NCBI RefSeq assembly: GCF_900537085.1
Contig: NZ_UNRE01000010.1
Span: 1-64,000, forward strand
Direction: 5' to 3'
Origin: Agarivorans sp. Alg241-V36
Lineage (GTDB): Bacteria; Pseudomonadota; Gammaproteobacteria; Enterobacterales; Celerinatantimonadaceae
DNA: 64,000 nt
A model generated the notes under the pieces. It saw only the letters and a program-made list of their open reading frames with translations, made no database searches and was not told the DNA's origin. The position numbers and the translations under genes were made by a program. Numbering within the stretch: the stretch's first letter is position 1; each line of letters begins with the position of its first letter. This document shows positions 1 to 64,000 of the stretch, in pieces.

Positions 1-578
<578 letters not shown>

Positions 579-580
579 TA

Positions 581-599
581 CAACACCTAAAGGGTGTTG
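581..599 (+). other. 23S-5S spacer hairpin
   Basis: CAACACC (581-587) pairs with GGTGTTG (593-599) immediately after the 23S terminus. Its position suits a processing stem of the rrn transcript. The rest of the spacer to 687 is AT-rich and shows no tRNA. The processing role is inferred from position only. Confidence 0.45.
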
Positions 600-687
600 C
601 TTATAGATACCTTATTTAGAAACCATGAATACTTGTTAGTACTCATGAGATGTTTCAGCTTTTTCGAATGTTAAAGACAACAGTTTT

Positions 688-805
688 TGCCTGGTGGCAA
701 TAGCGTTGTGGACCCACCTGATTCCATGCCGAACTCAGAAGTGAAACGCAACTGCGCCGATGATAGTGTGGGGTTTCCCCATGTGAAAGTAGGTCACTGC
801 CAGGC
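688..805 (+). rRNA. rrf: 5S ribosomal RNA
   Basis: Complete 5S rRNA of about 118 nt. The ends TGCCTGGTGG and CTGCCAGGCT pair to form helix I, and the core segment CCATGCCGAACTCAGAAGTG is the conserved loop B/C region. It lies about 110 nt after 23S, as expected for one rrn transcription unit. Ends are placed by comparison with E. coli 5S and may be off by one or two bases. Confidence 0.97.
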
Positions 806-814
806 TCTCATACT

Positions 815-845
815 AAGCCCTCGTCTTATGACGAGGGCTTTTTTA
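815..845 (+). terminator. rrn operon Rho-independent terminator
   Basis: A ten-base stem AGCCCTCGTC (816-825) and GACGAGGGCT (830-839) with loop TTAT is followed by a run of T. It sits ten bases after 5S and ends the rRNA operon. Confidence 0.93.
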
Positions 846-900
846 TTGCCTGCGGTTTTGTACTCTCCAATGTTTATTTAGCATTGTTAAAATGCGGATT

Positions 901-946
901 TAGCTGTAGGACGCTTGGCACCATAAAGTGTAAGACGTTACAGCTA
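901..946. repeat. Compound inverted repeat downstream of rrn
   Basis: A perfect outer stem TAGCTGTA (901-908) / TACAGCTA (939-946) encloses an inner stem ACGCTT (911-916) / AAGTGT (926-931), which includes one G-U pair and has a nine-base loop. It lies between the rrn terminator and the next gene. I see no flanking promoter or T-run, and the function is unknown. The rest of 846-1038 shows nothing I can name. Confidence 0.3.
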
Positions 947-1038
947 GGGTTAAGCAATACAGGTACACTAGTTGAACGCAAATTAGCCTTTTGATACTTA
1001 GAAAAGCATTAAATCAAAATCGCTTTGAAGACAAAAAG

Positions 1039-1533
1039 CTAACTTTTTTGGTACCGCTGGAGATCAGATTCCCGTGTGATTTTTAATTGGATGAGTGAAC
1101 ATTTGAAGAAGTGGAAACCACTGGTAACTATCCCTAGAAGACTAAATAGAAAAATGTAAACATTTCCCTGATTTTGACCATGAGCGGTGACTGCTTCGTT
1201 AAATGTTGGAAACCACGTAGAGTATACGATATTCACCTCATCACCTTGGATGTATGAAATGGCGCCGGTTTTTAGGATTTTGCTTTCTCCTTTAATTTCA
1301 TCGCCGCTAGTTGTTGCGAAAATATAACTTACTCTGATATCGACACCGTGCTTATGGCTATCTAAGTGGTCTATCTTTCCTGTTGTGCTTTCAAGATTAG
1401 ATTCTATCGCTAAATAGCTTATTGCTTCATCTTTAGACATAAGCATTACTATGCCTATGATGATACAAAATAGAGCTGATAGCATTTTTCCCGTAGTTAA
1501 GGAGTCGTATTGTGCTTGTTGAGCCTGATCCAA
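1039..1533 (-). CDS. DUF3592-like membrane protein
   Basis: A 164-residue hypothetical protein with one membrane segment at about residues 17-33 and another at about 124-143. Between them is a soluble region with the pattern of DUF3592 proteins (TTGKI, a Y-I-F strand, GDEV then YSTWFPTFNEA). The function of that family is not known. The longest frame begins with TTG at 1533. An in-frame ATG at 1485 preceded by CGGGAAAA is an alternative start, which would begin directly at the first membrane segment. The gene stands alone on the minus strand after the rrn operon, with no operon partner. It is AT-rich and may be accessory. Family assignment is by eye. Confidence 0.6.
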   Translation of the reverse strand: MDQAQQAQYDSLTTGKMLSALFCIIIGIVMLMSKDEAISYLAIESNLESTTGKIDHLDSHKHGVDIRVSYIFATTSGDEIKGESKILKTGAISYIQGDEVNIVYSTWFPTFNEAVTAHGQNQGNVYIFLFSLLGIVTSGFHFFKCSLIQLKITRESDLQRYQKS

Positions 1534-1755
1534 ATTAGATTGTCCATGAGTTAACGTGCTTTAAATATACCATCGCTGATTAAATGAAGATTAGTCGTTA
1601 TTACCAAATCGTGACAAAAGACTCAGTTGTTTGAAATCTGAGCAGTCAACATCTCTATTAGATGAAAAGTTTGTAATGCCGATCTGGATGAATTAGCCTG
1701 AGATTGAACGTTTGCAATACTTCTCACATCGCCTGTTGGCCTATGGAGGGCAAAT

Positions 1756-3141
1756 ATGGAAAATAACGCTCCAAGTAAACTGTTCATACTCGACACTAAC
1801 GTGCTGCTGCACGAACCCCTCGCAATATACTCTTTTCAAGAACATGACGTCGTTATTCCAATGACCGTCCTAGAAGAATTAGACAGAATTAAGGACAGGC
1901 AAAAAGATGTAAGTAGGGATGCAAGAGTCGCGATCCGTTCCTTAGAAGACGTGTTTGCTTCAGCTTCACCTGAGCAGATTGTTAATGGTGTAGAGCTGAA
2001 GAATGATGCTGATAATCAAGTAAGTGGTAAGTTATCCATCTTCGCGGATCATACACTAGAAAAGAACCAGCAAAACTTCACCGCAGATGAACCTGATAAT
2101 CGGATTATCAACGCAGCAATTCATCTGCAAGAAAAACATGCGTCTCGTCAGGTAGTGCTGGTGACTAAAGACATTAATATGCGCTTAAAAGCAAAAGGAG
2201 CTGGGCTAGAGCGTGTTGAAGATTACCGCACCGACCAATTAATAGACGATATTCGTTTGTTAGCAAAAGGCTTTACTGAGTTAGAAGGTAGCTTTTGGGG
2301 AAGAGTAAAAGAGTGTGAGAGTAGCTCTGAAGGTCGCGATACCCACCATGTTATTGATGCAGAAATCCTCGGCCCTTGTTATGTGAACCAATACATCATC
2401 GATGATACCGAAAGCTTTGCGGCGCGAGTGGTAAAAAAGGACGAACAAAATGTAGAGTTGCTCGACTTAGGTTATGAGCGCTTGATGGCGAAACATGCTT
2501 GGGGAGTTCATCCAAAAAACATCTATCAAGGTATGGCCTTTGATGCACTGCTCGATCCTAATATTGACTTGGTGATTCTTACCGGCCCAGCAGGTTGTGG
2601 TAAAACTTTACTTGCTATGGCTGCAGCACTGGAGATGGTGGTGGAAAAAGGTATTTACGACAAAATTATTGTTACTAGAAATACCCCTGAAATCGCTGAA
2701 TCTATTGGCTTTTTACCAGGAACCGAAGAAGAAAAAATGGCCCCTTGGTTGGCCGCTATTACCGATACTTTAGAAGTGTTACACAAACACGATGAATCGA
2801 TGTCTGGCTCTATGAATTACATTATGGAGAAAGCCAATATTCAGTTTAAATCGGTAAACTTTATGCGTGGGCGCAGTATTCAGAACGCATTTGTGTTTTT
2901 AGATGAATGTCAAAATTTAACAGCTTCCCAGCTTAAAACCATTATTACTCGCTGCGGTGAAGGAACCAAATTGGTATGCTGTGGTAACTTAGCGCAAATT
3001 GACAGTAATTACTTGTCGGCCGTTACCTCTGGCTTAACTTATATAGTAGAGCGTTTTAAAGATTTTGATGGCAGTGCAAATGTGTATTTAAATGGGGTGG
3101 TAAGGAGCCGTTTAGCCTCATTTGCAGAAGAAAAATTATAG
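1756..3141 (+). CDS. PIN domain-PhoH family ATPase (YlaK/PhoH2 type)
   Basis: A 461-residue two-domain protein. Residues 1 to about 150 are a PIN nuclease-like domain: the LDTNVLLHEP motif carries Asp13, followed by the acidic segments VLEELDRIKD, DNRIINAA and LVTKDINMR. The C-terminal half is a PhoH P-loop ATPase with Walker A GPAGCGKT at about 277-284 and Walker B FVFLDECQN at about 378-386. PIN-PhoH proteins of actinobacteria (PhoH2) have reported RNA helicase and RNase activity. A role in RNA metabolism here is inferred from that. The ATG is preceded by GGAGGG at 1745-1750. A PilZ gene follows after 10 bp and is probably co-transcribed. Confidence 0.92.
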   Translation: MENNAPSKLFILDTNVLLHEPLAIYSFQEHDVVIPMTVLEELDRIKDRQKDVSRDARVAIRSLEDVFASASPEQIVNGVELKNDADNQVSGKLSIFADHTLEKNQQNFTADEPDNRIINAAIHLQEKHASRQVVLVTKDINMRLKAKGAGLERVEDYRTDQLIDDIRLLAKGFTELEGSFWGRVKECESSSEGRDTHHVIDAEILGPCYVNQYIIDDTESFAARVVKKDEQNVELLDLGYERLMAKHAWGVHPKNIYQGMAFDALLDPNIDLVILTGPAGCGKTLLAMAAALEMVVEKGIYDKIIVTRNTPEIAESIGFLPGTEEEKMAPWLAAITDTLEVLHKHDESMSGSMNYIMEKANIQFKSVNFMRGRSIQNAFVFLDECQNLTASQLKTIITRCGEGTKLVCCGNLAQIDSNYLSAVTSGLTYIVERFKDFDGSANVYLNGVVRSRLASFAEEKL

Positions 3142-3151
3142 AAGGTAGAAC

Positions 3152-3430
3152 ATGATTGGAGAAGCAAACAAGCGTGCATTTCACCGTATGCTAATTAATG
3201 CAGAGTTGCGAATTGTTGTGGGTCAACAGCGTTATGCTGGTTTATGCAAAGACTTAAGTGCAACTGGTATGGGCATTAGTGTTAAAGACGTAAAGCTCGC
3301 GATTGGCGATGAAGTTGAAGTGGCCTTGAGTGGTGAAGGTGTTGCGCCTTTTAGCGCTAAAGGTAAAGTTGTTCGTTGTGCCGGAGACGGCGACATTGAC
3401 TACGCAGTAGAGTTTACTTCTCTCTCTTAA
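3152..3430 (+). CDS. PilZ domain protein, predicted c-di-GMP receptor
   Basis: A 92-residue single-domain PilZ protein. Both signature elements for cyclic-di-GMP binding are present: RxxxR (Arg8 and Arg12 in KRAFHRM) and DxSxxG (Asp34, Ser36, Gly39 in KDLSATGMG). These residues make binding likely but do not prove it. It follows the PIN-PhoH gene by 10 bp on the same strand, which suggests co-expression. Its last 17 bp overlap the convergent transglutaminase-like gene. The start ATG has GAAGG upstream (3141-3145). The target process is unknown. Motility, adhesion or the neighbouring PhoH protein are all possible. Confidence 0.88.
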   Translation: MIGEANKRAFHRMLINAELRIVVGQQRYAGLCKDLSATGMGISVKDVKLAIGDEVEVALSGEGVAPFSAKGKVVRCAGDGDIDYAVEFTSLS

Positions 3431-4376
3431 ATTCTGGTGGAACCCAGTCCATTTGTTGATAGGTATATAAACCTGAATGAATGTACTGGGCGCTTTCTTT
3501 TGCCACTTTTCCAAGCTCGAACAAGGCTGGTCCTGTAGGCTCTAACAACACATACTGCTTCCCCTTTATCGTAACCGTTTCATCGCCCGCTTTTGGTGCC
3601 ATGCTTACTGCAAGTAGAGCATGATTAGGCACATATACAATGGCCACATCTAAGCGCGGATAAAGAGTCTTCAAGGCACTGGCTAGCAAGGTGGTTTTGC
3701 TGTCACAATCACCGACGTTATTTCTAATGACCTGAATAGGCGTGAGAAAGCCTGCTCCCCGCAAACGATCCCTCGAACGTAATTCACTGTAAGGGATGGA
3801 TTGAACAAAATTTAGCAGGTAGTTGCTTACTTGCCGTTGCTTAGCTTGCTCATCGAGTTGATTCAAACTGTTATTAAGCCAGCTAAACAAGTACTCGGCG
3901 CTTTCTTGGGCTAGCCTGTTATGGTCTGGCATTATTCCCATCGCGCCATCGGCCGCTTGTTTTTCTATAAAATAGTGTTTAGTTAAGTAGTCTTGATAAT
4001 GCTGTTCAACTTCTTTACTGAGCTTTTCTGATAGCTCTTGAATAAACGCTTGGTCATTTCCTTGCAGTTGGTAACTTAGCTGCCCATGTTGAGTATTGAA
4101 GCTCACTTTAGCTTGCTTAGGGTCTATTTTTCTCAGGCTAGGCTTGAGCTTAGTTAGAACATATTGCTGAGCTTGCTCGGGGCGATATTGAGTAAATTTG
4201 GTGAGTTTATGGGGGTAGTTTAATAGGCTAAAACTAAGCGCCTGAGTATTGTTTTTCGAGTCTTTCCAAAGGTAATTGTAATTCCCGCCATTTCTTTCAA
4301 AGCGAAGCTGTTCCGCTTGGGCGGACAATGAAAGGCAACCGGAGATCATGATAAAGCACAGTAATAATCTTTTCAT
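3414..4376 (-). CDS. Periplasmic transglutaminase-like protein
   Basis: A 320-residue exported protein. A Sec signal peptide (KRLLLCFIM hydrophobic core, likely cleavage after AQA at residue 21) precedes a middle region of unknown fold. A transglutaminase-like core follows: Cys224 in NVGDCDSKTT, His252 in VPNHALLAV, and an acidic candidate Glu279 in LLEPTGP. Such bacterial proteins are usually cysteine peptidases or amidases, and the substrate is not evident. The tail overlaps the PilZ gene by 17 bp, tail to tail. The arrangement recalls c-di-GMP-controlled LapG proteases, but the motif context differs from LapG as I remember it, so I do not call it LapG. It is 22 bp downstream of leuA. Confidence 0.75.
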   Translation of the reverse strand: MKRLLLCFIMISGCLSLSAQAEQLRFERNGGNYNYLWKDSKNNTQALSFSLLNYPHKLTKFTQYRPEQAQQYVLTKLKPSLRKIDPKQAKVSFNTQHGQLSYQLQGNDQAFIQELSEKLSKEVEQHYQDYLTKHYFIEKQAADGAMGIMPDHNRLAQESAEYLFSWLNNSLNQLDEQAKQRQVSNYLLNFVQSIPYSELRSRDRLRGAGFLTPIQVIRNNVGDCDSKTTLLASALKTLYPRLDVAIVYVPNHALLAVSMAPKAGDETVTIKGKQYVLLEPTGPALFELGKVAKESAQYIHSGLYTYQQMDWVPPEFKREK

Positions 4377-4398
4377 GATGACTCCGGTTGTTTACACG

Positions 4399-5973
4399 CT
4401 AGCCTAATTTAGATTGCTTTTGTTTGGCCACTTGCTCGGCGCGATGAATATGATTAAGCACGTGAACAAAAGCTTTGGCTGATGCTTCAACAATGTCGGT
4501 TGCCAAACCCATACCGTGGTATTTACGGCCCTGATAATTCGCCACAATATCGGCTTTACCTAGAGCGTCTTTAATATCAGTTTTCTCGGCGGTAGCGGTG
4601 CCGCCACCGGCTGCCTCGATGGTGTAATCATCAATCTTGATATCGTAACCGGTAATTTTGCGCAAACAGCGGTAGGCTGCATCAATAGGTCCGTTGCCGG
4701 TAGATGCTTCTAGTATGGTTTGCTCGCCAGCAATTAGCTTAACAGTGGCGGTGGAAACAACATCTGAGCCGCTTTGTGCGCTTAAGTATTCCAAGCGGTA
4801 ATGTTCTGACTCATCCTGCAAGTTGTTGAAGAACACCAGTGCTTCCAGGTCGTAGTCAAAAACCTGCCCTTTGCGGTCGGCCAACTCTAGGAAGCTTGCG
4901 TATAACTCATCTAACTTGTAGTCATCTTCGCTATAGCCTAGCTCTTGCATACGATGCTTGATCACGTGGCGACCTGAGCGTGAGGTAAGGTTTAAGCTGT
5001 TTTTGTTTAAACCTATGCTCTCGGGCGTCATGATCTCGTAGGTATTTTCGTTCTTCAGCATGCCATCTTGGTGAATACCTGAAGAATGAGAAAAGGCGTT
5101 GCTGCCCACAATGGCTTTGTTAGCTTGCACTGGCATATTGCACAAGTGGCTTACTAACTGGCTAGCACGGTAAATTTCCTGCGATTTAACATTAGTTGTT
5201 AAGCCGCCAAGCTGGTCTTTGCGGGTATTGATGATCATCGCCACTTCTTCTAGCGAGCAGTTGCCCGCGCGCTCACCAATCCCGTTCAAGGTACATTCAA
5301 TTTGGCGTGCGCCCTGTTGCACCGCAGAAATAGAGTTGGCTACCGATAAACCTAGGTCGTCGTGGCAGTGAACTGATATTACTGCTTGGTCAATATTAGG
5401 TACGCGGTTGAATAGGGTTGAGATAATGCCGCCAAACTCGCTAGGTACGGTATAGCCCACGGTATCTGGAATGTTTACGGTAGTTGCACCGGCTTTAATC
5501 GCGGCCTCAACCATACGGCATAAATTATCAATTGGAGTTCGACCGGCATCTTCACAAGAAAATTCAACGTCATTGGTGTAATTGCGCGCGTGTTTTACCG
5601 CATTTACCGCCATCTCAAGCACGTCATCAAAACTACGCTTTAGTTTGCTTTCAACGTGCACGGTTGAGGTGGAAATAAAGGTATGAATACGAAAAGCATC
5701 AGCCACTTTTAAGGCTTCGGCTGCTACGTCAATATCTTTGGGCAAGGCGCGTGATAGTGCACAAACCGTTGAGTCCTTGATTTCTCGAGCGATGGTTTGC
5801 ACCGAGTCAAAATCACCTGGAGACGAAATAGGGAAACCCACTTCCATAATGTCTACACCTAAACGCTCTAAGGCAAAGGCAATTTGCAGCTTTTCTTTTA
5901 CTGTTAAACTGGCCGCCAGCGCTTGTTCACCGTCGCGTAGGGTGGTATCAAAAATCTTGACTAGGTCAGACAT
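4399..5973 (-). CDS. leuA: 2-isopropylmalate synthase
   Basis: First committed enzyme of leucine synthesis. It condenses acetyl-CoA with 2-ketoisovalerate to 2-isopropylmalate. The 524 residues match E. coli LeuA (523) over the whole length. The N-terminal TIM barrel starts with [10 protein letters not shown] (residues 8-17) and carries the metal-ligand motif [10 protein letters not shown], followed by [11 protein letters not shown]. The C-terminal regulatory dimer domain (leucine feedback site) is complete. Start ATG at 5973 has AAGGA seven bases upstream. leuBCD are not adjacent, so the gene is separated from the rest of the pathway, unlike in E. coli. ilvIH, which supplies the branched-chain precursor, is about 3 kb away. 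Confidence 0.98.
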
Positions 5974-6035
5974 TCATTAATCCTTGTCTATTGTTATTTG
6001 TGTTTGCTTCACTGCACAAGTTTACGATTAGGCTT

Positions 6036-6064
6036 ATTATTATTTTAGGCCATACTGTGCACAA
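6036..6064 (-). promoter_or_regulatory. Candidate leuA promoter
   Basis: On the minus strand TTGTGC (6059-6064) and AATAAT (6036-6041) are separated by 17 bases, leaving a leader of about 55 nt before leuA. No leucine-rich leader peptide fits into that space, so attenuation of the E. coli leu type is not seen. The decamer GCACAAGTTT occurs twice here, at 6014-6023 and 6059-6068. Confidence 0.35.
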
Positions 6065-6150
6065 GTTTTCGGCTAGTTTAACAAGCTCTCGGCAAACTGG
6101 CTAACAGCAAATGCAGTGCTAAAAATAAACCATAAATGAGGAGAAAAATA

Positions 6151-6807
6151 TTGAGTAAAACGGCCGTTGTCATTGGTGCTACTGGCTTAGTAGGAAGCGC
6201 CTTGTTAGAGCAACTTTTAGCAGATGAAAGTTGGCTTAAAGTGCGGGTGTTTGGCCGTAAACGCACTGGCTTGCAGGCCGCTAAACTGGAAGAACATATT
6301 GTTGATTTTGCCAACATAGAAGACTGGCAGCAGCTTATTCAAGGTGCCAGCTTATTTATCTGCATTGGTACCACGCTCAGCCAGGCTGGAAGTAAAGCTG
6401 CTATGCGGGCGATTGATTTAGATCTGCCGCTAGGTTTTGCCAATTATGCTAGACGCAATCAAGTTGAAGATTGTTTACTTATCTCCTCTTTGTTCGCTAA
6501 TGCCAAGTCTCCTTCCCATTACTTGCGCATAAAAGGGCAGTTAGAAAACCAGCTAGCTTGTCTTGGTTTTAAACATCTAATGATGTTTCGCCCAGGACCA
6601 TTATTAGGAGGGCGCAAACAGGCGCGCTTCTCCGAGCAAGTGGTGGCAGCGATGCAACCTATATTCGCCGCTAGCTGGTCACCTTTGCAGCGCTGGCGCG
6701 GTATTGAGGCAGCCCAATTAGCTGCAACCATGCTCCGCTACGCTAACAAACCGCCGACTGAAGCGAGTCTAGTTATTCGAGGAGAAGCGCTTTTTAAAGC
6801 TGGCTAA
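6151..6807 (+). CDS. Atypical short-chain dehydrogenase-like NAD(P)-binding protein
   Basis: A Rossmann-fold protein of 218 residues with the dinucleotide motif GATGLVG near the N-terminus (residues 9-15) and the later segment YLRIKGQLE, which supplies the Tyr-xxx-Lys pair. It resembles the TIP30/HTATIP2-like oxidoreductases. The substrate is unknown. I place the start at TTG 6151 because AGGAGA (6139-6144) lies six bases upstream. The ATG at 6136 overlaps this ribosome-binding site and would add five residues. It is divergent from leuA and has no clear operon partner. The weak hairpin AGCCTT/AAGGCT at 6830-6846 follows the gene. Confidence 0.8.
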   Translation: MSKTAVVIGATGLVGSALLEQLLADESWLKVRVFGRKRTGLQAAKLEEHIVDFANIEDWQQLIQGASLFICIGTTLSQAGSKAAMRAIDLDLPLGFANYARRNQVEDCLLISSLFANAKSPSHYLRIKGQLENQLACLGFKHLMMFRPGPLLGGRKQARFSEQVVAAMQPIFAASWSPLQRWRGIEAAQLAATMLRYANKPPTEASLVIRGEALFKAG

Positions 6808-6997
6808 GTCAAAAAAAAACTCTCCAGCTAGCCTTATTAAAAGGCTTCGCCCTATTTTATTTCTGCAGTGAAAACACCCAGTTCTACTTGTGTTATTTGT
6901 CACCAAGCTGGTCTTTGTCATGGATTTGTAAAATTAGTTTCATTTCTCGGTAAAGCATTTTATCCAGTCTGTGGAAAAGCACGAGAAGGAGCTTGGT

Positions 6998-7486
6998 ATG
7001 TTACAACGATTGAGCCAGTGGGATTATGCAATTTCAGCAACTTGTTTGGGACACCGCTTTAATGCGCAGGTGGCCCGCCTAGCCAGAGTGGTATCGCACT
7101 CAGGCGATGGTTACTACTATGCATTGTTTGGTGGAATTATTGCCTTTACCCCGTTCGCAGGTGCGTTTTGGAGCCTAGCCTTACCTGCATTTGTTATCGA
7201 GCTGATGTGTTATTTGCTGCTTAAGCAAATATTCCGACGCGACCGGCCACAAGCTTTGCCGGTGTTTATTCGCCCTTCCGACCGATTTAGTTTCCCCTCC
7301 GGCCATAGTGCTGGTGCCTTTGTTATGGCTGGCAGCATTGCTCAAATTTTTCCTTCTTGGGCGGGCGTTGCCTTTACTTGGGCCAGCCTAGTGGCCTGCT
7401 CTCGAGTATTGCTTGGGGTGCACTTTATTAGCGACGTTATCGCGGGTGCAAGCTTAGGTTTGTTAATTGTTTACGGTATAAATTAG
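6998..7486 (+). CDS. PAP2 family phosphatase (membrane)
   Basis: An integral membrane lipid phosphatase of 162 residues with the three PAP2 signature blocks: KQIFRRDRP (residues 76-84), FPSGHSAG (PSGH at 100-103) and SRVLLGVHFISD (Arg136, His142, Asp146). Members dephosphorylate undecaprenyl pyrophosphate, phosphatidylglycerophosphate or phosphatidic acid, and the substrate here is not determined by sequence. The ATG at 6998 has AAGGAG (6986-6991) at ideal distance. A GTG at 6971 would add nine residues. It is 12 bp before a glycosyltransferase gene, suggesting joint work on a lipid-linked sugar. Confidence 0.87.
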   Translation: MLQRLSQWDYAISATCLGHRFNAQVARLARVVSHSGDGYYYALFGGIIAFTPFAGAFWSLALPAFVIELMCYLLLKQIFRRDRPQALPVFIRPSDRFSFPSGHSAGAFVMAGSIAQIFPSWAGVAFTWASLVACSRVLLGVHFISDVIAGASLGLLIVYGIN

Positions 7487-7498
7487 GTAAGCCCAATA

Positions 7499-8605
7499 AT
7501 GCGAATTCTTTATGGTGTACAAGGAACAGGAAACGGCCACATTACACGGGCTCGTTTGCTATGTAGTGCCTTAAAAAAGCAAGGCATCGACGTAGATGTA
7601 TTAATGTCTGGGCGAGTTGGTCAAGCGCCCAAAGTTGAAGAGTTTGGTGAATATAAAAGCCTTAAGGGAATTAGTTTTCATCACCAGGGCGGTAAAGTAG
7701 ATAAATGGGCGACTTTCAAGGATCTTTCTTTAAAACAGTTTCGTAAAGATATTGCCGAACTCGATTTGTCTGGCTACGACCTACTGATTAATGACTTTGA
7801 ACCAGTGAGCGCTTGGGCGGCTAAAAAGCAGGGGTTAACTAGTATCTCTATCTCTCACCAAGCAGCGTTTCTCCATGACATTCCCACTAAAGAGATGGGT
7901 TTATGGAATCGATTATTAGTGCGCAATTTTGCACCATGTGAACATAACCTAGGGGTTCACTGGTGCGACTTTAAACAAACTATTGTGCCCCCTTTAGTTG
8001 AAAAGCTGGATGAGCTAAGCAACAACGGCAAAATTTTGGTGTATTTGCCTTTTGAGTCTCTAGAGCAAATTCGCCCCTTGCTAACCCGCTTTACTGGCCA
8101 TCAGTTTGTTTGTTTTCATCCAGAGATTAAGCAAGCTGCCATTGATGAAAACTTGGAACTACAGCCTATTCATCGAGAAAATTTTCTGGAGATCCTGCGT
8201 AGCTGTGCGGGAGTGTTTTGTAACGCCGGTTTTGAATTACCTTCAGAAGCCATGGCTGCCGGTAAAAAGTTATTGGTGAAGCCACTGTTTGGCCAGTTTG
8301 AGCAAGTCACCAATGCCTATACCTTGCAAAGCCTAGGGCTGGCGCATATTGCCGAAAGCTTAGAGCCTTACATCTTAGATTCGTGGCTACAGTTAGATCA
8401 GAGCGAGCCGGTGTATTATCCAGATGTAGCCGAATTGCTGGCCGGGCATATTCGCAACAATACTTGGCAAGATTTAGATGCCATGGCGCGAAGTATGTGG
8501 CAACAGGTGAGTTACCCCGCAGCTAGCCAATTGTTGATGGCCAATATCATGAGCGATAGCACGGTAAGTGCTGAATCCTTGACTAAAATAAAAGTGTCTG
8601 GGTAA
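7499..8605 (+). CDS. MJ1255/VC2487-family glycosyltransferase
   Basis: A 368-residue GT-B-like protein. The N-terminus MRILYGVQGTGNGHITRA is the glycine-rich, GNGH-containing signature of the MJ1255/VC2487 family, which is related in fold to MurG and diacylglycerol glucosyltransferases. The C-terminal half contains the donor-site-like segment CNAGFELPSEAMAAGK, as in UDP-sugar enzymes. Neither acceptor nor donor is known for the family. It is directly downstream of the PAP2 phosphatase and upstream of a 51-residue ORF, so the three are probably one transcript ending at the 8805 terminator. Confidence 0.85.
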   Translation: MRILYGVQGTGNGHITRARLLCSALKKQGIDVDVLMSGRVGQAPKVEEFGEYKSLKGISFHHQGGKVDKWATFKDLSLKQFRKDIAELDLSGYDLLINDFEPVSAWAAKKQGLTSISISHQAAFLHDIPTKEMGLWNRLLVRNFAPCEHNLGVHWCDFKQTIVPPLVEKLDELSNNGKILVYLPFESLEQIRPLLTRFTGHQFVCFHPEIKQAAIDENLELQPIHRENFLEILRSCAGVFCNAGFELPSEAMAAGKKLLVKPLFGQFEQVTNAYTLQSLGLAHIAESLEPYILDSWLQLDQSEPVYYPDVAELLAGHIRNNTWQDLDAMARSMWQQVSYPAASQLLMANIMSDSTVSAESLTKIKVSG

Positions 8606-8621
8606 ACGATTAGGAGGGAAC

Positions 8622-8777
8622 ATGCGTTTTACTAATGAAGACGGTGAGGTGATGGAGTTAGCAAACAACATGACCATAGCAGAACTATACGACATGGGAG
8701 TAAGTATCTCCTTGAGTGAAGATTCGGATCCTGAACAGCAAATTTGGCTAACAGAAGAGCATGATACTATTAAGTAG
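8622..8777 (+). CDS. Small acidic protein, 51 residues
   Basis: An ORF of 52 codons beginning MRFTNEDGEVMELA and ending EEHDTIK. A very strong ribosome-binding site (AGGAGGGA, 8612-8619) precedes the ATG, and the gene lies 16 bp after the glycosyltransferase on the same strand. It is strongly acidic, with no membrane segment and no cysteine. I do not recognise it. The ribosome-binding site, operon position and following terminator argue that it is translated. Confidence 0.65.
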   Translation: MRFTNEDGEVMELANNMTIAELYDMGVSISLSEDSDPEQQIWLTEEHDTIK

Positions 8778-8804
8778 TTAAGTGCTTTATGGTAGTGCTG
8801 AATC

Positions 8805-8838
8805 ACCGGGTGTTAACTTGTTTATCATCCGGTTTTTT
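8805..8838 (+). terminator. Rho-independent terminator after the PAP2-glycosyltransferase run
   Basis: ACCGGGTG (8805-8812) pairs with CATCCGGT (8826-8833), including one G-U pair, and is followed by TTTTT. It ends transcription before ilvI. The remaining 220 bp to ilvI contain no other gene. Confidence 0.65.
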
Positions 8839-9042
8839 GTGCCTTGCTTAGAAGATAAACCTTAAGTGGCTGCCAGAAGCTTGAGCAGTTTTATATGATT
8901 AGCTGCTGAAAAGAATAGAAAGAGAAGACAAAAGCGTAGACGCTGGGGGGCAAGAAACGTTAAAGTGCTAGCCTTGGAAGACAGGATATTAAGTCCCATT
9001 TCCCGCAACATAATAGAGTTATCCCCACAATTACAATAAATT

Positions 9043-9056
9043 AAGCCTGGAGGCTT
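9043..9056 (+). promoter_or_regulatory. Hairpin covering the ilvI ribosome-binding site
   Basis: AAGCC (9043-9047) and GGCTT (9052-9056) pair around TGGA, so the GGAGG Shine-Dalgarno is partly buried four bases before the ATG. The stem is short. A regulatory role is only inferred. Confidence 0.3.
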
Positions 9057-9060
9057 GAAC

Positions 9061-10779
9061 ATGGAGAAGTTATCCGGCGCCGAAATGGTCGTCCGCTGTT
9101 TGCAAGATCAGGGTGTTAAACACATTTTTGGCTACCCTGGTGGCTCAGTATTAGATGTATACGATGCATTGTTTGATAGTAGCGATATCGAGCATGTCTT
9201 GGTTAGGCACGAGCAAGCTGCTGTGCACATGGCCGATGGTTATGCACGAGCAACTGGCGAAGTAGGTACAGTACTTGTTACCTCAGGACCTGGCGCTACA
9301 AATACCATTACTGGTATTGCTACAGCTTACATGGACTCAGTTCCCTTGGTAGTGCTATCGGGTCAGGTACCCACTGGCTTGATTGGTCAAGATGCCTTCC
9401 AAGAAACCGACATGATCGGCGTTTCGCGCCCCGTAGTAAAACATAGCTTTTTAGTTAAAAAGGCCGAAGAAATCCCTGCGGCCATCAAAAAAGCCTATTA
9501 CATAGCATCTACAGGTCGTCCTGGTCCGGTAGTTATCGACTTGCCTAAAGATGTTCAAAATCCTCTGCTTAAGTTCCCTTATGAGTATCCAAAGTCAGTT
9601 AGCATGCGTTCTTACAACCCAACGCTAACGGGCCACAAAGGGCAGATTAAGAAAGCCGTTAAAGCCCTAGCCGAAGCGGAAAAGCCGGTGTTATACATTG
9701 GTGGCGGCGCAATTATGGCTGAAGCTGGCGAGCAAATTAGCAAGCTAGTTGAATTATTCAACATGCCGGTTACTTCAACCTTAATGGGTTTAGGGGCGTT
9801 TCCCTCTACAGACTCACGCTTTGTGGGCATGTTGGGTATGCATGGTACCTACGAAGCTAATATGTCGATGCACAGTGCAGACGTTATATTTGCAGTAGGT
9901 GCGCGCTTTGATGATCGCGTAACCAACAACGTGAAAAAGTTCTGTCCTAATGCCACTATTTTGCATATCGACATCGACCCAACGTCTATTTCGAAAACGA
10001 TTCGCGCAGACATTCCTATTGTTGGTTCGGTTGATTCGGTTCTCGATCAAATGCTCGAATGCATTAAAGAAACTGGCGCTAAAAGCAATGCCGATAGTCT
10101 TAAAGATTGGTGGGCACAAGTTGAAGAATGGCGCAGCCGTGAGTGCTTAAACTACGCCAAAAGCGATACCTTAATTAAACCTCAGCAGGTGATTGAATCT
10201 ATGTATCGCGCTACCAAAGGTGATGCTTACGTAACCTCTGATGTAGGTCAGCACCAAATGTTTGCGGCCTTGTATTACCCCTTTGATAAGCCGCGTCGCT
10301 GGATTAACTCTGGTGGCCTAGGCACCATGGGCTTTGGTTTCCCAGCAGCTATGGGGGTGAAATTTGCCTACCCAGACGCAACCGTTGCTTGTGTAACCGG
10401 CGATGGCTCGATTCAAATGAACATTCAAGAGCTTTCCACATGTTTGCAATACAACGTGCCGGTAGTGATAGTGTCGCTAAACAACCGCTCGCTGGGCATG
10501 GTTAAGCAGTGGCAGAAAATGTTCTACGATGGCCGTCAATCACACTCTTACATGGATTCGGTGCCTGACTTTGTCAAACTAGCAGAGGCTTATGGCCATG
10601 TTGGTATGCAGGTTAATCATCCTGATGAGTTAGACGAAGCCATGGAGAAAGCCTTCTCGATGAAAGATCGCGTGGTATTTATGGATATCATGGTTGATCC
10701 TGAAGAGCATGTTTACCCAATGCAGATTAAAACCGAGTCGATGAAAGATATGTGGTTAAGCAAAACGGAGAGAACATAA
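9061..10779 (+). CDS. ilvI: Acetolactate synthase III large subunit
   Basis: Thiamine-diphosphate enzyme that makes acetolactate or acetohydroxybutyrate for valine, leucine and isoleucine synthesis. The 572 residues align end to end with E. coli Ilv[21 protein letters not shown] at the N-terminus, the catalytic glutamate in [19 protein letters not shown], and the ThDP motif GDGSIQMN...NN near the C-terminus. I use ATG 9061 because GGAGG (9049-9053) is well spaced. A TTG at 9055 would add two residues. That ribosome-binding site lies inside a short hairpin, AAGCC-TGGA-GGCTT (9043-9056). The gene is followed with one-base overlap by ilvH, its regulatory subunit. Confidence 0.97.
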
Positions 10780-11273
10780 TGCGCCGAATTATTTCAGTAT
10801 TATTAGAAAACGAAGCCGGCGCTTTGTCTCGCGTTACCGGATTGTTTTCGCAGCGTGGTTTCAACATTGATTCACTAACTGTATCAACCACTGAAGACCC
10901 AACTTTGTCACGTATGACGATTTGTACTTTTGGTGATGAAAACACCATCGAGCAAATCACTAAGCAGCTGAATAAGCTAGTCGATGTGCTAAAAGTGTCG
11001 GAACTCACCGAAGCTGAGCACGTAGAGCGTGAAATTATGTTGGTTAAAGTGCGTGCAGCGGGTGCTACCCGTGAAGAAGTGATGCGAACTTGTGACATTT
11101 TTCGCGGTCAAATCGTCGACGTTACACCAAGCATGTACGTGATGCAGTTAAGTGGTGACAGCGCCAAGCTAGATGCCTGCTTAAAGACGCTATCTCAGTC
11201 AACTGAGATTTTAGAAGTTGTGCGCAGTGGTGTGTGTGGCATGAGCCGTGGCGAGAGAATGCTGCGACCATAA
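10779..11273 (+). CDS. ilvH: Acetolactate synthase III small (regulatory) subunit
   Basis: Regulatory partner of IlvI, 164 residues, which confers valine feedback inhibition. The N-terminal ACT domain begins RRIISVLLENEAGALSRVTG, and the rest follows the usual IlvH length (E. coli 163). Start ATG 10779 overlaps the ilvI stop (TAATG), so translation is coupled. Candidate Shine-Dalgarno GGAGAG precedes it (10768-10773). The unit ends at a terminator at 11295. Confidence 0.97.
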   Translation: MRRIISVLLENEAGALSRVTGLFSQRGFNIDSLTVSTTEDPTLSRMTICTFGDENTIEQITKQLNKLVDVLKVSELTEAEHVEREIMLVKVRAAGATREEVMRTCDIFRGQIVDVTPSMYVMQLSGDSAKLDACLKTLSQSTEILEVVRSGVCGMSRGERMLRP

Positions 11274-11294
11274 TATCTGGTCACTTATGAGTTA

Positions 11295-11320
11295 AAGACC
11301 AGCCTCGGCTGGTCTTTTTG
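11295..11320 (+). terminator. ilvIH terminator
   Basis: AGACCAGC and GCTGGTCT pair around CTCG, followed by TTTTTG. It separates ilvIH from csrD. Confidence 0.9.
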
Positions 11321-11420
11321 TTTGTGATTACCAAGCTATTTGCAATTTACTGATATACTCAAGCGATGGTCATACCAAAGGATGGTGCGACTAAGTGCTT
11401 GAAGGTGAGGAACACCCTTA

Positions 11421-13313
11421 ATGAAATTTTCCAGTCGGATCATAGTATTTACCATTAGCTGCGTAGTGGGTGCCGTGCTATTGGTATTGCTTGGGGGCGC
11501 GCTTACCTTCCGTCAGTTGGCATTTAATCAGCAACAACATCAGTTGCGTTCAGTAGTTGAAGTAATCGATGGCCAGTTAAGTGTTCAACCGGAAACGCCC
11601 GAGTTCGCCCAATGGCTACCTAGCTGGTTACGCGCGCACAATATTCAAGTGTTAGAAGTCTCTAATCGCGGTGGGGTTATTTATACCTTTCGTGAGCTCA
11701 ATTACACCGGCAGCAGTAAAAATCTTATTCCTTATCGCTACCCATTAGCGGCTCATCCTGATTTTTTCATTCAAATTTGGGTAGAACGACCCTTTAAACA
11801 GCTCACCTATGAACCTGAAGCAATGCTTGGTATCGGTGGTGGTGTATTGATCGTGGCACTGGGGCTAATTGCCGTATTTCGCTGGATGAAAAGCATTATG
11901 CATGGTGCAGAGTTATTGCAAACTCGCGGCAATCAAATTCTGGCTGGTCGACTACGAGATGTGCAGCAAGGCAGCCCCAAAGAGTGGCCCAATGCCGCCA
12001 GCAAAGCCATTGAGCAGTTGATCACCCAACTTATTGAAGCTCGCCAAGAGCGCAGCCGATTTGACTGTATTATCCGCAACAATGCTTTTGTGGATGAGCT
12101 TACCCAGCTTTCTAATCGGACTCACTTTTTAAACCAGCTGGAAGCCGAAATTGGTGATGCGGATGCGCATACCGGTGCTGTTCTATTGGTTTACCTGCGT
12201 GGCATGGACGATGTTAACTACCAATATGCACGTAACGAAGGCGATGCCATTTTGCAGCAAAGCTCAGAAGCTTTAAAGCAGTATACCCGCCGTAATATTG
12301 ATGTGAATTTAGCGCGCTATAGTGGCGATGCGTTTGCCTTGCTACTGCCACTATCAACCTTGGATGAAGCAGAGGATACCGCAGCAGGCCTCCTTAAATT
12401 ACTTGAGCGGATTCCCTTGCCGGAAGTGGCCGAGGCCGACGACTTCTTCTACATCGGTATTGCTGGCTACGAATATGGTGACAATGCTCAACTGGTTATC
12501 GAACAGGCTGAAGATGCTTTGAGAGTCGCGCAAATGCAGCGCCATAATGGTTGGTATGCGATCCCTCGCGAGCTAAGTTCAAGCCAAACCGGTAAAGGTT
12601 CGGTGCGCTGGCGAACTTTATTGCAGCATGTTCTTAGCAATGATGCTCTGCACTACTACCAACAGGAAGTTTTCGATGAAGACGGCCGAGTTTGTTACAA
12701 GGAACTACTGGCCCGTATCACTGATTACCAAGGTGAAGTGATTAACGCCGGGGTCTTTTTGCCTTGGGCTGAGAAAAGTGGTCTGCAGGCCGATTTTGAC
12801 AAACACGCTTTAAAATTTGCGATGCAACAGGTTAAGTACTCGCGCCAGCCAATTAGTATTAACTTAAACATAGCGACAGTGATTAAGCAGTCGGTAATGC
12901 GTGACCTATTACAATGGGTATTCTCTGTTCCATTTAAAGAATGCCAAAAGCTGGTATTAGAGTTTCCAGAAACACAGCTATCGCAACTTAACGATACCGA
13001 GATGTTGCGCTTAAAAGCGTTAAATAAAAAAGGCATTAAGCTGGCGGTGGAACGCGCTGGCCAACGTGTTGTGAGTACTCAGTACATTAGCGAACTTAAG
13101 TTGGAATATTTGAAGCTGCACACCAGCTTGGTGAGAGATATTCAAGTGCGCCAGGTTAACCAGCTAGCTGTGAGTTCCCTGGTGGCCAGTTGCGCTGGTC
13201 GGGTGCAAGTAATGGCGGTAGGCGTTGAGCGTAATGAAGAATGGCGAGTTTTACAGCGTTTAGGGGTGCATCACGCACAAGGCTTTTTATTCAGTAAACC
13301 AGAGCCCATTTAA
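11421..13313 (+). CDS. csrD: CsrD-type degenerate GGDEF-EAL regulator (MshH)
   Basis: A 630-residue inner-membrane protein. It has a first membrane segment at residues 6-30, a periplasmic region, a second segment near 140-160, a HAMP-like linker, then a GGDEF-like and an EAL-like domain. Both active sites are degenerate: SGDAF (301-305) replaces GGDEF and ELL (428-430) replaces EAL. Turnover of c-di-GMP is therefore unlikely. In E. coli CsrD directs RNase E to the CsrB/CsrC small RNAs. The same protein is called MshH where it opens the MSHA locus, as here. It is separated from mshI by about 190 bp with a candidate promoter, so it may be its own unit. Confidence 0.9.
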   Translation: MKFSSRIIVFTISCVVGAVLLVLLGGALTFRQLAFNQQQHQLRSVVEVIDGQLSVQPETPEFAQWLPSWLRAHNIQVLEVSNRGGVIYTFRELNYTGSSKNLIPYRYPLAAHPDFFIQIWVERPFKQLTYEPEAMLGIGGGVLIVALGLIAVFRWMKSIMHGAELLQTRGNQILAGRLRDVQQGSPKEWPNAASKAIEQLITQLIEARQERSRFDCIIRNNAFVDELTQLSNRTHFLNQLEAEIGDADAHTGAVLLVYLRGMDDVNYQYARNEGDAILQQSSEALKQYTRRNIDVNLARYSGDAFALLLPLSTLDEAEDTAAGLLKLLERIPLPEVAEADDFFYIGIAGYEYGDNAQLVIEQAEDALRVAQMQRHNGWYAIPRELSSSQTGKGSVRWRTLLQHVLSNDALHYYQQEVFDEDGRVCYKELLARITDYQGEVINAGVFLPWAEKSGLQADFDKHALKFAMQQVKYSRQPISINLNIATVIKQSVMRDLLQWVFSVPFKECQKLVLEFPETQLSQLNDTEMLRLKALNKKGIKLAVERAGQRVVSTQYISELKLEYLKLHTSLVRDIQVRQVNQLAVSSLVASCAGRVQVMAVGVERNEEWRVLQRLGVHHAQGFLFSKPEPI

Positions 13314-13416
13314 CTCACACTTCGCTTATATTTATTTGATGATTAAGTGTGGTATTTGTATGGCTATTCTACAGTTACTAGATATACCGCTTTTAATCTT
13401 GAGAATTAGCACATAT

Positions 13417-13445
13417 TTGTCGGCCAATGCTTTAAAAAATAAAAG
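13417..13445 (+). promoter_or_regulatory. Candidate mshI promoter
   Basis: TTGTCG (13417-13422) and TAAAAG (13440-13445) with a 17-base spacer lie in the csrD-mshI gap. The match is moderate. The palindrome at 13454-13471 would cover the first transcribed bases. Confidence 0.3.
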
Positions 13446-13453
13446 AAAAGTTT

Positions 13454-13471
13454 ACACTGGTCGACTAGTGT
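13454..13471. promoter_or_regulatory. Palindrome upstream of mshI, possible operator
   Basis: ACACTGGTCGACTAGTGT is an 18-base palindrome with a single mismatched pair (positions 6 and 13). It lies directly downstream of the candidate promoter and before the mshI ribosome-binding site. This is where a repressor site would be expected. The binding factor is not identifiable. Confidence 0.4.
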
Positions 13472-13504
13472 ATGAGATGGATATCATCAAAGGATAATGA
13501 TTGG

Positions 13505-14386
13505 ATGGGCTTAGCGTTTTGGCGTAGGAATACCGCAAAAACTCGTTGTAGTGCTTATTTGCGCCCTGATTTTTTGGTTTTGGCTAATCAAAATGAGCAA
13601 ACCTTTGAGCAAGCTATTGATTCTATTGAACAATGGCCTGCTGCTTTTGCTAGTTTGTGTAAGGAAGCCCAACTATCTAGTGACCATCAAATTGTATTTG
13701 TATTGGGTAGCCAACATTACCAGCAATTTCAGGTAGAAAAGCCCAGTGTTCCAGATGAAGAACTCGCAGGTGCAGTACCTTGGACCATCAAAGATATGGT
13801 CGCAGAACAAATCCCCGATTTAGCTATTGATTATTACCAAGCTCCTACCACACCCATGGCCAGCGAAAAGCTAAATGTTGTTTGTGTACGTAAACAAATT
13901 ATCCAACAGTTAGTGCAAATAGCGCAGCAGCAAGATATTCAGCTTGAAGGCATTACCATCGAAACATTGGCTGCGGTTAATCTGTTGGAAATTAATGACC
14001 GCTGCCAAATGTTACTTTGGCAGCCTAAAGGTGGAGACTTAGAGCTAATAGTTGTGCGCCAAGGGCAAGTTTGCTTTTCTCGACAACTGCGGGCATTTTC
14101 TGGCTTAGGTCAAATGCAGGAGATTGAGTTTACCCAAACCTTCTTCGACAGCTTAAGTTTAGAACTACAGCGTTCTATCGACTACATTAGTGCCACTTTA
14201 AAATTGCCCGATGTAAGTCATATTCAATTGGCTATTCCTAGCCGTTTTTGCGATGAAATAGCCCAGCAATTACAGCAAAACCTGACGCCTAACGTTGCGC
14301 TTTTGGATATGTCGACAATCGAGTCTAGCGACCAGTATTATAAAATCCCTGCACTTGCTGGCTTACAAGACGGGGTGCTGTCGTGA
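13505..14386 (+). CDS. mshI: MSHA biogenesis protein MshI (PilM-like)
   Basis: A cytosolic actin-fold-type protein of the pilus alignment complex, comparable to PilM, of about 293 residues. The C-terminal LALAIPSRF-type and DMSTIESSDQ-type segments are family-like, but I see no sharp catalytic motif. I prefer ATG 13505 (MGLAFWRRN) because the only Shine-Dalgarno-like sequence, AAAGGA (13489-13494), precedes it. The longest frame starts at ATG 13472, which abuts a palindrome and has no ribosome-binding site. It overlaps the next gene by four bases, so translation is coupled. It is first in the mshI-mshQ run. Confidence 0.85.
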   Translation: MGLAFWRRNTAKTRCSAYLRPDFLVLANQNEQTFEQAIDSIEQWPAAFASLCKEAQLSSDHQIVFVLGSQHYQQFQVEKPSVPDEELAGAVPWTIKDMVAEQIPDLAIDYYQAPTTPMASEKLNVVCVRKQIIQQLVQIAQQQDIQLEGITIETLAAVNLLEINDRCQMLLWQPKGGDLELIVVRQGQVCFSRQLRAFSGLGQMQEIEFTQTFFDSLSLELQRSIDYISATLKLPDVSHIQLAIPSRFCDEIAQQLQQNLTPNVALLDMSTIESSDQYYKIPALAGLQDGVLS

Positions 14387-14994
14387 AAACACGGATTAAC
14401 CTCTATACCGAAGAATTCAGGCCCAAACCAGAGCGTGGCTCCTTAAGGCAAGCTGTAGGTCTATGGTTAGTGCTTGGTGTGATTGCCTTAGCGTGGGGCT
14501 TTTGGCAGCAGCAACAAACCAGTTCAGCGGTGGTTAAGGCGGCCGCCCAACGTAAACTAGTTAACTCGCAAGAACAGCAGCTTACTCAGCTAAAAGCTGC
14601 GATAGAGCAACGCGCGGTAGACCCTAAACTGCAACAACAACTGGGCTTAGCTGAACAAGAGTTGAAACTAAAACGCTTGCTTGAGCAACGCTTGCAAGGT
14701 CAAGGCTATGCGAATACCGGCTTCTCTTCATCATTATCTGCCTTGGCATCCATTCAAGACCAGCAGATTTGGCTAACCCAAATTAGTATTCAGCGAGGCA
14801 AAATGGCCTTGGCAGGGCAATCTACCAGCAGCGATGCCGTGCCCAAATGGCTGAAGCAATTTAAACACTATCCCGATTTGTCGCAGCAGCAGTTTGCTGG
14901 TTTAAAAATTTATCGCGATGAGCAACAACAATTGCACTTTAGCTTAAGTGGTTCTAGTCATAACGAGCTTATGCTGGGAGGTGCCAGTGAGTGA
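14383..14994 (+). CDS. MSHA biogenesis protein MshI2 (PilN-like)
   Basis: A bitopic inner-membrane protein of 203 residues, the PilN-like partner in the alignment complex. The short cytoplasmic start MKTRINLYTEEFRPKPERG is the conserved PilN-type N-terminus that docks on MshI. One membrane segment (about 27-43) follows, then a Gln/Leu-rich coiled coil (about 50-105) and a small periplasmic domain. The start is GTG 14383, inside the last codons of mshI. It overlaps mshJ by eight bases. Confidence 0.85.
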   Translation: MKTRINLYTEEFRPKPERGSLRQAVGLWLVLGVIALAWGFWQQQQTSSAVVKAAAQRKLVNSQEQQLTQLKAAIEQRAVDPKLQQQLGLAEQELKLKRLLEQRLQGQGYANTGFSSSLSALASIQDQQIWLTQISIQRGKMALAGQSTSSDAVPKWLKQFKHYPDLSQQQFAGLKIYRDEQQQLHFSLSGSSHNELMLGGASE

Positions 14995-15640
14995 ACAATG
15001 GCAACAATGGCAGTTACGATTTGCTGCTTTAAGCCTGCGTGAGCGGGTACTTATTCTGATTACCGGATTGGTGATTGTTGTGCTCCCTAGCTATTACCTG
15101 TGGATAGAGCCTGCAAGCTTAAAGCAAGCGCGAGCAGAAAAAGAGCTGGTACAAGCAAATGCTAAGTACAACGAAAATATAAGTCTTATCGAGTTTAGTA
15201 AAAACAAGTTACGCGAAGATCCAAATCAGGATATCAGCCGACAGTTAAAACAATTAAAAACGCAGTTGGCGCAAATTGATGAGTCTTTAGAGCAACAGCA
15301 AGCAGGTTTGATTCCGGTTGAGCAAATGGCTGAAGTGCTGGAGCAGTTATTACAAAAAAGTCCTGGTTTGGTATTAGCCTCCATGGATTCCTTAGCGCCA
15401 AAGCCAGTGCTAAGCGTTGAAGAAAGTAGCCCCGATAGTTTGAACTTCTATCGTCATGGGATTCGTTTAAAGCTGACTGGCGGCTATTTCCCACTATTAA
15501 AGTATTTGCAGATTGTTGAAGAGTTACCGCAGCGATTCTTGTGGCAGTTAATTGATTATCAGGTAGACGAGTATCCAAAAGCTGATATCACTATCGATAT
15601 ATATACCTTAAGTACCAATAAGGATTTTATTAGTGGCTAA
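14987..15640 (+). CDS. mshJ: MSHA biogenesis protein MshJ (PilO-like)
   Basis: A PilO-like inner-membrane protein of 217 residues. It has a short cytoplasmic N-terminus, a membrane segment (VLILITGLVIVVLPSYYLW), a long coiled coil and a periplasmic ferredoxin-like domain. It is predicted to pair with the PilN-like protein and to bind MshK. The start chosen is GTG 14987 because GGGAGG (14976-14981) is correctly spaced. It overlaps the upstream gene by eight bases. The frame is open further back to 14948, but that extension lies entirely within the previous gene. Confidence 0.86.
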   Translation: MSEQWQQWQLRFAALSLRERVLILITGLVIVVLPSYYLWIEPASLKQARAEKELVQANAKYNENISLIEFSKNKLREDPNQDISRQLKQLKTQLAQIDESLEQQQAGLIPVEQMAEVLEQLLQKSPGLVLASMDSLAPKPVLSVEESSPDSLNFYRHGIRLKLTGGYFPLLKYLQIVEELPQRFLWQLIDYQVDEYPKADITIDIYTLSTNKDFISG

Positions 15641-15971
15641 ATCGTTTTTTTGGGTATTGCTTGGGTGTTTGCTAATGACCAGCAATGGTTACGCTAGCTC
15701 ATTGAGCGATCCTACTGCGCCACCAAACAGCAGAACGCATAATAACACCACCAAGCGAGCAGCTTTGCCGAGTTTACAGGCCATTATTGTAGGTGGTGAG
15801 CAACCAGGCGCTATTCTTAATCAACGCTTTGTGGCGGTAAATCAAAATATTTCCGGCTTTACTTTAAGCCGGCTTCACCAAGATTATGTGGTGTTAGCCC
15901 GAGCGGGTAAGCAATATAAAATCAAATTGGACAAGGTGTCGGTAAAACGCATCACTGTGCAGGGGCAGTAA
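15633..15971 (+). CDS. mshK: MSHA biogenesis protein MshK (PilP-like)
   Basis: A small exported protein of 112 residues with a Sec-type signal (FFWVLLGCLLMTSNGYA). The PilP-like beta domain contains LQAIIVGGEQPGAILNQ and GFTLSRLHQDYVVL. It is expected to link the MshI/I2/J complex to the secretin MshL. The start is GTG 15633 with AAGGA eight bases upstream, overlapping the end of mshJ by eight bases. mshL begins four bases after its stop. Confidence 0.85.
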   Translation: MAKSFFWVLLGCLLMTSNGYASSLSDPTAPPNSRTHNNTTKRAALPSLQAIIVGGEQPGAILNQRFVAVNQNISGFTLSRLHQDYVVLARAGKQYKIKLDKVSVKRITVQGQ

Positions 15972-15974
15972 TAC

Positions 15975-17687
15975 ATGTATATCAAACGGATTTTTATAGG
16001 TTGTATGGTGGTATTGGTGAGTGCTTGTCAAAGCACTAATCGCCCCGATCCTGTAGAAGCTAAGCAAGCGATTTCCGAGGCGCAAGTACCAACGGACAAT
16101 GCCATTGGCGCTCCTGAGCTTCCTGCAGAAGTTGAAGCAGAGCTGATGCCTGAATTGGCTTTGCAGCCCGGTAATTTATTACAAGTTGAACATCGTTTTG
16201 ATGTAAATGCTCGCAACGTTGATGCTAAAGCGTTTTTCCCTGCCCTTGTAAAAGGCTCACCTCTTAGTGTTGCTTTACACCCAGGTGTGGAAGGCCACAT
16301 CACCTTAAAGCTTAAAGAAGTGACGCTAAAAGAAGCCATTGATGTAGTGGCTGATATGTATGGTTATGACATTAAACGTCGCGGCAAAATCTTGCACGTT
16401 TACCCGGCTGGCATGCGTATCGAAACCATTCCATTAAACTACCTAATGTTAGAGCGTTACGGTTACACCCGTACGCGGATTAACTCTGGCGGTATCACTG
16501 GCAGTGATAGCGACAACAATAGCTCGAGCAACAATAATTCGAATAACTCATCAAACAATAACTCGTCTAACAATTATTCGAATAACAACAATAATAACCG
16601 TAGCTCTAATCGTAGTGATAGCTTTAACGGCACTAAAATTGAGTCTGCCACAGAAACTCGCTTTTGGTATGAATTAGAAGAAACCCTGCGCGGCATGATT
16701 GGCATTAACATGCGTCGTGATCGCGGCAATGATACTTCTTATGCTAACGACGGGCGTATGGTGGTGGTTAGCCCGCAAGCCGGCTTAGTGACCGTGCGCG
16801 CCTTCCCAGACGAAATTCGTACAATTAAAACCTTCTTAAGTAAATCTGAGAAGAACCTGCAACGCCAAGTGGTGTTAGAGGCCAAAATTATTGAAGTAAC
16901 CTTGAGTGATGGCTATCAACAAGGTATTGATTGGACCAACGCAGGTGACGTATTTGGTTCAACCGAAGTATTGTTTAACAGTGTGTCGCAAATTCCAGGC
17001 GATGCAATTAGCAGTGTATTGGGCGGCGGCGGTGCGTTAACCGTTACCGACGGGAATTTTCAAGCGGTGGTTAAACTGTTACAAACACAGGGTGATGTGA
17101 ACGTACTGTCTAGTCCGCGAATTACCGCATCTAACAACCAAAAAGCGGTGATAAAAGTAGGTACCGACGAGTATTTTGTTACCGACGTATCCAATACCAC
17201 GATCACCGGTACTAACCCAGTTACCAACCCAAGTGTAGAGCTTACGCCGTTCTTCTCTGGGGTTGCCTTAGATGTTACCCCGCAAATTAATGACCAAGGT
17301 GAAGTTTTATTGCACGTGCACCCTTCGGTTACCGATGTGAAAGAGCAGCGAAAAGTTATTAGCTTTGGTAGTGATGCCGACAGTTTAGATTTGCCATTGG
17401 CGCAAAGTGACATTCGTGAAACCGACACAGTGATTAAAGCCAGCTCTGGTGATGTGGTGGTGATTGGCGGCCTGATGAGCTCTAAGCAGGAAGAAATCGT
17501 CTCTAAAGTGCCGTTCATCGGTTCTATTCCGGGTTTGGGTGAGTTGTTCACCAACCGCGCCGTATCTAATCAAAAAACCGAGTTAGTGATTTTGATTCAA
17601 CCAACAGTGGTTACCCAGGACACTTGGCAAAACGAGCTGCAAAAATCACAAGAGTTGTTAAACACTTGGTATCCAGAAGATAACTAG
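15975..17687 (+). CDS. mshL: MSHA secretin MshL
   Basis: The outer-membrane pore for the MSHA pilus, a 570-residue lipoprotein. The signal peptide ends at a lipobox with Cys18 (VSAC). An N-terminal secretin/TonB short domain (about 85-150) is followed by a Ser/Asn-only spacer at about 170-217. The secretin core comes next, with VVLEAKIIEVTL, the SSPRITASNNQKAVIKVGT beta lip, and the C-terminal GLMSSKQEEIVSKVPFIGSI. The spacer is unusual in its pure Asn/Ser composition. ATG 15975 has AGGGG at 15961. The gene sits four bases after mshK and seven bases before mshM. Confidence 0.95.
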   Translation: MYIKRIFIGCMVVLVSACQSTNRPDPVEAKQAISEAQVPTDNAIGAPELPAEVEAELMPELALQPGNLLQVEHRFDVNARNVDAKAFFPALVKGSPLSVALHPGVEGHITLKLKEVTLKEAIDVVADMYGYDIKRRGKILHVYPAGMRIETIPLNYLMLERYGYTRTRINSGGITGSDSDNNSSSNNNSNNSSNNNSSNNYSNNNNNNRSSNRSDSFNGTKIESATETRFWYELEETLRGMIGINMRRDRGNDTSYANDGRMVVVSPQAGLVTVRAFPDEIRTIKTFLSKSEKNLQRQVVLEAKIIEVTLSDGYQQGIDWTNAGDVFGSTEVLFNSVSQIPGDAISSVLGGGGALTVTDGNFQAVVKLLQTQGDVNVLSSPRITASNNQKAVIKVGTDEYFVTDVSNTTITGTNPVTNPSVELTPFFSGVALDVTPQINDQGEVLLHVHPSVTDVKEQRKVISFGSDADSLDLPLAQSDIRETDTVIKASSGDVVVIGGLMSSKQEEIVSKVPFIGSIPGLGELFTNRAVSNQKTELVILIQPTVVTQDTWQNELQKSQELLNTWYPEDN

Positions 17688-17694
17688 GCGGACA

Positions 17695-18603
17695 TTGGTG
17701 GCGGTATATCTCGAACATTTTGGCCTTTCACAAGCTCCATTTGGTTTAACGCCAAATACTGGCTTGTACCAAGCCTTGTTGCCTCATGATGAAGCGATTC
17801 AAGTATTGCAAACGGCACTTAAGTCAGGTGAAGGCTTCATAAAAGTGAGTGGTGAGGTGGGCACCGGTAAAACCTTGCTATGTCGCAAGTTACTTAACGA
17901 AATGGCCGACGATTACCAGTTTGCGTATTTGCCAAATCCCTGCTTATCGGCAGAGCAAATTCATGCAGCTTTAGCTAGCGAGCTCGGTCTGCAAGTTGAA
18001 GCCAGTGCTTCTTCTCATAGTTTATTAGAAAGCATTCATCACCACTTAATTGAACTCGCCACCCAGCAGCGCCCGGTAGTGCTGCTGATTGATGAAGCCC
18101 AAGCTTTAAGTGATGAAGCCCTAGAAGTGATTCGCCTGTTAGGAAATTTAGAAACCGAGCAACGCAAGTTATTGCACGTGGTGTTATTTGGCCAACCTGA
18201 ACTGGATGAGCGATTAGCTACTCAGCAGCTTAGACAACTACGCCAGCGTATTACTTTTTCCTATCGCTTACGCGCTTTAGAAAAGGATGAAGTAGCCAGC
18301 TACATTCAGCATCGTTTGCACTTAAGCGGTTACAGAGGTGGCCCATTGTTTACTGCTGCTTCCTTAAAAATGCTCACTCGCGCTAGCCGCGGGATCCCTC
18401 GTTTAATTAATATACTCGCCCATAAAGTATTAATGCTTTGTTATGGTCAGGGCGCTCAACAGGTTAGTGTGAAGATGGTCAAGCAAGCAGTGGCTGATAC
18501 AGAAGATGCAGTAAGGCCACAAAGCCAAACAAGCTGGTTAGTGCTTGCCGCTAGCGCTTGTGTTGCAGTGGCCGCAGCCGCATGGTGGAGCTTGTCACTA
18601 TGA
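17695..18603 (+). CDS. mshM: MSHA biogenesis ATPase MshM (ExeA-like)
   Basis: An AAA ATPase of about 302 residues related to ExeA. It has the Walker A motif GEVGTGKT (53-60), Walker B VVLLIDEAQAL and a sensor region LFGQPELDERL, and ends in a single membrane segment (VLAASACVAVAAAAWWSL). ExeA proteins help secretin assembly through peptidoglycan, and that role is inferred here. The start is TTG 17695 or the adjoining GTG 17698, both served by AGGCGGA (17686-17692). The stop overlaps the mshN start (ATGA). Confidence 0.93.
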   Translation: MVAVYLEHFGLSQAPFGLTPNTGLYQALLPHDEAIQVLQTALKSGEGFIKVSGEVGTGKTLLCRKLLNEMADDYQFAYLPNPCLSAEQIHAALASELGLQVEASASSHSLLESIHHHLIELATQQRPVVLLIDEAQALSDEALEVIRLLGNLETEQRKLLHVVLFGQPELDERLATQQLRQLRQRITFSYRLRALEKDEVASYIQHRLHLSGYRGGPLFTAASLKMLTRASRGIPRLINILAHKVLMLCYGQGAQQVSVKMVKQAVADTEDAVRPQSQTSWLVLAASACVAVAAAAWWSLSL

Positions 18604-19796
18604 GCGTAATCAACCAGATGCTTAAAGATTTGGACAAGCGGCAAAATAGTAATCCGCAAAGCATGTCTCCCCTAGTTGAAGATAGCGGCAAAAGTGCTAG
18701 AGCCTATGTTCTGATGGCCTTGGTATTAATTGCTTTAGCCATTTCGGCTTGGTTAGCACTGCGCTATTTTAAAAATATTGAAGTAGGCAGCGATGTAGAA
18801 GTGGTTGCCGAAACCACTCAAAATGCTAATCCATTGGCCATTTCACCGGAAACAGAACAGCTGCAAGCAGTGGCAGAAGCCATTGATGTTGAGCTGGCCG
18901 AGCCAATTAGCCAGGCAGCTACCCCGCAAACTTTGCCTAGTGAAGATGCCAGTGTATCTGAACAAACTATCCTTGAAGTCGACCCGAATAAGCAGGCCGT
19001 TCAGCCTGCAATAGCTGTAACGAAGCCTAAAGCAGAACCAGTAGCGGCAGAAACGACAACTCAAGTTACTACCGAGCCTGAAGTAAAAGAGCCTGTAAAG
19101 GCCACAACTCCAGAACCAAAAAAAGTCGAGCAGGCTAAGGCTAAACAGCCATCTGCCAAAAAACAAGAAAAGCCCCAAGCCGAGCAAGACTCAACACTAG
19201 AGATTAAACCTTTAAAGCTTACCCGCGAGCAGCAAGTGGCCTTATATACTCGCCGTGGTTTTGAGGCTTTAGATAAAAACCTACCGGATGAAGCTCGCAA
19301 GGAGTTCCAAAAAGCCTTGCAGCTTGATCATCAAGCACATGAAGTTCGAGAACAACTTGCCGCGCTTATGTTTGGTCGTGGCGAATTGCGCGCTGCCGTT
19401 GACTTGCTTGAAGAAGGCTTACAACTAAGCCCAACGCGCGGCTCGTTTAGGGTGATGCTAGCGCGAATTTTTGTGCAACAAGACAACCTGCCTCAGGCTA
19501 TTTACTATTTAGAAAGTGCCGAACCTAGCATAACCGGCAATGTAGATTATTACGCGATGTTAGCGGGTTTAGCCCAGCGCTTAGACAAACAAGAACTGGC
19601 CTTAACTAGCTATCAAAAATTAGTGCAACATGAACCTTCTCGAGCTCGCTGGTGGCTGGGTTACGCCATTGCCAACGATAAGCTTGGTAGTTATCAAGAA
19701 GCCTTAGCTGCGTATCAGCAAGCCGAACTCATGGGGCAGCTTTCTAGTAATTCTCGCGATTTTGTTGTTAATCGCATTCGACAGTTGGAGCAATAA
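18600..19796 (+). CDS. mshN: MSHA biogenesis TPR protein MshN
   Basis: A bitopic protein of 398 residues. It has the conserved N-terminus SVINQMLKDLDKRQ, a membrane segment at about 35-55, a long Glu/Ala/Pro/Lys-rich periplasmic linker to about residue 200, and a C-terminal set of tetratricopeptide repeats ending near the C-terminus. It probably scaffolds pilus assembly in the periplasm. ATG 18600 overlaps the mshM stop by four bases and has GTGGAG nine bases upstream. The longer frame back to 18558 would run inside mshM and is not used. mshE starts three bases after the stop. Confidence 0.92.
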   Translation: MSVINQMLKDLDKRQNSNPQSMSPLVEDSGKSARAYVLMALVLIALAISAWLALRYFKNIEVGSDVEVVAETTQNANPLAISPETEQLQAVAEAIDVELAEPISQAATPQTLPSEDASVSEQTILEVDPNKQAVQPAIAVTKPKAEPVAAETTTQVTTEPEVKEPVKATTPEPKKVEQAKAKQPSAKKQEKPQAEQDSTLEIKPLKLTREQQVALYTRRGFEALDKNLPDEARKEFQKALQLDHQAHEVREQLAALMFGRGELRAAVDLLEEGLQLSPTRGSFRVMLARIFVQQDNLPQAIYYLESAEPSITGNVDYYAMLAGLAQRLDKQELALTSYQKLVQHEPSRARWWLGYAIANDKLGSYQEALAAYQQAELMGQLSSNSRDFVVNRIRQLEQ

Positions 19797-19799
19797 ACA

Positions 19800-21548
19800 A
19801 TGGCACAGCCAAAACTACGAATGCGCTTGGGTGACTTGCTGGTTAGTGAGCAGGTGATCAGTGAAGCCGATTTGATGAGCGCCTTAGCGCAGCAAAAGCA
19901 ATCCGGGCGAAAGCTAGGTGCAACCTTAATTGAGTTAGGGGTAATTGCCGAAGTTCAATTGCTAGAGTTTTTGGCTCGCCAGCTTGGCATTCCTTTTGTC
20001 GATTTAGCGCAAATCTCAGTAGATGCAAATGCAGTGGTATTGTTGGGCGAAGTACACGCTCGCCGCTTGCGCGCTATCGTTATTCATAAAGATGGCGACG
20101 TGCTAACCGTAGCCATTTCTGACCCAGCTGATCTATCGGCAATTGATACCTTGGCATCGCTGTTAGCCCCACATCAGCTTAAATATGTGGTGGCTAGAGA
20201 GTCGCAGGTTGTCGAAGCCTTCGACCGTTTTTACCGCAGAACCCGAGAGATTGAAGGTTTTGCTCAAGAACTGAAAGAAGAATACGCCAGTAGCGATGAA
20301 TTCGACATTGGCCTAGCCACCGCTGACGATGAGAGTAATGAAACCACCGTTGTTAAGCTGCTTCAGTCGCTGTTTGAAGATGCAGTGCAAGTAGGCGCGT
20401 CTGATATTCATATTGAACCCGACGAAAATGTACTGCGTATACGCCAACGGGTAGACGGCGTGTTGCAAGAAAGCGTGCTTAATGAGGTGCAGATTGCCTC
20501 TGCCATGGTGCTGCGCTTAAAACTAATGTCTGGCTTAGACATCTCTGAAAAGCGCTTACCCCAAGATGGCCGTTTCAACATTAAAGTCCGTGGACACTCC
20601 ATCGACGTGCGTTTATCTACCATGCCTATTCAAGCGGGTGAGTCGGTAGTAATGCGTTTGTTAGACCAATCGGCAGGCATATTGTCGCTAGAGCAAACCG
20701 GTATGCCTGCTGACATTATGGAGCGCTTTCGCCGCCAACTGCATCGCCCGCATGGAATGATTGTAGTTACCGGCCCAACCGGTAGCGGTAAAACCACTAC
20801 CTTGTATGGCTCATTAAGTGAGTTGAATCAGCCAGAGTCAAAAATTATTACCGTGGAAGATCCGGTTGAATATCGACTGCCACGTATCAACCAAGTACAA
20901 GTAAATACCAAAATTGGCCTCGATTTCTCCAATATTTTACGTACTACTTTGCGTCAAGACCCCGACATTTTGCTGGTGGGGGAGATGCGTGACCAAGAAA
21001 CTGTGGAAATTGGTTTGCGAGGCGCATTAACGGGTCACTTAGTTTTAACCACTTTGCACACTAACGATGCTATTACCAGCGCCTTACGTTTAATAGACAT
21101 GGGAGCTGCGGGTTACTTAGTTGCAAGTTCCTTAAGAGCGGTCATCGCCCAGCGATTGGTGCGCCGACTATGCGAAAACTGTAAACAAGAACATAGTAGC
21201 TCGCTCGAAGAAAAGGTATGGCTAGAGCACATCAGTAATGAAGATTTAAGCCAGCAAGTTTTTTACAAGGGCCATGGTTGTCAAAGCTGCAACTACACCG
21301 GCTACAAAGGCCGTATTGGTGTGTTTGAGATGTTAGAGCTTAATGACGCAATGATGGAAGGTTTACGTCGCGACGATCCAGATGAGTTCTCCAAAGCGGC
21401 TAAAGCCTCGAAAAATTATCGGCCTTTGTCCTTAGCCGCTTTAGATTATGCCAAGCAAGGGGTAACTGCGATTGAAGAGGTACTGCGATTGGTAGAAGAG
21501 ATTGACGTTTATGGCAGTGTTACTGCCGAACAGGATGAGTCTCAATAA
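19800..21548 (+). CDS. mshE: MSHA pilus extension ATPase MshE
   Basis: A PilB/GspE-type hexameric ATPase of 582 residues that powers pilus extension. The N-terminus holds two tandem MshEN motifs, known to bind c-di-GMP. Motif 2 (residues 38-61, KLG...G...Q) fits well. Motif 1 (9-32, RLG...QQ) has Gln18 where the consensus tenth position is Gly. Walker A GPTGSGKT lies at about 325-332, Walker B in DILLVGEMRD, a His box in TTLHTND, and a tetracysteine zinc site in CENC/CQSC. The stop overlaps the mshG start by one base. Confidence 0.97.
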   Translation: MAQPKLRMRLGDLLVSEQVISEADLMSALAQQKQSGRKLGATLIELGVIAEVQLLEFLARQLGIPFVDLAQISVDANAVVLLGEVHARRLRAIVIHKDGDVLTVAISDPADLSAIDTLASLLAPHQLKYVVARESQVVEAFDRFYRRTREIEGFAQELKEEYASSDEFDIGLATADDESNETTVVKLLQSLFEDAVQVGASDIHIEPDENVLRIRQRVDGVLQESVLNEVQIASAMVLRLKLMSGLDISEKRLPQDGRFNIKVRGHSIDVRLSTMPIQAGESVVMRLLDQSAGILSLEQTGMPADIMERFRRQLHRPHGMIVVTGPTGSGKTTTLYGSLSELNQPESKIITVEDPVEYRLPRINQVQVNTKIGLDFSNILRTTLRQDPDILLVGEMRDQETVEIGLRGALTGHLVLTTLHTNDAITSALRLIDMGAAGYLVASSLRAVIAQRLVRRLCENCKQEHSSSLEEKVWLEHISNEDLSQQVFYKGHGCQSCNYTGYKGRIGVFEMLELNDAMMEGLRRDDPDEFSKAAKASKNYRPLSLAALDYAKQGVTAIEEVLRLVEEIDVYGSVTAEQDESQ

Positions 21549-22777
21549 TGGCTTTTTTTCGCTATCAAGTTCGCGATAGCACTGGTCGCCTGATCAATGG
21601 TGACATTGAAGCTGCCAATCAAAATGCGGCGGCAGAAAGCTTGCTGCGCCGTGGTCTTACTCCCATTAAGATTGCTGAAGGTAAAAGCAAAGGCGAAAGC
21701 TTAGGTTCTTTAGATGTAAGTACTTTGTGGGAAGGGCGAATAAAGCTTGATGAGTTAGTGGTGTTTACTCGGCAAATGTATTCACTCACTAAGGCTGGTA
21801 TTCCAATAATGCGTGCCATTAATGGCTTAGCTGAAACTGCTCACAGTAAGTTGTTGCGCCGCTCTCTGGCGGGTGTATCAGATGCTTTGAGTAGCGGGCG
21901 AACCTTATCTACTGCGATGGCGGAGTACCCTAAAGTATTTTCTCAGTTGTTTGTGAGCATTGTTCATGTGGGTGAAAACACAGGTCAGCTAGAACAAGCA
22001 TTTTTGCAGCTATCTCAGTACCTTGAGCTAGAAATGGATACCCGTAAGCGAATCAAAACGGCGATGCGTTATCCGACATTTGTGATTTTAGCGATTGTTA
22101 TCGCCATGGTGATTTTAAATATTTTTGTAATCCCACAGTTTGCCGAAATTTTTGGCCGCTTTAACGTGGAGCTCCCGTTGGCTACTCGGATACTAATTGG
22201 TACCTCCAACTTTTTTGTTAACTATTGGCCGCTGTTGTTGGTGTTGTGTATAGGCTCGGTGTTTTTGGTGCGCTGGTATTTGTCTACGCCAAAAGGCCGA
22301 ATGCTGTGGGACAAAACGCGATTGCGCCTACCGGTTGTAGGCTCGGTGATAGAACGCTCTTTGCTGGCTCGTTTTTCACGCAGTTTTGCGATGATGGTGG
22401 GGGCAGGGGTACCGCTTAACCAGGCCTTATCTTTGGTGGCCAGCGCGGTAGATAATGCGTTCATGGCTGAGAGGATTGTAGAGATGCGCCGTGGTATTGA
22501 GCGGGGTGAAAGCTTGCTTCGTAATGCGATTTCCAGTGAGTTATTTACACCTTTAGTGCTACAGATGATCTCGGTAGGCGAAGAAACCGGGCAAGTTGAT
22601 GAATTGCTTACCGAAGCGGCCGAGTTTTATGAGCGTGAAGTAGACTATGATTTAAAGAGCTTAACCGCACGTATTGAACCAATCTTGATTACGGTGGTCG
22701 CAGGTATGGTGCTTATCCTTGCGCTTGGTATCTTTACGCCTATGTGGGACATGATGAGCGCGGTAAGGGGTGGCTAG
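21548..22777 (+). CDS. mshG: MSHA inner-membrane platform protein MshG
   Basis: A PilC/GspF-family platform protein of 409 residues on which the pilus is assembled. Two homologous T2SF domains are visible, each with a soluble helical bundle followed by membrane segments: about 170-195, 220-245 and a C-terminal segment ILITVVAGMVLILALGIF. The motif VGENTGQLEQAF in the first half is mirrored by VGEETGQVDELL in the second. It starts at ATG 21548 overlapping the mshE stop. mshF starts directly after its stop. Confidence 0.96.
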   Translation: MAFFRYQVRDSTGRLINGDIEAANQNAAAESLLRRGLTPIKIAEGKSKGESLGSLDVSTLWEGRIKLDELVVFTRQMYSLTKAGIPIMRAINGLAETAHSKLLRRSLAGVSDALSSGRTLSTAMAEYPKVFSQLFVSIVHVGENTGQLEQAFLQLSQYLELEMDTRKRIKTAMRYPTFVILAIVIAMVILNIFVIPQFAEIFGRFNVELPLATRILIGTSNFFVNYWPLLLVLCIGSVFLVRWYLSTPKGRMLWDKTRLRLPVVGSVIERSLLARFSRSFAMMVGAGVPLNQALSLVASAVDNAFMAERIVEMRRGIERGESLLRNAISSELFTPLVLQMISVGEETGQVDELLTEAAEFYEREVDYDLKSLTARIEPILITVVAGMVLILALGIFTPMWDMMSAVRGG

Positions 22778-23269
22778 GTGAACCAGCATGAGTTATTGGA
22801 TAACAATCGCTCACGCTTTAGTTGGCTTGTGACATTCTGCATAGTTCTATTAGTTGTATTATTGCTTTTAATTAGCTTTATTAGGACAATTGCTCAGGCG
22901 GAGCGGCAAGTTGTAGAGGAATATACTCAAACTTGGGTGAGGCAGCTCGCGCAAGTTCACGGCTTATGGATTGCGAGATTTCGCCCTGAACAGCTGGAGG
23001 TTAATTTATACCAGCGTGATGCGTTAACGGGTGAGCAAAAGCCATTAGAGGTAATACGCTTAGCGATGAGCCAAGCGGGTTGGCCAAAGGTTGCATCAGC
23101 CCAACAATGCCAAGGTTTATGGCGTGACATGGTTGGCGCTGAGTTAAGTGGGCAAGGTAATGCAGTAATAGCGGCCTATAAAAACCAGCAGTGCCATTAT
23201 GAATTTGCTGATGTGGCCATACTGATATATGACCCGCAACAAGGTTTGATGACAAAGGAATGGCTGTAA
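22778..23269 (+). CDS. mshF: MSHA biogenesis protein MshF
   Basis: A bitopic protein of 163 residues with one membrane segment at about 16-37 followed by a periplasmic region. Its identity rests on position between mshG and mshB and on general shape rather than on a strong motif. The role in pilus assembly is not defined. The GTG start immediately follows the mshG stop. The nearest Shine-Dalgarno-like sequence is AAGGGG at 22765-22770, inside mshG. Confidence 0.8.
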   Translation: MNQHELLDNNRSRFSWLVTFCIVLLVVLLLLISFIRTIAQAERQVVEEYTQTWVRQLAQVHGLWIARFRPEQLEVNLYQRDALTGEQKPLEVIRLAMSQAGWPKVASAQQCQGLWRDMVGAELSGQGNAVIAAYKNQQCHYEFADVAILIYDPQQGLMTKEWL

Positions 23270-23294
23270 AGCCGATTTAAGAGGTAGTCTAACA

Positions 23295-23945
23295 GTGACA
23301 ACAATTTCTAGGGTATCAAGATCTACAATGAGACAAGCCGGTTTCTCGCTGATTGAGTTGGTGATTGTAATTGTTATTTTGGGCATTTTAGCCGCTACCG
23401 CCTTGCCGCGTTTTTTAGATGTTACAGAAGAAGCTAAAGTCGCGAGCTTAGAGGGCGTAGCAGGCGGCTTTGCCACTGGCGTGTCTTTAGCTCGAGCACA
23501 GTGGGAGGCAGAAGGTCGCCCCAGTGAAAATGGCAAAAATGCTGTAATTTACGATACTCAAAAAGTCTATTTAACCACGCCTACTGCAGCGCAAATTAGC
23601 AACGGCAGTGTTGCTCCTGGTTATCCAATGACCAGCGATGATGAGGACGTGGACCCCGGAACGCTATCCGGAGAAAAGTGCTTGAAAGTGTGGGACGCAA
23701 TTTTACAAAATCCTGCCCGCGCTACGGCTACCTTCTCGGAGGTGGCTAACCAAGGTGATTATTTCAAGTATTACACCACGGTAACAGGAGCCGCAGAGGA
23801 AACGCGATGTATTTTCTATCAAGTAAACTCTTTGGCTAAAAACAGTGACGGTTCCTACGTTGACCCTGGTAACGATGAAGGTTCCTATAACAATTTCACG
23901 TATCAACCAGCCGCTGGGCGGGTTTTTACTAACATTCCTAACTAA
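23295..23945 (+). CDS. mshB: MSHA pilin-like protein MshB
   Basis: A type IV pilin-like protein of 216 residues. The prepilin peptidase site is G|FSLIELVIVI with Glu at +5, followed by the hydrophobic N-terminal helix. The C-terminal domain has two cysteines (EKCLKV and TRCIFY). It is much longer than MshA and probably a minor pilin. The GTG at 23295 has AGGTAG upstream and gives a 16-residue leader. The ATG at 23328 would give a conventional five-residue leader but has a poorer ribosome-binding site. The start is therefore uncertain. Confidence 0.88.
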   Translation: MTTISRVSRSTMRQAGFSLIELVIVIVILGILAATALPRFLDVTEEAKVASLEGVAGGFATGVSLARAQWEAEGRPSENGKNAVIYDTQKVYLTTPTAAQISNGSVAPGYPMTSDDEDVDPGTLSGEKCLKVWDAILQNPARATATFSEVANQGDYFKYYTTVTGAAEETRCIFYQVNSLAKNSDGSYVDPGNDEGSYNNFTYQPAAGRVFTNIPN

Positions 23946-23981
23946 CGATTTATAAATCAATAATTTTCTAAGGATATAGAA

Positions 23982-24446
23982 ATGAAGGCAATTAAACAGC
24001 AAGGCTTTACGCTAATCGAATTGGTGATTGTGATTATCATCCTAGGTATTTTGGCAGTAACGGCAGCACCTAAGTTCTTAAACTTACAAACTGATGCTCG
24101 TGCTTCAACCTTAAGTGGTTTAGAGGCAGCGCTGAAAGGCGGTGCAAACTTAGTATATAGCAAAGCTGCTATTGCTGGTGTTGAGCGCCAACCTTCTGAT
24201 TCAGTGTCAGATGCCGGTACTACAATTTCAACCGTTTTTGGTTACCCACAAGCTAATACTGATTACTTGAACTGGGTAGATGCCAACGCTAGTGACTGGG
24301 ATGCTACAGTTTCTTTAAATTCTAACATCGTTTTCCGCCCAAGCTCTGCTGCTTCAGGCTCGGCCTGTACAGTTACATATAATCAGGCAACTGGTACAGA
24401 TAACAACCAACTACCAACTTACGTTGTTGATAAAACTGGCTGTTAA
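23982..24446 (+). CDS. mshA: MSHA major pilin MshA
   Basis: The main structural subunit of the MSHA pilus, 154 residues. The leader MKAIKQQG is followed by the cleavage site and FTLIELVIVIIILGILAVTA, with Glu+5. A C-terminal disulfide loop is formed by the Cys in SACTVT and the final Cys. Start ATG 23982 has TAAGGA eight bases upstream. The gene is followed within ten bases by a very stable terminator, which suits high expression of the pilin relative to the downstream minor pilins. Confidence 0.95.
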   Translation: MKAIKQQGFTLIELVIVIIILGILAVTAAPKFLNLQTDARASTLSGLEAALKGGANLVYSKAAIAGVERQPSDSVSDAGTTISTVFGYPQANTDYLNWVDANASDWDATVSLNSNIVFRPSSAASGSACTVTYNQATGTDNNQLPTYVVDKTGC

Positions 24447-24453
24447 TCGTTTA

Positions 24454-24483
24454 AAAAGGCTAGCTTCGGCTAGCCTTTTATTT
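24454..24483 (+). terminator. Intra-operon terminator with UUCG tetraloop after mshA
   Basis: An 11-bp perfect stem AAAAGGCTAGC (24454-24464) / GCTAGCCTTTT (24469-24479) closes a TTCG loop and runs into TTTTATTT. It lies between mshA and mshC, and its T-tract reaches the first possible mshC start codon. It probably limits transcription of mshC-mshQ from the mshA promoter. Confidence 0.88.
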
Positions 24484-24973
24484 GCTAACACTTAAATTGG
24501 AACTTCCTCGAATACCTCATTCTAAACACTCCGGCTTTACTATTATTGAGCTGGTGATTACGCTCATCTTAATTGGCATTCTTGCCATCACCGTTCTTCC
24601 TAAATTCTTTCGCGGTGGCTTTGCTGAAATTAGTCTGCGAGAACAATTGTTAAGCCGTTTGCATTTGGTGCAAACTCAAGCCATGAACCATTATCAAGAT
24701 TGCTTTTTTCTGCAAATCGATTCTGATAGCTATTTTTCTGGTGAGCTATCTACTAATGGCAACTGTGTTAACTCCTCTCCGCCTTCGGAGGCTGTTTCCT
24801 ATTCTGATGAATTGTTAGTGAGCCAAGGGACGATTCGTTTTGATGGATTGGGACGAGTGCGACTTGCTGACTCAAGCTTGTGTAGTCAATTCCCTTGTGT
24901 GATTAGTGTCGAAGGCGATGATACTCACACTATTATTATAGAATCAGAGGGCTATATTCATGCGCCCTTATAA
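24482..24973 (+). CDS. mshC: MSHA minor pilin MshC
   Basis: A pilin-like protein of up to 163 residues. The prepilin site is G|FTIIELVITLILIGI with Glu+5. Cysteines in YQDCFF, GNCVN, SLCSQF and FPCVIS suggest disulfides. The only in-frame initiators before the pilin helix are TTG 24482, within the T-tract of the preceding terminator, and TTG 24497. Neither has a recognisable Shine-Dalgarno, and a stop codon lies just upstream. The start is therefore uncertain and expression is probably low. It overlaps mshD by 14 bases. Confidence 0.87.
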   Translation: MLTLKLELPRIPHSKHSGFTIIELVITLILIGILAITVLPKFFRGGFAEISLREQLLSRLHLVQTQAMNHYQDCFFLQIDSDSYFSGELSTNGNCVNSSPPSEAVSYSDELLVSQGTIRFDGLGRVRLADSSLCSQFPCVISVEGDDTHTIIIESEGYIHAPL

Positions 24974-25487
24974 GTTACCGCTAAGTTCTGGTTTCACCCT
25001 TATTGAATTAATTGTTGGCATTGTGGTGTTGGCCATATCGCTGGTGGTGATTACTTCTTTTTTGGTGCCACAAGCACGCCAAAGCATTGACCCTATTTAT
25101 GAAGTGCGCTCGGCCGAACTGGGTTCGAGTTTAATGAATGAAATACTTGCCAAGTCCTTTGATGAAAATTCTGATCACACTGGAGGAGGGTTATGGCGCT
25201 GTGGCGAAACTGGGCAGCCAAGTTGCACCGCCGCTAGTGATTATGGCCCCGAAGGGGAAGATCGTGGTCAATATAATGATGTAGATGACTATCACACCAA
25301 TGGCAATTTCATTAGTATTGATGATAGTTTAGGCGTTGATCTGTCGGACATTTATCGCAACTTTTCTTACCGAGTCAATGTAGACAGCAGCGAAAATGGC
25401 ATCAGTGCAGCCAAACGTATTGACGTAATAATAAGAGCACCTAATGACATCGATTACGTCTTTAGTGCCTATAGGTGGAATTACTAA
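24960..25487 (+). CDS. mshD: MSHA minor pilin MshD
   Basis: A pilin-like protein of 175 residues with leader MRPYKLPLSSG and processing site G|FTLIELIVGIVVLAI, with Glu+5. It has the two-cysteine element WRCGETGQPSCT in the middle, the GspI/PilV-like position in a minor-pilin set. ATG 24960 lies in the last codons of mshC. AGAGGG (24946-24951) serves as ribosome-binding site. The stop overlaps the mshO start by one base. Confidence 0.9.
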   Translation: MRPYKLPLSSGFTLIELIVGIVVLAISLVVITSFLVPQARQSIDPIYEVRSAELGSSLMNEILAKSFDENSDHTGGGLWRCGETGQPSCTAASDYGPEGEDRGQYNDVDDYHTNGNFISIDDSLGVDLSDIYRNFSYRVNVDSSENGISAAKRIDVIIRAPNDIDYVFSAYRWNY

Positions 25488-26299
25488 TGCGCCGCTTGCA
25501 GGGATTCACGCTAATTGAACTGGTTATCACCATGGTGTTATTGGCGATTTTGGCGATTGCTACCAGTGATTTTTTGCGCACCGGCAGTTTGATTTATCGC
25601 CAAGGCGCAGATCGCCAAGTTCTGCTAGGTGAAGCGCGCTTTGCCATTGAGCGCTTAAATCGCGAGCTACACAATAGCTTGCCAAATAGCGCCATGCTTA
25701 GTCCAAACAGTAACGAAGATGCCAACCATTGCTTAACCTTTGTGCCTACTTTCTCTAGCCATACCTATATAAATTTGCCTATGGCTCCCAGCAGTGCAGC
25801 CTCAGGCTCTGTGGTAACTTCACTCAATCAACCTGCTGTCACTGGAACCGGCAATGCTTGGTTAGGTGTATATGTACTTAATAGTAACGAAGTGTTGGAT
25901 GCAAACGGTGCATTATTGGATGCCGCTTGTACCGCCAGCGCGGGTAAGGTGTTTTGCTTGAGTAATATTAGCGCTGACGCAAGTTCTGGAGTGAGCACTA
26001 TTAGTTTTGCTAGTTCGGTTAGCGTGAGTACTGATTCACCTTCGCAGCGGGCATTTATATTAGACGAACCGATTCGTTATTGTGTGGAAGGCAGTAACTT
26101 ACTACGCTTTCAGCCGGCAGATAGTGGCAATGGGGTATTAATGGCCAGTAAGCTTGAAGCCGATAGTGCTATTCAGCCATTTCAAGTTACCCCAGCCAGT
26201 TTAACTCGAAATGGTTTAGTGAACCTTCGTCTGCGTTTTATTGAGAATAGAGAAGTAGTGGAATTTAATCATGACATCGTTGTTCTTAATCAGCCCTAA
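25487..26299 (+). CDS. mshO: MSHA minor pilin MshO
   Basis: A pilin-like protein of 270 residues with a very short leader MRRLQG and site G|FTLIELVITMVLLAILAI. The body is large, as in GspJ/PilW-like minor pilins, with cysteines in ANHCLTF, DAACTAS, KVFCLS and RYCVEG. I use ATG 25487, which overlaps the mshD stop (TAATG) and has AGGTGG eight bases upstream. The frame is open four codons further to a GTG that overlaps that ribosome-binding site. It overlaps mshP by 29 bases. Confidence 0.9.
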   Translation: MRRLQGFTLIELVITMVLLAILAIATSDFLRTGSLIYRQGADRQVLLGEARFAIERLNRELHNSLPNSAMLSPNSNEDANHCLTFVPTFSSHTYINLPMAPSSAASGSVVTSLNQPAVTGTGNAWLGVYVLNSNEVLDANGALLDAACTASAGKVFCLSNISADASSGVSTISFASSVSVSTDSPSQRAFILDEPIRYCVEGSNLLRFQPADSGNGVLMASKLEADSAIQPFQVTPASLTRNGLVNLRLRFIENREVVEFNHDIVVLNQP

Positions 26300-26735
26300 C
26301 AAACAGGCCTGTAAAGCGCTTCCTACCCGCCAAGGTGGTAGTGCCTTAGTGGTGGCTATTTTTGTTATTGTAGTAATGGCACTAATTAGTGCGGGTTTAA
26401 CGCTTATGATTCAAGATACCTCACGCAATGCGGCATGGGATGTTCTCGGCACTCGCGCCGAACTGGCAGCCTATTCAGGCTTAGAGCAAGCATTGTCAGC
26501 CCTGTTTCCCTTAGATGTTCCTGTCACCACGCCAGGCCAGTGCGACAATGTGATTGAAGAGCCCGCACTTAATGGCCAAGGCTTAGCAACATGCAGCGTT
26601 ACCGTGAGCTGCCAGCAAAAAGACATCAGCGAGTTAAGTGCGCGTTTCTTTGAGCTACAAGCTACTGGTCAATGTGGTACGGGAGAAATATTGGTGCAAC
26701 GTAGCCAAAGCATTCAAGCAAGGAGTGGCATATGA
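26271..26735 (+). CDS. mshP: MSHA biogenesis protein MshP (PilX-like)
   Basis: A protein of 154 residues with an N-terminal hydrophobic helix (GGSALVVAIFVIVVMALISA) like PilX/GspK minor pilins but without the Glu at +5. This is the expected state for a tip-complex pilin of this class. Cysteines occur in GQCDNV, ATCSVTVSCQQ and GQCGTG. ATG 26271 lies 29 bases inside mshO. The stop overlaps the mshQ ATG. Identity rests on order in the locus and the helix. Confidence 0.85.
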   Translation: MTSLFLISPNKQACKALPTRQGGSALVVAIFVIVVMALISAGLTLMIQDTSRNAAWDVLGTRAELAAYSGLEQALSALFPLDVPVTTPGQCDNVIEEPALNGQGLATCSVTVSCQQKDISELSARFFELQATGQCGTGEILVQRSQSIQARSGI

Positions 26736-29700
26736 AATTTATCCCTCGCCTCCTTTGCTCCTTGCTGGCTTATTTTTCAATGGGAACTCTAGCAGATTGG
26801 AGTGATAGCTTTGTTGAGGGGGTGAACTCCTATACTGCTTCCGGAGAGTTGACGTTTGTTAGTTCTTCTACTTTGTCGAATGCCCCTTCAAATAGAAAGT
26901 TACCAGCAAATATAGTCAATGACCCAGCTACAGCGTGTGACTCAAACAATGGCCGAGGTACTTGTCGGGCTAGAGATAGCAACCCTCCTTTGGCTGTAAA
27001 ACCGGAAGGCATCCCTTTATTCGAGGAGTGCAGAACGACCAGCAATGACAATATCGCTCCAGGTTGGAATGAAAATGTTTCGTTGCCTGCAGGTGAGTAT
27101 GGCGACGTTACTATCAATGTAAGTGGTAACTTTAAGTTTGCCGATGATGGTGGTGTGTATCGGATTAAACATTTGAATGTTAATAATGGAACTGTTGAAT
27201 TTGCTGCTGGTCAGTACTGGGTTGAAAGGTTAACACTCAACTATGGTACAAACATTATTTTGCCATCTTCTGGCTCAGTAGTATTTTTTATCGAACAAAA
27301 TTATCTCCACACCGGCAATGTGGTTGGTGATGCTAGTAACCCAGAGAGATTGGTTTTTTATTCTTACGGAGATTTTGTTCAAAACGGTGGTACGACTCTA
27401 AATGCCTATGCCTTTAGTGAGCAGTCCGCATCACTTGATGGTAACTCTACGTTAAATGGCGCAATTACAGGCGATGGAGTCTTATTAAACGGGCAAAGTG
27501 AGGTTTTGTTTCAAGATAGAGCTGATCAAATAAACGTTGTGCCGGATTGCGGCACTGCTGCCGAACCCTTGTTGCTGCAATTTGGCAATTCAGGCGCTGG
27601 CCAAAACGGTGGAACTGTCACTTTTGACCAAGCTTACCAGTCTAAACCTTTAGTTTTCTTGATGACGCCAATGGATGCCAGTGACCCAAATAATGATGGC
27701 CCGGTGGCGGCGATTTTAACCAGTGTTATTCAAAACAACGGCGAGTGGACGGGTTTTACTTGGGCTAGGCAAGAGCCACCGGGAAATTCAACGCCTTCGA
27801 AGAATATTCAAGCGATAGACTGGATTGCGGTGAATGAAGGTGAGCATTTTCTGGAAGATGGTACCGAGTTAAGAGCAGGCACCATAGATACTAATGCAGC
27901 GTTTCCATTCCCAGATAGAGGCTATTTTAATGTAGCTATGCCGAGCAACCTCTCGGTGGTATTGCATCAAATGCAATCGCGTAGCAACAATTGCTGGCTA
28001 ACCTCAAATTCAGAATATAACAACAATGGTATTCGCTTAGCGATAGATAGCAGCGAAGCCTATGATTTTAGATTTTTCTCGCGTTATTGCGTGTCGGATA
28101 ATGATTCAATCTATTATGAAGATTTGCAAGATGAAACCGTCGCCTACCTAGCTACAGAAGCAACCGTTGGCGCTATTACTGTGGATAATCAGGTGGTTAA
28201 CTATCAGTTTGGCAACTCTGTTACTCATGGCAGTGGCGGCAGCACCCTTACTCCAGCGGCTACCTGTAACTACACCACTAGTTATCAAACTAATCTGTTT
28301 TCTGTGCCTCCTATTTTGGTGGGTAGCAAAAATGAACGACGAGGCAACAACGGTGGCTGGTTAAGGCGATGCCAGCATAACACTGCTGACTTTTCGATGA
28401 TCACTGAAGAAGATCAATACCTAGATAACGAGCGAACTCACTTGGCAGAGGAATATAGCTATATGGCTTTTGCCTCAAATTCTTCGGTGCAGGTGCCTGG
28501 CCTTAATATTTTTGCCGATAGCCCAGGGCTTACCTGTGATATCCATGAGGTGACAATTCAAGCTGTTTTACGTGATGAGTCTGGCGATGAGATTGACCAA
28601 AACTTTCAAGGAACCGTTGGATTAAGCACTTCAACTAACCGTGGCACCTGGTCACAAGGTAATGGCCAAGGCAGCTTGCAAGCGGGGGCTGATAACGGCC
28701 AGGCCAGCTATACCTTTGTTCCAAATGACCTGGGCCAGGTTACTTTGGGCTTATTGCATCCCCTAGAAGGCGCAGTAACGCTTACCGTAGCCGATGGTAC
28801 AGTGAGTGCGACAACCATTGTTACCTTTAATGCTTATGGTTTTAAGGACGAACTTATTGGAACATGGGGTGAGAACCCTCATAAAGCCAATACCGAGTTT
28901 GCGCTTAAGCTCACCGCAGTAGGTAAAGACCCCGATGGTGGAGTTGGTTGTAGTCAAATCGCCAATTATGAAGGCACCAAAGACTTAAGCTTTTGGACTG
29001 ATTATAGCCAACCAGCTTCGGGATCGCGGCAACTGGCAGTGCAAGACCAAGTTAGCAATGTATTTGTAGATGTAAGTGCTAGTCAAAGTGCCAATACCAA
29101 AATCAAAACAGTATTTTCCGGCGGTGAGGCTCAGCTTAACTTGCGTTATCCCGATGTTGGGCGCTTAAGCATTAATTTTTGGGATGAGGTAGGCTCGGTA
29201 ATCGATGGCTCAACCACAACCTTGCTAGGAAGCACAACCGCAGAGTTAATTCCTGCTGGCTTTGTATGGCAAGATATAAAAAATCAAACTGATGAAACCA
29301 GAGTCAATCCAAGCTCCTACTTTACTAAAGCTGGCGACCCATTTGTTTCTTCTTTGGTCGCAGTTATTGATAACTGTGATATCAGCACTCAAGGTCAAGA
29401 GTGCCATGCGCTGAATTTTGTTGCTGACTTTGCTAATAACCCTGAGAACTTGCTACAGGAAGCTAGCTTAGAAAGCCCTGCGGATGGAGAGGAGGGGACA
29501 CTTAGTAAAGGCAGTGTAGATAGTCAATCAGCCGGCGTGGTGCTAATCATCGATACTAACTATTCAGAAGTGGGAAGCATTAATTACACTGGGGGAGTAG
29601 CAGAGTATCTAGGTTATACCTTAGTAGACCATGATGTGGCCGAGGCCAATGAAGTGGTCGGTAGTTTTTATCCCCATCACTTTGAATTGACGGTGGCGAG

Positions 29701-30589
29701 CATTCAAGCAGCCTGTTTAGTGGGAGATTTTACTTACATTGGCCAGCAAGAGCAGCTAATTAGTTGGACCCTTATTGCTGAGAATGCCTTCGGTGTTACT
29801 ACCCAAAATTACTCTACAGATAAAAATTTCCCTGTTACCGAAGTTGGCAGAGAACCAGCCAATGATTGGCGCTTTGTTAGTAGTTCTCCCATTGCAGGCT
29901 TTGACGACGATTTCAACATCGAAGAATCGACCAGTACATGGGTTGATGGCGTGTTTACCGAGACTGATTTACTCTCTGGCGTCGAAAAACCAGTGACAGC
30001 GCAAGCTCCTGTAGTGGATGGCGCTATTAGTTTATTTTATCAGTATGACGATGCGGGCATCCAATCGACAAATGGCATCTATGTCTGTGCGGGTGACGAT
30101 GATACAGCCTATAGCTGTGTACTAGGCACAGCTCCATCGCTTCGCCACGGTCGTATCAAGCTCAACAATGGTTTTGGTTCAGAACTACAAGCCATCTCGG
30201 TGAATGGTGAACTGCAGTATTACGATGGTAGTCAGTACATTCGAAACGTTGATGATACTTGCAGTAATCTGAATCTCGCTAACTTGGAGTTTGTACCAAA
30301 AATTGACGCTACCACCGCACAAGTTGGCGGCGGAAGTTCAACGGTATCGCTTCGCTCGCCGGGCGTGGCTAATCAAGGCATTATTTGGGTAGATTTTAGT
30401 GCTCCGGGCGAGGGAAATACCGGCCAAGTGGATTATTGGTTCGACTTGGAAAGCAATCTTAACTGGCTACGTGAGGATTGGAACGGTAACGGCAGTTTTG
30501 AGAACGCGGATGATGCCGCGGGAAGTGGTCAAGTGACCTTTGGCATATTTCGTCAAAGCGACCGGGTTATTGATCGTAGAATGCTCTAA
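26732..30589 (+). CDS. mshQ: MSHA-associated surface protein MshQ
   Basis: A 1285-residue exported protein, last gene of the MSHA run. The signal peptide (LLCSLLAYFSMGTLA) is followed by a region with beta-helix-like stretches (about 100-260), a beta-rich segment with an H-type-lectin-like look (about 285-590), an Ig-like stretch near 610-690 and a long C-terminal DUF6701-like region to the end. It contains many paired cysteines and no C-terminal membrane anchor. MshQ is thought to sit at the pilus tip or act with minor pilins, and its ligand is unknown. ATG 26732 overlaps the mshP stop and has AGGAG six bases upstream. The domain limits are estimates. Confidence 0.87.
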   Translation: MKFIPRLLCSLLAYFSMGTLADWSDSFVEGVNSYTASGELTFVSSSTLSNAPSNRKLPANIVNDPATACDSNNGRGTCRARDSNPPLAVKPEGIPLFEECRTTSNDNIAPGWNENVSLPAGEYGDVTINVSGNFKFADDGGVYRIKHLNVNNGTVEFAAGQYWVERLTLNYGTNIILPSSGSVVFFIEQNYLHTGNVVGDASNPERLVFYSYGDFVQNGGTTLNAYAFSEQSASLDGNSTLNGAITGDGVLLNGQSEVLFQDRADQINVVPDCGTAAEPLLLQFGNSGAGQNGGTVTFDQAYQSKPLVFLMTPMDASDPNNDGPVAAILTSVIQNNGEWTGFTWARQEPPGNSTPSKNIQAIDWIAVNEGEHFLEDGTELRAGTIDTNAAFPFPDRGYFNVAMPSNLSVVLHQMQSRSNNCWLTSNSEYNNNGIRLAIDSSEAYDFRFFSRYCVSDNDSIYYEDLQDETVAYLATEATVGAITVDNQVVNYQFGNSVTHGSGGSTLTPAATCNYTTSYQTNLFSVPPILVGSKNERRGNNGGWLRRCQHNTADFSMITEEDQYLDNERTHLAEEYSYMAFASNSSVQVPGLNIFADSPGLTCDIHEVTIQAVLRDESGDEIDQNFQGTVGLSTSTNRGTWSQGNGQGSLQAGADNGQASYTFVPNDLGQVTLGLLHPLEGAVTLTVADGTVSATTIVTFNAYGFKDELIGTWGENPHKANTEFALKLTAVGKDPDGGVGCSQIANYEGTKDLSFWTDYSQPASGSRQLAVQDQVSNVFVDVSASQSANTKIKTVFSGGEAQLNLRYPDVGRLSINFWDEVGSVIDGSTTTLLGSTTAELIPAGFVWQDIKNQTDETRVNPSSYFTKAGDPFVSSLVAVIDNCDISTQGQECHALNFVADFANNPENLLQEASLESPADGEEGTLSKGSVDSQSAGVVLIIDTNYSEVGSINYTGGVAEYLGYTLVDHDVAEANEVVGSFYPHHFELTVASIQAACLVGDFTYIGQQEQLISWTLIAENAFGVTTQNYSTDKNFPVTEVGREPANDWRFVSSSPIAGFDDDFNIEESTSTWVDGVFTETDLLSGVEKPVTAQAPVVDGAISLFYQYDDAGIQSTNGIYVCAGDDDTAYSCVLGTAPSLRHGRIKLNNGFGSELQAISVNGELQYYDGSQYIRNVDDTCSNLNLANLEFVPKIDATTAQVGGGSSTVSLRSPGVANQGIIWVDFSAPGEGNTGQVDYWFDLESNLNWLREDWNGNGSFENADDAAGSGQVTFGIFRQSDRVIDRRML

Positions 30590-30714
30590 TTAAAGGCTGG
30601 TTGATTGAAAAATATGCAATCTAAAGCAAGGAAAGAGTGAAAGGCAGGTGATAGCCTTCACTATCCTTGGCTTCTCTCTAGAGTATGCTTGCTAGTCGCG
30701 GTCTGCATTGGTAA

Positions 30715-31815
<1,101 letters not shown>

Positions 31816-31824
31816 GCTACACCT

Positions 31825-31860
31825 AACGAAGAACACGCCTTGTGTTCTTCGTTTTATTTT
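31825..31860 (+). terminator. Terminator between mreB and mreC
   Basis: ACGAAGAACAC (31826-31836) pairs perfectly with GTGTTCTTCGT (31842-31852) around GCCTT, followed by TTTATTTT. Placed inside mreBCD, it would make MreB more abundant than MreC and MreD. Confidence 0.85.
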
Positions 31861-31898
31861 ACTTTGTTCCAAACAGACAACTACTTAGGTAACGACCG

Positions 31899-32714
31899 AT
31901 GAAACCTATCTTCGGCCCAGGTCCATCTTTAGAGCTTCGCCTTGTGCTCGCTATTTTGTTGTCCATCTCTTTGATTTTCATCGACAGTAAACTGATTGCC
32001 TTTAAGCAAGTGCGTGTGTATTTGCACTCTGCTGTCAGCCCTTTGCAATACATTGCCAATATGCCGGGTCAAGTTATGGACTCGATGTCCAACCAAGTGA
32101 TTACGCGTGAACAGCTTAAAAAGCAAAACAGTAGCTTGCGAGAACAGCTTCTGCTTAACCGTGCTGATCAGCTGTTAATGGAAAGCTTAGCCAAAGAAAA
32201 TACCCGTTTACGTGCGCTATTGGGCTCGCCTGTTCGTAACGACAGCCGTAAGCTGGTGGCTGAAATTATGGCTGTGGATTCAGACCCATTTTCGCATCAA
32301 GTGGTTATCGATAAAGGTAAGCTAGACGGGGTGTTTGAAGGGCAGCCTGTCATCAACGATATTGGTGTCATTGGTCAAGTTTTGCATGTAGGCACTACCA
32401 CTAGTCGAGTATTGCTTATCACCGATGCGAGCCATGGCATACCGGTGCGTATCGCGCGAAATGATATTCGCGCTGTAGCTACCGGCACCGGCGAGCTAAA
32501 CCGCTTGCAGCTTCCGCATATTCCGCGCAGTACCGATATTGGTGAAGGTGATGTATTAGTGACTTCTGGTTTAGGCGGCGTTTTTCCTGAAGGCTACCCA
32601 GTGGCGGTAGTTAATCGCTTTGACTATCAGGAAGGTAAACCCTATGCCGACGTAATGGCCACGCCAGTGGTGGAGTTAGACCGCTTACGTTATTTATTAT
32701 TAATTTGGCCTTAG
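31899..32714 (+). CDS. mreC: Rod-shape protein MreC
   Basis: A bitopic protein of 271 residues. It has one membrane segment (about 13-28), a coiled coil (about 65-105) and a periplasmic double beta-barrel with VIDKGKLDGVFEGQPVIND and ending DRLRYLLLIWP. It links MreB to MreD and the elongasome. It is shorter than E. coli MreC (367) because the variable C-terminal extension is absent, as in many relatives. ATG 31899 has AGGT upstream. It is 83 bp after mreB across a terminator. Confidence 0.96.
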   Translation: MKPIFGPGPSLELRLVLAILLSISLIFIDSKLIAFKQVRVYLHSAVSPLQYIANMPGQVMDSMSNQVITREQLKKQNSSLREQLLLNRADQLLMESLAKENTRLRALLGSPVRNDSRKLVAEIMAVDSDPFSHQVVIDKGKLDGVFEGQPVINDIGVIGQVLHVGTTTSRVLLITDASHGIPVRIARNDIRAVATGTGELNRLQLPHIPRSTDIGEGDVLVTSGLGGVFPEGYPVAVVNRFDYQEGKPYADVMATPVVELDRLRYLLLIWP

Positions 32715-32738
32715 ATATTGGCTTGGTAAAGGCACAGC

Positions 32739-33224
32739 ATGATTGAAAAAATTAATGGCCGTGGCGCCATTATTGGCAGTTTATTCATAGCACTGATATT
32801 GGCAATTATTCCTTTGCCTTTGATTGCAGATGCCTTTCGCCCAGACTGGGTGTTGGTGTGTGTATTCTATTGGACGATAGCCTTGCCTCATCGTACTAAT
32901 GTGGGCATCGCCTTCGTAGTGGGTTTTATTCTAGACCTCCTACTTGGTTCAACCCTAGGCGTTCGAGCGTTGGCTATGTCGATAGTGGCGTATATTGCCG
33001 CCACCAACTTTACCCGCTTGCGTAACTTTTCGGTTTGGCAACAAGCCTTAGTTGTTGGTGGCTTAACCGGCTTGGCAAAAATTGTGGTTTTTTGGGCGGA
33101 ATACTTGGTTCAAGATATTCAGTTGCCTTCAGGTTACTTTTATCCGGTTATTACCACTACGGTTGCTTGGCCGTGGATATTTTTACTGCTGCGTAAGCTG
33201 CGCCGCCAGTGGAAAATATCATGA
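32739..33224 (+). CDS. mreD: Rod-shape protein MreD
   Basis: A multispanning inner-membrane protein of 161 residues with five to six hydrophobic segments (for example [20 protein letters not shown] and [17 protein letters not shown]). It completes the MreBCD complex. ATG 32739 has AAAGG (32728-32732) upstream, and the stop overlaps the maf start (ATGA), so it is coupled to the next gene. Confidence 0.96.
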
Positions 33225-33799
33225 AGCAATCCAGCCCTTTAATCCTCGCTTCTGCCTCGCCAAGACGGCAGGAACTGCTTGGACAGTTAGGCTGGGTTTT
33301 TACTTGCCAAGCTGCGGATATTGACGAATCACCAAAACAGAATGAAGCGGCAGCAGATCTAGTGTGTCGCTTAGCTGAAGAGAAAGCAGCGGCGGTATCT
33401 AGCTTGCATCTGGGTGAGTCGCTTGCCGTGCTGGGCTCGGATACGATTGTTGTCTGTGAAGGCCAAGTATTGGGTAAACCGAAAGACGCCGCCGACAGCA
33501 AAGCAATGTTGAGTTTATTAAGTGCTAAGCAGCATCAAGTAATGACGGCAATTTGCCTGTATTATCAAGGTCGAGCTCATACTCAGTTAGTGACTACAGA
33601 GGTTTACTTCTGCCAAGTTTCAGAAAGCCAAATAGCAGAGTATTGGGCCAGCGGTGAACCGGTAGATAAAGCCGGTAGTTATGCCATTCAAGGGCTTGGC
33701 GGTAGGTTTGTCGAACGTATTGAAGGTAGTTATAGTTCGGTGGTTGGTCTGCCATTAGTAGAGACTGATCGTTTACTCCATTTACATTTAACTCGCTAG
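33221..33799 (+). CDS. yhdE: Maf-family nucleoside triphosphate pyrophosphatase (YhdE type)
   Basis: A house-cleaning dTTP/UTP pyrophosphatase-like protein of 192 residues. The N-terminal signature [12 protein letters not shown] is followed by the catalytic acidic residue region VLGSDTIVV and [12 protein letters not shown]. The position between mreD and rng is the same as yhdE in E. coli, which supports the YhdE subgroup over the m7GTP-specific YceF group. I use ATG 33221 in the ATGA overlap with mreD. A GTG at 33209 would add four residues. Confidence 0.94.
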
Positions 33800-33805
33800 G
33801 TTACT

Positions 33806-35275
33806 ATGTCAGCAGAATTATTGATCAACGTTACCCCTACCGAGACTCGTGTTGCATTAGTGGATAGCGGGATCTTGCAAGAAACCCACGTAGAGCGCGA
33901 TGCGCGACGTGGTATTGTTGGTAACATGTATAAGGGCCGTGTCAGTCGAGTATTACCAGGCATGCAAGCGGCCTTTGTGGATATTGGCCTAGAGAAAGCG
34001 GCGTTTTTGCACGCCTCCGATATTGTTCCGCATACCGAATGTGTCGATATTACCGAGCAAGAACATTTCCAAGCGGGGAACATCGCTGAGCTAGTTAGGC
34101 AAGGCCAAGACATTATGGTGCAGGTGGTTAAAGACCCCCTAGGTACCAAAGGAGCCCGTTTAACTACCGACATTACGTTGCCTTCACGCTACTTGGTGTT
34201 TATGCCTGGCAGTAGTCATGTTGGGGTGTCGCAACGAATTGAAAGTGAAGAAGAGCGAGAGCGCTTAAAAGAGATTTGTGGCGATTTTGTTGATGAGCTG
34301 GGTGGTTTCATTATTCGCACTGCAGCTGAAGGCGTTGGCGCTGATGAACTTGAACAAGATGCTGCGTTTTTAAAACGGGTATGGCGCAAGGTTTTGCAGC
34401 GTAAAGAGAGCTCACCAAGTAAAAGCAAACTGTATGCAGAGCTGAATTTAGCGCTGCGAATTATTCGTGATTTTGTGGGCACTCATCTAGATCGCATTCG
34501 AGTAGATTCACGGGAAACTTATGAACAATTGGTTTCTTTTAGTGCTGAGTTTGTCCCCGAGTTTACCGAAATTCTTGAGTACTATGCTGGCGACAGACCA
34601 ATCTTTGACTTGTTTGACGTAGAGAATGAAATTCAGCGCGCTCTAAAACGACGCGTGGATCTAAAATCTGGTGGCTACCTGATTATCGATCAAACCGAAG
34701 CAATGACCACCATCGATATCAATACCGGTGCTTTTGTTGGTCATCGAAACCTAGAAGAAACAATTTTCAACACCAATATCGAAGCAACTCAGTCGATTGC
34801 TCGCCAGCTACGCTTGCGTAATTTGGGTGGCATAGTGATTATTGATTTCATCGATATGGCTGACTCTGAACACCAGCGCCGTGTATTGCATAGTTTAGAA
34901 CTGGCTTTAGCCAAAGATAGGGCCAAAACCAATATAAGTGGCTTCTCTCAGTTGGGTTTAGTTGAGATGACTCGTAAACGAACCCGCGAAAGTATTGAAC
35001 ATATTCTGTGTGGCGAGTGTCCAACCTGTCGTGGTCGCGGCACGGTAAAAACCGTCGAGACCGTATGTTACGAAGTGCTGCGTGAAATTATTCGAGTTAA
35101 TCGCGCTTACGATGCCGACAATTTCATCGTGTATGCATCGACCAAAGTCGCCGAAATGCTGATGGGAGAAGAGTCACACAGCCTGGCAGAATTAGAGGTA
35201 TTTATTGGAAAGCAAGTTAGAGTTCAAACCGAACCGATGTACAGTCAAGAGCAATTTGACGTGGTATTAATGTAG
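33806..35275 (+). CDS. rng: Ribonuclease G
   Basis: An endoribonuclease that matures the 5' end of 16S rRNA and takes part in mRNA decay; 489 residues, the same length as E. coli RNase G. It has an S1 domain near residues 35-125, the catalytic metal site in TTIDINTGAFVGHRNLE with a second Asp in IIDFIDMADSEHQRR, and the zinc-link motif CPTCRGRG. No RNase E-type C-terminal scaffold is present. ATG 33806 lies six bases after maf. yhdP follows after four bases. Confidence 0.97.
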   Translation: MSAELLINVTPTETRVALVDSGILQETHVERDARRGIVGNMYKGRVSRVLPGMQAAFVDIGLEKAAFLHASDIVPHTECVDITEQEHFQAGNIAELVRQGQDIMVQVVKDPLGTKGARLTTDITLPSRYLVFMPGSSHVGVSQRIESEEERERLKEICGDFVDELGGFIIRTAAEGVGADELEQDAAFLKRVWRKVLQRKESSPSKSKLYAELNLALRIIRDFVGTHLDRIRVDSRETYEQLVSFSAEFVPEFTEILEYYAGDRPIFDLFDVENEIQRALKRRVDLKSGGYLIIDQTEAMTTIDINTGAFVGHRNLEETIFNTNIEATQSIARQLRLRNLGGIVIIDFIDMADSEHQRRVLHSLELALAKDRAKTNISGFSQLGLVEMTRKRTRESIEHILCGECPTCRGRGTVKTVETVCYEVLREIIRVNRAYDADNFIVYASTKVAEMLMGEESHSLAELEVFIGKQVRVQTEPMYSQEQFDVVLM

Positions 35276-35279
35276 GTTT

Positions 35280-38200
35280 ATGGCAACTCCTTTACGCCGT
35301 GGCGCCAGAAAGTGCTGGTACGGCCTTGCAATAGTATTAGTGATTATTGCCGTGTGCTTAAGTATTGCACGCGGCATTTTATCATTTGCTAGCAACTATA
35401 AAGACGATCTTGCACAGTGGCTAGTGGCCGATCAAGACGCCCAGTTACGGATTGGCCAGCTGAGTGCACGGCTGCGTAATTTTAGGCCAATGTTGGTGTT
35501 TGAAGATACCGAGGTTGCGATTGGCGAAGACCGCAATACGCGTTTCAGCGTTGGAGCATTAATGCTAGAACTTGATCTTTGGGAAACACTTGAGCAGCGC
35601 CAAGTAGTTTTCAAAGATTTAGTGCTTGATGAATTTCATTTAGAGCTGAGAGTTGACCCTAATAACAGCAGAACTTCCCGCGATTTTAGTCAAAGCTATC
35701 AAGCCATTAGTAATGTGTTTTTGGGGCAGCTGACGCAGTTTAGTTTAACCAACAGTTTAATTGAACTGAGTTTTCCAGAACATAGCATGAATTTTGATAT
35801 TGCTAGTTTGGACTGGGTGAACAAAGGCGATTTGCACCAAGGTAATGGTGAGATTTTAATTGGCCAAGATTTACAAAATGGGCGAGTAAGTTTTCGAGTC
35901 GACTTATTGGGTGATGCGGCTAATGTAGAGAGCTTAACGGGCAAGTTGTTTGCTAAAGTTGAGCATCTAAATTTAAAAGCGATGCGCCGACTATTAGGTG
36001 CTTCGGCCAAGCACTTTGAGAGTGATGTAAACCTTTCGCTATGGGCAGAATTTGGCGCAGAGCAGCAGCAACGTTGGTTAAGTCAGTGGCAGCCTAGCCA
36101 ATTATCGTGGGGCGAACAGAACAAGCAAGTTCTCCGTATAGACAAGGGCCTTATCCAAGGGCTTAAAGTGGCCGATAAGTGGCGAATTGATAAGCTACCT
36201 TGGCAACTTAGTGTTAACGAGCAAAACACCGATTTCTCATTACAAGCTTTGGTGAGTAAAGAGCAACAAGCGTGGCGTTTGGCCGAGCTTGATTTAGCGA
36301 CTTGGTCACCGGTGTTGGCAGTGCTCGAAAACGCTGAATCGAGCATAGCTTGGTCTCAATTGCTAAAAGGCGGCCAACTCAGTCAACTGGAGCTTGAATA
36401 CCAGCAGGCCACTAAGCAATTAACTTATCAAGCAGAGTTGCTAGATGTAAGCACTCAAGGTCAAGCGTTTATTCCTAGCCTTAATGGTTTAAATGCCCAG
36501 GTGGTTGGCGATAAACAGCAGGCAAATGTGAAGTTGCAGCAACAAGGTGGTTTTCACCTAGGTGTGCAATTTGAAGAGACTTGGAAAATCGAAAAACTCG
36601 ATTCTGATATTGCCATTCGTTTTGCTGATCCCGGATTGAGTTTACGTAGTCAACATACTCACTTAGTCACCCCCGAATTAGATTTTGCTGGCAAGTGGTC
36701 GCTAACTTGGCCAAAAGATGGTGCATGGCCAGTATTGAGTTTGATGGCAAACGCCGAAATTAAAGATGCAGGTAAGGCTTATTGGTATTACCCAGAAGTG
36801 ATGCCGGGCAAGGTCTTCTCTTACTTAAAAGATGCCTTAGTGGAAGGGCAGGCAAAGCATAGCCAAGTATTATGGTACGGCCAACTCAATAACTATCCCT
36901 ATGATGCGAAGAACGGCATCTTCCAAGCCTTTGTTCCTTTAGATAATGCTACCTTTAAATTTGACCCCGATTGGCCAGCATTGAAAGAGTTGCAGCTAGA
37001 TTTGCTGTTCCAAAACGATGGCTTGTTTATGGAAAGTAACCGCGCTCGTTTGGGCGAAGTGCCTGCCCAACGTATTAGTGCCAGTATTCCCAAATTTCAA
37101 AGCCGCTCGGAGCTGTTCATAACCGGTGAAATCGCCGGATCTGCGGCTGGCGTGCAGGATTACTTATTACAATCGCCAATTGATGCGCTCAGCGATAGCT
37201 TAGCTCAGCTACCTTTGGGGAGTGGTGACGTTGCCGGTGAGATTTACCTAAATATTCCGCTTTACGATGGTCAAGTAGAGGTAAATGGTCATGTCGACTT
37301 TAATGGCAACAGCATTAAAGTAAAACCAGCCGGGATGGATTTGAGCCAAGTAAACGGTCGGCTATATTTTCAAAACGATAAACTACGCACTAACAATTTG
37401 AGCGCGCTTTGGCGCGGTATGCCGCTGGATATTAAGTTTAATACTCAAGCCTCAGAAGACAATTATCTGCTTGATTTCGATTTGGTGGGTCGTTGGCCGT
37501 TAAATGATGTGCAGCGCGCCTTTGGTATTCCGCTTCGTGAATATAGCTCTGGTAGCCTTAATTGGCAGGGTGACTTAGATATTCGCTTACTACCGCAAGG
37601 CCAGTTCGATTATAAAGGCGACTTTCGCAGCGATTTGCTAGGGCTAGCCTTAACACTCCCCGAACCTATGCAAAAACGTCCTGCTGAAACTTGGCCCACA
37701 GCACTGAGCATTAGTGGCGATGGCTTAAGTGGTAAGTTGCAGCTAGAGTCTAATCAGTTGATTTCTGCAGCTGCTCAAGTTGATTTTGTCGATGATCAGA
37801 AACAGCTTAAGTATGCGTTGCTTAATTTAGGGGCTGATAACGATTTATTGTGGCAGGGAGAAGGCCTGGCGATGTCTTTTGATTTCGCTCAGCTAGATCT
37901 AGAGCCTTGGCTAAAGTGGTCAAAGCAACAAATCAAATTTACTCCAGAAAAGCCAAAGACCAATTACACCAACGTGAGTTTAACTGTGCCACCTCTGATG
38001 TTTATTCGCGGTTCAGTTGACGAAGCACAGTTACTCGGCCAGAAACTAAATAACCTCAATATAGCTTATTTGCCGCGCAGTAAAACTCAGCTGCAAATTG
38101 AATCTGAGCAATTGATCGCAAGCGTTGCAGTGCCTGAGGCGCCAAGTATAGAAGAAGCAGTGAAAGTAACTATTGAGAAAGCCCAGTTAAACGAGCTGGA

Positions 38201-39131
38201 CTTTTCCCAACTAAATAGTGAAGCTGAGAAAAGTGAGTCAGCGGCTGAGCAGCCAAGCGGCTCTTTACTTGAGGTTTTACCGCCAATAGCTATTAGCTGT
38301 AACGACTGTCAGTTTGGTGACTATCGTATAGGCAACGTTAAACTGGATTTACCGATAGAAAATCAGGCCATGGAGAATGGCCGTTTGTGGGTTGATTGGG
38401 GCCACAGCCAACTAACTGCTGCCTTGTTTTGGAATAAAATCGACGCGCAAGAACAAGCTGGATTTGCTGGTAGCTTTGACAGTTCTAGTATGGAGCAGCT
38501 GATCGAAGACTTAGGTAAAGATAGCCCCTTAAAGGGCACCCCAGCGCGCTTTACCTTTGATGTAAGTTGGCAAGACAGTTTACTTAAGCCACAGATGAAC
38601 AGCTTGGATGGCTCTATATCGGTGAAGACCGATAAAGGCGTAGTGACCGAAATGAGTGACAAGGGCACACGCTTGCTTACCTTAGCCAGCCTAGACACTA
38701 TTCGTCGTCGCCTGCAGCTTGATTTTAGTGATGTATTTGAAAAGGGTCTGCACTTCGATTCAATGAGCGGCAGTATTAATTTTGATAAGGGTGTAGGTAA
38801 CAACCAAGACTTTTACCTAGATGGCGTAGCCGGTGCAATGCGAGGTAAAGGTGAAGTCGACTTCCGTGATGGCCAAATCGATTATCGAGTGAGTTACTCG
38901 CCTAAAGTAACCTCCAGCTTACCAGTGTTAGCAGCCTTTTTGGTAACACCCGCTACCGGAGTTGCTGTGTTGGCTCTGTCTAAACTCTTGGAGCCGGTGG
39001 TGGAAGTGGTTACTCAAATTGACTTCGCCCTTACTGGTAATCTCGCAGAGCCAGAACTTATCGAGCTAGAACGGGTGAAACAAGAAATCAAAGTACCCGA
39101 TGAATTTAGAGCCAGCGAGTCTCGCCAATGA
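35280..39131 (+). CDS. yhdP: AsmA-like envelope lipid-transport protein YhdP
   Basis: A giant 1283-residue bridge-like protein. It has one N-terminal membrane segment (WYGLAIVLVIIAVCLSIA, about 13-30), then a long repeat-free beta-groove region (DUF3971) and an AsmA-like C-terminal domain (MSGSINFDKGVGNNQDFYLD). In E. coli YhdP, with TamB and YdbH, moves phospholipid to the outer membrane. The gene order rng-yhdP-tldD is conserved, with a nitrilase gene inserted here. The start ATG is four bases after rng. The stop overlaps the next start (ATGA). Confidence 0.93.
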   Translation: MATPLRRGARKCWYGLAIVLVIIAVCLSIARGILSFASNYKDDLAQWLVADQDAQLRIGQLSARLRNFRPMLVFEDTEVAIGEDRNTRFSVGALMLELDLWETLEQRQVVFKDLVLDEFHLELRVDPNNSRTSRDFSQSYQAISNVFLGQLTQFSLTNSLIELSFPEHSMNFDIASLDWVNKGDLHQGNGEILIGQDLQNGRVSFRVDLLGDAANVESLTGKLFAKVEHLNLKAMRRLLGASAKHFESDVNLSLWAEFGAEQQQRWLSQWQPSQLSWGEQNKQVLRIDKGLIQGLKVADKWRIDKLPWQLSVNEQNTDFSLQALVSKEQQAWRLAELDLATWSPVLAVLENAESSIAWSQLLKGGQLSQLELEYQQATKQLTYQAELLDVSTQGQAFIPSLNGLNAQVVGDKQQANVKLQQQGGFHLGVQFEETWKIEKLDSDIAIRFADPGLSLRSQHTHLVTPELDFAGKWSLTWPKDGAWPVLSLMANAEIKDAGKAYWYYPEVMPGKVFSYLKDALVEGQAKHSQVLWYGQLNNYPYDAKNGIFQAFVPLDNATFKFDPDWPALKELQLDLLFQNDGLFMESNRARLGEVPAQRISASIPKFQSRSELFITGEIAGSAAGVQDYLLQSPIDALSDSLAQLPLGSGDVAGEIYLNIPLYDGQVEVNGHVDFNGNSIKVKPAGMDLSQVNGRLYFQNDKLRTNNLSALWRGMPLDIKFNTQASEDNYLLDFDLVGRWPLNDVQRAFGIPLREYSSGSLNWQGDLDIRLLPQGQFDYKGDFRSDLLGLALTLPEPMQKRPAETWPTALSISGDGLSGKLQLESNQLISAAAQVDFVDDQKQLKYALLNLGADNDLLWQGEGLAMSFDFAQLDLEPWLKWSKQQIKFTPEKPKTNYTNVSLTVPPLMFIRGSVDEAQLLGQKLNNLNIAYLPRSKTQLQIESEQLIASVAVPEAPSIEEAVKVTIEKAQLNELDFSQLNSEAEKSESAAEQPSGSLLEVLPPIAISCNDCQFGDYRIGNVKLDLPIENQAMENGRLWVDWGHSQLTAALFWNKIDAQEQAGFAGSFDSSSMEQLIEDLGKDSPLKGTPARFTFDVSWQDSLLKPQMNSLDGSISVKTDKGVVTEMSDKGTRLLTLASLDTIRRRLQLDFSDVFEKGLHFDSMSGSINFDKGVGNNQDFYLDGVAGAMRGKGEVDFRDGQIDYRVSYSPKVTSSLPVLAAFLVTPATGVAVLALSKLLEPVVEVVTQIDFALTGNLAEPELIELERVKQEIKVPDEFRASESRQ

Positions 39132-39952
39132 AACTAATCGCCCTACAAATGACCTCAAACGGTGTGGTTAAAGACAATCTTTTGGAAGCCGAACGTTTGC
39201 TGCAACAAGCTGATCCAGCGGCTGGTGATTTAGTCTTATTACCGGAGAACTTTGCTTGTTATGGTGGTGGCGATAAGGCCTATATCTCTATCGCCGAGCA
39301 GTTGGGCAGGGGGCCTATTCAAACATGGCTAAGCCAACAAGCTAAGTTATACGGAATTTACTTGGTGGCAGGCAGTGTGCCTACTCAGTCTCAAGAGCAG
39401 CACCGCTGCTACACCACGAGCTTGGCGTTTTCACCCACTGGAGAACTGTTGCAGCATTATCATAAGCTGCACTTGTTTGATGTTGAGGTGGCCGACAACG
39501 TAGGTAGCTATCGAGAATCAGACAGTTTTGTTGCTGGTGAACAGCTGGCTTGGTTCGATATGGGTGGAATTAGAGTAGGAATGGCGATTTGTTTTGATTT
39601 ACGTTTTCCTTACTTATTTCAGCTGCTGCGCCAACAGGGCTGTGATATTGTATTACTTCCTGCTGCATTTACTGCATTAACTGGGGAAGCCCACTGGCAA
39701 GCACTACTGCAAGCCAGAGCCATAGAAAATCAACTCTATTTAGTGGCCGCCAATCAAACAGGAACACATGAAAATCAACGCCAAACTTGGGGGCATTCAA
39801 TGATTATTGATCCCTGGGGGCGTTGTTTAGATCTACAGCCAAGCGGAATAGTGCCAGCAAGAGCCGATTTTAATCCGCAGCTATTACAGCAAGTTAGGGA
39901 CCGGATGCCCGTGCCGTTGCATGGTCAATTACAACTAGGGTGGAGAGAATAA
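39128..39952 (+). CDS. Carbon-nitrogen hydrolase (Nit1-like)
   Basis: A nitrilase-superfamily amidase of 274 residues with the complete Glu-Lys-Cys triad: Glu40 in LLPENF, Lys113 in YHKLHLFD and Cys155 in AICFDLRFP. The overall pattern suits the Nit1 group, which hydrolyses deaminated glutathione in characterised members. That substrate is inferred. The gene overlaps yhdP by four bases and its end holds the ribosome-binding site of tldD (GGAGAG, 39942-39947), so all three should be co-transcribed. Confidence 0.9.
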
Positions 39953-39957
39953 ACACT

Positions 39958-41403
39958 ATGTCGTTTGAAAAAGTCAGTCAGTCATTACTGGTGCCGGGAG
40001 GCATCGGCGAACAAGAGCTAAGCATGGCGCTGACCGAAGTGGCAAAACACCAAATTGATTATGCAGATCTGTTCTTCCAGCATAGCCGCCACGAATCGTG
40101 GGTACTGGAAGACGGAATTGTAAAAGAAGGCAGCTATAACATTGAGCAAGGCGTGGGGGTTCGCGCAATAAGCGGCGAACAAACCGGCTTTGCCTATTCC
40201 GATGTGATTAACAACAGCGCCTTGTTACAAACTTGCCAAGCGGCTCGAGGCATTAGCCCAAAGGGCGTAAATGCCCGTATAAAGCCTTTTAGTAAGGTTA
40301 CTGCCGAACAGTTTTATCAAGCCGATAACCCCTTAGTTAGCTTGTCTAATCAGCAAAAGATTGCCTTATTAGAGCGGGCTGACAAATATGCGCGCAGCTT
40401 AGATCCTGCCGTTACTCAAGTGATTGTGAGCTTAAGTGGCGTTTATGAAGAAGTATTAGTTGCTGCCAGTGATGGTACCTTAGCGGCGGATATTCGCCCC
40501 TTAATTCGTTTTAACTGTAGTGTATTGGTTGAACGTAACCAACGCCGAGAGCGTGGCTCTGCTGGTGGCGGTGGACGTCGCAACTACAGCTACTTCTTAG
40601 AAGAAGTGAATGGCCGTGAGCGCGCCATGAGTTTTGTTGATGAAGCGGTTCGCCAAGCCTTAGTTAACTTAGAGGCTGTAGATGCTCCCGCAGGTTTAAT
40701 GCCGGTAGTATTAGGCGCCGGTTGGCCAGGCGTATTGCTGCACGAAGCGGTTGGCCATGGCTTGGAAGGTGACTTTAACCGTAAGGGCTCTTCGGCCTTT
40801 AGTGGCTGCATGGGCAAACAAGTTGCTTCTAGCCTTTGTACCATTGTTGATGATGGCACCTTAGGGCAGCGTCGCGGCTCTGTGAATATCGATGATGAAG
40901 GTACTCCTGGCCAATACAATGTACTGATAGAGAAGGGCATTTTAACTGGTTACATGCAAGATAAGCATAATGCCCAGCTAATGAATACTCGCTCAACCGG
41001 TAATGGTCGTCGTGAGTCTTATGCGCACTTGCCTTTACCACGTATGACCAATACCTATATGTTGCCAGGAGAAAGTGAGCCCGAAGAGATTATCGCCTCA
41101 GTAAAACAGGGTATTTATGCGCCTAACTTTGGTGGTGGGCAAGTAGACATTACTTCGGGTAAGTTTGTGTTTTCTGCCTCAGAGGCTTATTTAATTGAAG
41201 ACGGAAAAATTACCGCCCCTATTAAAGGTGCAACTCTGATTGGTTGTGGCCCTGAAGCAATGCAACAGGTGTCGATGGTAGGTAACGACCTAGCACTTGA
41301 TCAAGGTGTTGGAGTGTGTGGTAAAGAAGGACAAAGCGTACCCGTTGGTGTGGGCCAACCTAGTGTTAAACTCGATGAGTTAACGGTGGGTGGTACTGCG
41401 TAA
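39958..41403 (+). CDS. tldD: Metalloprotease subunit TldD
   Basis: Catalytic subunit of the TldD/TldE (PmbA) peptide-cleaving metalloprotease, 481 residues, equal to E. coli TldD. The zinc motif HEAVGHG falls at His262, Glu263, His266, exactly the E. coli numbering, which supports the ATG at 39958. The frame is open six codons upstream to a GTG inside the nitrilase gene. In E. coli the complex processes microcin B17 and degrades CcdA. No such substrate gene is near. pmbA is 680 bp downstream, beyond the divergent darP. Confidence 0.97.
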
Positions 41404-41434
41404 ACCTTATGTAGGACGGTACATACGCAAAAAC

Positions 41435-41458
41435 AAAAGGGGCCTAGGCCCCTTTTTT
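41435..41458. terminator. Terminator between convergent tldD and darP
   Basis: AAAAGGGGCC / GGCCCCTTTT flanking TA, followed by TT. It is symmetric enough to serve both tldD (plus) and darP (minus), since A-runs and T-runs occur on both sides. Confidence 0.88.
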
Positions 41459-41470
41459 GATCTATAAGTA

Positions 41471-41977
41471 TTAAGCGTTTTCTTTTAGGTACTTAGCCAA
41501 CTCTTGGTGGGCTTTGGCGGGCTGTTCTTGAGCCGCTTCTTTTTTGGCTTGGCGAACTAATTGACGTAGTTTCTGACGCTCTAATTTAGTATTTTGCTCA
41601 AGTAGTTGATTGATTGCATCGTCGCCTTCAGCAACCAACAAATCACGCTGTTTTTCTAAGGCCAGCTGGGCTTGGGCTTGATAAATATGCTTGTTGCGAA
41701 TCTTATCTAGGCCCGCAGCAATCGCTTCTTCATCTTCGGTGCGCATCACTTTGCCAATATAGTTCATATGACGACGAGCAGCTTCGCGTTTGTCTTTTAA
41801 GCGTTTAGCTAATGCTATGGCTTCGCGCAGTGTTGGACTCATCTCAATGGTAGCTAACTGTGGGTTGGTTAAGCCAACTAACTCTGCACCAATCTTTTTC
41901 AGCCGATCTGCTTCACGCTTGATTTCAGACTTACTGATCCAATCGTCATCATCTTCATGGGGCTGTTGATTCTTCAT
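41471..41977 (-). CDS. darP: Ribosome-associated protein DarP (YjgA)
   Basis: A 168-residue highly charged alpha-helical protein of the YjgA/DUF615 family. The N-terminal acidic DDDDWISKSEIKREADRLKK and the central PTLREAIALAKRLKDKREAARR are family landmarks. DarP binds precursor 50S subunits and aids late assembly around the peptidyl-transferase centre. It lies between tldD and pmbA on the opposite strand, an order common in related genera. Start ATG 41977 has GAGAG upstream. It is divergent from pmbA, sharing a 104-bp gap. Confidence 0.95.
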   Translation of the reverse strand: MKNQQPHEDDDDWISKSEIKREADRLKKIGAELVGLTNPQLATIEMSPTLREAIALAKRLKDKREAARRHMNYIGKVMRTEDEEAIAAGLDKIRNKHIYQAQAQLALEKQRDLLVAEGDDAINQLLEQNTKLERQKLRQLVRQAKKEAAQEQPAKAHQELAKYLKENA

Positions 41978-42081
41978 TTTTAACTCTCGTAGTACTTTTT
42001 TTCATATCTTACCAGTTCTTGCATATGGTCGCTCGATGAGTTTTGTTATGCTAGTGAGATGCATGGAGATGAAGAATAACA

Positions 42082-43419
42082 ATGAGCCCTGAAAAACAAG
42101 TTAGCCAAGAGTTAAGTCAATTGAAGCAGGCGGTGGAATTCGCCTTAGAGCAAGCCAAACAATTTGGTGCTGATGAGTCTGAAGTGTCGATTTCAAAGCA
42201 AACCGGAATTTGTGTGGCTACCCGAGACCAACAAGTGGAGACTCTGGAGTTTAATCACGATGGCGCCTTAGGCATCGCGGTTTACTCTGCTAATTGTAAG
42301 GGCAGTGCTTCTACCTCTGATTTAAGCCCAGAAGCAATTAAAAACGCCGTAAAAGCCGCCTACGATATTTCTCAATATACTTCTAAGGACTCTGCGGCGG
42401 GCATCGCAGATAAAGCGCTTTTGGCTAGCGATATTCCTGATCTAGAGCTTTTTCACCCTCATCCTTTAGAGCCTGACTACTTTATTGATGTGGCCAAGCA
42501 GTGTGAAGATATTGCTTTGCGTAATCCACAAATTAAAGCCAGTGACGGCGCCAATATCAACAGCCATTACGGTGTGAAGGTTTACGGCAATAGTCATGGT
42601 TTTGTTGCTGGTTATCCTACCAGTCGTCACAGCATTAGTTGCATGCTAATTGCCGGTGAAAAAGAGATGCAACGTGACTATGCCTATAGCGTGGCACGTG
42701 ACTTCGCCGATCTCGATAGTATTGAAACCATTGCAGCCAAGGCTCAGCAAAAGACTTTAGGTCGTTTAAACAGCCAAAAAATATCAACCTGTGAAGTACC
42801 GGTGGTATTTGACCAAGATGTGGCCAGTGGACTGTTTGGCCATTTAGTCGGGGCGATTAGTGGTGGCAACTTGTACCGTCGTTCATCGTTCTTGTTAGAT
42901 AGCTTAGGTAAGCAATTGTTCCCTAGTTGGCTGTCGATTTACGAAGACCCGTTTATTAAAAAGGGTCTATCGAGCACCCCATTTGATAGCGAAGGGGTTG
43001 CACCAACCGCTAAACATATCATCGCAGATGGTAAGTTAGAGACCTATTTGCTGACCAGCTATTCGGCTCGTAAGTTAGGTATGCAAAGTACCGGTCATGC
43101 AGGCGGTATCCATAATTGGAAGGTTAAGCACAGTGGAATAAGTCGCGCAGAGCTACTCAAGCAAATGGGCACTGGCTTGTTAGTGACTGAAATGATGGGA
43201 CAAGGGGTAAATACCGTTACTGGTGATTACTCTCGCGGTGCTGCGGGTTACTGGGTAGAAAATGGTGAAATTGCCTTCCCGGTGCACGAGATAACGGTAG
43301 CTAGTACCTTGCAAGAGATGTTTAGCAATATAGTGGCGATTGCCGATGACTTTGACAAAGAGAGTGCGATTCAATCGGGCTCGGTGCTTATTTCATCGAT
43401 GAAAGTTGCCGGCAGCTAA
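42082..43419 (+). CDS. pmbA: Metalloprotease subunit PmbA (TldE)
   Basis: A non-catalytic partner of TldD, 445 residues (E. coli 450). It shares the TldD fold but lacks HExxxH, as is usual for TldE. Characteristic segments are NHDGALGIAVYS, PVVFDQDVASGLFGHL and MMGQGVNTVTGDYSRGAAG. It has its own promoter region in the darP-pmbA gap. The symmetric hairpin AGCCCGAG/CTCGGGCT (43441-43462) follows, without a proper T-run. Confidence 0.97.
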   Translation: MSPEKQVSQELSQLKQAVEFALEQAKQFGADESEVSISKQTGICVATRDQQVETLEFNHDGALGIAVYSANCKGSASTSDLSPEAIKNAVKAAYDISQYTSKDSAAGIADKALLASDIPDLELFHPHPLEPDYFIDVAKQCEDIALRNPQIKASDGANINSHYGVKVYGNSHGFVAGYPTSRHSISCMLIAGEKEMQRDYAYSVARDFADLDSIETIAAKAQQKTLGRLNSQKISTCEVPVVFDQDVASGLFGHLVGAISGGNLYRRSSFLLDSLGKQLFPSWLSIYEDPFIKKGLSSTPFDSEGVAPTAKHIIADGKLETYLLTSYSARKLGMQSTGHAGGIHNWKVKHSGISRAELLKQMGTGLLVTEMMGQGVNTVTGDYSRGAAGYWVENGEIAFPVHEITVASTLQEMFSNIVAIADDFDKESAIQSGSVLISSMKVAGS

Positions 43420-43500
43420 GGACTTAGTTGTTCAACCTATAGCCCGAGCAAGTTCTCGGGCTAAGCTTTATTCGCTCAGTTTGAAATAGAGACCCTATTC

Positions 43501-44862
43501 TTAGGCAAGCACAAGCGTCGCCATGCCTAAGAACGAAAATAAACCCATCACGTCGGTTACTGTTGTCAGAGCCATCCCGCCAGCTAGCGCGGGGTCTATT
43601 TTAAACTTCTTCATTAGCAGTGGAATGGTTACCCCGGCTAAACCCGCTAAGGACATGTTAATAAACATCGCGCCTGCGATTATCACACCTAGGGTCCAAT
43701 CACCTTTCCATAAGGTGACGACCAAGGCTATTACCGTTGCCCAAATAACCCCATTGAGCATGCCAATCGCGGCTTCTTTACCAATTAGCCAGCGCGAGTT
43801 CCCTTCACCAATATGGCCTACCGCTAAGCCTCGAATCACCAAAGCAAGGGTTTGATTGCCGGCAATACCGCCCATGCTGGGTACAATGGTCATTAAAATC
43901 GCTAAAGTGGCTAATTGCTCAAGAGTCGCTTCAAACATATTGCTGATGGATGCTGCGACCAGTGCCGCACACAGATTGACCGCCAGCCAAAAAGTGCGGC
44001 GTTGGGTACTTTTTACTACCGGTGCAAAGGTATCTTCATCGTCGTCCATGCCGGCCATACCCATCATGCTGTGTTCGGCATTCTCTCTAATGATATCGAC
44101 TACATCATCGATGGTTATTCGCCCTAACAACCGACCTTGTTCATCTACTACCGGCGCAGAGATCCAATCATGTCGTTCAAATAATGCTGCTACGTCATCC
44201 TCATCCATGGCAACGTGAATGGTTTCGGCGTTGCCGTCCATCACTTCACGCACGTTTACGTTAGGGTTTACGGTAAGCAGGGTAGATAAGGGAATATCGC
44301 CAAGTAGCAAGTCATCTTCATCGACAACATACAAGGCGTCGGTCGCTTCGGGAAGTTCGCCACGCAAGCGTAAATAGCGTAATACCACATCTATGCTTAC
44401 GTCGGCGCGTAAGGTAATGGTATCGGTATTCATAATACTGCCAGCAGTATCTTCAGGGTAGGCTAGAGCTGCTTCTACCCGATGCCGGTCTTGGCCATCC
44501 ATTTGCTCAAGTACTTCTTGGTAAACACTGTCTGGCAGGCTTCGTAGTACGTAAGCAATGTCGTCGGTGTCCATGCCTTCAGTTGCTGCCGCCAAGGTTT
44601 CTGGCGCCATTAACTGAAGTAGCCCTTCCATCACATCTTCGTTGAGCTCTTCGAGGATTTCACCGTGTTGCTCTGGATCGGTAAGTTGCCAAAGTACTTT
44701 ACGCCCTGCTGGTGGACTGGATTCAAGCAATAGCGCTACGTCACAGGGAGGCATTTGATGAAGCATGCGCCTAACATGCACGAACATTCCACTGTCTAGA
44801 GCTTGATTTAGCTCCTGTAAGCGTTTGTGCTGATTAGGGTTTAACTCCATCTCTTCAGGCAT
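43501..44862 (-). CDS. mgtE: Magnesium transporter MgtE
   Basis: A magnesium channel/transporter of 453 residues. It has the cytoplasmic helical N domain (about 1-130), two CBS domains (about 130-255, including SIMNTDTITLRADVS and RITIDDVVDI) and five membrane segments from about 285 on. The pore region carries PSMGGIAGNQTLAL. The acidic MDDDEDTF sits in the plug-linker zone that senses magnesium in characterised homologues. ATG 44862 has AGGGA upstream. It is 69 bp after npr on the same strand and may be read through from the rpoN cluster. No terminator is visible between them. Confidence 0.97.
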   Translation of the reverse strand: MPEEMELNPNQHKRLQELNQALDSGMFVHVRRMLHQMPPCDVALLLESSPPAGRKVLWQLTDPEQHGEILEELNEDVMEGLLQLMAPETLAAATEGMDTDDIAYVLRSLPDSVYQEVLEQMDGQDRHRVEAALAYPEDTAGSIMNTDTITLRADVSIDVVLRYLRLRGELPEATDALYVVDEDDLLLGDIPLSTLLTVNPNVNVREVMDGNAETIHVAMDEDDVAALFERHDWISAPVVDEQGRLLGRITIDDVVDIIRENAEHSMMGMAGMDDDEDTFAPVVKSTQRRTFWLAVNLCAALVAASISNMFEATLEQLATLAILMTIVPSMGGIAGNQTLALVIRGLAVGHIGEGNSRWLIGKEAAIGMLNGVIWATVIALVVTLWKGDWTLGVIIAGAMFINMSLAGLAGVTIPLLMKKFKIDPALAGGMALTTVTDVMGLFSFLGMATLVLA

Positions 44863-44931
44863 AAGCGATCCCTATTGTTTTGTTGGCATGTACCGCTTGC
44901 TAATTGTAGCTCGGCTTTGTTGCGTATTGAT

Positions 44932-45201
44932 TTATTCTTCGTTGAAGTTGGCTTCCACCAAGGCTTGTACCGCATCCAACGCGGCTTCTGCGTCGGCTCC
45001 CTCCGACTCAATGGTTAAGGTACTTCCTTGGGCGCTGGCTAACACTAATAAGCCCATGACACTGGCGGCAGATGCGGTTTTCTCGCCATCAATGATGGTG
45101 AGTTCAGCGTCAAACTGTTGCGCTAGTTCTACTAACTTTGTTGCTGGGCGTGCATGCAAGCCTAGTTTGTTTTTAACAACCATTTGTCTAGTGAGCTTCA
45201 A
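44932..45201 (-). CDS. npr: Nitrogen-PTS phosphocarrier NPr
   Basis: An HPr-like phosphocarrier of the nitrogen phosphotransferase system, 89 residues. The phosphorylated histidine is in KLGLHARPATK. I place the start at TTG 45201: GGAG lies seven bases upstream, and this start makes the site His16, identical to E. coli NPr. The first ATG (45183) would delete most of the first beta strand. The gene therefore overlaps the end of rapZ by 14 bases. It works with PtsP (not in the window) and PtsN. Confidence 0.93.
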   Translation of the reverse strand: MKLTRQMVVKNKLGLHARPATKLVELAQQFDAELTIIDGEKTASAASVMGLLVLASAQGSTLTIESEGADAEAALDAVQALVEANFNEE

Positions 45202-46045
45202 GGCGATGCTCCAGGGTGCGGTGACGTCGTTGCACTTTTCGCTGGGCGCTAAAGTGGCTAGCCAGCTGCTCAGCGACATACACCGAGCGATGTTGACCAC
45301 CGGTACAACCAATGGCAATGGTTAAGTAGGCGCGGTTATTGGCTTCCAAATGCGGTAACCAAGATTCTAATAGCTGGCTGATTTGCTCGACGTATTGGTT
45401 AACTAAAGGCTGCGCAGACAAATACTCTTGCACGGCTTTGTCTAAGCCGGTAAGTGGACGCAGCTCCTCTTGCCAATGGGGGTTAGGCAAAAAACGCGCA
45501 TCAAACATGTAGTCTGCATCATTAGGTACGCCATTTTTAAAACCAAAGGATTCGAATACTAAAATCAGCTGTTGCTGTTGATCGCCAGTAACCCGCGAGC
45601 GAATCAAGCCGCTTAGTTCATGCACCGATAAACGTGAGGTATCGATGCGTAAATCAGCATTTCTAGAAATTGGCGCTAATAGCTCGGTTTCAGATTCTAT
45701 AGCTTCAGCCAAGGATAAGTCGCTTCGACTTAGTGGGTGAACTCGGCGCGTTTCACTGTAGCGGCGAATCAGCGCTTCGTCTTTGGCATCTAAAAAGATA
45801 CTCAGTAAATTTACCTTGGGGCCGGCATCTCGAATGAGTTGGCCAACCGGAGAAAGTTCATCAGGGAGGTTACGAATATCGATACTGATGGCAACTTTGC
45901 TATAGGTCTTTATTAAGTTATCGATAAGCGATTGCCACAGTACTACTGGCAAATTATCGACGCAGTAGTAGCCAAGATCTTCTAATACTCTTAAGGCGAC
46001 GGTTTTTCCTGAACCCGAGCGCCCACTAACGATGATCAGTTCCAT
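45188..46045 (-). CDS. rapZ: RNase adapter protein RapZ
   Basis: A 285-residue P-loop protein with Walker A GRSGSGKT (8-15) and the C-terminal RNA-binding domain containing GCTGGQHRSVYVAEQL. In E. coli RapZ senses glucosamine-6-phosphate and guides RNase E to the GlmZ small RNA. Family-typical DIRNLP and FGFKNGVPNDADYMFDARFL segments are present. It lies between ptsN (26 bp) and npr (overlap) as in E. coli. Confidence 0.97.
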   Translation of the reverse strand: MELIIVSGRSGSGKTVALRVLEDLGYYCVDNLPVVLWQSLIDNLIKTYSKVAISIDIRNLPDELSPVGQLIRDAGPKVNLLSIFLDAKDEALIRRYSETRRVHPLSRSDLSLAEAIESETELLAPISRNADLRIDTSRLSVHELSGLIRSRVTGDQQQQLILVFESFGFKNGVPNDADYMFDARFLPNPHWQEELRPLTGLDKAVQEYLSAQPLVNQYVEQISQLLESWLPHLEANNRAYLTIAIGCTGGQHRSVYVAEQLASHFSAQRKVQRRHRTLEHRLEAH

Positions 46046-46071
46046 GATTATCCCTAAGGCTGATTAGAGTA

Positions 46072-46515
46072 TTAGGCTACCATGATGTCGTACAATTCGT
46101 CATCACTTTGTGCACAACGAAGTTGTTTACATACTTGCTTATCGTTAAGTTTTTCAGCTACTTGAGCAAGAGTATTAAGATGTTGCTTACATTGATCTTC
46201 GGGTACCAATAGTGCAAAAACTAAATCTACCGGTTTATTATCAATAGCATCAAATGAAATGGGTGGATCACAACGCAAGAAAACCGCGGTGGCTTGATGT
46301 TGGTTGTCGATACGGCCATGAGGAATAGCGATGCCTTGGCCAATACCTGTACTGCCCATTTTTTCTCGACTTAATAAGCTCTCGAAAATGCATTGGGTAG
46401 TGGTATCAAGCTGTTTGGCAGCTAGTTCGCTAACGATTTCTAGGGCGCGCTTTTTGGAAGAGCATTGAACTGCACTTTGAGTGCAGTCCAAGCTAAGTAC
46501 TTTATTTAGTTGCAT
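46072..46515 (-). CDS. ptsN: Nitrogen-PTS enzyme IIA (PtsN)
   Basis: EIIA-Ntr of 147 residues, the final phosphate acceptor of the nitrogen PTS. The active histidine is His66 in IAIPHGRID, and the family signature STGIGQGIAIPHG is intact. In relatives its phosphorylation state regulates potassium uptake and other targets. The gene starts eight bases after the hpf stop and is part of the rpoN cluster. Confidence 0.97.
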   Translation of the reverse strand: MQLNKVLSLDCTQSAVQCSSKKRALEIVSELAAKQLDTTTQCIFESLLSREKMGSTGIGQGIAIPHGRIDNQHQATAVFLRCDPPISFDAIDNKPVDLVFALLVPEDQCKQHLNTLAQVAEKLNDKQVCKQLRCAQSDDELYDIMVA

Positions 46516-46523
46516 TGGGGTGA

Positions 46524-46811
46524 CTAACGTTTGTTGAGTTTTTCTTTATGTTTGATGACTTGGCGATCAAGCTTGTCAATCAGACTGTCGATGGCGGCAT
46601 ACATGTCAGAATGCTCAGAGGTTGCAAATACTTCGCCGCCGTTAAGGTGCAATGTCGCTTCAGCTATTTGGTTTAGTTTTTCTACGTTTAAGATGACGTG
46701 AACATTGTTAATCTGATCGAATCGTCGGGTGAGTTTGGCAAACTTGGTGTGGACATATTCTTTCAAAGATTCAGTTATTTCTACGTGGTGTCCAGTAAGG
46801 TTAATTTGCAT
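46524..46811 (-). CDS. hpf: Ribosome hibernation promoting factor (short form)
   Basis: A 95-residue HPF/YfiA-family protein: MQINLTGHHVEITESLKEYV at the start, NVHVILNVEKLNQIAEATLH in the core. The short length matches HPF of gammaproteobacteria, which promotes 100S dimers with RMF. It follows rpoN by 24 bp in the conserved order. Confidence 0.97.
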   Translation of the reverse strand: MQINLTGHHVEITESLKEYVHTKFAKLTRRFDQINNVHVILNVEKLNQIAEATLHLNGGEVFATSEHSDMYAAIDSLIDKLDRQVIKHKEKLNKR

Positions 46812-46835
46812 AGATATCTTCCCCTTTTATTGTCC

Positions 46836-48335
46836 TTAGATAAGGCTCTTACGTTGGTTAGAAGGTGGAATTGCTAAAGACTCACGATATTTAGCAATCG
46901 TACGTCTTGCCACCTTGATCCCCTGATCTGCCAAAATATCAGCAATTTTGCTATCGCTGAGTGGTTTACTGGTATTTTCGGCAGCTACCAGTTTCTTAAT
47001 TAATGCACGAATGGCAGTTGATGAGCATTCACCACCACCATCGGTAGCCACATGGCTAGAAAAGAAATATTTAAGCTCGAAGATACCGCGAGGTGTATGC
47101 ATGAATTTTTGGGTGGTAACCCGGGAAATGGTTGATTCATGCATTTCAACGGCTTCGGCTACATCGTTCAGTACCATTGGCTTCATGGCTTCTTCGCCAT
47201 ATTCAAAAAATGCCTGTTGATGATGAACAATGCAGTTGGATACTTTTAATAGGGTTTCGTTACGGCTTTCAATACTTTTAATAAACCACTTAGCTTCTTG
47301 TAAATGGCTACGGATAAACTGGGTATCGGTGGCATTAGAGGTTTTACTTAACGAAGCATAGTGAGAGTTTACGCGTAGTTTAGGCATTGCATCTGGGTTG
47401 AGTTCAACAACCCAACGGCCTTGACGCTTTATGACCGAGACGTCTGGAATCACATATTGTGCTTGATTTGGCTCTACGGCATTACCTGGGCGCGGCTCAA
47501 GTGTGTGAATCAAGCGCATAACTTCGCGCAGTTGATCTTCTTTAAGTTTGGTTTTGCGTGCCAGTAAACGAAAATCACGATTGGCCAAGACATCAATGTG
47601 GTTGGACACTACATCTTTGGCTTCTGCTAGCCATGGCGTGTCTTCGACAAAACGGCTTAGTTGAATGAGTAAACATTCTTGCAAGGATCTGGCAGCAATG
47701 CCAACAGGGTCAAAGTGTTGAATGCGTTTTAGTACCGCTTCTACTTCATCTAATTCTACGTCTAAGTCGTTATTGTCACTAGAACGCAGGCCTTCGAGCA
47801 GTTGCTCGCAATCTTGGGTGAGATAACCGGATTCATCTACCGCATCAATAATCGCTAAGGCAATGGCTTGGTCCACTTCGCTAAAAGGAGTGAGTTGCAT
47901 TTGCCATAACAAGTGATCTTGCAGGGAATCGACAGTTTCGCCTTGAAACACCATGTCGTTGTCATCACTCGCCGCACCGCTTGAAGAACTAGCAGGGGCT
48001 GAACTGGCGCTGTAGATATCATCCCAAGTGGAATCAACCGGTAAGTCATCGGAGACGGTTTCTTGGTTAATGGCATCGCCAGCTTCAATTTGACTATTGT
48101 CTATATCGGCGGTGGATTCAGCTTCGGTAGATTTCTCATTGGCTGATTTAGCGTCAGTTGTGTCACCATCACTCGCGTGAGACTCATCCGCCTCAAGTAG
48201 AGGGTTACTTTCCAGAGCCTCTTGAATCTCTTGCTGTAAATCCAGTGTTGAAAGCTGGAGTAAGCGAATGGCCTGTTGTAACTGGGGAGTCATGGTTAAC
48301 TGCTGACCAAGACGCAACTGCAAAGATGCTTTCAT
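46836..48335 (-). CDS. rpoN: RNA polymerase sigma-54 factor
   Basis: A sigma-54 factor of 499 residues. The Gln/Leu-rich N-terminal activator region is [20 protein letters not shown], followed by an acidic region II (about 45-125), the core-binding domain, a helix-turn-helix and the RpoN box [10 protein letters not shown] near the C-terminus. It transcribes from -24/-12 promoters with enhancer proteins and commonly drives flagellar and nitrogen genes in this group. It lies between lptB and hpf as in E. coli. Confidence 0.98.
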
Positions 48336-48387
48336 TAACTACCGCTGTTCCTTCTTCTTATTGTGTTTTTGAAAACTTACACTTTAA

Positions 48388-49113
48388 CTATAGCTTGAAT
48401 TGTTCGCCGAGATAAACTCGTTTCACATGCTCGTTTTCAAGAATTTCTTCTGGTTTTCCTGAGGCTATCAATTCGCCTTGGCTAACGATATAGGCATGCT
48501 CACAAACATCGAGAGTTTCTCTCACATTGTGGTCGGTAATGAGTACACCTAGACCGCGATCACGCAGGTGTTCAATAATCTTTTTAATATCGATAACAGA
48601 AATAGGATCTACCCCTGCAAAGGGTTCGTCAAGCAAAATAAACTTAGGGGCGGCCGCAAGCGCTCGGGCAATCTCGACTCTTCGGCGTTCGCCACCCGAC
48701 AAGCTCATGCCGAGGTTTTTGCGAATATGACCAATATGAAATTCTTCCAGCAGATCGTCTAACGCACCGATTTGTTGTTCTTTATCGAGGTCTTTACGAG
48801 TTTCTAATACTGCAAGAATGTTTTTCTCAACCGATAAACGGCGGAAAATAGAGGCTTCTTGCGGAAGGTAGCCAATGCCTTTGCGTGCGCGAGTGTGCAT
48901 GGCTGTACTGGAAATATCATCGTCGTCGATCAGTATTCGGCCCTGGTCGCGTGGCACTAGGCCAACAACCATGTAGAAAGTGGTTGTTTTACCGGCACCA
49001 TTTGGTCCCAGTAGACCGACAATTTTTCCTGTTTCTACATTTAAACTAACGTTTTTGACTACCTTGCGGCCTTTGTAGGCCTTGGCTAAGTTTTCAGCAA
49101 TTAGGGTACTCAT
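48388..49113 (-). CDS. lptB: LPS export ABC transporter ATPase LptB
   Basis: ATPase of the LptB2FG extractor, 241 residues. It has Walker [10 protein letters not shown], signature [15 protein letters not shown], Walker [14 protein letters not shown] and the switch histidine in [10 protein letters not shown]. The ATG overlaps the lptA stop by one base. LptF and LptG are not in the window, as is usual. Confidence 0.98.
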
Positions 49114-49655
49114 TATTGCTGGTCTTCCTTAGGCGTTAAGTCTTCAATCTGCTGAGGCAGGAAAATTGTAGTTACACGGCTGTTTTCGTCGCCTTGTGCC
49201 ACCATTTCTTGTTTATTGATGCTGTATTTGATCATTTTACCTTTTACCAAACTCTCTTCTTGTTTGAGTTGAGCGTTGGTGGTTAACGTTAGCGTTTGGC
49301 TTTTTAAGTCGTAACGTACTTCGTTAGCCTCGGCTTCAATCGGTTTACCGCTATCAAGTAACTGATAAAAAGTAGCAGGCTCGCCTTTGGCGATCATCAC
49401 TTCACTGCCTTTTTCTTCACTGCCAATAACGCTAAGTTCTTCGGCATGCATTTTTATCGAACCTTGAGTCACCACCACATTATGATAAAAAGTTACTCGG
49501 TTTTCTTTGATGTTGACCTGTTGACGGTCGGCATCAACAATAATTTGTTTGTTGAAGTCGTCTTCTAGTGCTTGTGAACCCCAAGAAAGCATAAACAAGC
49601 TAGCAGCAAGGGCTAACTTACTCTTGTGGGTTGTGGTAAACCGCTTCGATATCAT
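49113..49655 (-). CDS. lptA: LPS transport periplasmic protein LptA
   Basis: A periplasmic beta-jellyroll bridge protein of 180 residues. A signal peptide ([16 protein letters not shown]) is followed by the OstA-like domain ([39 protein letters not shown]). The start lies 38 bases inside lptC and has only a weak ribosome-binding site, so translational coupling to lptC is likely. Confidence 0.96.
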
Positions 49656-50175
49656 CTAATAAAGTCACTATTTCGTTGGCTAAATCACCGTCCATGCCAA
49701 CGCCATACAGTTCGTATGAAGGGCCATAAACGGTAACAGGTTGATCGCTGCTCATGGTTTCTGTTTGCAGATCGATCTCCAATCTTTCGGTTATTAAGTC
49801 GCGAACGTACTCGCCTCGACTCAAATTTTTAATTACTACATTGTCATTTAAAATGACATTTTGCTGCTGCTGTACTGTAGCGTGATCGGCTACAATTTGC
49901 CATACAGGTTGGCTAGGATCTGGGTACACTAAAATCTTAGGTTGCGCGAAAGTAGTGTGCTTAAGTTGTTCAAAAAACTCCATTTCCTCAGCATAGATTC
50001 GATAGCGTGGACTACCGTCTTCGCCAAAGCTTACGCTGTAGAGCTTTTCGGCAACAAAGTTTGGTTTGCTCGCTTCACGTTTGGCACTAAACTGCTCTGT
50101 TTCTGAAGGGCTTAGTTGCCAGAGCACTAAGGCCAATACAAATAAACCCGCGAAAAACCAGGTTGGGCGATTCAT
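49618..50175 (-). CDS. lptC: LPS transport protein LptC
   Basis: A bitopic protein of 185 residues. It has an N-terminal membrane helix (FFAGLFVLALVLWQL) followed by the periplasmic jellyroll that receives lipopolysaccharide from LptB2FG and passes it to LptA. The start overlaps the kdsC stop (ATGA). Its length is close to E. coli LptC (191). Confidence 0.96.
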   Translation of the reverse strand: MNRPTWFFAGLFVLALVLWQLSPSETEQFSAKREASKPNFVAEKLYSVSFGEDGSPRYRIYAEEMEFFEQLKHTTFAQPKILVYPDPSQPVWQIVADHATVQQQQNVILNDNVVIKNLSRGEYVRDLITERLEIDLQTETMSSDQPVTVYGPSYELYGVGMDGDLANEIVTLLDDIEAVYHNPQE

Positions 50176-50723
50176 ACGCTCATACCTTGAGCGTTATCCA
50201 ACTCGCCTTTGGTCTGTAAGAGTAAATCACAAAGCTCTCGTACTGCGCCAAAACCGCCACGGGTTTGGGTAATAAAGTGGGCACTTTGTTTACATAAGGG
50301 GTGAGCGTCTTGTACTGCCACGCCTAAACCACAGGCGCGCATCACTGGAGTGTCTACCACGTCATCGCCAATATAAGCGACTTCTTCAGGGCTTAATGAC
50401 AGCTCTTCGAGCATTTGTTGGTAGGCCACTAGTTTGTTTTGTTGGCCTTGATAAATACGAGTAATGCCTAAAGCCTGCATACGCTGTTGCACAATATTAG
50501 ATTGGCGGCCGGTAATAATGGCCACTTCGATACCAATATTAAGCAAAGCTTTAATGCCAAAGCCATCGTGAGTATGAAATGCTTTTAGTTCTTCGCCATC
50601 GTTACCCATGTAAATGCGACCATCGGAGAACACGCCATCGACATCGCACACTAACAGCTTAATCTTCGAGGCCGCATCAAAGTTGCTTTGGCTTACTTCG
50701 CCATAAGGCGTGTTAATGCTCAC
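50172..50723 (-). CDS. kdsC: 3-deoxy-D-manno-octulosonate 8-phosphate phosphatase
   Basis: A HAD-family phosphatase of 183 residues that makes free Kdo for lipopolysaccharide. HAD motif I is LLVCDVDGVFSDG, with nucleophile Asp27 and acid/base Asp29, and motif IV is YIGDDVVDTPVM. It overlaps kdsD by one base and lptC by four. Confidence 0.97.
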   Translation of the reverse strand: MSINTPYGEVSQSNFDAASKIKLLVCDVDGVFSDGRIYMGNDGEELKAFHTHDGFGIKALLNIGIEVAIITGRQSNIVQQRMQALGITRIYQGQQNKLVAYQQMLEELSLSPEEVAYIGDDVVDTPVMRACGLGVAVQDAHPLCKQSAHFITQTRGGFGAVRELCDLLLQTKGELDNAQGMSV

Positions 50724-51688
50724 TAATACACTCCAGCTTGCAACAAGGTATGCATATTAAACGCACCAACAACGGTATTGTCTTTGAGCACAAACAAGCC
50801 ATTGATTGATTTAGCCTTCATCAGTTTTAAGGCATCAAAAGCTAGCCAAGTATCTTCAATCACCTTGGGGTTCTCGGTCATCACTTGGCCAATTGGGGTG
50901 TCGTGAATGTCGATGCGTTGATCAAGGATACGGCGTAAATCTCCATCGGTAAAAATACCGGCTAATTGTTGTTCGGCGTTAAGTACGCCCACCATGCCTA
51001 AGCCTTTGGCGGTAATTTCAAATAAGGCTTCGCGAATAGTTTGTTCGACTGTTACCAGTGGGATTTGTTCCCCAGTTAGCATTAAGTCGCTCACACTCAA
51101 TAGCAGTTTTTTACCTAAAGTACCGCCAGGGTGAGATAGGGCAAAATCATCGGCGGTAAAACCGCGAGCTTCTAACAGCGCTACTGCTAGTGCATCACCC
51201 ATAACTAAGGTGGCGGTAGAACTTGCCGTTGGTGCTAAACCTAGCGGGCAAGCTTCGCGAGGAACCGAGATGCACAAGTGATAATTAGCCAGTTTAGCCA
51301 TTGACGAGCTAGGGTTGCTGGTCATGGCAATAGAGCGCACACCAATTCGATTAAATACCGGGTAAAGCGATAAAATTTCTTCAGATTCACCCGAATTAGA
51401 CAAGGCTAATACAATGTCGTCGGCGGCTATCATACCTAAGTCGCCATGACAGGCTTCGCCTGGGTGAACAAAAAAGGCAGGGGTACCAGTAGAGGCCAAA
51501 GTAGCAGCAATTTTATTGGCGATATGACCCGATTTACCCATGCCAGTAAGAATAACCTTACCTTTACAGGCTAAAATCATTTCGCAAGAAGCGGTAAAAT
51601 CTTGGTTGATATACTGATGAAGGTTATCAATACCTAGGCTTTCTATCTCTAATACACGCTTAGCAACCGCGACGTAATCAAATGACAC
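50723..51688 (-). CDS. kdsD: Arabinose-5-phosphate isomerase KdsD
   Basis: First enzyme of Kdo synthesis, ribulose-5-phosphate to arabinose-5-phosphate. The 321 residues comprise an N-terminal SIS domain (GKSGHIANKIAATLASTGTP, SNSGESEEI) and two CBS domains at the C-terminus (about 205-321). It stands upstream of kdsC and 40 bp downstream of the yrbG-like antiporter gene, as in E. coli. Confidence 0.96.
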   Translation of the reverse strand: MSFDYVAVAKRVLEIESLGIDNLHQYINQDFTASCEMILACKGKVILTGMGKSGHIANKIAATLASTGTPAFFVHPGEACHGDLGMIAADDIVLALSNSGESEEILSLYPVFNRIGVRSIAMTSNPSSSMAKLANYHLCISVPREACPLGLAPTASSTATLVMGDALAVALLEARGFTADDFALSHPGGTLGKKLLLSVSDLMLTGEQIPLVTVEQTIREALFEITAKGLGMVGVLNAEQQLAGIFTDGDLRRILDQRIDIHDTPIGQVMTENPKVIEDTWLAFDALKLMKAKSINGLFVLKDNTVVGAFNMHTLLQAGVY

Positions 51689-51728
51689 TCACTTCCCCTT
51701 GTATTTATAAATTAGTAACAACAGCGAC

Positions 51729-52697
51729 TTATGCTAAGAATAATAGCATTTGGTAGCCTATGAAGCCGCTTAACAATAAGCCACCTTCCCAGCGGGTGAT
51801 TTTGCGGCTTCTACCAAAGCCCATGGCCATGATAAATAACAGCACGGTAACACCCATCATGACATAAAAGTCACGACCGGCTGCGTTGGCATCAACCGCT
51901 CCCGGAGCCAACATGGCTGGCACCGCCAATACGGCGAGAATATTGAAAAGGTTGGAGCCAATAATATTACCTAGCACCAAGTCGTCTTCTTTTTTAATCA
52001 CCCCAGCAATACACGCTGCTAACTCCGGCAAGCTAGTGCCGATAGCGATAATGGTTAAGCCAATCACCAAGTCACTCATGCCAAAGTAGCGCGCAATTTC
52101 TGAGGCGGAGCCTACTAACAAGTCGGCGCTAAGCGGCAGCACGATAATTCCCACCACTAGCCACAATAAGGCTTTGCTGGTTGGCACATCGTTAGGCACT
52201 TCAGATTCTGCTTCCTCAACCATTGGATCAACTTTATTGCTGCTGCGTTGACGTAGCGAATTGATAATTAAGTAGGCCATCATTGCTACAAATAAGCTGA
52301 GCAATATTACACCTTCAAGGTAACCGAGTTGCTGATCGTGAAGTACCCAACCAGCAACTGCTGTTGCCCCGAGTACCATTGGTAGCTCTCTAAATAAAGT
52401 AGAAGACGAAACCATGAGCGGCTTAAGCAGGGCGGTTAAACCCAACACCAAAGTAATGTTGGTGATATTGGAACCAATCACGTTTCCTACCGCGGTATTC
52501 ATTTTGCCCTCTAAAGCGGCCGTGGCGGATACCATGATCTCTGGCGCCGAGGAGCCTAAGGCCACAATGGTTAAACCAATAATCATTGGCGATAAACCAA
52601 AATTGTTGGCGATGGCCGCTGCGCCATAAACAAAACGGTCGGCACTCCATACCAACAATGCTAAGCCTACAACCAACAACAAAATTTCAACTAGCAT
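51729..52697 (-). CDS. yrbG: Calcium/sodium antiporter (YrbG family)
   Basis: A 322-residue antiporter with ten or so membrane segments in two inverted halves. The duplicated ion-binding motifs are GLTIVALGSSAPEI with GNVIGSNITNI in the first half, and GLTIIAIGTSLPEL with GNIIGSNLFNI in the second. It heads the minus-strand kds-lpt-rpoN run and is divergent from mlaF across 147 bp that must contain promoters for both. The transported ion is inferred from the family. Confidence 0.95.
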   Translation of the reverse strand: MLVEILLLVVGLALLVWSADRFVYGAAAIANNFGLSPMIIGLTIVALGSSAPEIMVSATAALEGKMNTAVGNVIGSNITNITLVLGLTALLKPLMVSSSTLFRELPMVLGATAVAGWVLHDQQLGYLEGVILLSLFVAMMAYLIINSLRQRSSNKVDPMVEEAESEVPNDVPTSKALLWLVVGIIVLPLSADLLVGSASEIARYFGMSDLVIGLTIIAIGTSLPELAACIAGVIKKEDDLVLGNIIGSNLFNILAVLAVPAMLAPGAVDANAAGRDFYVMMGVTVLLFIMAMGFGRSRKITRWEGGLLLSGFIGYQMLLFLA

Positions 52698-52844
52698 GTA
52701 AGTCCTTAAATTTAAAAATATCCGCGATGCAAAAAAATCGAAGCATTGTCGGCATTTTCCCAGTAAAAGGGAAGAGTTTAGCCTTGAGTGTAAGCAATTA
52801 TCTCAATAATATGTCTGCCTTGGCCAATCAAGATTGCTCACGGA

Positions 52845-53645
52845 GTGGCAGATAGTTTGATTGAAGTAAAACAACTGGCGTTTCAGCGCGGCGACAAAGT
52901 CATCTTTGAAGGCTTAGACCTGCATATTCCCACAGGCAAAATTACTGCCATAATGGGGCCTAGTGGTATTGGTAAAACCACCTTACTCAAATTAATTGGC
53001 GGTCAGTTAAAGCCAACTGGCGGCGAAGTGCTTATCGATCAGCAAAACGTTCATCAACTTAGTCGTAGCGAATTGTTTAAACTGCGTAAGCGAATTGGCA
53101 TGCTGTTCCAAAGCGGGGCTTTGTTTAGCGACCTTAACGTGTTTGAGAATGTTGCCTTCCCGCTGCGCGAACATACTCAATTACCAGAACCAGTATTACG
53201 TAACTTAGTGCTGATGAAGCTACAAGCGGTGGGGCTACGCGGTACTGCTCAACTAATGCCGGGTGATTTGTCTGGCGGCATGGCACGCCGAGTAGCACTG
53301 GCTCGAGCAATTGCCTTAGAGCCAGAGATTATTCTTTATGATGAACCTTTTGTTGGCCAAGACCCGATCTCTATGGGCGTATTGATTAAGCTAATTCAGG
53401 GTTTGAATCAAAGCTTGCAGCTTACCTCAGTAATTGTTTCCCACGATGTGAATGAAGTATTGAGCATTGCTGACTATGTGTTTGTGATTGATGGTCACAG
53501 CGTATTAGCGCAAGGAACGGTGGCGGAGATTGCTAGTAATCCAAACCCACGTTTGGCTCAGTTCCTTCAAGGTCAGGCCGATGGCCCAGCTGCATTTCAT
53601 TATCCTGCTGAAGATTACGCGCAAGCATTAAAGGCGAGTTTATGA
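52845..53645 (+). CDS. mlaF: Phospholipid ABC transporter ATPase MlaF
   Basis: ATPase of the Mla system, which keeps the outer membrane asymmetric by moving phospholipids; 266 residues. It has Walker A GPSGIGKT, signature [15 protein letters not shown] and Walker [14 protein letters not shown]. The family ending [14 protein letters not shown] is present. The GTG at 52845 agrees with homologue N-termini. A TTG at 52857 is better spaced from GGAGTGG (52842-52848), so the start is not certain. mlaE overlaps by four bases. Confidence 0.95.
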
Positions 53646-54418
53646 TTGACGCTATTGCAGCCTTAGGCCGCAACACTTTATTACGAATAAGTGCTCTGGG
53701 ACGAGCCAGCTTAATGCTTTGGCATGCGCTACTAACCTTGCCCAGTAAGCAACTACTTAAAGACACTGTTCGCCAAATTTATGTGGTAGGCGTGCAGTCA
53801 CTGCCTATTATTCTAGTTTCTGGCTTGTTTATTGGCATGGTGTTAGCGCTGCAGGGCTACCATATACTGGTAGATTTTGGGGCTGAGACCAGCCTAGGTC
53901 CCATGGTGGCGTTGTCACTATTGCGAGAACTTGGCCCGGTGGTTACCGCATTATTGTTTGCGGGTAGAGCAGGCTCTGCTCTAACGGCAGAGATTGGCTT
54001 AATGAAAACCACAGAACAGCTATCGAGTATGGAAATGATGGCTGTGGATCCGCTTAAACGGGTTATCGCACCGCGCTTATGGGCAGGCTTTATCGCCATG
54101 CCGCTACTTACGCTAATGTTTAATTTAGTGGGGATTTGGGGCGGGTTCTTGGTTGGCGTAGAGTGGTTAGGAGTTGATAACGGTAGCTTTTGGTCGATTA
54201 CCGCAGCCTCCATAGAATTTGGTCAAGATATTGGAAACGGCATGATTAAAAGTGCGGTATTTGCTATTACGGTAGTTTGGGTGGCCTTGTTTAATGGCTA
54301 CGATGCGATGCCGAGCGCGCAGGGTATTAGCCAAGCGACAACTCGCAGCGTAGTGCATGCCTCTTTATTAGTTTTAGCCTTGGATTTTGTACTAACCGCC
54401 TTGATGTTTGGCAGCTAG
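53642..54418 (+). CDS. mlaE: Phospholipid ABC transporter permease MlaE
   Basis: A permease of 258 residues with an amphipathic N-terminal helix and about five membrane segments. Landmarks are [37 protein letters not shown] and [20 protein letters not shown]. The start overlaps mlaF (ATGA). mlaD follows after 14 bp. Confidence 0.97.
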
Positions 54419-54432
54419 GTTTAGGGAATAAC

Positions 54433-54900
54433 ATGAAAGTAAATAAATTAGAATTATCAGTAGGTTTGTTTGTATTGCTCGGCATTGCAGCCTTACTCAT
54501 ACTGGCGCTGAAGATTGCCGATAGCCAACTGGGTAAAAACACCGATACTTACACCTTGTATGCCAAATTCGACAACATTGGAGGGCTTAAAGCCCGTTCG
54601 CCGGTGAAAGTGGGCGGCGTGGTGGTGGGGCGAGTAGAAGCGATTAATCTCGATACCGAAGATTACATGCCCAAAGTCACCTTAAGCATGTATCGCCAAT
54701 ATGGTTTCTACCCAGAAACCAGCTCTTTGTCTATTCTCACTGCGGGTCTATTAGGCGAGCAGTATATTGGCCTTACCCCAGGATTTGTGCTGGATGACAT
54801 TGAAGACTTGAATGACGGTGATGTGATCGAAGACACTAAATCGGCGTTAGTATTAGAAGAACTAATCGGGCAATTCCTGTTTTCGATAACGGAGAAATAA
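54433..54900 (+). CDS. mlaD: Phospholipid-binding MCE protein MlaD
   Basis: A membrane-anchored MCE-domain protein of 155 residues. It has an N-terminal helix (LSVGLFVLLGIAALLILALK) and an MCE domain containing FDNIGGLKARSPVKVGGVVV and the pore-lining LTAGLLGEQYIGLTPG. It forms a hexamer on MlaFEB. It is shorter at the C-terminus than E. coli MlaD (183). Confidence 0.97.
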   Translation: MKVNKLELSVGLFVLLGIAALLILALKIADSQLGKNTDTYTLYAKFDNIGGLKARSPVKVGGVVVGRVEAINLDTEDYMPKVTLSMYRQYGFYPETSSLSILTAGLLGEQYIGLTPGFVLDDIEDLNDGDVIEDTKSALVLEELIGQFLFSITEK

Positions 54901-54901
54901 T

Positions 54902-55540
54902 ATGTTTATAAGATGCTTGATGTTGGCTTGTTCACTGTTGTTAAGTGTGAGCATCATGGCTGAACAGGTAAACGAAAACCCTTATCGTTTAATGAGCTAC
55001 GTAGCGGAGCAAACCTTTAGTCGCTTGGCTGAAGTAGATAGAGAAGCCGCTGATGCAGACCAGCAAATTGAAGATATTGTGCGTGAGCAATTAATGCCGC
55101 ACATCGATTACCGTTATGCTTCGTTTGTTGTGCTGGGCAAGCAGATAAAAAAAACCACCAAGCCACAGCGCATAGAGTTCACCGCCGCCTTTAAAGAGTA
55201 TTTGGTAAGTACTTACACCCAAGCTCTAGGCCAATATAAGCAGCAACAAGTGAACATTGAGCCAGAGCGCTCAGTTGAAGGGAAAAGCAAAGTAGGGGTT
55301 AAAGCTCAATTTGTTGATGGCGAGCGCCCACCGATTAAATTGGAGTTTAAATTCCGCAAGCTTAAAAATAAAACACCCGACAGCCCCGATCGCTGGTTAG
55401 CTTATGACCTTATCGCAGAAGGCGTTAGCTTGCTGTCGACTAAGCAATCAGAGATGGATAGCTTAATTCGTGCTAACGGTATCGATGGCGTGATTAAGCT
55501 ACTGCAAGACAAAAATTTTGCAGCAAATGAGTCTAAGTGA
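54902..55540 (+). CDS. mlaC: Periplasmic phospholipid shuttle MlaC
   Basis: A soluble carrier between the outer-membrane MlaA complex and MlaFEDB; 212 residues with a Sec signal (LMLACSLLLSVSIMA) and the family segment MPHIDYRYASFVVLGK. It starts one base after the mlaD stop. The stop overlaps mlaB. mlaA is not in the window. Confidence 0.96.
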   Translation: MFIRCLMLACSLLLSVSIMAEQVNENPYRLMSYVAEQTFSRLAEVDREAADADQQIEDIVREQLMPHIDYRYASFVVLGKQIKKTTKPQRIEFTAAFKEYLVSTYTQALGQYKQQQVNIEPERSVEGKSKVGVKAQFVDGERPPIKLEFKFRKLKNKTPDSPDRWLAYDLIAEGVSLLSTKQSEMDSLIRANGIDGVIKLLQDKNFAANESK

Positions 55541-55818
55541 TGCAAGCTGAACTTAATGTCGAGCAGCAGTGCTTATCACTCTCTGGAGATTGGGACAGTC
55601 AACAAGTAGCCCTTAGGTGGAACGAATTGCTGACTTGCCAAGCTCAAGAATTAGATCTCGCCAAGCTTAAGCGGATTGACTCTGCAGGAATAGCCGCTAT
55701 TATCACCGCCTTAAAACCGGAACCCAGTAAGCGCTTATTAATTAAGCACTGTCCTGATCAAGCCAAGCTGTTATTTAAACTCTACGAGTTAGACAGCTTG
55801 CTGCACTTTGAAGATTAA
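55540..55818 (+). CDS. mlaB: STAS-domain protein MlaB
   Basis: A small cytoplasmic STAS protein of 92 residues that stabilises MlaF. The core LDLAKLKRIDSAGIAAIITA contains the conserved D-S-A-G motif. I use ATG 55540, one codon after the GTG in the same frame, giving a TGATG junction with mlaC. Confidence 0.93.
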   Translation: MQAELNVEQQCLSLSGDWDSQQVALRWNELLTCQAQELDLAKLKRIDSAGIAAIITALKPEPSKRLLIKHCPDQAKLLFKLYELDSLLHFED

Positions 55819-55840
55819 CGCACTTAACGCGGAGCGAATT

Positions 55841-56095
55841 ATGCAACCAGAACAAATCGAAGAAATCTTATCGCAAGCGCTTGAGTTAGAGCATGTGCAA
55901 GTGAGTGGTGAAGGTAATCACTTTCAAGTTGTTGCTGTTGGTGCAATGTTTACGGATTTATCGCGAGTTAAAAAGCAACAAGCGGTTTATGCACCACTGA
56001 AAGAGTACATTGCGAGTAATGAAATTCACGCTTTAGGAATCAAAGCGTTCACTCCTGATGAATGGCAAAAGCAACAGAAGTTTGGCCAATTGTAG
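55841..56095 (+). CDS. ibaG: BolA-family protein IbaG
   Basis: A BolA-like protein of 84 residues that pairs with monothiol glutaredoxin for iron-sulfur trafficking. The family segment VSGEGNHFQVVAVGAMF and the FTPDEW C-terminus are present. The ATG at 55841 has GGAG six bases upstream. The frame is open 11 codons further but without a ribosome-binding site. It lies between mla and murA as in E. coli. Confidence 0.95.
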   Translation: MQPEQIEEILSQALELEHVQVSGEGNHFQVVAVGAMFTDLSRVKKQQAVYAPLKEYIASNEIHALGIKAFTPDEWQKQQKFGQL

Positions 56096-58454
<2,359 letters not shown>

Positions 58455-58504
58455 TTGTTCTTCTCCAGCTAGATTCTCAGCATAGCACGCAGATACTGGA
58501 GACA

Positions 58505-58535
58505 AAAGAAAAGGCGACTAATAAGTCGCCTTTAT
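58505..58535 (-). terminator. Terminator between degQ and degS
   Basis: AAAGGCGACT / AGTCGCCTTT around four bases, followed on the minus strand by TCTTTTG. It lies 17 bp after degQ, so degS probably has its own promoter or depends on readthrough. Confidence 0.8.
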
Positions 58536-58551
58536 TGTTAATAAACTCAAG

Positions 58552-59919
58552 CTATTGAATGATTCGGTAGAGGTTCTCGTCACCACGTTGAATATTCACG
58601 GCTAGCACTTTCGGTTCGGTTTCCAACAGGGCGCGTAAGTCAGCGATACTGGTGATGCGAATCTTATTGATGCCGATAATGATATCGCCTTCTTCGAAGC
58701 CGTTAGCAAAGGCCTTGGAGTTACGCGCGATTTTGTTAACCCGCACGCCTGATATTTCAGCATCTTTACCAGTAGAGCTTAAGCTTGCTCCTTCAAGCGC
58801 AGGGTGCATAACCTTGGCATTAATGTTTTGCTCTTCTGCCTGCTGTAAGGTCACCTTAAAGTCGATGGCTTTGCCATCTCGAATTGCGCCAATCTTAATG
58901 GTTTTACCTGCGCCCATGGTGCCAATTTTGGCACGCAGTTCAGCAAAGCTCTTCACTTTTTTATCATCAACGGCAATGATGATGTCACCGGGTTCAATAC
59001 CCGCTTTGTCGGCTGCTGAACCCTGCATAACTTGGTTAACAAAGGCGCCATGTTGCGAGTCGGTACCAAAGGCCTTAGCTAAATCACTGTTCAGCTCGCC
59101 ACCAGTAACGCCCAGCACGCCGCGACGGACTTCGCCAAACTCGATAATTTGGTCTGCTAGGTTTCGCACCATATTACTGGGGATCGCAAAACCAATACCG
59201 ATGTTGCCGCCGTTAGGCGCGATAATAGCGGTGTTAATGCCGATTAGTTCACCACGTAAGTTGATTAAGGCGCCGCCTGAGTTACCACTGTTAATTGCCG
59301 CGTCGGTTTGAATGAAGTTTTCGAGGTTTTCAATGTTTAGACCACTGCGCCCAAGTGCGCTCACAATGCCTGAGGTGACGGTTTGGCCTAAGCCAAAAGG
59401 ATTACCGATAGCAACAGTAAAATCACCTACACGAAGCTCATCAGAATCTGCCAGCTTAATATCGACCAGTTCATCGGCTTCTATCTGCAACAATGCGATA
59501 TCGGTATGGCGGTCACTACCCAATACTTCAGCTTCAAAAGTGCGGCCATCCTTTAGGGTGACGACAATTTCGTCAGCTTCGTGAATTACATGGTAGTTGG
59601 TGATTACGTAGCCCTTTTTCGCATCAACTACGACACCGGAACCTAAGCCTTGAAAAGGGCGCTCTTGTTCGGCGTTACCAGGATTACCTTCTGGACCGAA
59701 GAAGTACTTAAATAACTCTGGAAGTTGTTGTTGAGAAACTTTAGTACCCGCAACAGAGATATTAACCACGGCGGGGGTGGCTTGTTCAAGCACTGGGGCT
59801 AAGCTGGGAAGTTCTTCGCCACCAACAGAGAAAGGCAGGGCAGCGTGAGCTTGGAAGGTATTGATGCCAAGAAAGAGAGACAGCAATACAATGACAAATT
59901 TCTTAGTGGAAACACTCAT
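58552..59919 (-). CDS. degQ: Periplasmic serine endoprotease DegQ/DegP
   Basis: An HtrA protease and chaperone of 455 residues. The signal peptide is cleaved after AHA26. The triad is His110, Asp140 and Ser214 (GNSGGAL), followed by two PDZ domains (about 265-350 and 370-450). The pairing with degS is the degQ-degS arrangement. The short LA loop also fits DegQ rather than DegP. Confidence 0.95.
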   Translation of the reverse strand: MSVSTKKFVIVLLSLFLGINTFQAHAALPFSVGGEELPSLAPVLEQATPAVVNISVAGTKVSQQQLPELFKYFFGPEGNPGNAEQERPFQGLGSGVVVDAKKGYVITNYHVIHEADEIVVTLKDGRTFEAEVLGSDRHTDIALLQIEADELVDIKLADSDELRVGDFTVAIGNPFGLGQTVTSGIVSALGRSGLNIENLENFIQTDAAINSGNSGGALINLRGELIGINTAIIAPNGGNIGIGFAIPSNMVRNLADQIIEFGEVRRGVLGVTGGELNSDLAKAFGTDSQHGAFVNQVMQGSAADKAGIEPGDIIIAVDDKKVKSFAELRAKIGTMGAGKTIKIGAIRDGKAIDFKVTLQQAEEQNINAKVMHPALEGASLSSTGKDAEISGVRVNKIARNSKAFANGFEEGDIIIGINKIRITSIADLRALLETEPKVLAVNIQRGDENLYRIIQ

Positions 59920-59950
59920 CTAAATACCTCAATAAACACATGTCATTATA

Positions 59951-59980
59951 AAAAAGCAGGATCTTAATGACCCTGCTTAG
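59951..59980 (-). terminator. zapG terminator
   Basis: On the minus strand AGCAGGGTC and GATCCTGCT pair with one mismatch around ATTAA, followed by TTTTTATA. It lies 18 bases after the zapG stop. Confidence 0.75.
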
Positions 59981-59998
59981 TTTAAAAAGTTCAATGAT

Positions 59999-60403
59999 TT
60001 AGCTAGCTTTACGCTGAGCTTCGGTAAATAAACCAGATGGTTGATTAGAGTAATCTTTAGGTTGAGCTTCATTTGATTCAACCGTTTCGTCTAGCTCTAA
60101 TTTTTCTTGATAATCAGCAAATAGCTGCGGTTGAGCTACGTCTTCACTGATTAATGATTTTGACTGGCTGGCCATATGTTCGTATATGCCTTGGTATTGC
60201 TTAGCCATGTCTTCAAGTAGTTGAGCACTGGTTGCAAAGTGCTCTTGAACTTGCTCTTTATAGCTGTCTAATTCAGCTTTGTTTTGTTCGAGTTCTTGCT
60301 TCATATTGGCATCGCTACCAACCGGCTTTGATGCTATACGACTAAGGAAGAAGCCAATAGCGACACCAATAAGAAGAAAAATCATACTGCTAATTGCGCT
60401 CAT
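59999..60403 (-). CDS. zapG: ZapG/YhcB-family envelope protein (DUF1043)
   Basis: A 134-residue bitopic protein (E. coli YhcB 132). It has an N-terminal membrane helix (SSMIFLLIGVAIGFFLSRIA) then a cytoplasmic coiled coil (about 35-85) and an acidic tail. YhcB/ZapG links cell elongation and division in E. coli. I use ATG 60403 because AAAGGA lies six bases upstream. The frame extends 18 codons further without support. It is divergent from zapE. Confidence 0.92.
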   Translation of the reverse strand: MSAISSMIFLLIGVAIGFFLSRIASKPVGSDANMKQELEQNKAELDSYKEQVQEHFATSAQLLEDMAKQYQGIYEHMASQSKSLISEDVAQPQLFADYQEKLELDETVESNEAQPKDYSNQPSGLFTEAQRKAS

Positions 60404-60510
60404 ATTATTCCTTTGTTGGTCTTGATGAACTTTCAATATACTTGAGAATGCTTTCACATGGTACTATCAATTTTCGACTAATTTTAGCGGGTTCTGGGAA
60501 TAGGGAAAGG

Positions 60511-61626
60511 ATGACTCCACAGCAACAATACGAGCAAGATCTGCAAGCTCATGATTTTATAAAAGACAATGCACAGGCATTCGCCGTTACCCAGCTGCAA
60601 CGCGTATTTGAACAATTAAACGAAAAGCCCGCTCAGGCTGTTGCTCCCACTTCTTTTTTGGCTAAGTTAAAAAGTCGATTTTCTAATGCCGAAGTGCCTG
60701 GCCAACATCGTGTTCAGGGCCTTTATATGTGGGGAGGAGTAGGCCGCGGCAAAACCTACCTCATGGACACTTTTTATAATTGCTTACCCCAGCAGCGCAA
60801 AATGCGCGTGCATTTTCACCGTTTTATGCAGCGGGTGCATAACGAGCTAAAAAGCTTAACTGCCCAAACTAATCCCTTAGAGGTCGTGGCAGATCGTTTA
60901 TATAAAGAGGCAGAGGTTATCTGCTTTGATGAGTTTTTTGTCTCAGACATTACCGATGCGATGATTTTAGGAACTCTGTTTGAGGCTTTATTTGAGCGTG
61001 GCGTTACCCTGATTGCAACTTCGAATATTCCGCCAGAAGATTTGTATCGCAATGGTTTACAGCGACAGCGTTTCATCCCAACCATCAAGTTGATTCAACA
61101 ACATTGCCAAATCATCAATGTAGATGGTGGCAGTGATTATCGAATGCGAACCCTCAATGAGGCAGAGATTTATCATCACCCGCTAGATCAACAAGCGGAA
61201 CAAAACTTGGCCCAGTATTTTTTGCAGTTGTCTAACGAACCGCGCCAAGCGCTTGGTCAGATTGAAATTAATCAGCGGATGATTAACTTTGTCAATGAGG
61301 CCGATAGCGTATTGCATGTTGAATTTAGTGAGTTATGTGAAGGGGCGAGAAGCCAGTTAGATTACATCGAGCTGGCAAGGCTCTATCACACGGTGTTGCT
61401 ATCGGGTGTGGTGGCAATGAGTGCAAAAAATGATGATGCTGCCCGTCGCTTTATTGCCTTGATTGATGAGTTTTATGAGCGAAATGTCACTTTGATCATT
61501 GCTGCCGAAGTGCCGCTGGATAAGCTCTACCAAGGCGGTCGATTAAGCTTTGAATTTGAGCGTTGTTTGTCTCGTTTACAAGAGATGCAGTCTCACGAAT
61601 ACTTAGAAAGGGAACACTTACCTTAA
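60511..61626 (+). CDS. zapE: Cell division ATPase ZapE
   Basis: An AFG1-like ATPase of 371 residues (E. coli 375) with Walker A GGVGRGKT (75-82) and Walker B VICFDEFFVSD. It acts at the Z-ring in E. coli. The ATG at 60511 has AGGG (60502-60505) upstream. The long N-terminal extension in the same frame overlaps zapG antisense and is rejected. Divergent zapG and downstream rplM are the conserved neighbours. Confidence 0.95.
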   Translation: MTPQQQYEQDLQAHDFIKDNAQAFAVTQLQRVFEQLNEKPAQAVAPTSFLAKLKSRFSNAEVPGQHRVQGLYMWGGVGRGKTYLMDTFYNCLPQQRKMRVHFHRFMQRVHNELKSLTAQTNPLEVVADRLYKEAEVICFDEFFVSDITDAMILGTLFEALFERGVTLIATSNIPPEDLYRNGLQRQRFIPTIKLIQQHCQIINVDGGSDYRMRTLNEAEIYHHPLDQQAEQNLAQYFLQLSNEPRQALGQIEINQRMINFVNEADSVLHVEFSELCEGARSQLDYIELARLYHTVLLSGVVAMSAKNDDAARRFIALIDEFYERNVTLIIAAEVPLDKLYQGGRLSFEFERCLSRLQEMQSHEYLEREHLP

Positions 61627-61665
61627 ATAATCGCAATTAGGGGTGGTTTTTTTTTGTACTTCCCC

Positions 61666-61671
61666 TATAAT
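61666..61671 (+). promoter_or_regulatory. Candidate -10 element of rplM
   Basis: A perfect TATAAT, about 150 bp before rplM. No clear -35 is found at the right distance (the best is TGGTTT). It is flanked by GGGTGG (61641-61646) and CCACCC, which may be chance. Confidence 0.35.
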
Positions 61672-61690
61672 CTTGCCACCCCACGTTACA

Positions 61691-61791
61691 TGTCACCGAT
61701 TTGGTGATACTAACAATCCAGCTTACTCCGTATTCGAAGGGATACTATGAGTGGCTACTTTCACGTTTGTGATTATCACAAACACATGTGT
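61691..61791 (+). promoter_or_regulatory. Structured rplM-rpsI mRNA leader
   Basis: The leader holds a hairpin TGTCACC/GGTGATA (61691-61709, one G-U pair) and a perfect eight-base hairpin GTTTGTGA-TTA-TCACAAAC (61765-61783), followed by the palindrome ACACATGTGT (61782-61791). In E. coli, L13 represses its own operon through the rplM leader. These structures are good candidates for that site. Confidence 0.5.
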
Positions 61792-61818
61792 AACAGTTAT
61801 TTTGGGTTATATATACAA

Positions 61819-62247
61819 ATGAAAACTTTTGTAGCCAAGCCAGACAGCGTTAAACGCGACTGGTACGTTGTAGATGCAGATGGTAAAACTCTGGGTCGTA
61901 TCGCAACTGAAATCGCTTCTCGCCTACGCGGTAAGCATAAAGCTGAATATACTCCTCACGTTGATACTGGTGATTACATCATCGTAATTAACGCTGAGAA
62001 AGTAGCCGTAACAGGCAACAAAGCGAAAGGTAAAATTTACCACTCGCACACTGGTTACCCAGGTGGCTTAAAATCAATTAGCTTTGAAAAGTTAATCGAA
62101 AAAGCTCCTGAGCGTGTTATCCAGTCTGCAGTGAAAGGTATGTTGCCAAAAGGTCCTCTAGGCCGTGCAATGTTCCGTAAACTGAAAGTATTCGCTGGAC
62201 CTGAGCACACTCATGCGGCTCAGCAACCACAAGTATTAGACATTTAA
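61819..62247 (+). CDS. rplM: 50S ribosomal protein L13
   Basis: Ribosomal protein L13 of 142 residues, identical in length to E. coli, beginning [23 protein letters not shown] 61819 is chosen on homology although its ribosome-binding site is weak. The frame stays open to an ATG at 61747 that has a good Shine-Dalgarno (AAGGG, 61738-61742) and would add 24 residues. rpsI follows after 17 bp. Confidence 0.97.
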
Positions 62248-62264
62248 GTTACGGAATTTGAATA

Positions 62265-62657
62265 ATGGCTGAGAATCAATACTACGGCACTGGCCGTCGC
62301 AAAAGCTCTACTGCTCGCGTATTTTTAAAAGCAGGTAGTGGTAACATCACTGTAAACAACCGCACTCTGGACGTTTACTTTGGCCGTGAAACTGCTCGTA
62401 TGGTAGTTCGTCAACCACTTGAACTAACTGAATTGTTAGAAAAAGTTGACCTACTAGTTACCGTTAAAGGTGGTGGTACAACTGGTCAAGCTGGTGCTAT
62501 CCGTCACGGTATCACTCGTGCTCTTATGGAATACGACGAAAGTCTACGTCCTGAGCTACGTAAAGCTGGTTTCGTTACCCGTGATGCGCGTAAAGTTGAG
62601 CGTAAGAAAGTTGGTCTACGTAAAGCACGTCGTCGTCCGCAATTCTCTAAACGTTAA
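62265..62657 (+). CDS. rpsI: 30S ribosomal protein S9
   Basis: Ribosomal protein S9 of 130 residues, beginning [20 protein letters not shown] and ending in the conserved RRRPQFSKR tail that reaches the P-site tRNA. It is co-transcribed with rplM. A terminator follows at 62682. Confidence 0.98.
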
Positions 62658-62681
62658 TTGCTATACACATTCGTGTTACAA

Positions 62682-62712
62682 AAAAGCTCGGCTATGCCGG
62701 GCTTTTCTTTAT
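62682..62712 (+). terminator. rplM-rpsI terminator
   Basis: AAAAGCTCGGC / GCCGGGCTTTT around TAT (one G-U pair), followed by CTTTATT. It separates the ribosomal operon from the pet operon. Confidence 0.88.
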
Positions 62713-62740
62713 TCTAAAAGGTTAAAAACCTTGATTTCCC

Positions 62741-62769
62741 TTGTCAATTTGTGTGTTTTTTATTACTAT
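62741..62769 (+). promoter_or_regulatory. Candidate petABC promoter
   Basis: TTGTCA (62741-62746) and TACTAT (62764-62769) are separated by 17 bases. Transcription would begin near 62777, giving a leader of about 120 nt. Confidence 0.45.
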
Positions 62770-62796
62770 TTTGTTCGCATTTACCTGCAATAATGT

Positions 62797-62836
62797 AGTA
62801 GCAAGTAAACGCTACCAGTAGCAGAAAAACGCTACC
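62797..62836 (+). repeat. Two tandem 20-bp palindromic repeats upstream of petA
   Basis: The interrupted palindrome GTAGC-N8-GCTAC occurs twice, at 62798-62815 and 62818-62835, in direct repeats of the frame AGTAGCA...AAACGCTACC with a period of 20 bp, about two helical turns. They lie downstream of the candidate promoter in the petA leader. They may be an operator for a regulator bound as two dimers, or two small RNA hairpins. Confidence 0.5.
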
Positions 62837-62899
62837 TTGTGCAGCATGCCGCAAGGAAAATTACAATAATTGCGCGGATCCTTACCGGAGAGACATTGG

Positions 62900-63490
62900 A
62901 TGAGCAACGCTCCTGTCGATGCTGGCCGCCGTCGCTTCCTAACCTGGACAACAGCTGTTGTCGGTGGTGTAGGAGCAACGTTTGCCGCAGTACCTTTTAT
63001 CAGTTCATGGAATCCGAGTGCCAAAGCTAAAGCAGCTGGAGCACCGGTAGAAGTGGATATTAGCAAAATAGAGCCTGGACAATTACTACGTGTTGAATGG
63101 CGTGGTAAACCTGTTTGGGTGGTTAACCGTCCTCAGTCGGTTCTCGATAACTTAGACACCATTGGTGATAGGTTACGTGACCCTGAATCTGAGGAGCCTC
63201 AGCAACCCGATTATACAGTCAACGTACATCGCTCAATTAAACCTGAGTTGTTTGTGGGTGTGGGCTTGTGTACTCACCTTGGCTGTTCACCCACTTACTT
63301 ACCTGGCAGCTTTGCTGAGCAAGTACAAGGTGTTGAATATGGATTTTTCTGTCCTTGTCATGGTTCGAAGTTTGATATGGCCGGACGAGTATTCCAAAGT
63401 GTACCAGCACCACTAAACTTGGTTGTTCCTCCACATCACTATGTTGATGAAACCACCATTTTGGTCGGCTTGGACCAGGGAGAGGCATAA
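62900..63490 (+). CDS. petA: Ubiquinol-cytochrome c reductase Rieske iron-sulfur subunit
   Basis: Rieske protein of the cytochrome bc1 complex, 196 residues. It has a twin-arginine signal anchor (RRRFLTW, Arg10-Arg12, followed by one membrane helix). The cluster ligands are CTHLGC (Cys124, His126, Cys129 as disulfide) and CPCHG (Cys151, Cys153 as disulfide, His154). ATG 62900 is used because GGAGAGA precedes it. The frame extends ten codons further without a better signal. petB starts one base after the stop. Confidence 0.97.
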   Translation: MSNAPVDAGRRRFLTWTTAVVGGVGATFAAVPFISSWNPSAKAKAAGAPVEVDISKIEPGQLLRVEWRGKPVWVVNRPQSVLDNLDTIGDRLRDPESEEPQQPDYTVNVHRSIKPELFVGVGLCTHLGCSPTYLPGSFAEQVQGVEYGFFCPCHGSKFDMAGRVFQSVPAPLNLVVPPHHYVDETTILVGLDQGEA

Positions 63491-63491
63491 G

Positions 63492-64000
63492 ATGAAGGCA
63501 CTTATCGGTTGGATCGATGAACGGATCCCGTTGACCAAGACCTACAATAAACATGTGGGCCAATACCCAACACCAAAAAACTTTAACTTTTGGTATATTT
63601 TTGGCTTTATTGCCATGGTGGTATTAGTTAACCAAATCCTTACAGGTATTTGGCTAACGATGAATTACAACCCATCAGGTGATGGAGCATTTGCCTCTAT
63701 TGAATACATCATGCGTGATGTGGAATATGGTTGGCTACTGCGTTACATGCATTCCACCGGGGCGTCAGCCTTCTTTGTGGTGATTTATTTGCACATGTAT
63801 CGTGGCTTAATTTACGGCTCTTACCAAAAACCTCGCGAACTGATTTGGTTGTTCGGGATGTTAATCTTCTTGGTATTAATGGCCGAAGCATTCATGGGTT
63901 ACTTGCTTCCTTGGGGACAAATGTCTTACTGGGGCGCGCAGGTAATTATTTCACTGTTTGGGGCTATACCGGTAATCGGTGATGACCTAACTCTGTGGAT
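63492..64000 (+). CDS. petB: Cytochrome b subunit of bc1 complex, 5' part
   Basis: Start of the cytochrome b gene, cut by the window end after about 169 codons. It begins MKALIGWIDERIPLTKTYNK. The first membrane helices carry the haem ligands region: LRYMHSTGASAFFVVIYLHM, with two histidines 14 apart, is present, followed by MAEAFMGYLLPWGQMSYWGA with the quinol-site Gly/Pro pattern. It is translationally next to petA. The cytochrome c1 gene is expected outside the window. Confidence 0.96.
   Translation, partial: MKALIGWIDERIPLTKTYNKHVGQYPTPKNFNFWYIFGFIAMVVLVNQILTGIWLTMNYNPSGDGAFASIEYIMRDVEYGWLLRYMHSTGASAFFVVIYLHMYRGLIYGSYQKPRELIWLFGMLIFLVLMAEAFMGYLLPWGQMSYWGAQVIISLFGAIPVIGDDLTLW

Follow-up and report, generated by a model that had tools for sequence, protein, structure and literature searches.

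Tandem palindromes in the petABC leader of Agarivorans are most likely RNA hairpins rather than a DNA operator

Two copies of an interrupted palindrome lie upstream of petA in a 64,000-nucleotide stretch of the Agarivorans sp. Alg241-V36 genome, the whole of which we call the window. On the sequence comparisons presented here, they are best explained as a genus-specific duplication within the 5' untranslated leader of petABC. An earlier, sequence-only reading had proposed a DNA site for two protein dimers controlling respiration, with consecutive RNA hairpins as the alternative. The operator is not supported by our analysis, and RNA hairpins in a regulated leader are the most likely form of the element; we infer that the palindromes, if they have a function, act as RNA and not as DNA. 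We observe a pair of repeats, a conserved promoter, a leader that is nearly frozen, a distribution limited to the genus and no other sites outside open reading frames (ORFs). The favoured reading, to which we give a probability of about 0.4, joins to these a transcription start, a fold, binding of a small RNA (sRNA) and of Hfq, and an iron signal that we infer. That is, the twin hairpins would belong to a post-transcriptional petABC leader that is most likely an sRNA target, perhaps with Hfq, and serves iron sparing.

The motif GTAGC-N8-GCTAC occurs in two exact copies with a start-to-start period of 20 bp, which confirms the tandem arrangement and period read earlier from the sequence. Copy 1 (GTAGC-AAGTAAAC-GCTAC) occupies 62798-62815 and copy 2 (GTAGC-AGAAAAAC-GCTAC) 62818-62835; both, like the promoter, the terminator-like hairpin, the predicted stems and petA placed below, are on the forward strand. 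The span first given for the pair, 62797-62836, does contain it but takes in one extra base on each side. A third copy is absent from the 64-kb window (0.06 matches expected by chance per window), and only 1 of 100 shuffled windows held at least two matches. The 19-bp units of the two palindromes share 16 of 19 positions; their three differences fall at unit positions 7-9, in the spacer. Such identity, with the differences confined to the spacer, looks like the tandem duplication of a palindromic unit and not like two independent chance matches.

A minimal start-stop, ATG-TAG, is found at 62793-62798, at the foot of hairpin 1. It has no evident Shine-Dalgarno site and is invariant in the genus. 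In G009, a genome of the sister genus g4, an ATGTAG lies within the palindrome GCTACATGTAGC, and G007 (g2) has none in the last 130 nt.

The gene order in this part of the window is rplM, rpsI, then petA and petB (names from sequence). A terminator-like hairpin (62682-62706) follows rpsI and precedes a sigma-70-type promoter, TTGTCA-17-TACTAT, at 62741-62769, with the transcription start expected near 62776. The petA gene, named from its sequence and relatives as the Rieske Fe-S subunit of the bc1 complex (196 aa), runs from 62900 to 63490 behind a presumed Shine-Dalgarno site, GGAG, at 62887-62890. The palindromes are therefore placed, as had been described, in the petA leader between promoter and gene. 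The promoter candidate named in the sequence-only reading also held up: the scan matched nothing else in 62600-63000, where shuffles would give 0.4, and promoters of its class are conserved. Of 105 distinct petA upstream regions, 63 contain TTGTNA-N17-TANNAT, with the box starting at a median of 143 nt ahead of the ATG (range 115-199), and 81 contain the looser CTTGT-N18-21-TANNAT; dinucleotide shuffles give 0.4 and 1.0, respectively. These regions come from 110 petA loci (30 + 80), from which five with identical upstream DNA were dropped; the named loci include Aeromonas, Vibrio, Shewanella, Oceanimonas and Pseudoalteromonas, near relatives may be missing, and petA starts were chosen by script, so that individual rows are possibly off. 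Taken together, scan and conserved class make a petABC promoter at 62741-62769 well supported. Since this promoter lies upstream of the palindromes, they are probably transcribed, at about +22 to +60 from the expected start.

The leader, 62776-62899, hardly varies. Across seven genomes of the genus (seven species), 4 of its 124 columns are variable; the corresponding counts are 1 of 42 for the promoter stretch, 15 of 76 for the DNA from rpsI to the promoter and 116 of 197 for petA third codon positions. When the whole window was compared by blastn with stretches of four relatives (G003-G006), 219 of 63,877 segments of 124 nt reached the leader's 120/124 invariant columns. Segments with at least 120 such columns form only two clusters, 62077-62326 (rplM-rpsI) and 62738-62952; in 64 kb, the conservation of the leader is matched only by the neighbouring ribosomal-protein genes. 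Conservation of the pair in close relatives, whose lack had been named as a refutation, was indeed found in all seven congeneric genomes, both units being letter-for-letter unchanged in six and copy 1 damaged in the seventh (G003). All four leader changes belong to G003: C62784T, A62792T, T62813A and A62817T. Of these, T62813A disrupts copy 1 in its right arm and is uncompensated; copy 2 is intact in 7/7. The stretch 62818-62928, which has copy 2 inside and reaches the tenth petA codon, is invariant in the genus, and the 3' half of the leader is more constrained than copy 1. Even constraint of this kind, running into the first petA codons, fits a function in the mRNA better than an operator. 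Within petA, the part that does not vary in the seven species is 62900-62928, nine full codons plus two bases of codon 10, and the start region is predicted to self-pair.

The same pattern can be read as one in which the palindromes are passengers. The leader would then be constrained by translation initiation, by an sRNA pairing site or by its conserved 3' half, and the palindromes would be a tolerated duplication in the 5' half. The variable columns do all fall at 62784-62817 in one genome, the uncompensated arm break among them, with everything from 62818 to 62928 invariant; moreover, the other genomes of the family do without the pair, and the leader folds no better than ordinary against shuffles (see below). 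However, six of the seven genomes keep both units exactly while petA third positions vary as widely as they do, and copy 2 sits within the invariant stretch, so that we consider a mere passenger possible but rather unlikely.

In the operator reading, two dimers of a regulator would bind one DNA face shortly after the start and act as a roadblock that represses petABC. The perfect inverted repeats with their 20-bp period suit this, as do the retention of the pair in all seven congeneric genomes (one with a mismatch) and the g4 palindrome GCTACATGTAGC at about the equivalent place. In addition, forward matches in the genome exceed backward-pattern controls, with 9 versus 3 for GTAGC-N8-GCTAC and 6 versus 0 for the central palindrome GCTAC-N2-GTAGC (GCTACNNGTAGC). 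Yet the genome search for GTAGC-N8-GCTAC as a regulon site returned no match outside ORFs besides the petA pair, which accounts for two of the nine places. An ORF covers each of the other seven; six of these ORFs have 206-499 codons, and the seventh, of 88 codons, sits in a row of plausible genes, also looks coding and resembles a small membrane protein. A 2-mismatch search with the 19-mer adds two places in the genome, both inside ORFs, and the five other places of GCTACNNGTAGC are inside ORFs as well. A covering ORF alone proves little, because one of these has 88 codons and an 84-codon antisense ORF covers the window's own palindrome site. That all other genome matches lie inside ORFs speaks against a regulon operator. 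Further against it, the constraint does not single out the palindromes, the leader being conserved almost end to end with its four variable columns in or near copy 1, and the pair is absent from the other five family genomes. Without recurrence upstream of other genes, the proposal of a DNA operator for a respiration regulator is not supported, and we regard a roadblock of this type as unlikely; an operator with a single target is possible. A frozen leader with its own promoter, and no site outside ORFs, is better accommodated by an mRNA element.

Searches with the leader as a whole returned little. The genome holds no second copy of it, the matches besides itself being seven of 14-20 bases (E 0.9-6.2), and a search of 61700-63000 against Rfam gave 11 matches up to E 10, none above about half its gathering score or slightly more. 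One named operator type was also considered. OxyR tetrads consist of several inverted half-sites in a row with a spacing of about 11 bp. The half-sites at petA are likewise inverted and serial but are spaced by 13 bp and 7 bp in alternation, and an OxyR tetrad operator was rejected on this ground. In S. oneidensis, loss of OxyR is reported not to have changed pet promoter activity significantly (PMC5307378).

Outside the genus, the palindrome pair is rare. A search for the tandem pair with at most 2 mismatches covered 394 genomes of the order (7 of the genus, 5 others of the family and 382 from the rest). The pair was found at petA in 7/7 genomes of the genus (G003 with one mismatch), in none of the five other family genomes and in 3 of the remaining 382, each time with 2 mismatches and unlike spacers; its backward control matched in 1 of 394. 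Conservation of the pair in the petA upstream regions of related genera, which had been put forward as a check, is thus not borne out. PetA was detected in 43 of the 60 genomes of the relatives search and in 10 of 12 in the family (own genome counted), and had no match in the two g3 genomes. Three of the five other family genomes keep petA with a similar promoter yet without the pair. Instead of the pair, the sister genus g4 (G009, G011) has the palindrome GCTACATGTAGC together with a long predicted hairpin, and g2 (G007) has neither arrangement; CCGCAAGGA and GCGGATCCTTA(C/A)CGGAGA before petA are common to g1, g2 and g4. Shewanella petA leaders examined by eye lack the palindrome pair; we take Shewanella oneidensis to be a gammaproteobacterium of the same broad order as the organism of the window.

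Folding predictions give substance to the alternative of two consecutive RNA hairpins, both of which are predicted at 0.82-0.97 over nine 3' ends. Hairpins 1 and 2 reach mean pair probabilities of 0.84-0.97 and 0.82-0.88 over these ends, and a third hairpin, CUUGUG...CGCAAG (62836-62855), whose sequence is largely kept in the sister genus g4, reaches 0.93-0.99. A closing stem, P1, is predicted to join 62784-62797 to 62862-62877, with pair probabilities of 0.72-0.95 except for one of 0.31; its four core pairs average 0.58-0.95 over the nine 3' ends (prediction only). The 3' strand of P1 contains AAUAAU (62865-62870), about where many relatives carry (AAN)3-4 runs. In G003, hairpin 1 drops to a probability of 0.27-0.35 and P1 stays at 0.76-0.99. 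The four changes of that genome translate, in the predicted fold, into one gain for P1 (A62792T adds a pair), one possible U-G pair (C62784T, unused in the G003 minimum-energy folds), one break of hairpin 1 and one unpaired position.

Against its shuffles, the leader has no clear advantage in stability: z is -0.56 for 62776-62920 and -0.97 in a second run, 68 of 400 shuffles equalled or exceeded its stability, and the entropy of 80 of 400 was equal or lower. Among 46 chosen representative leaders the mean z is -0.69, with three at -2 or below. No covariation supporting the leader fold, the proof that comparison would give, was found, because the genus hardly varies and the sister genera are too different. 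RNAalifold on G000, G003 and G009 draws both hairpins (consensus -23.7, two of the three rows being from the genus). With the g2 leader (G007) added, the value is -10.6 and the palindromes are unpaired, which argues against a family-wide fold. On these predictions, the twin hairpins are likely to form in the leader RNA. A two-conformer RNA switch, suggested by one minimum-energy fold, was rejected: whichever of the nine 3' ends is chosen, the alternative has a probability of at most 0.15, for G000 as well as for G003.

Hairpins at the 5' end of an mRNA can shield it from decay by the RppH/RNase E mechanism. The twin hairpins might do only this, near the start and with no regulator. The distance from the expected start to the predicted hairpins is some 20 nt, and for several other genera different hairpins are predicted in the corresponding half of the leader. 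Shielding would, on the other hand, leave the frozen loops, linkers and 3' half unexplained, and the 5' part is only slightly better folded than shuffles (mean z -0.67 over 46 leaders); we consider it improbable as the sole function.

Hairpins were also noticed in other petA leaders. In those of Vibrionaceae (for example L031, L064 and L065), a GCUC...GAGC stem is visible by eye; it encloses a loop rich in A and U, directly precedes the Shine-Dalgarno site and in L064 has A-U in place of one U-A pair. RNAalifold on 23 chosen Vibrionaceae 3' leaders gave no structure. The leaders of Idiomarina and Pseudidiomarina (L082, L098) have a hairpin immediately before the Shine-Dalgarno site with arms CUUCGCGG/CCGUGAAG against CUUCACAG/CUGUGAAG, different sequences that match all the same and so look like covariation.

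Returning to control by a small RNA, part of the argument comes from the 3' half of petA leaders at large. Runs of at least three AAN triplets occur in 39 of 97 distinct petA leaders (examples are L031, L065, L019 and L027) versus 10.3 +- 2.8 in shuffles, and at least four A-R-N triplets in a row in 21 of 97 versus 6.1 +- 2.3, an enrichment that is overstated because related genomes are not independent. The AAN run starts 34-49 nt before the ATG in 36 of the 39. Hfq is reported to bind A-R-N repeats, which often lie close to the Shine-Dalgarno site (PMC4104026, PMC10920880), and the AAN runs are possibly this distal-face motif, that is, candidate Hfq sites. The window's own leader has at most two AAN triplets in a row, below the three-triplet criterion for the Hfq ARN motif. 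It also carries GGA motifs, for which CsrA control was considered.

The other part comes from two precedents, the only work from our literature searches for a published petA leader element that seemed pertinent. In Neisseria meningitidis, the Fur-controlled sRNA NrrF is reported to repress petABC via the 5' UTR, independently of Hfq (PMC5586341). In S. oneidensis, the expression values given for petA, petB and petC are down by log2 1.0-1.1 in a fur mutant, up by 0.9-1.0 when a ryhB deletion is added to the fur mutant and down by 1.2-1.4 upon RyhB overexpression (PMC5826389). Four targets in S. oneidensis are reported to depend on Hfq for the decay of their mRNA, and petABC is not among them. 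These precedents for control of petABC after transcription, together with the AAN runs, lead us to favour an sRNA-controlled, iron-sparing leader in which Hfq is possible. Our confidence is lowered because the action of NrrF is reported to be Hfq-independent and because the U-G pair left by C62784T is possible but not predicted.

In this favoured mechanism, the palindromes would act, if at all, as RNA within a leader of about 62776-62899. Two 5-bp stem-loops with A-rich 8-nt loops would adjoin the third hairpin, and the long-range stem would close the set upstream of the Shine-Dalgarno site, the twin hairpins forming a local 5' domain. The whole leader would set translation and decay of the petABC mRNA and, as the target of a small RNA, perhaps with Hfq, would allow the iron-rich bc1 complex to be turned down at iron shortage.

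A RyhB partner was sought in the genus. None of its seven genomes has RyhB above the cut-off (150 of 1678-1941 candidates scored per genome); in the controls, E. coli scored above it and 14 control genomes gave one match above and three below. No CATTGC core lies within 200 nt of the best-scoring matches (loci L131-L134). The RyhB core 19-mer, searched with up to 3 mismatches, gave only 3-mismatch matches in 5 of 7 genomes (not G000), and backward controls match too. One sub-threshold RyhB match, L137 (G000:C4:25866-25920; 24.7 bits versus a cut-off of 55), has CATTGCTCAG and GACATTGCTTTGCTCA followed by a terminator-like hairpin; it is a candidate small RNA that, judged by eye, may lie where an ORF ends.

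A more speculative version, to which we give very little credence, makes the twin hairpins a genus-peculiar two-site dock at which bc1 synthesis would be set in response to iron-sulfur or redox state, the sensor being either a dimeric RNA-binding protein or a small RNA dedicated to the task. If true, the petA leader would be an undescribed class of respiratory mRNA leader, made of a conserved promoter, lineage-specific 5' hairpins and an AAN-rich 3' half, with the sensing half swapped between genera and the output half kept. Given a conservation that only the neighbouring ribosomal-protein genes equal in these 64 kb, and reports from two other bacteria that an iron-sparing sRNA targets petABC, this leader offers a concrete place for testing post-transcriptional control of bc1 in these bacteria.

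Among the most similar known systems, NrrF-petABC of Neisseria meningitidis concerns the same operon and post-transcriptional control in the petA 5' UTR. It differs in belonging to another proteobacterial class, in its reported independence of Hfq and in that the available text describes no tandem hairpins. RyhB-petABC of S. oneidensis (PMC5826389) shares the operon and the iron-sparing logic; there, however, petABC was identified as a transcriptomic target, and the genus of the window has no RyhB above the cut-off. Finally, mRNA leaders with Hfq ARN motifs resemble the petA leaders of many relatives in having runs of A-rich triplets shortly ahead of the Shine-Dalgarno site, whereas the window has only AAUAAU, inside a predicted stem.
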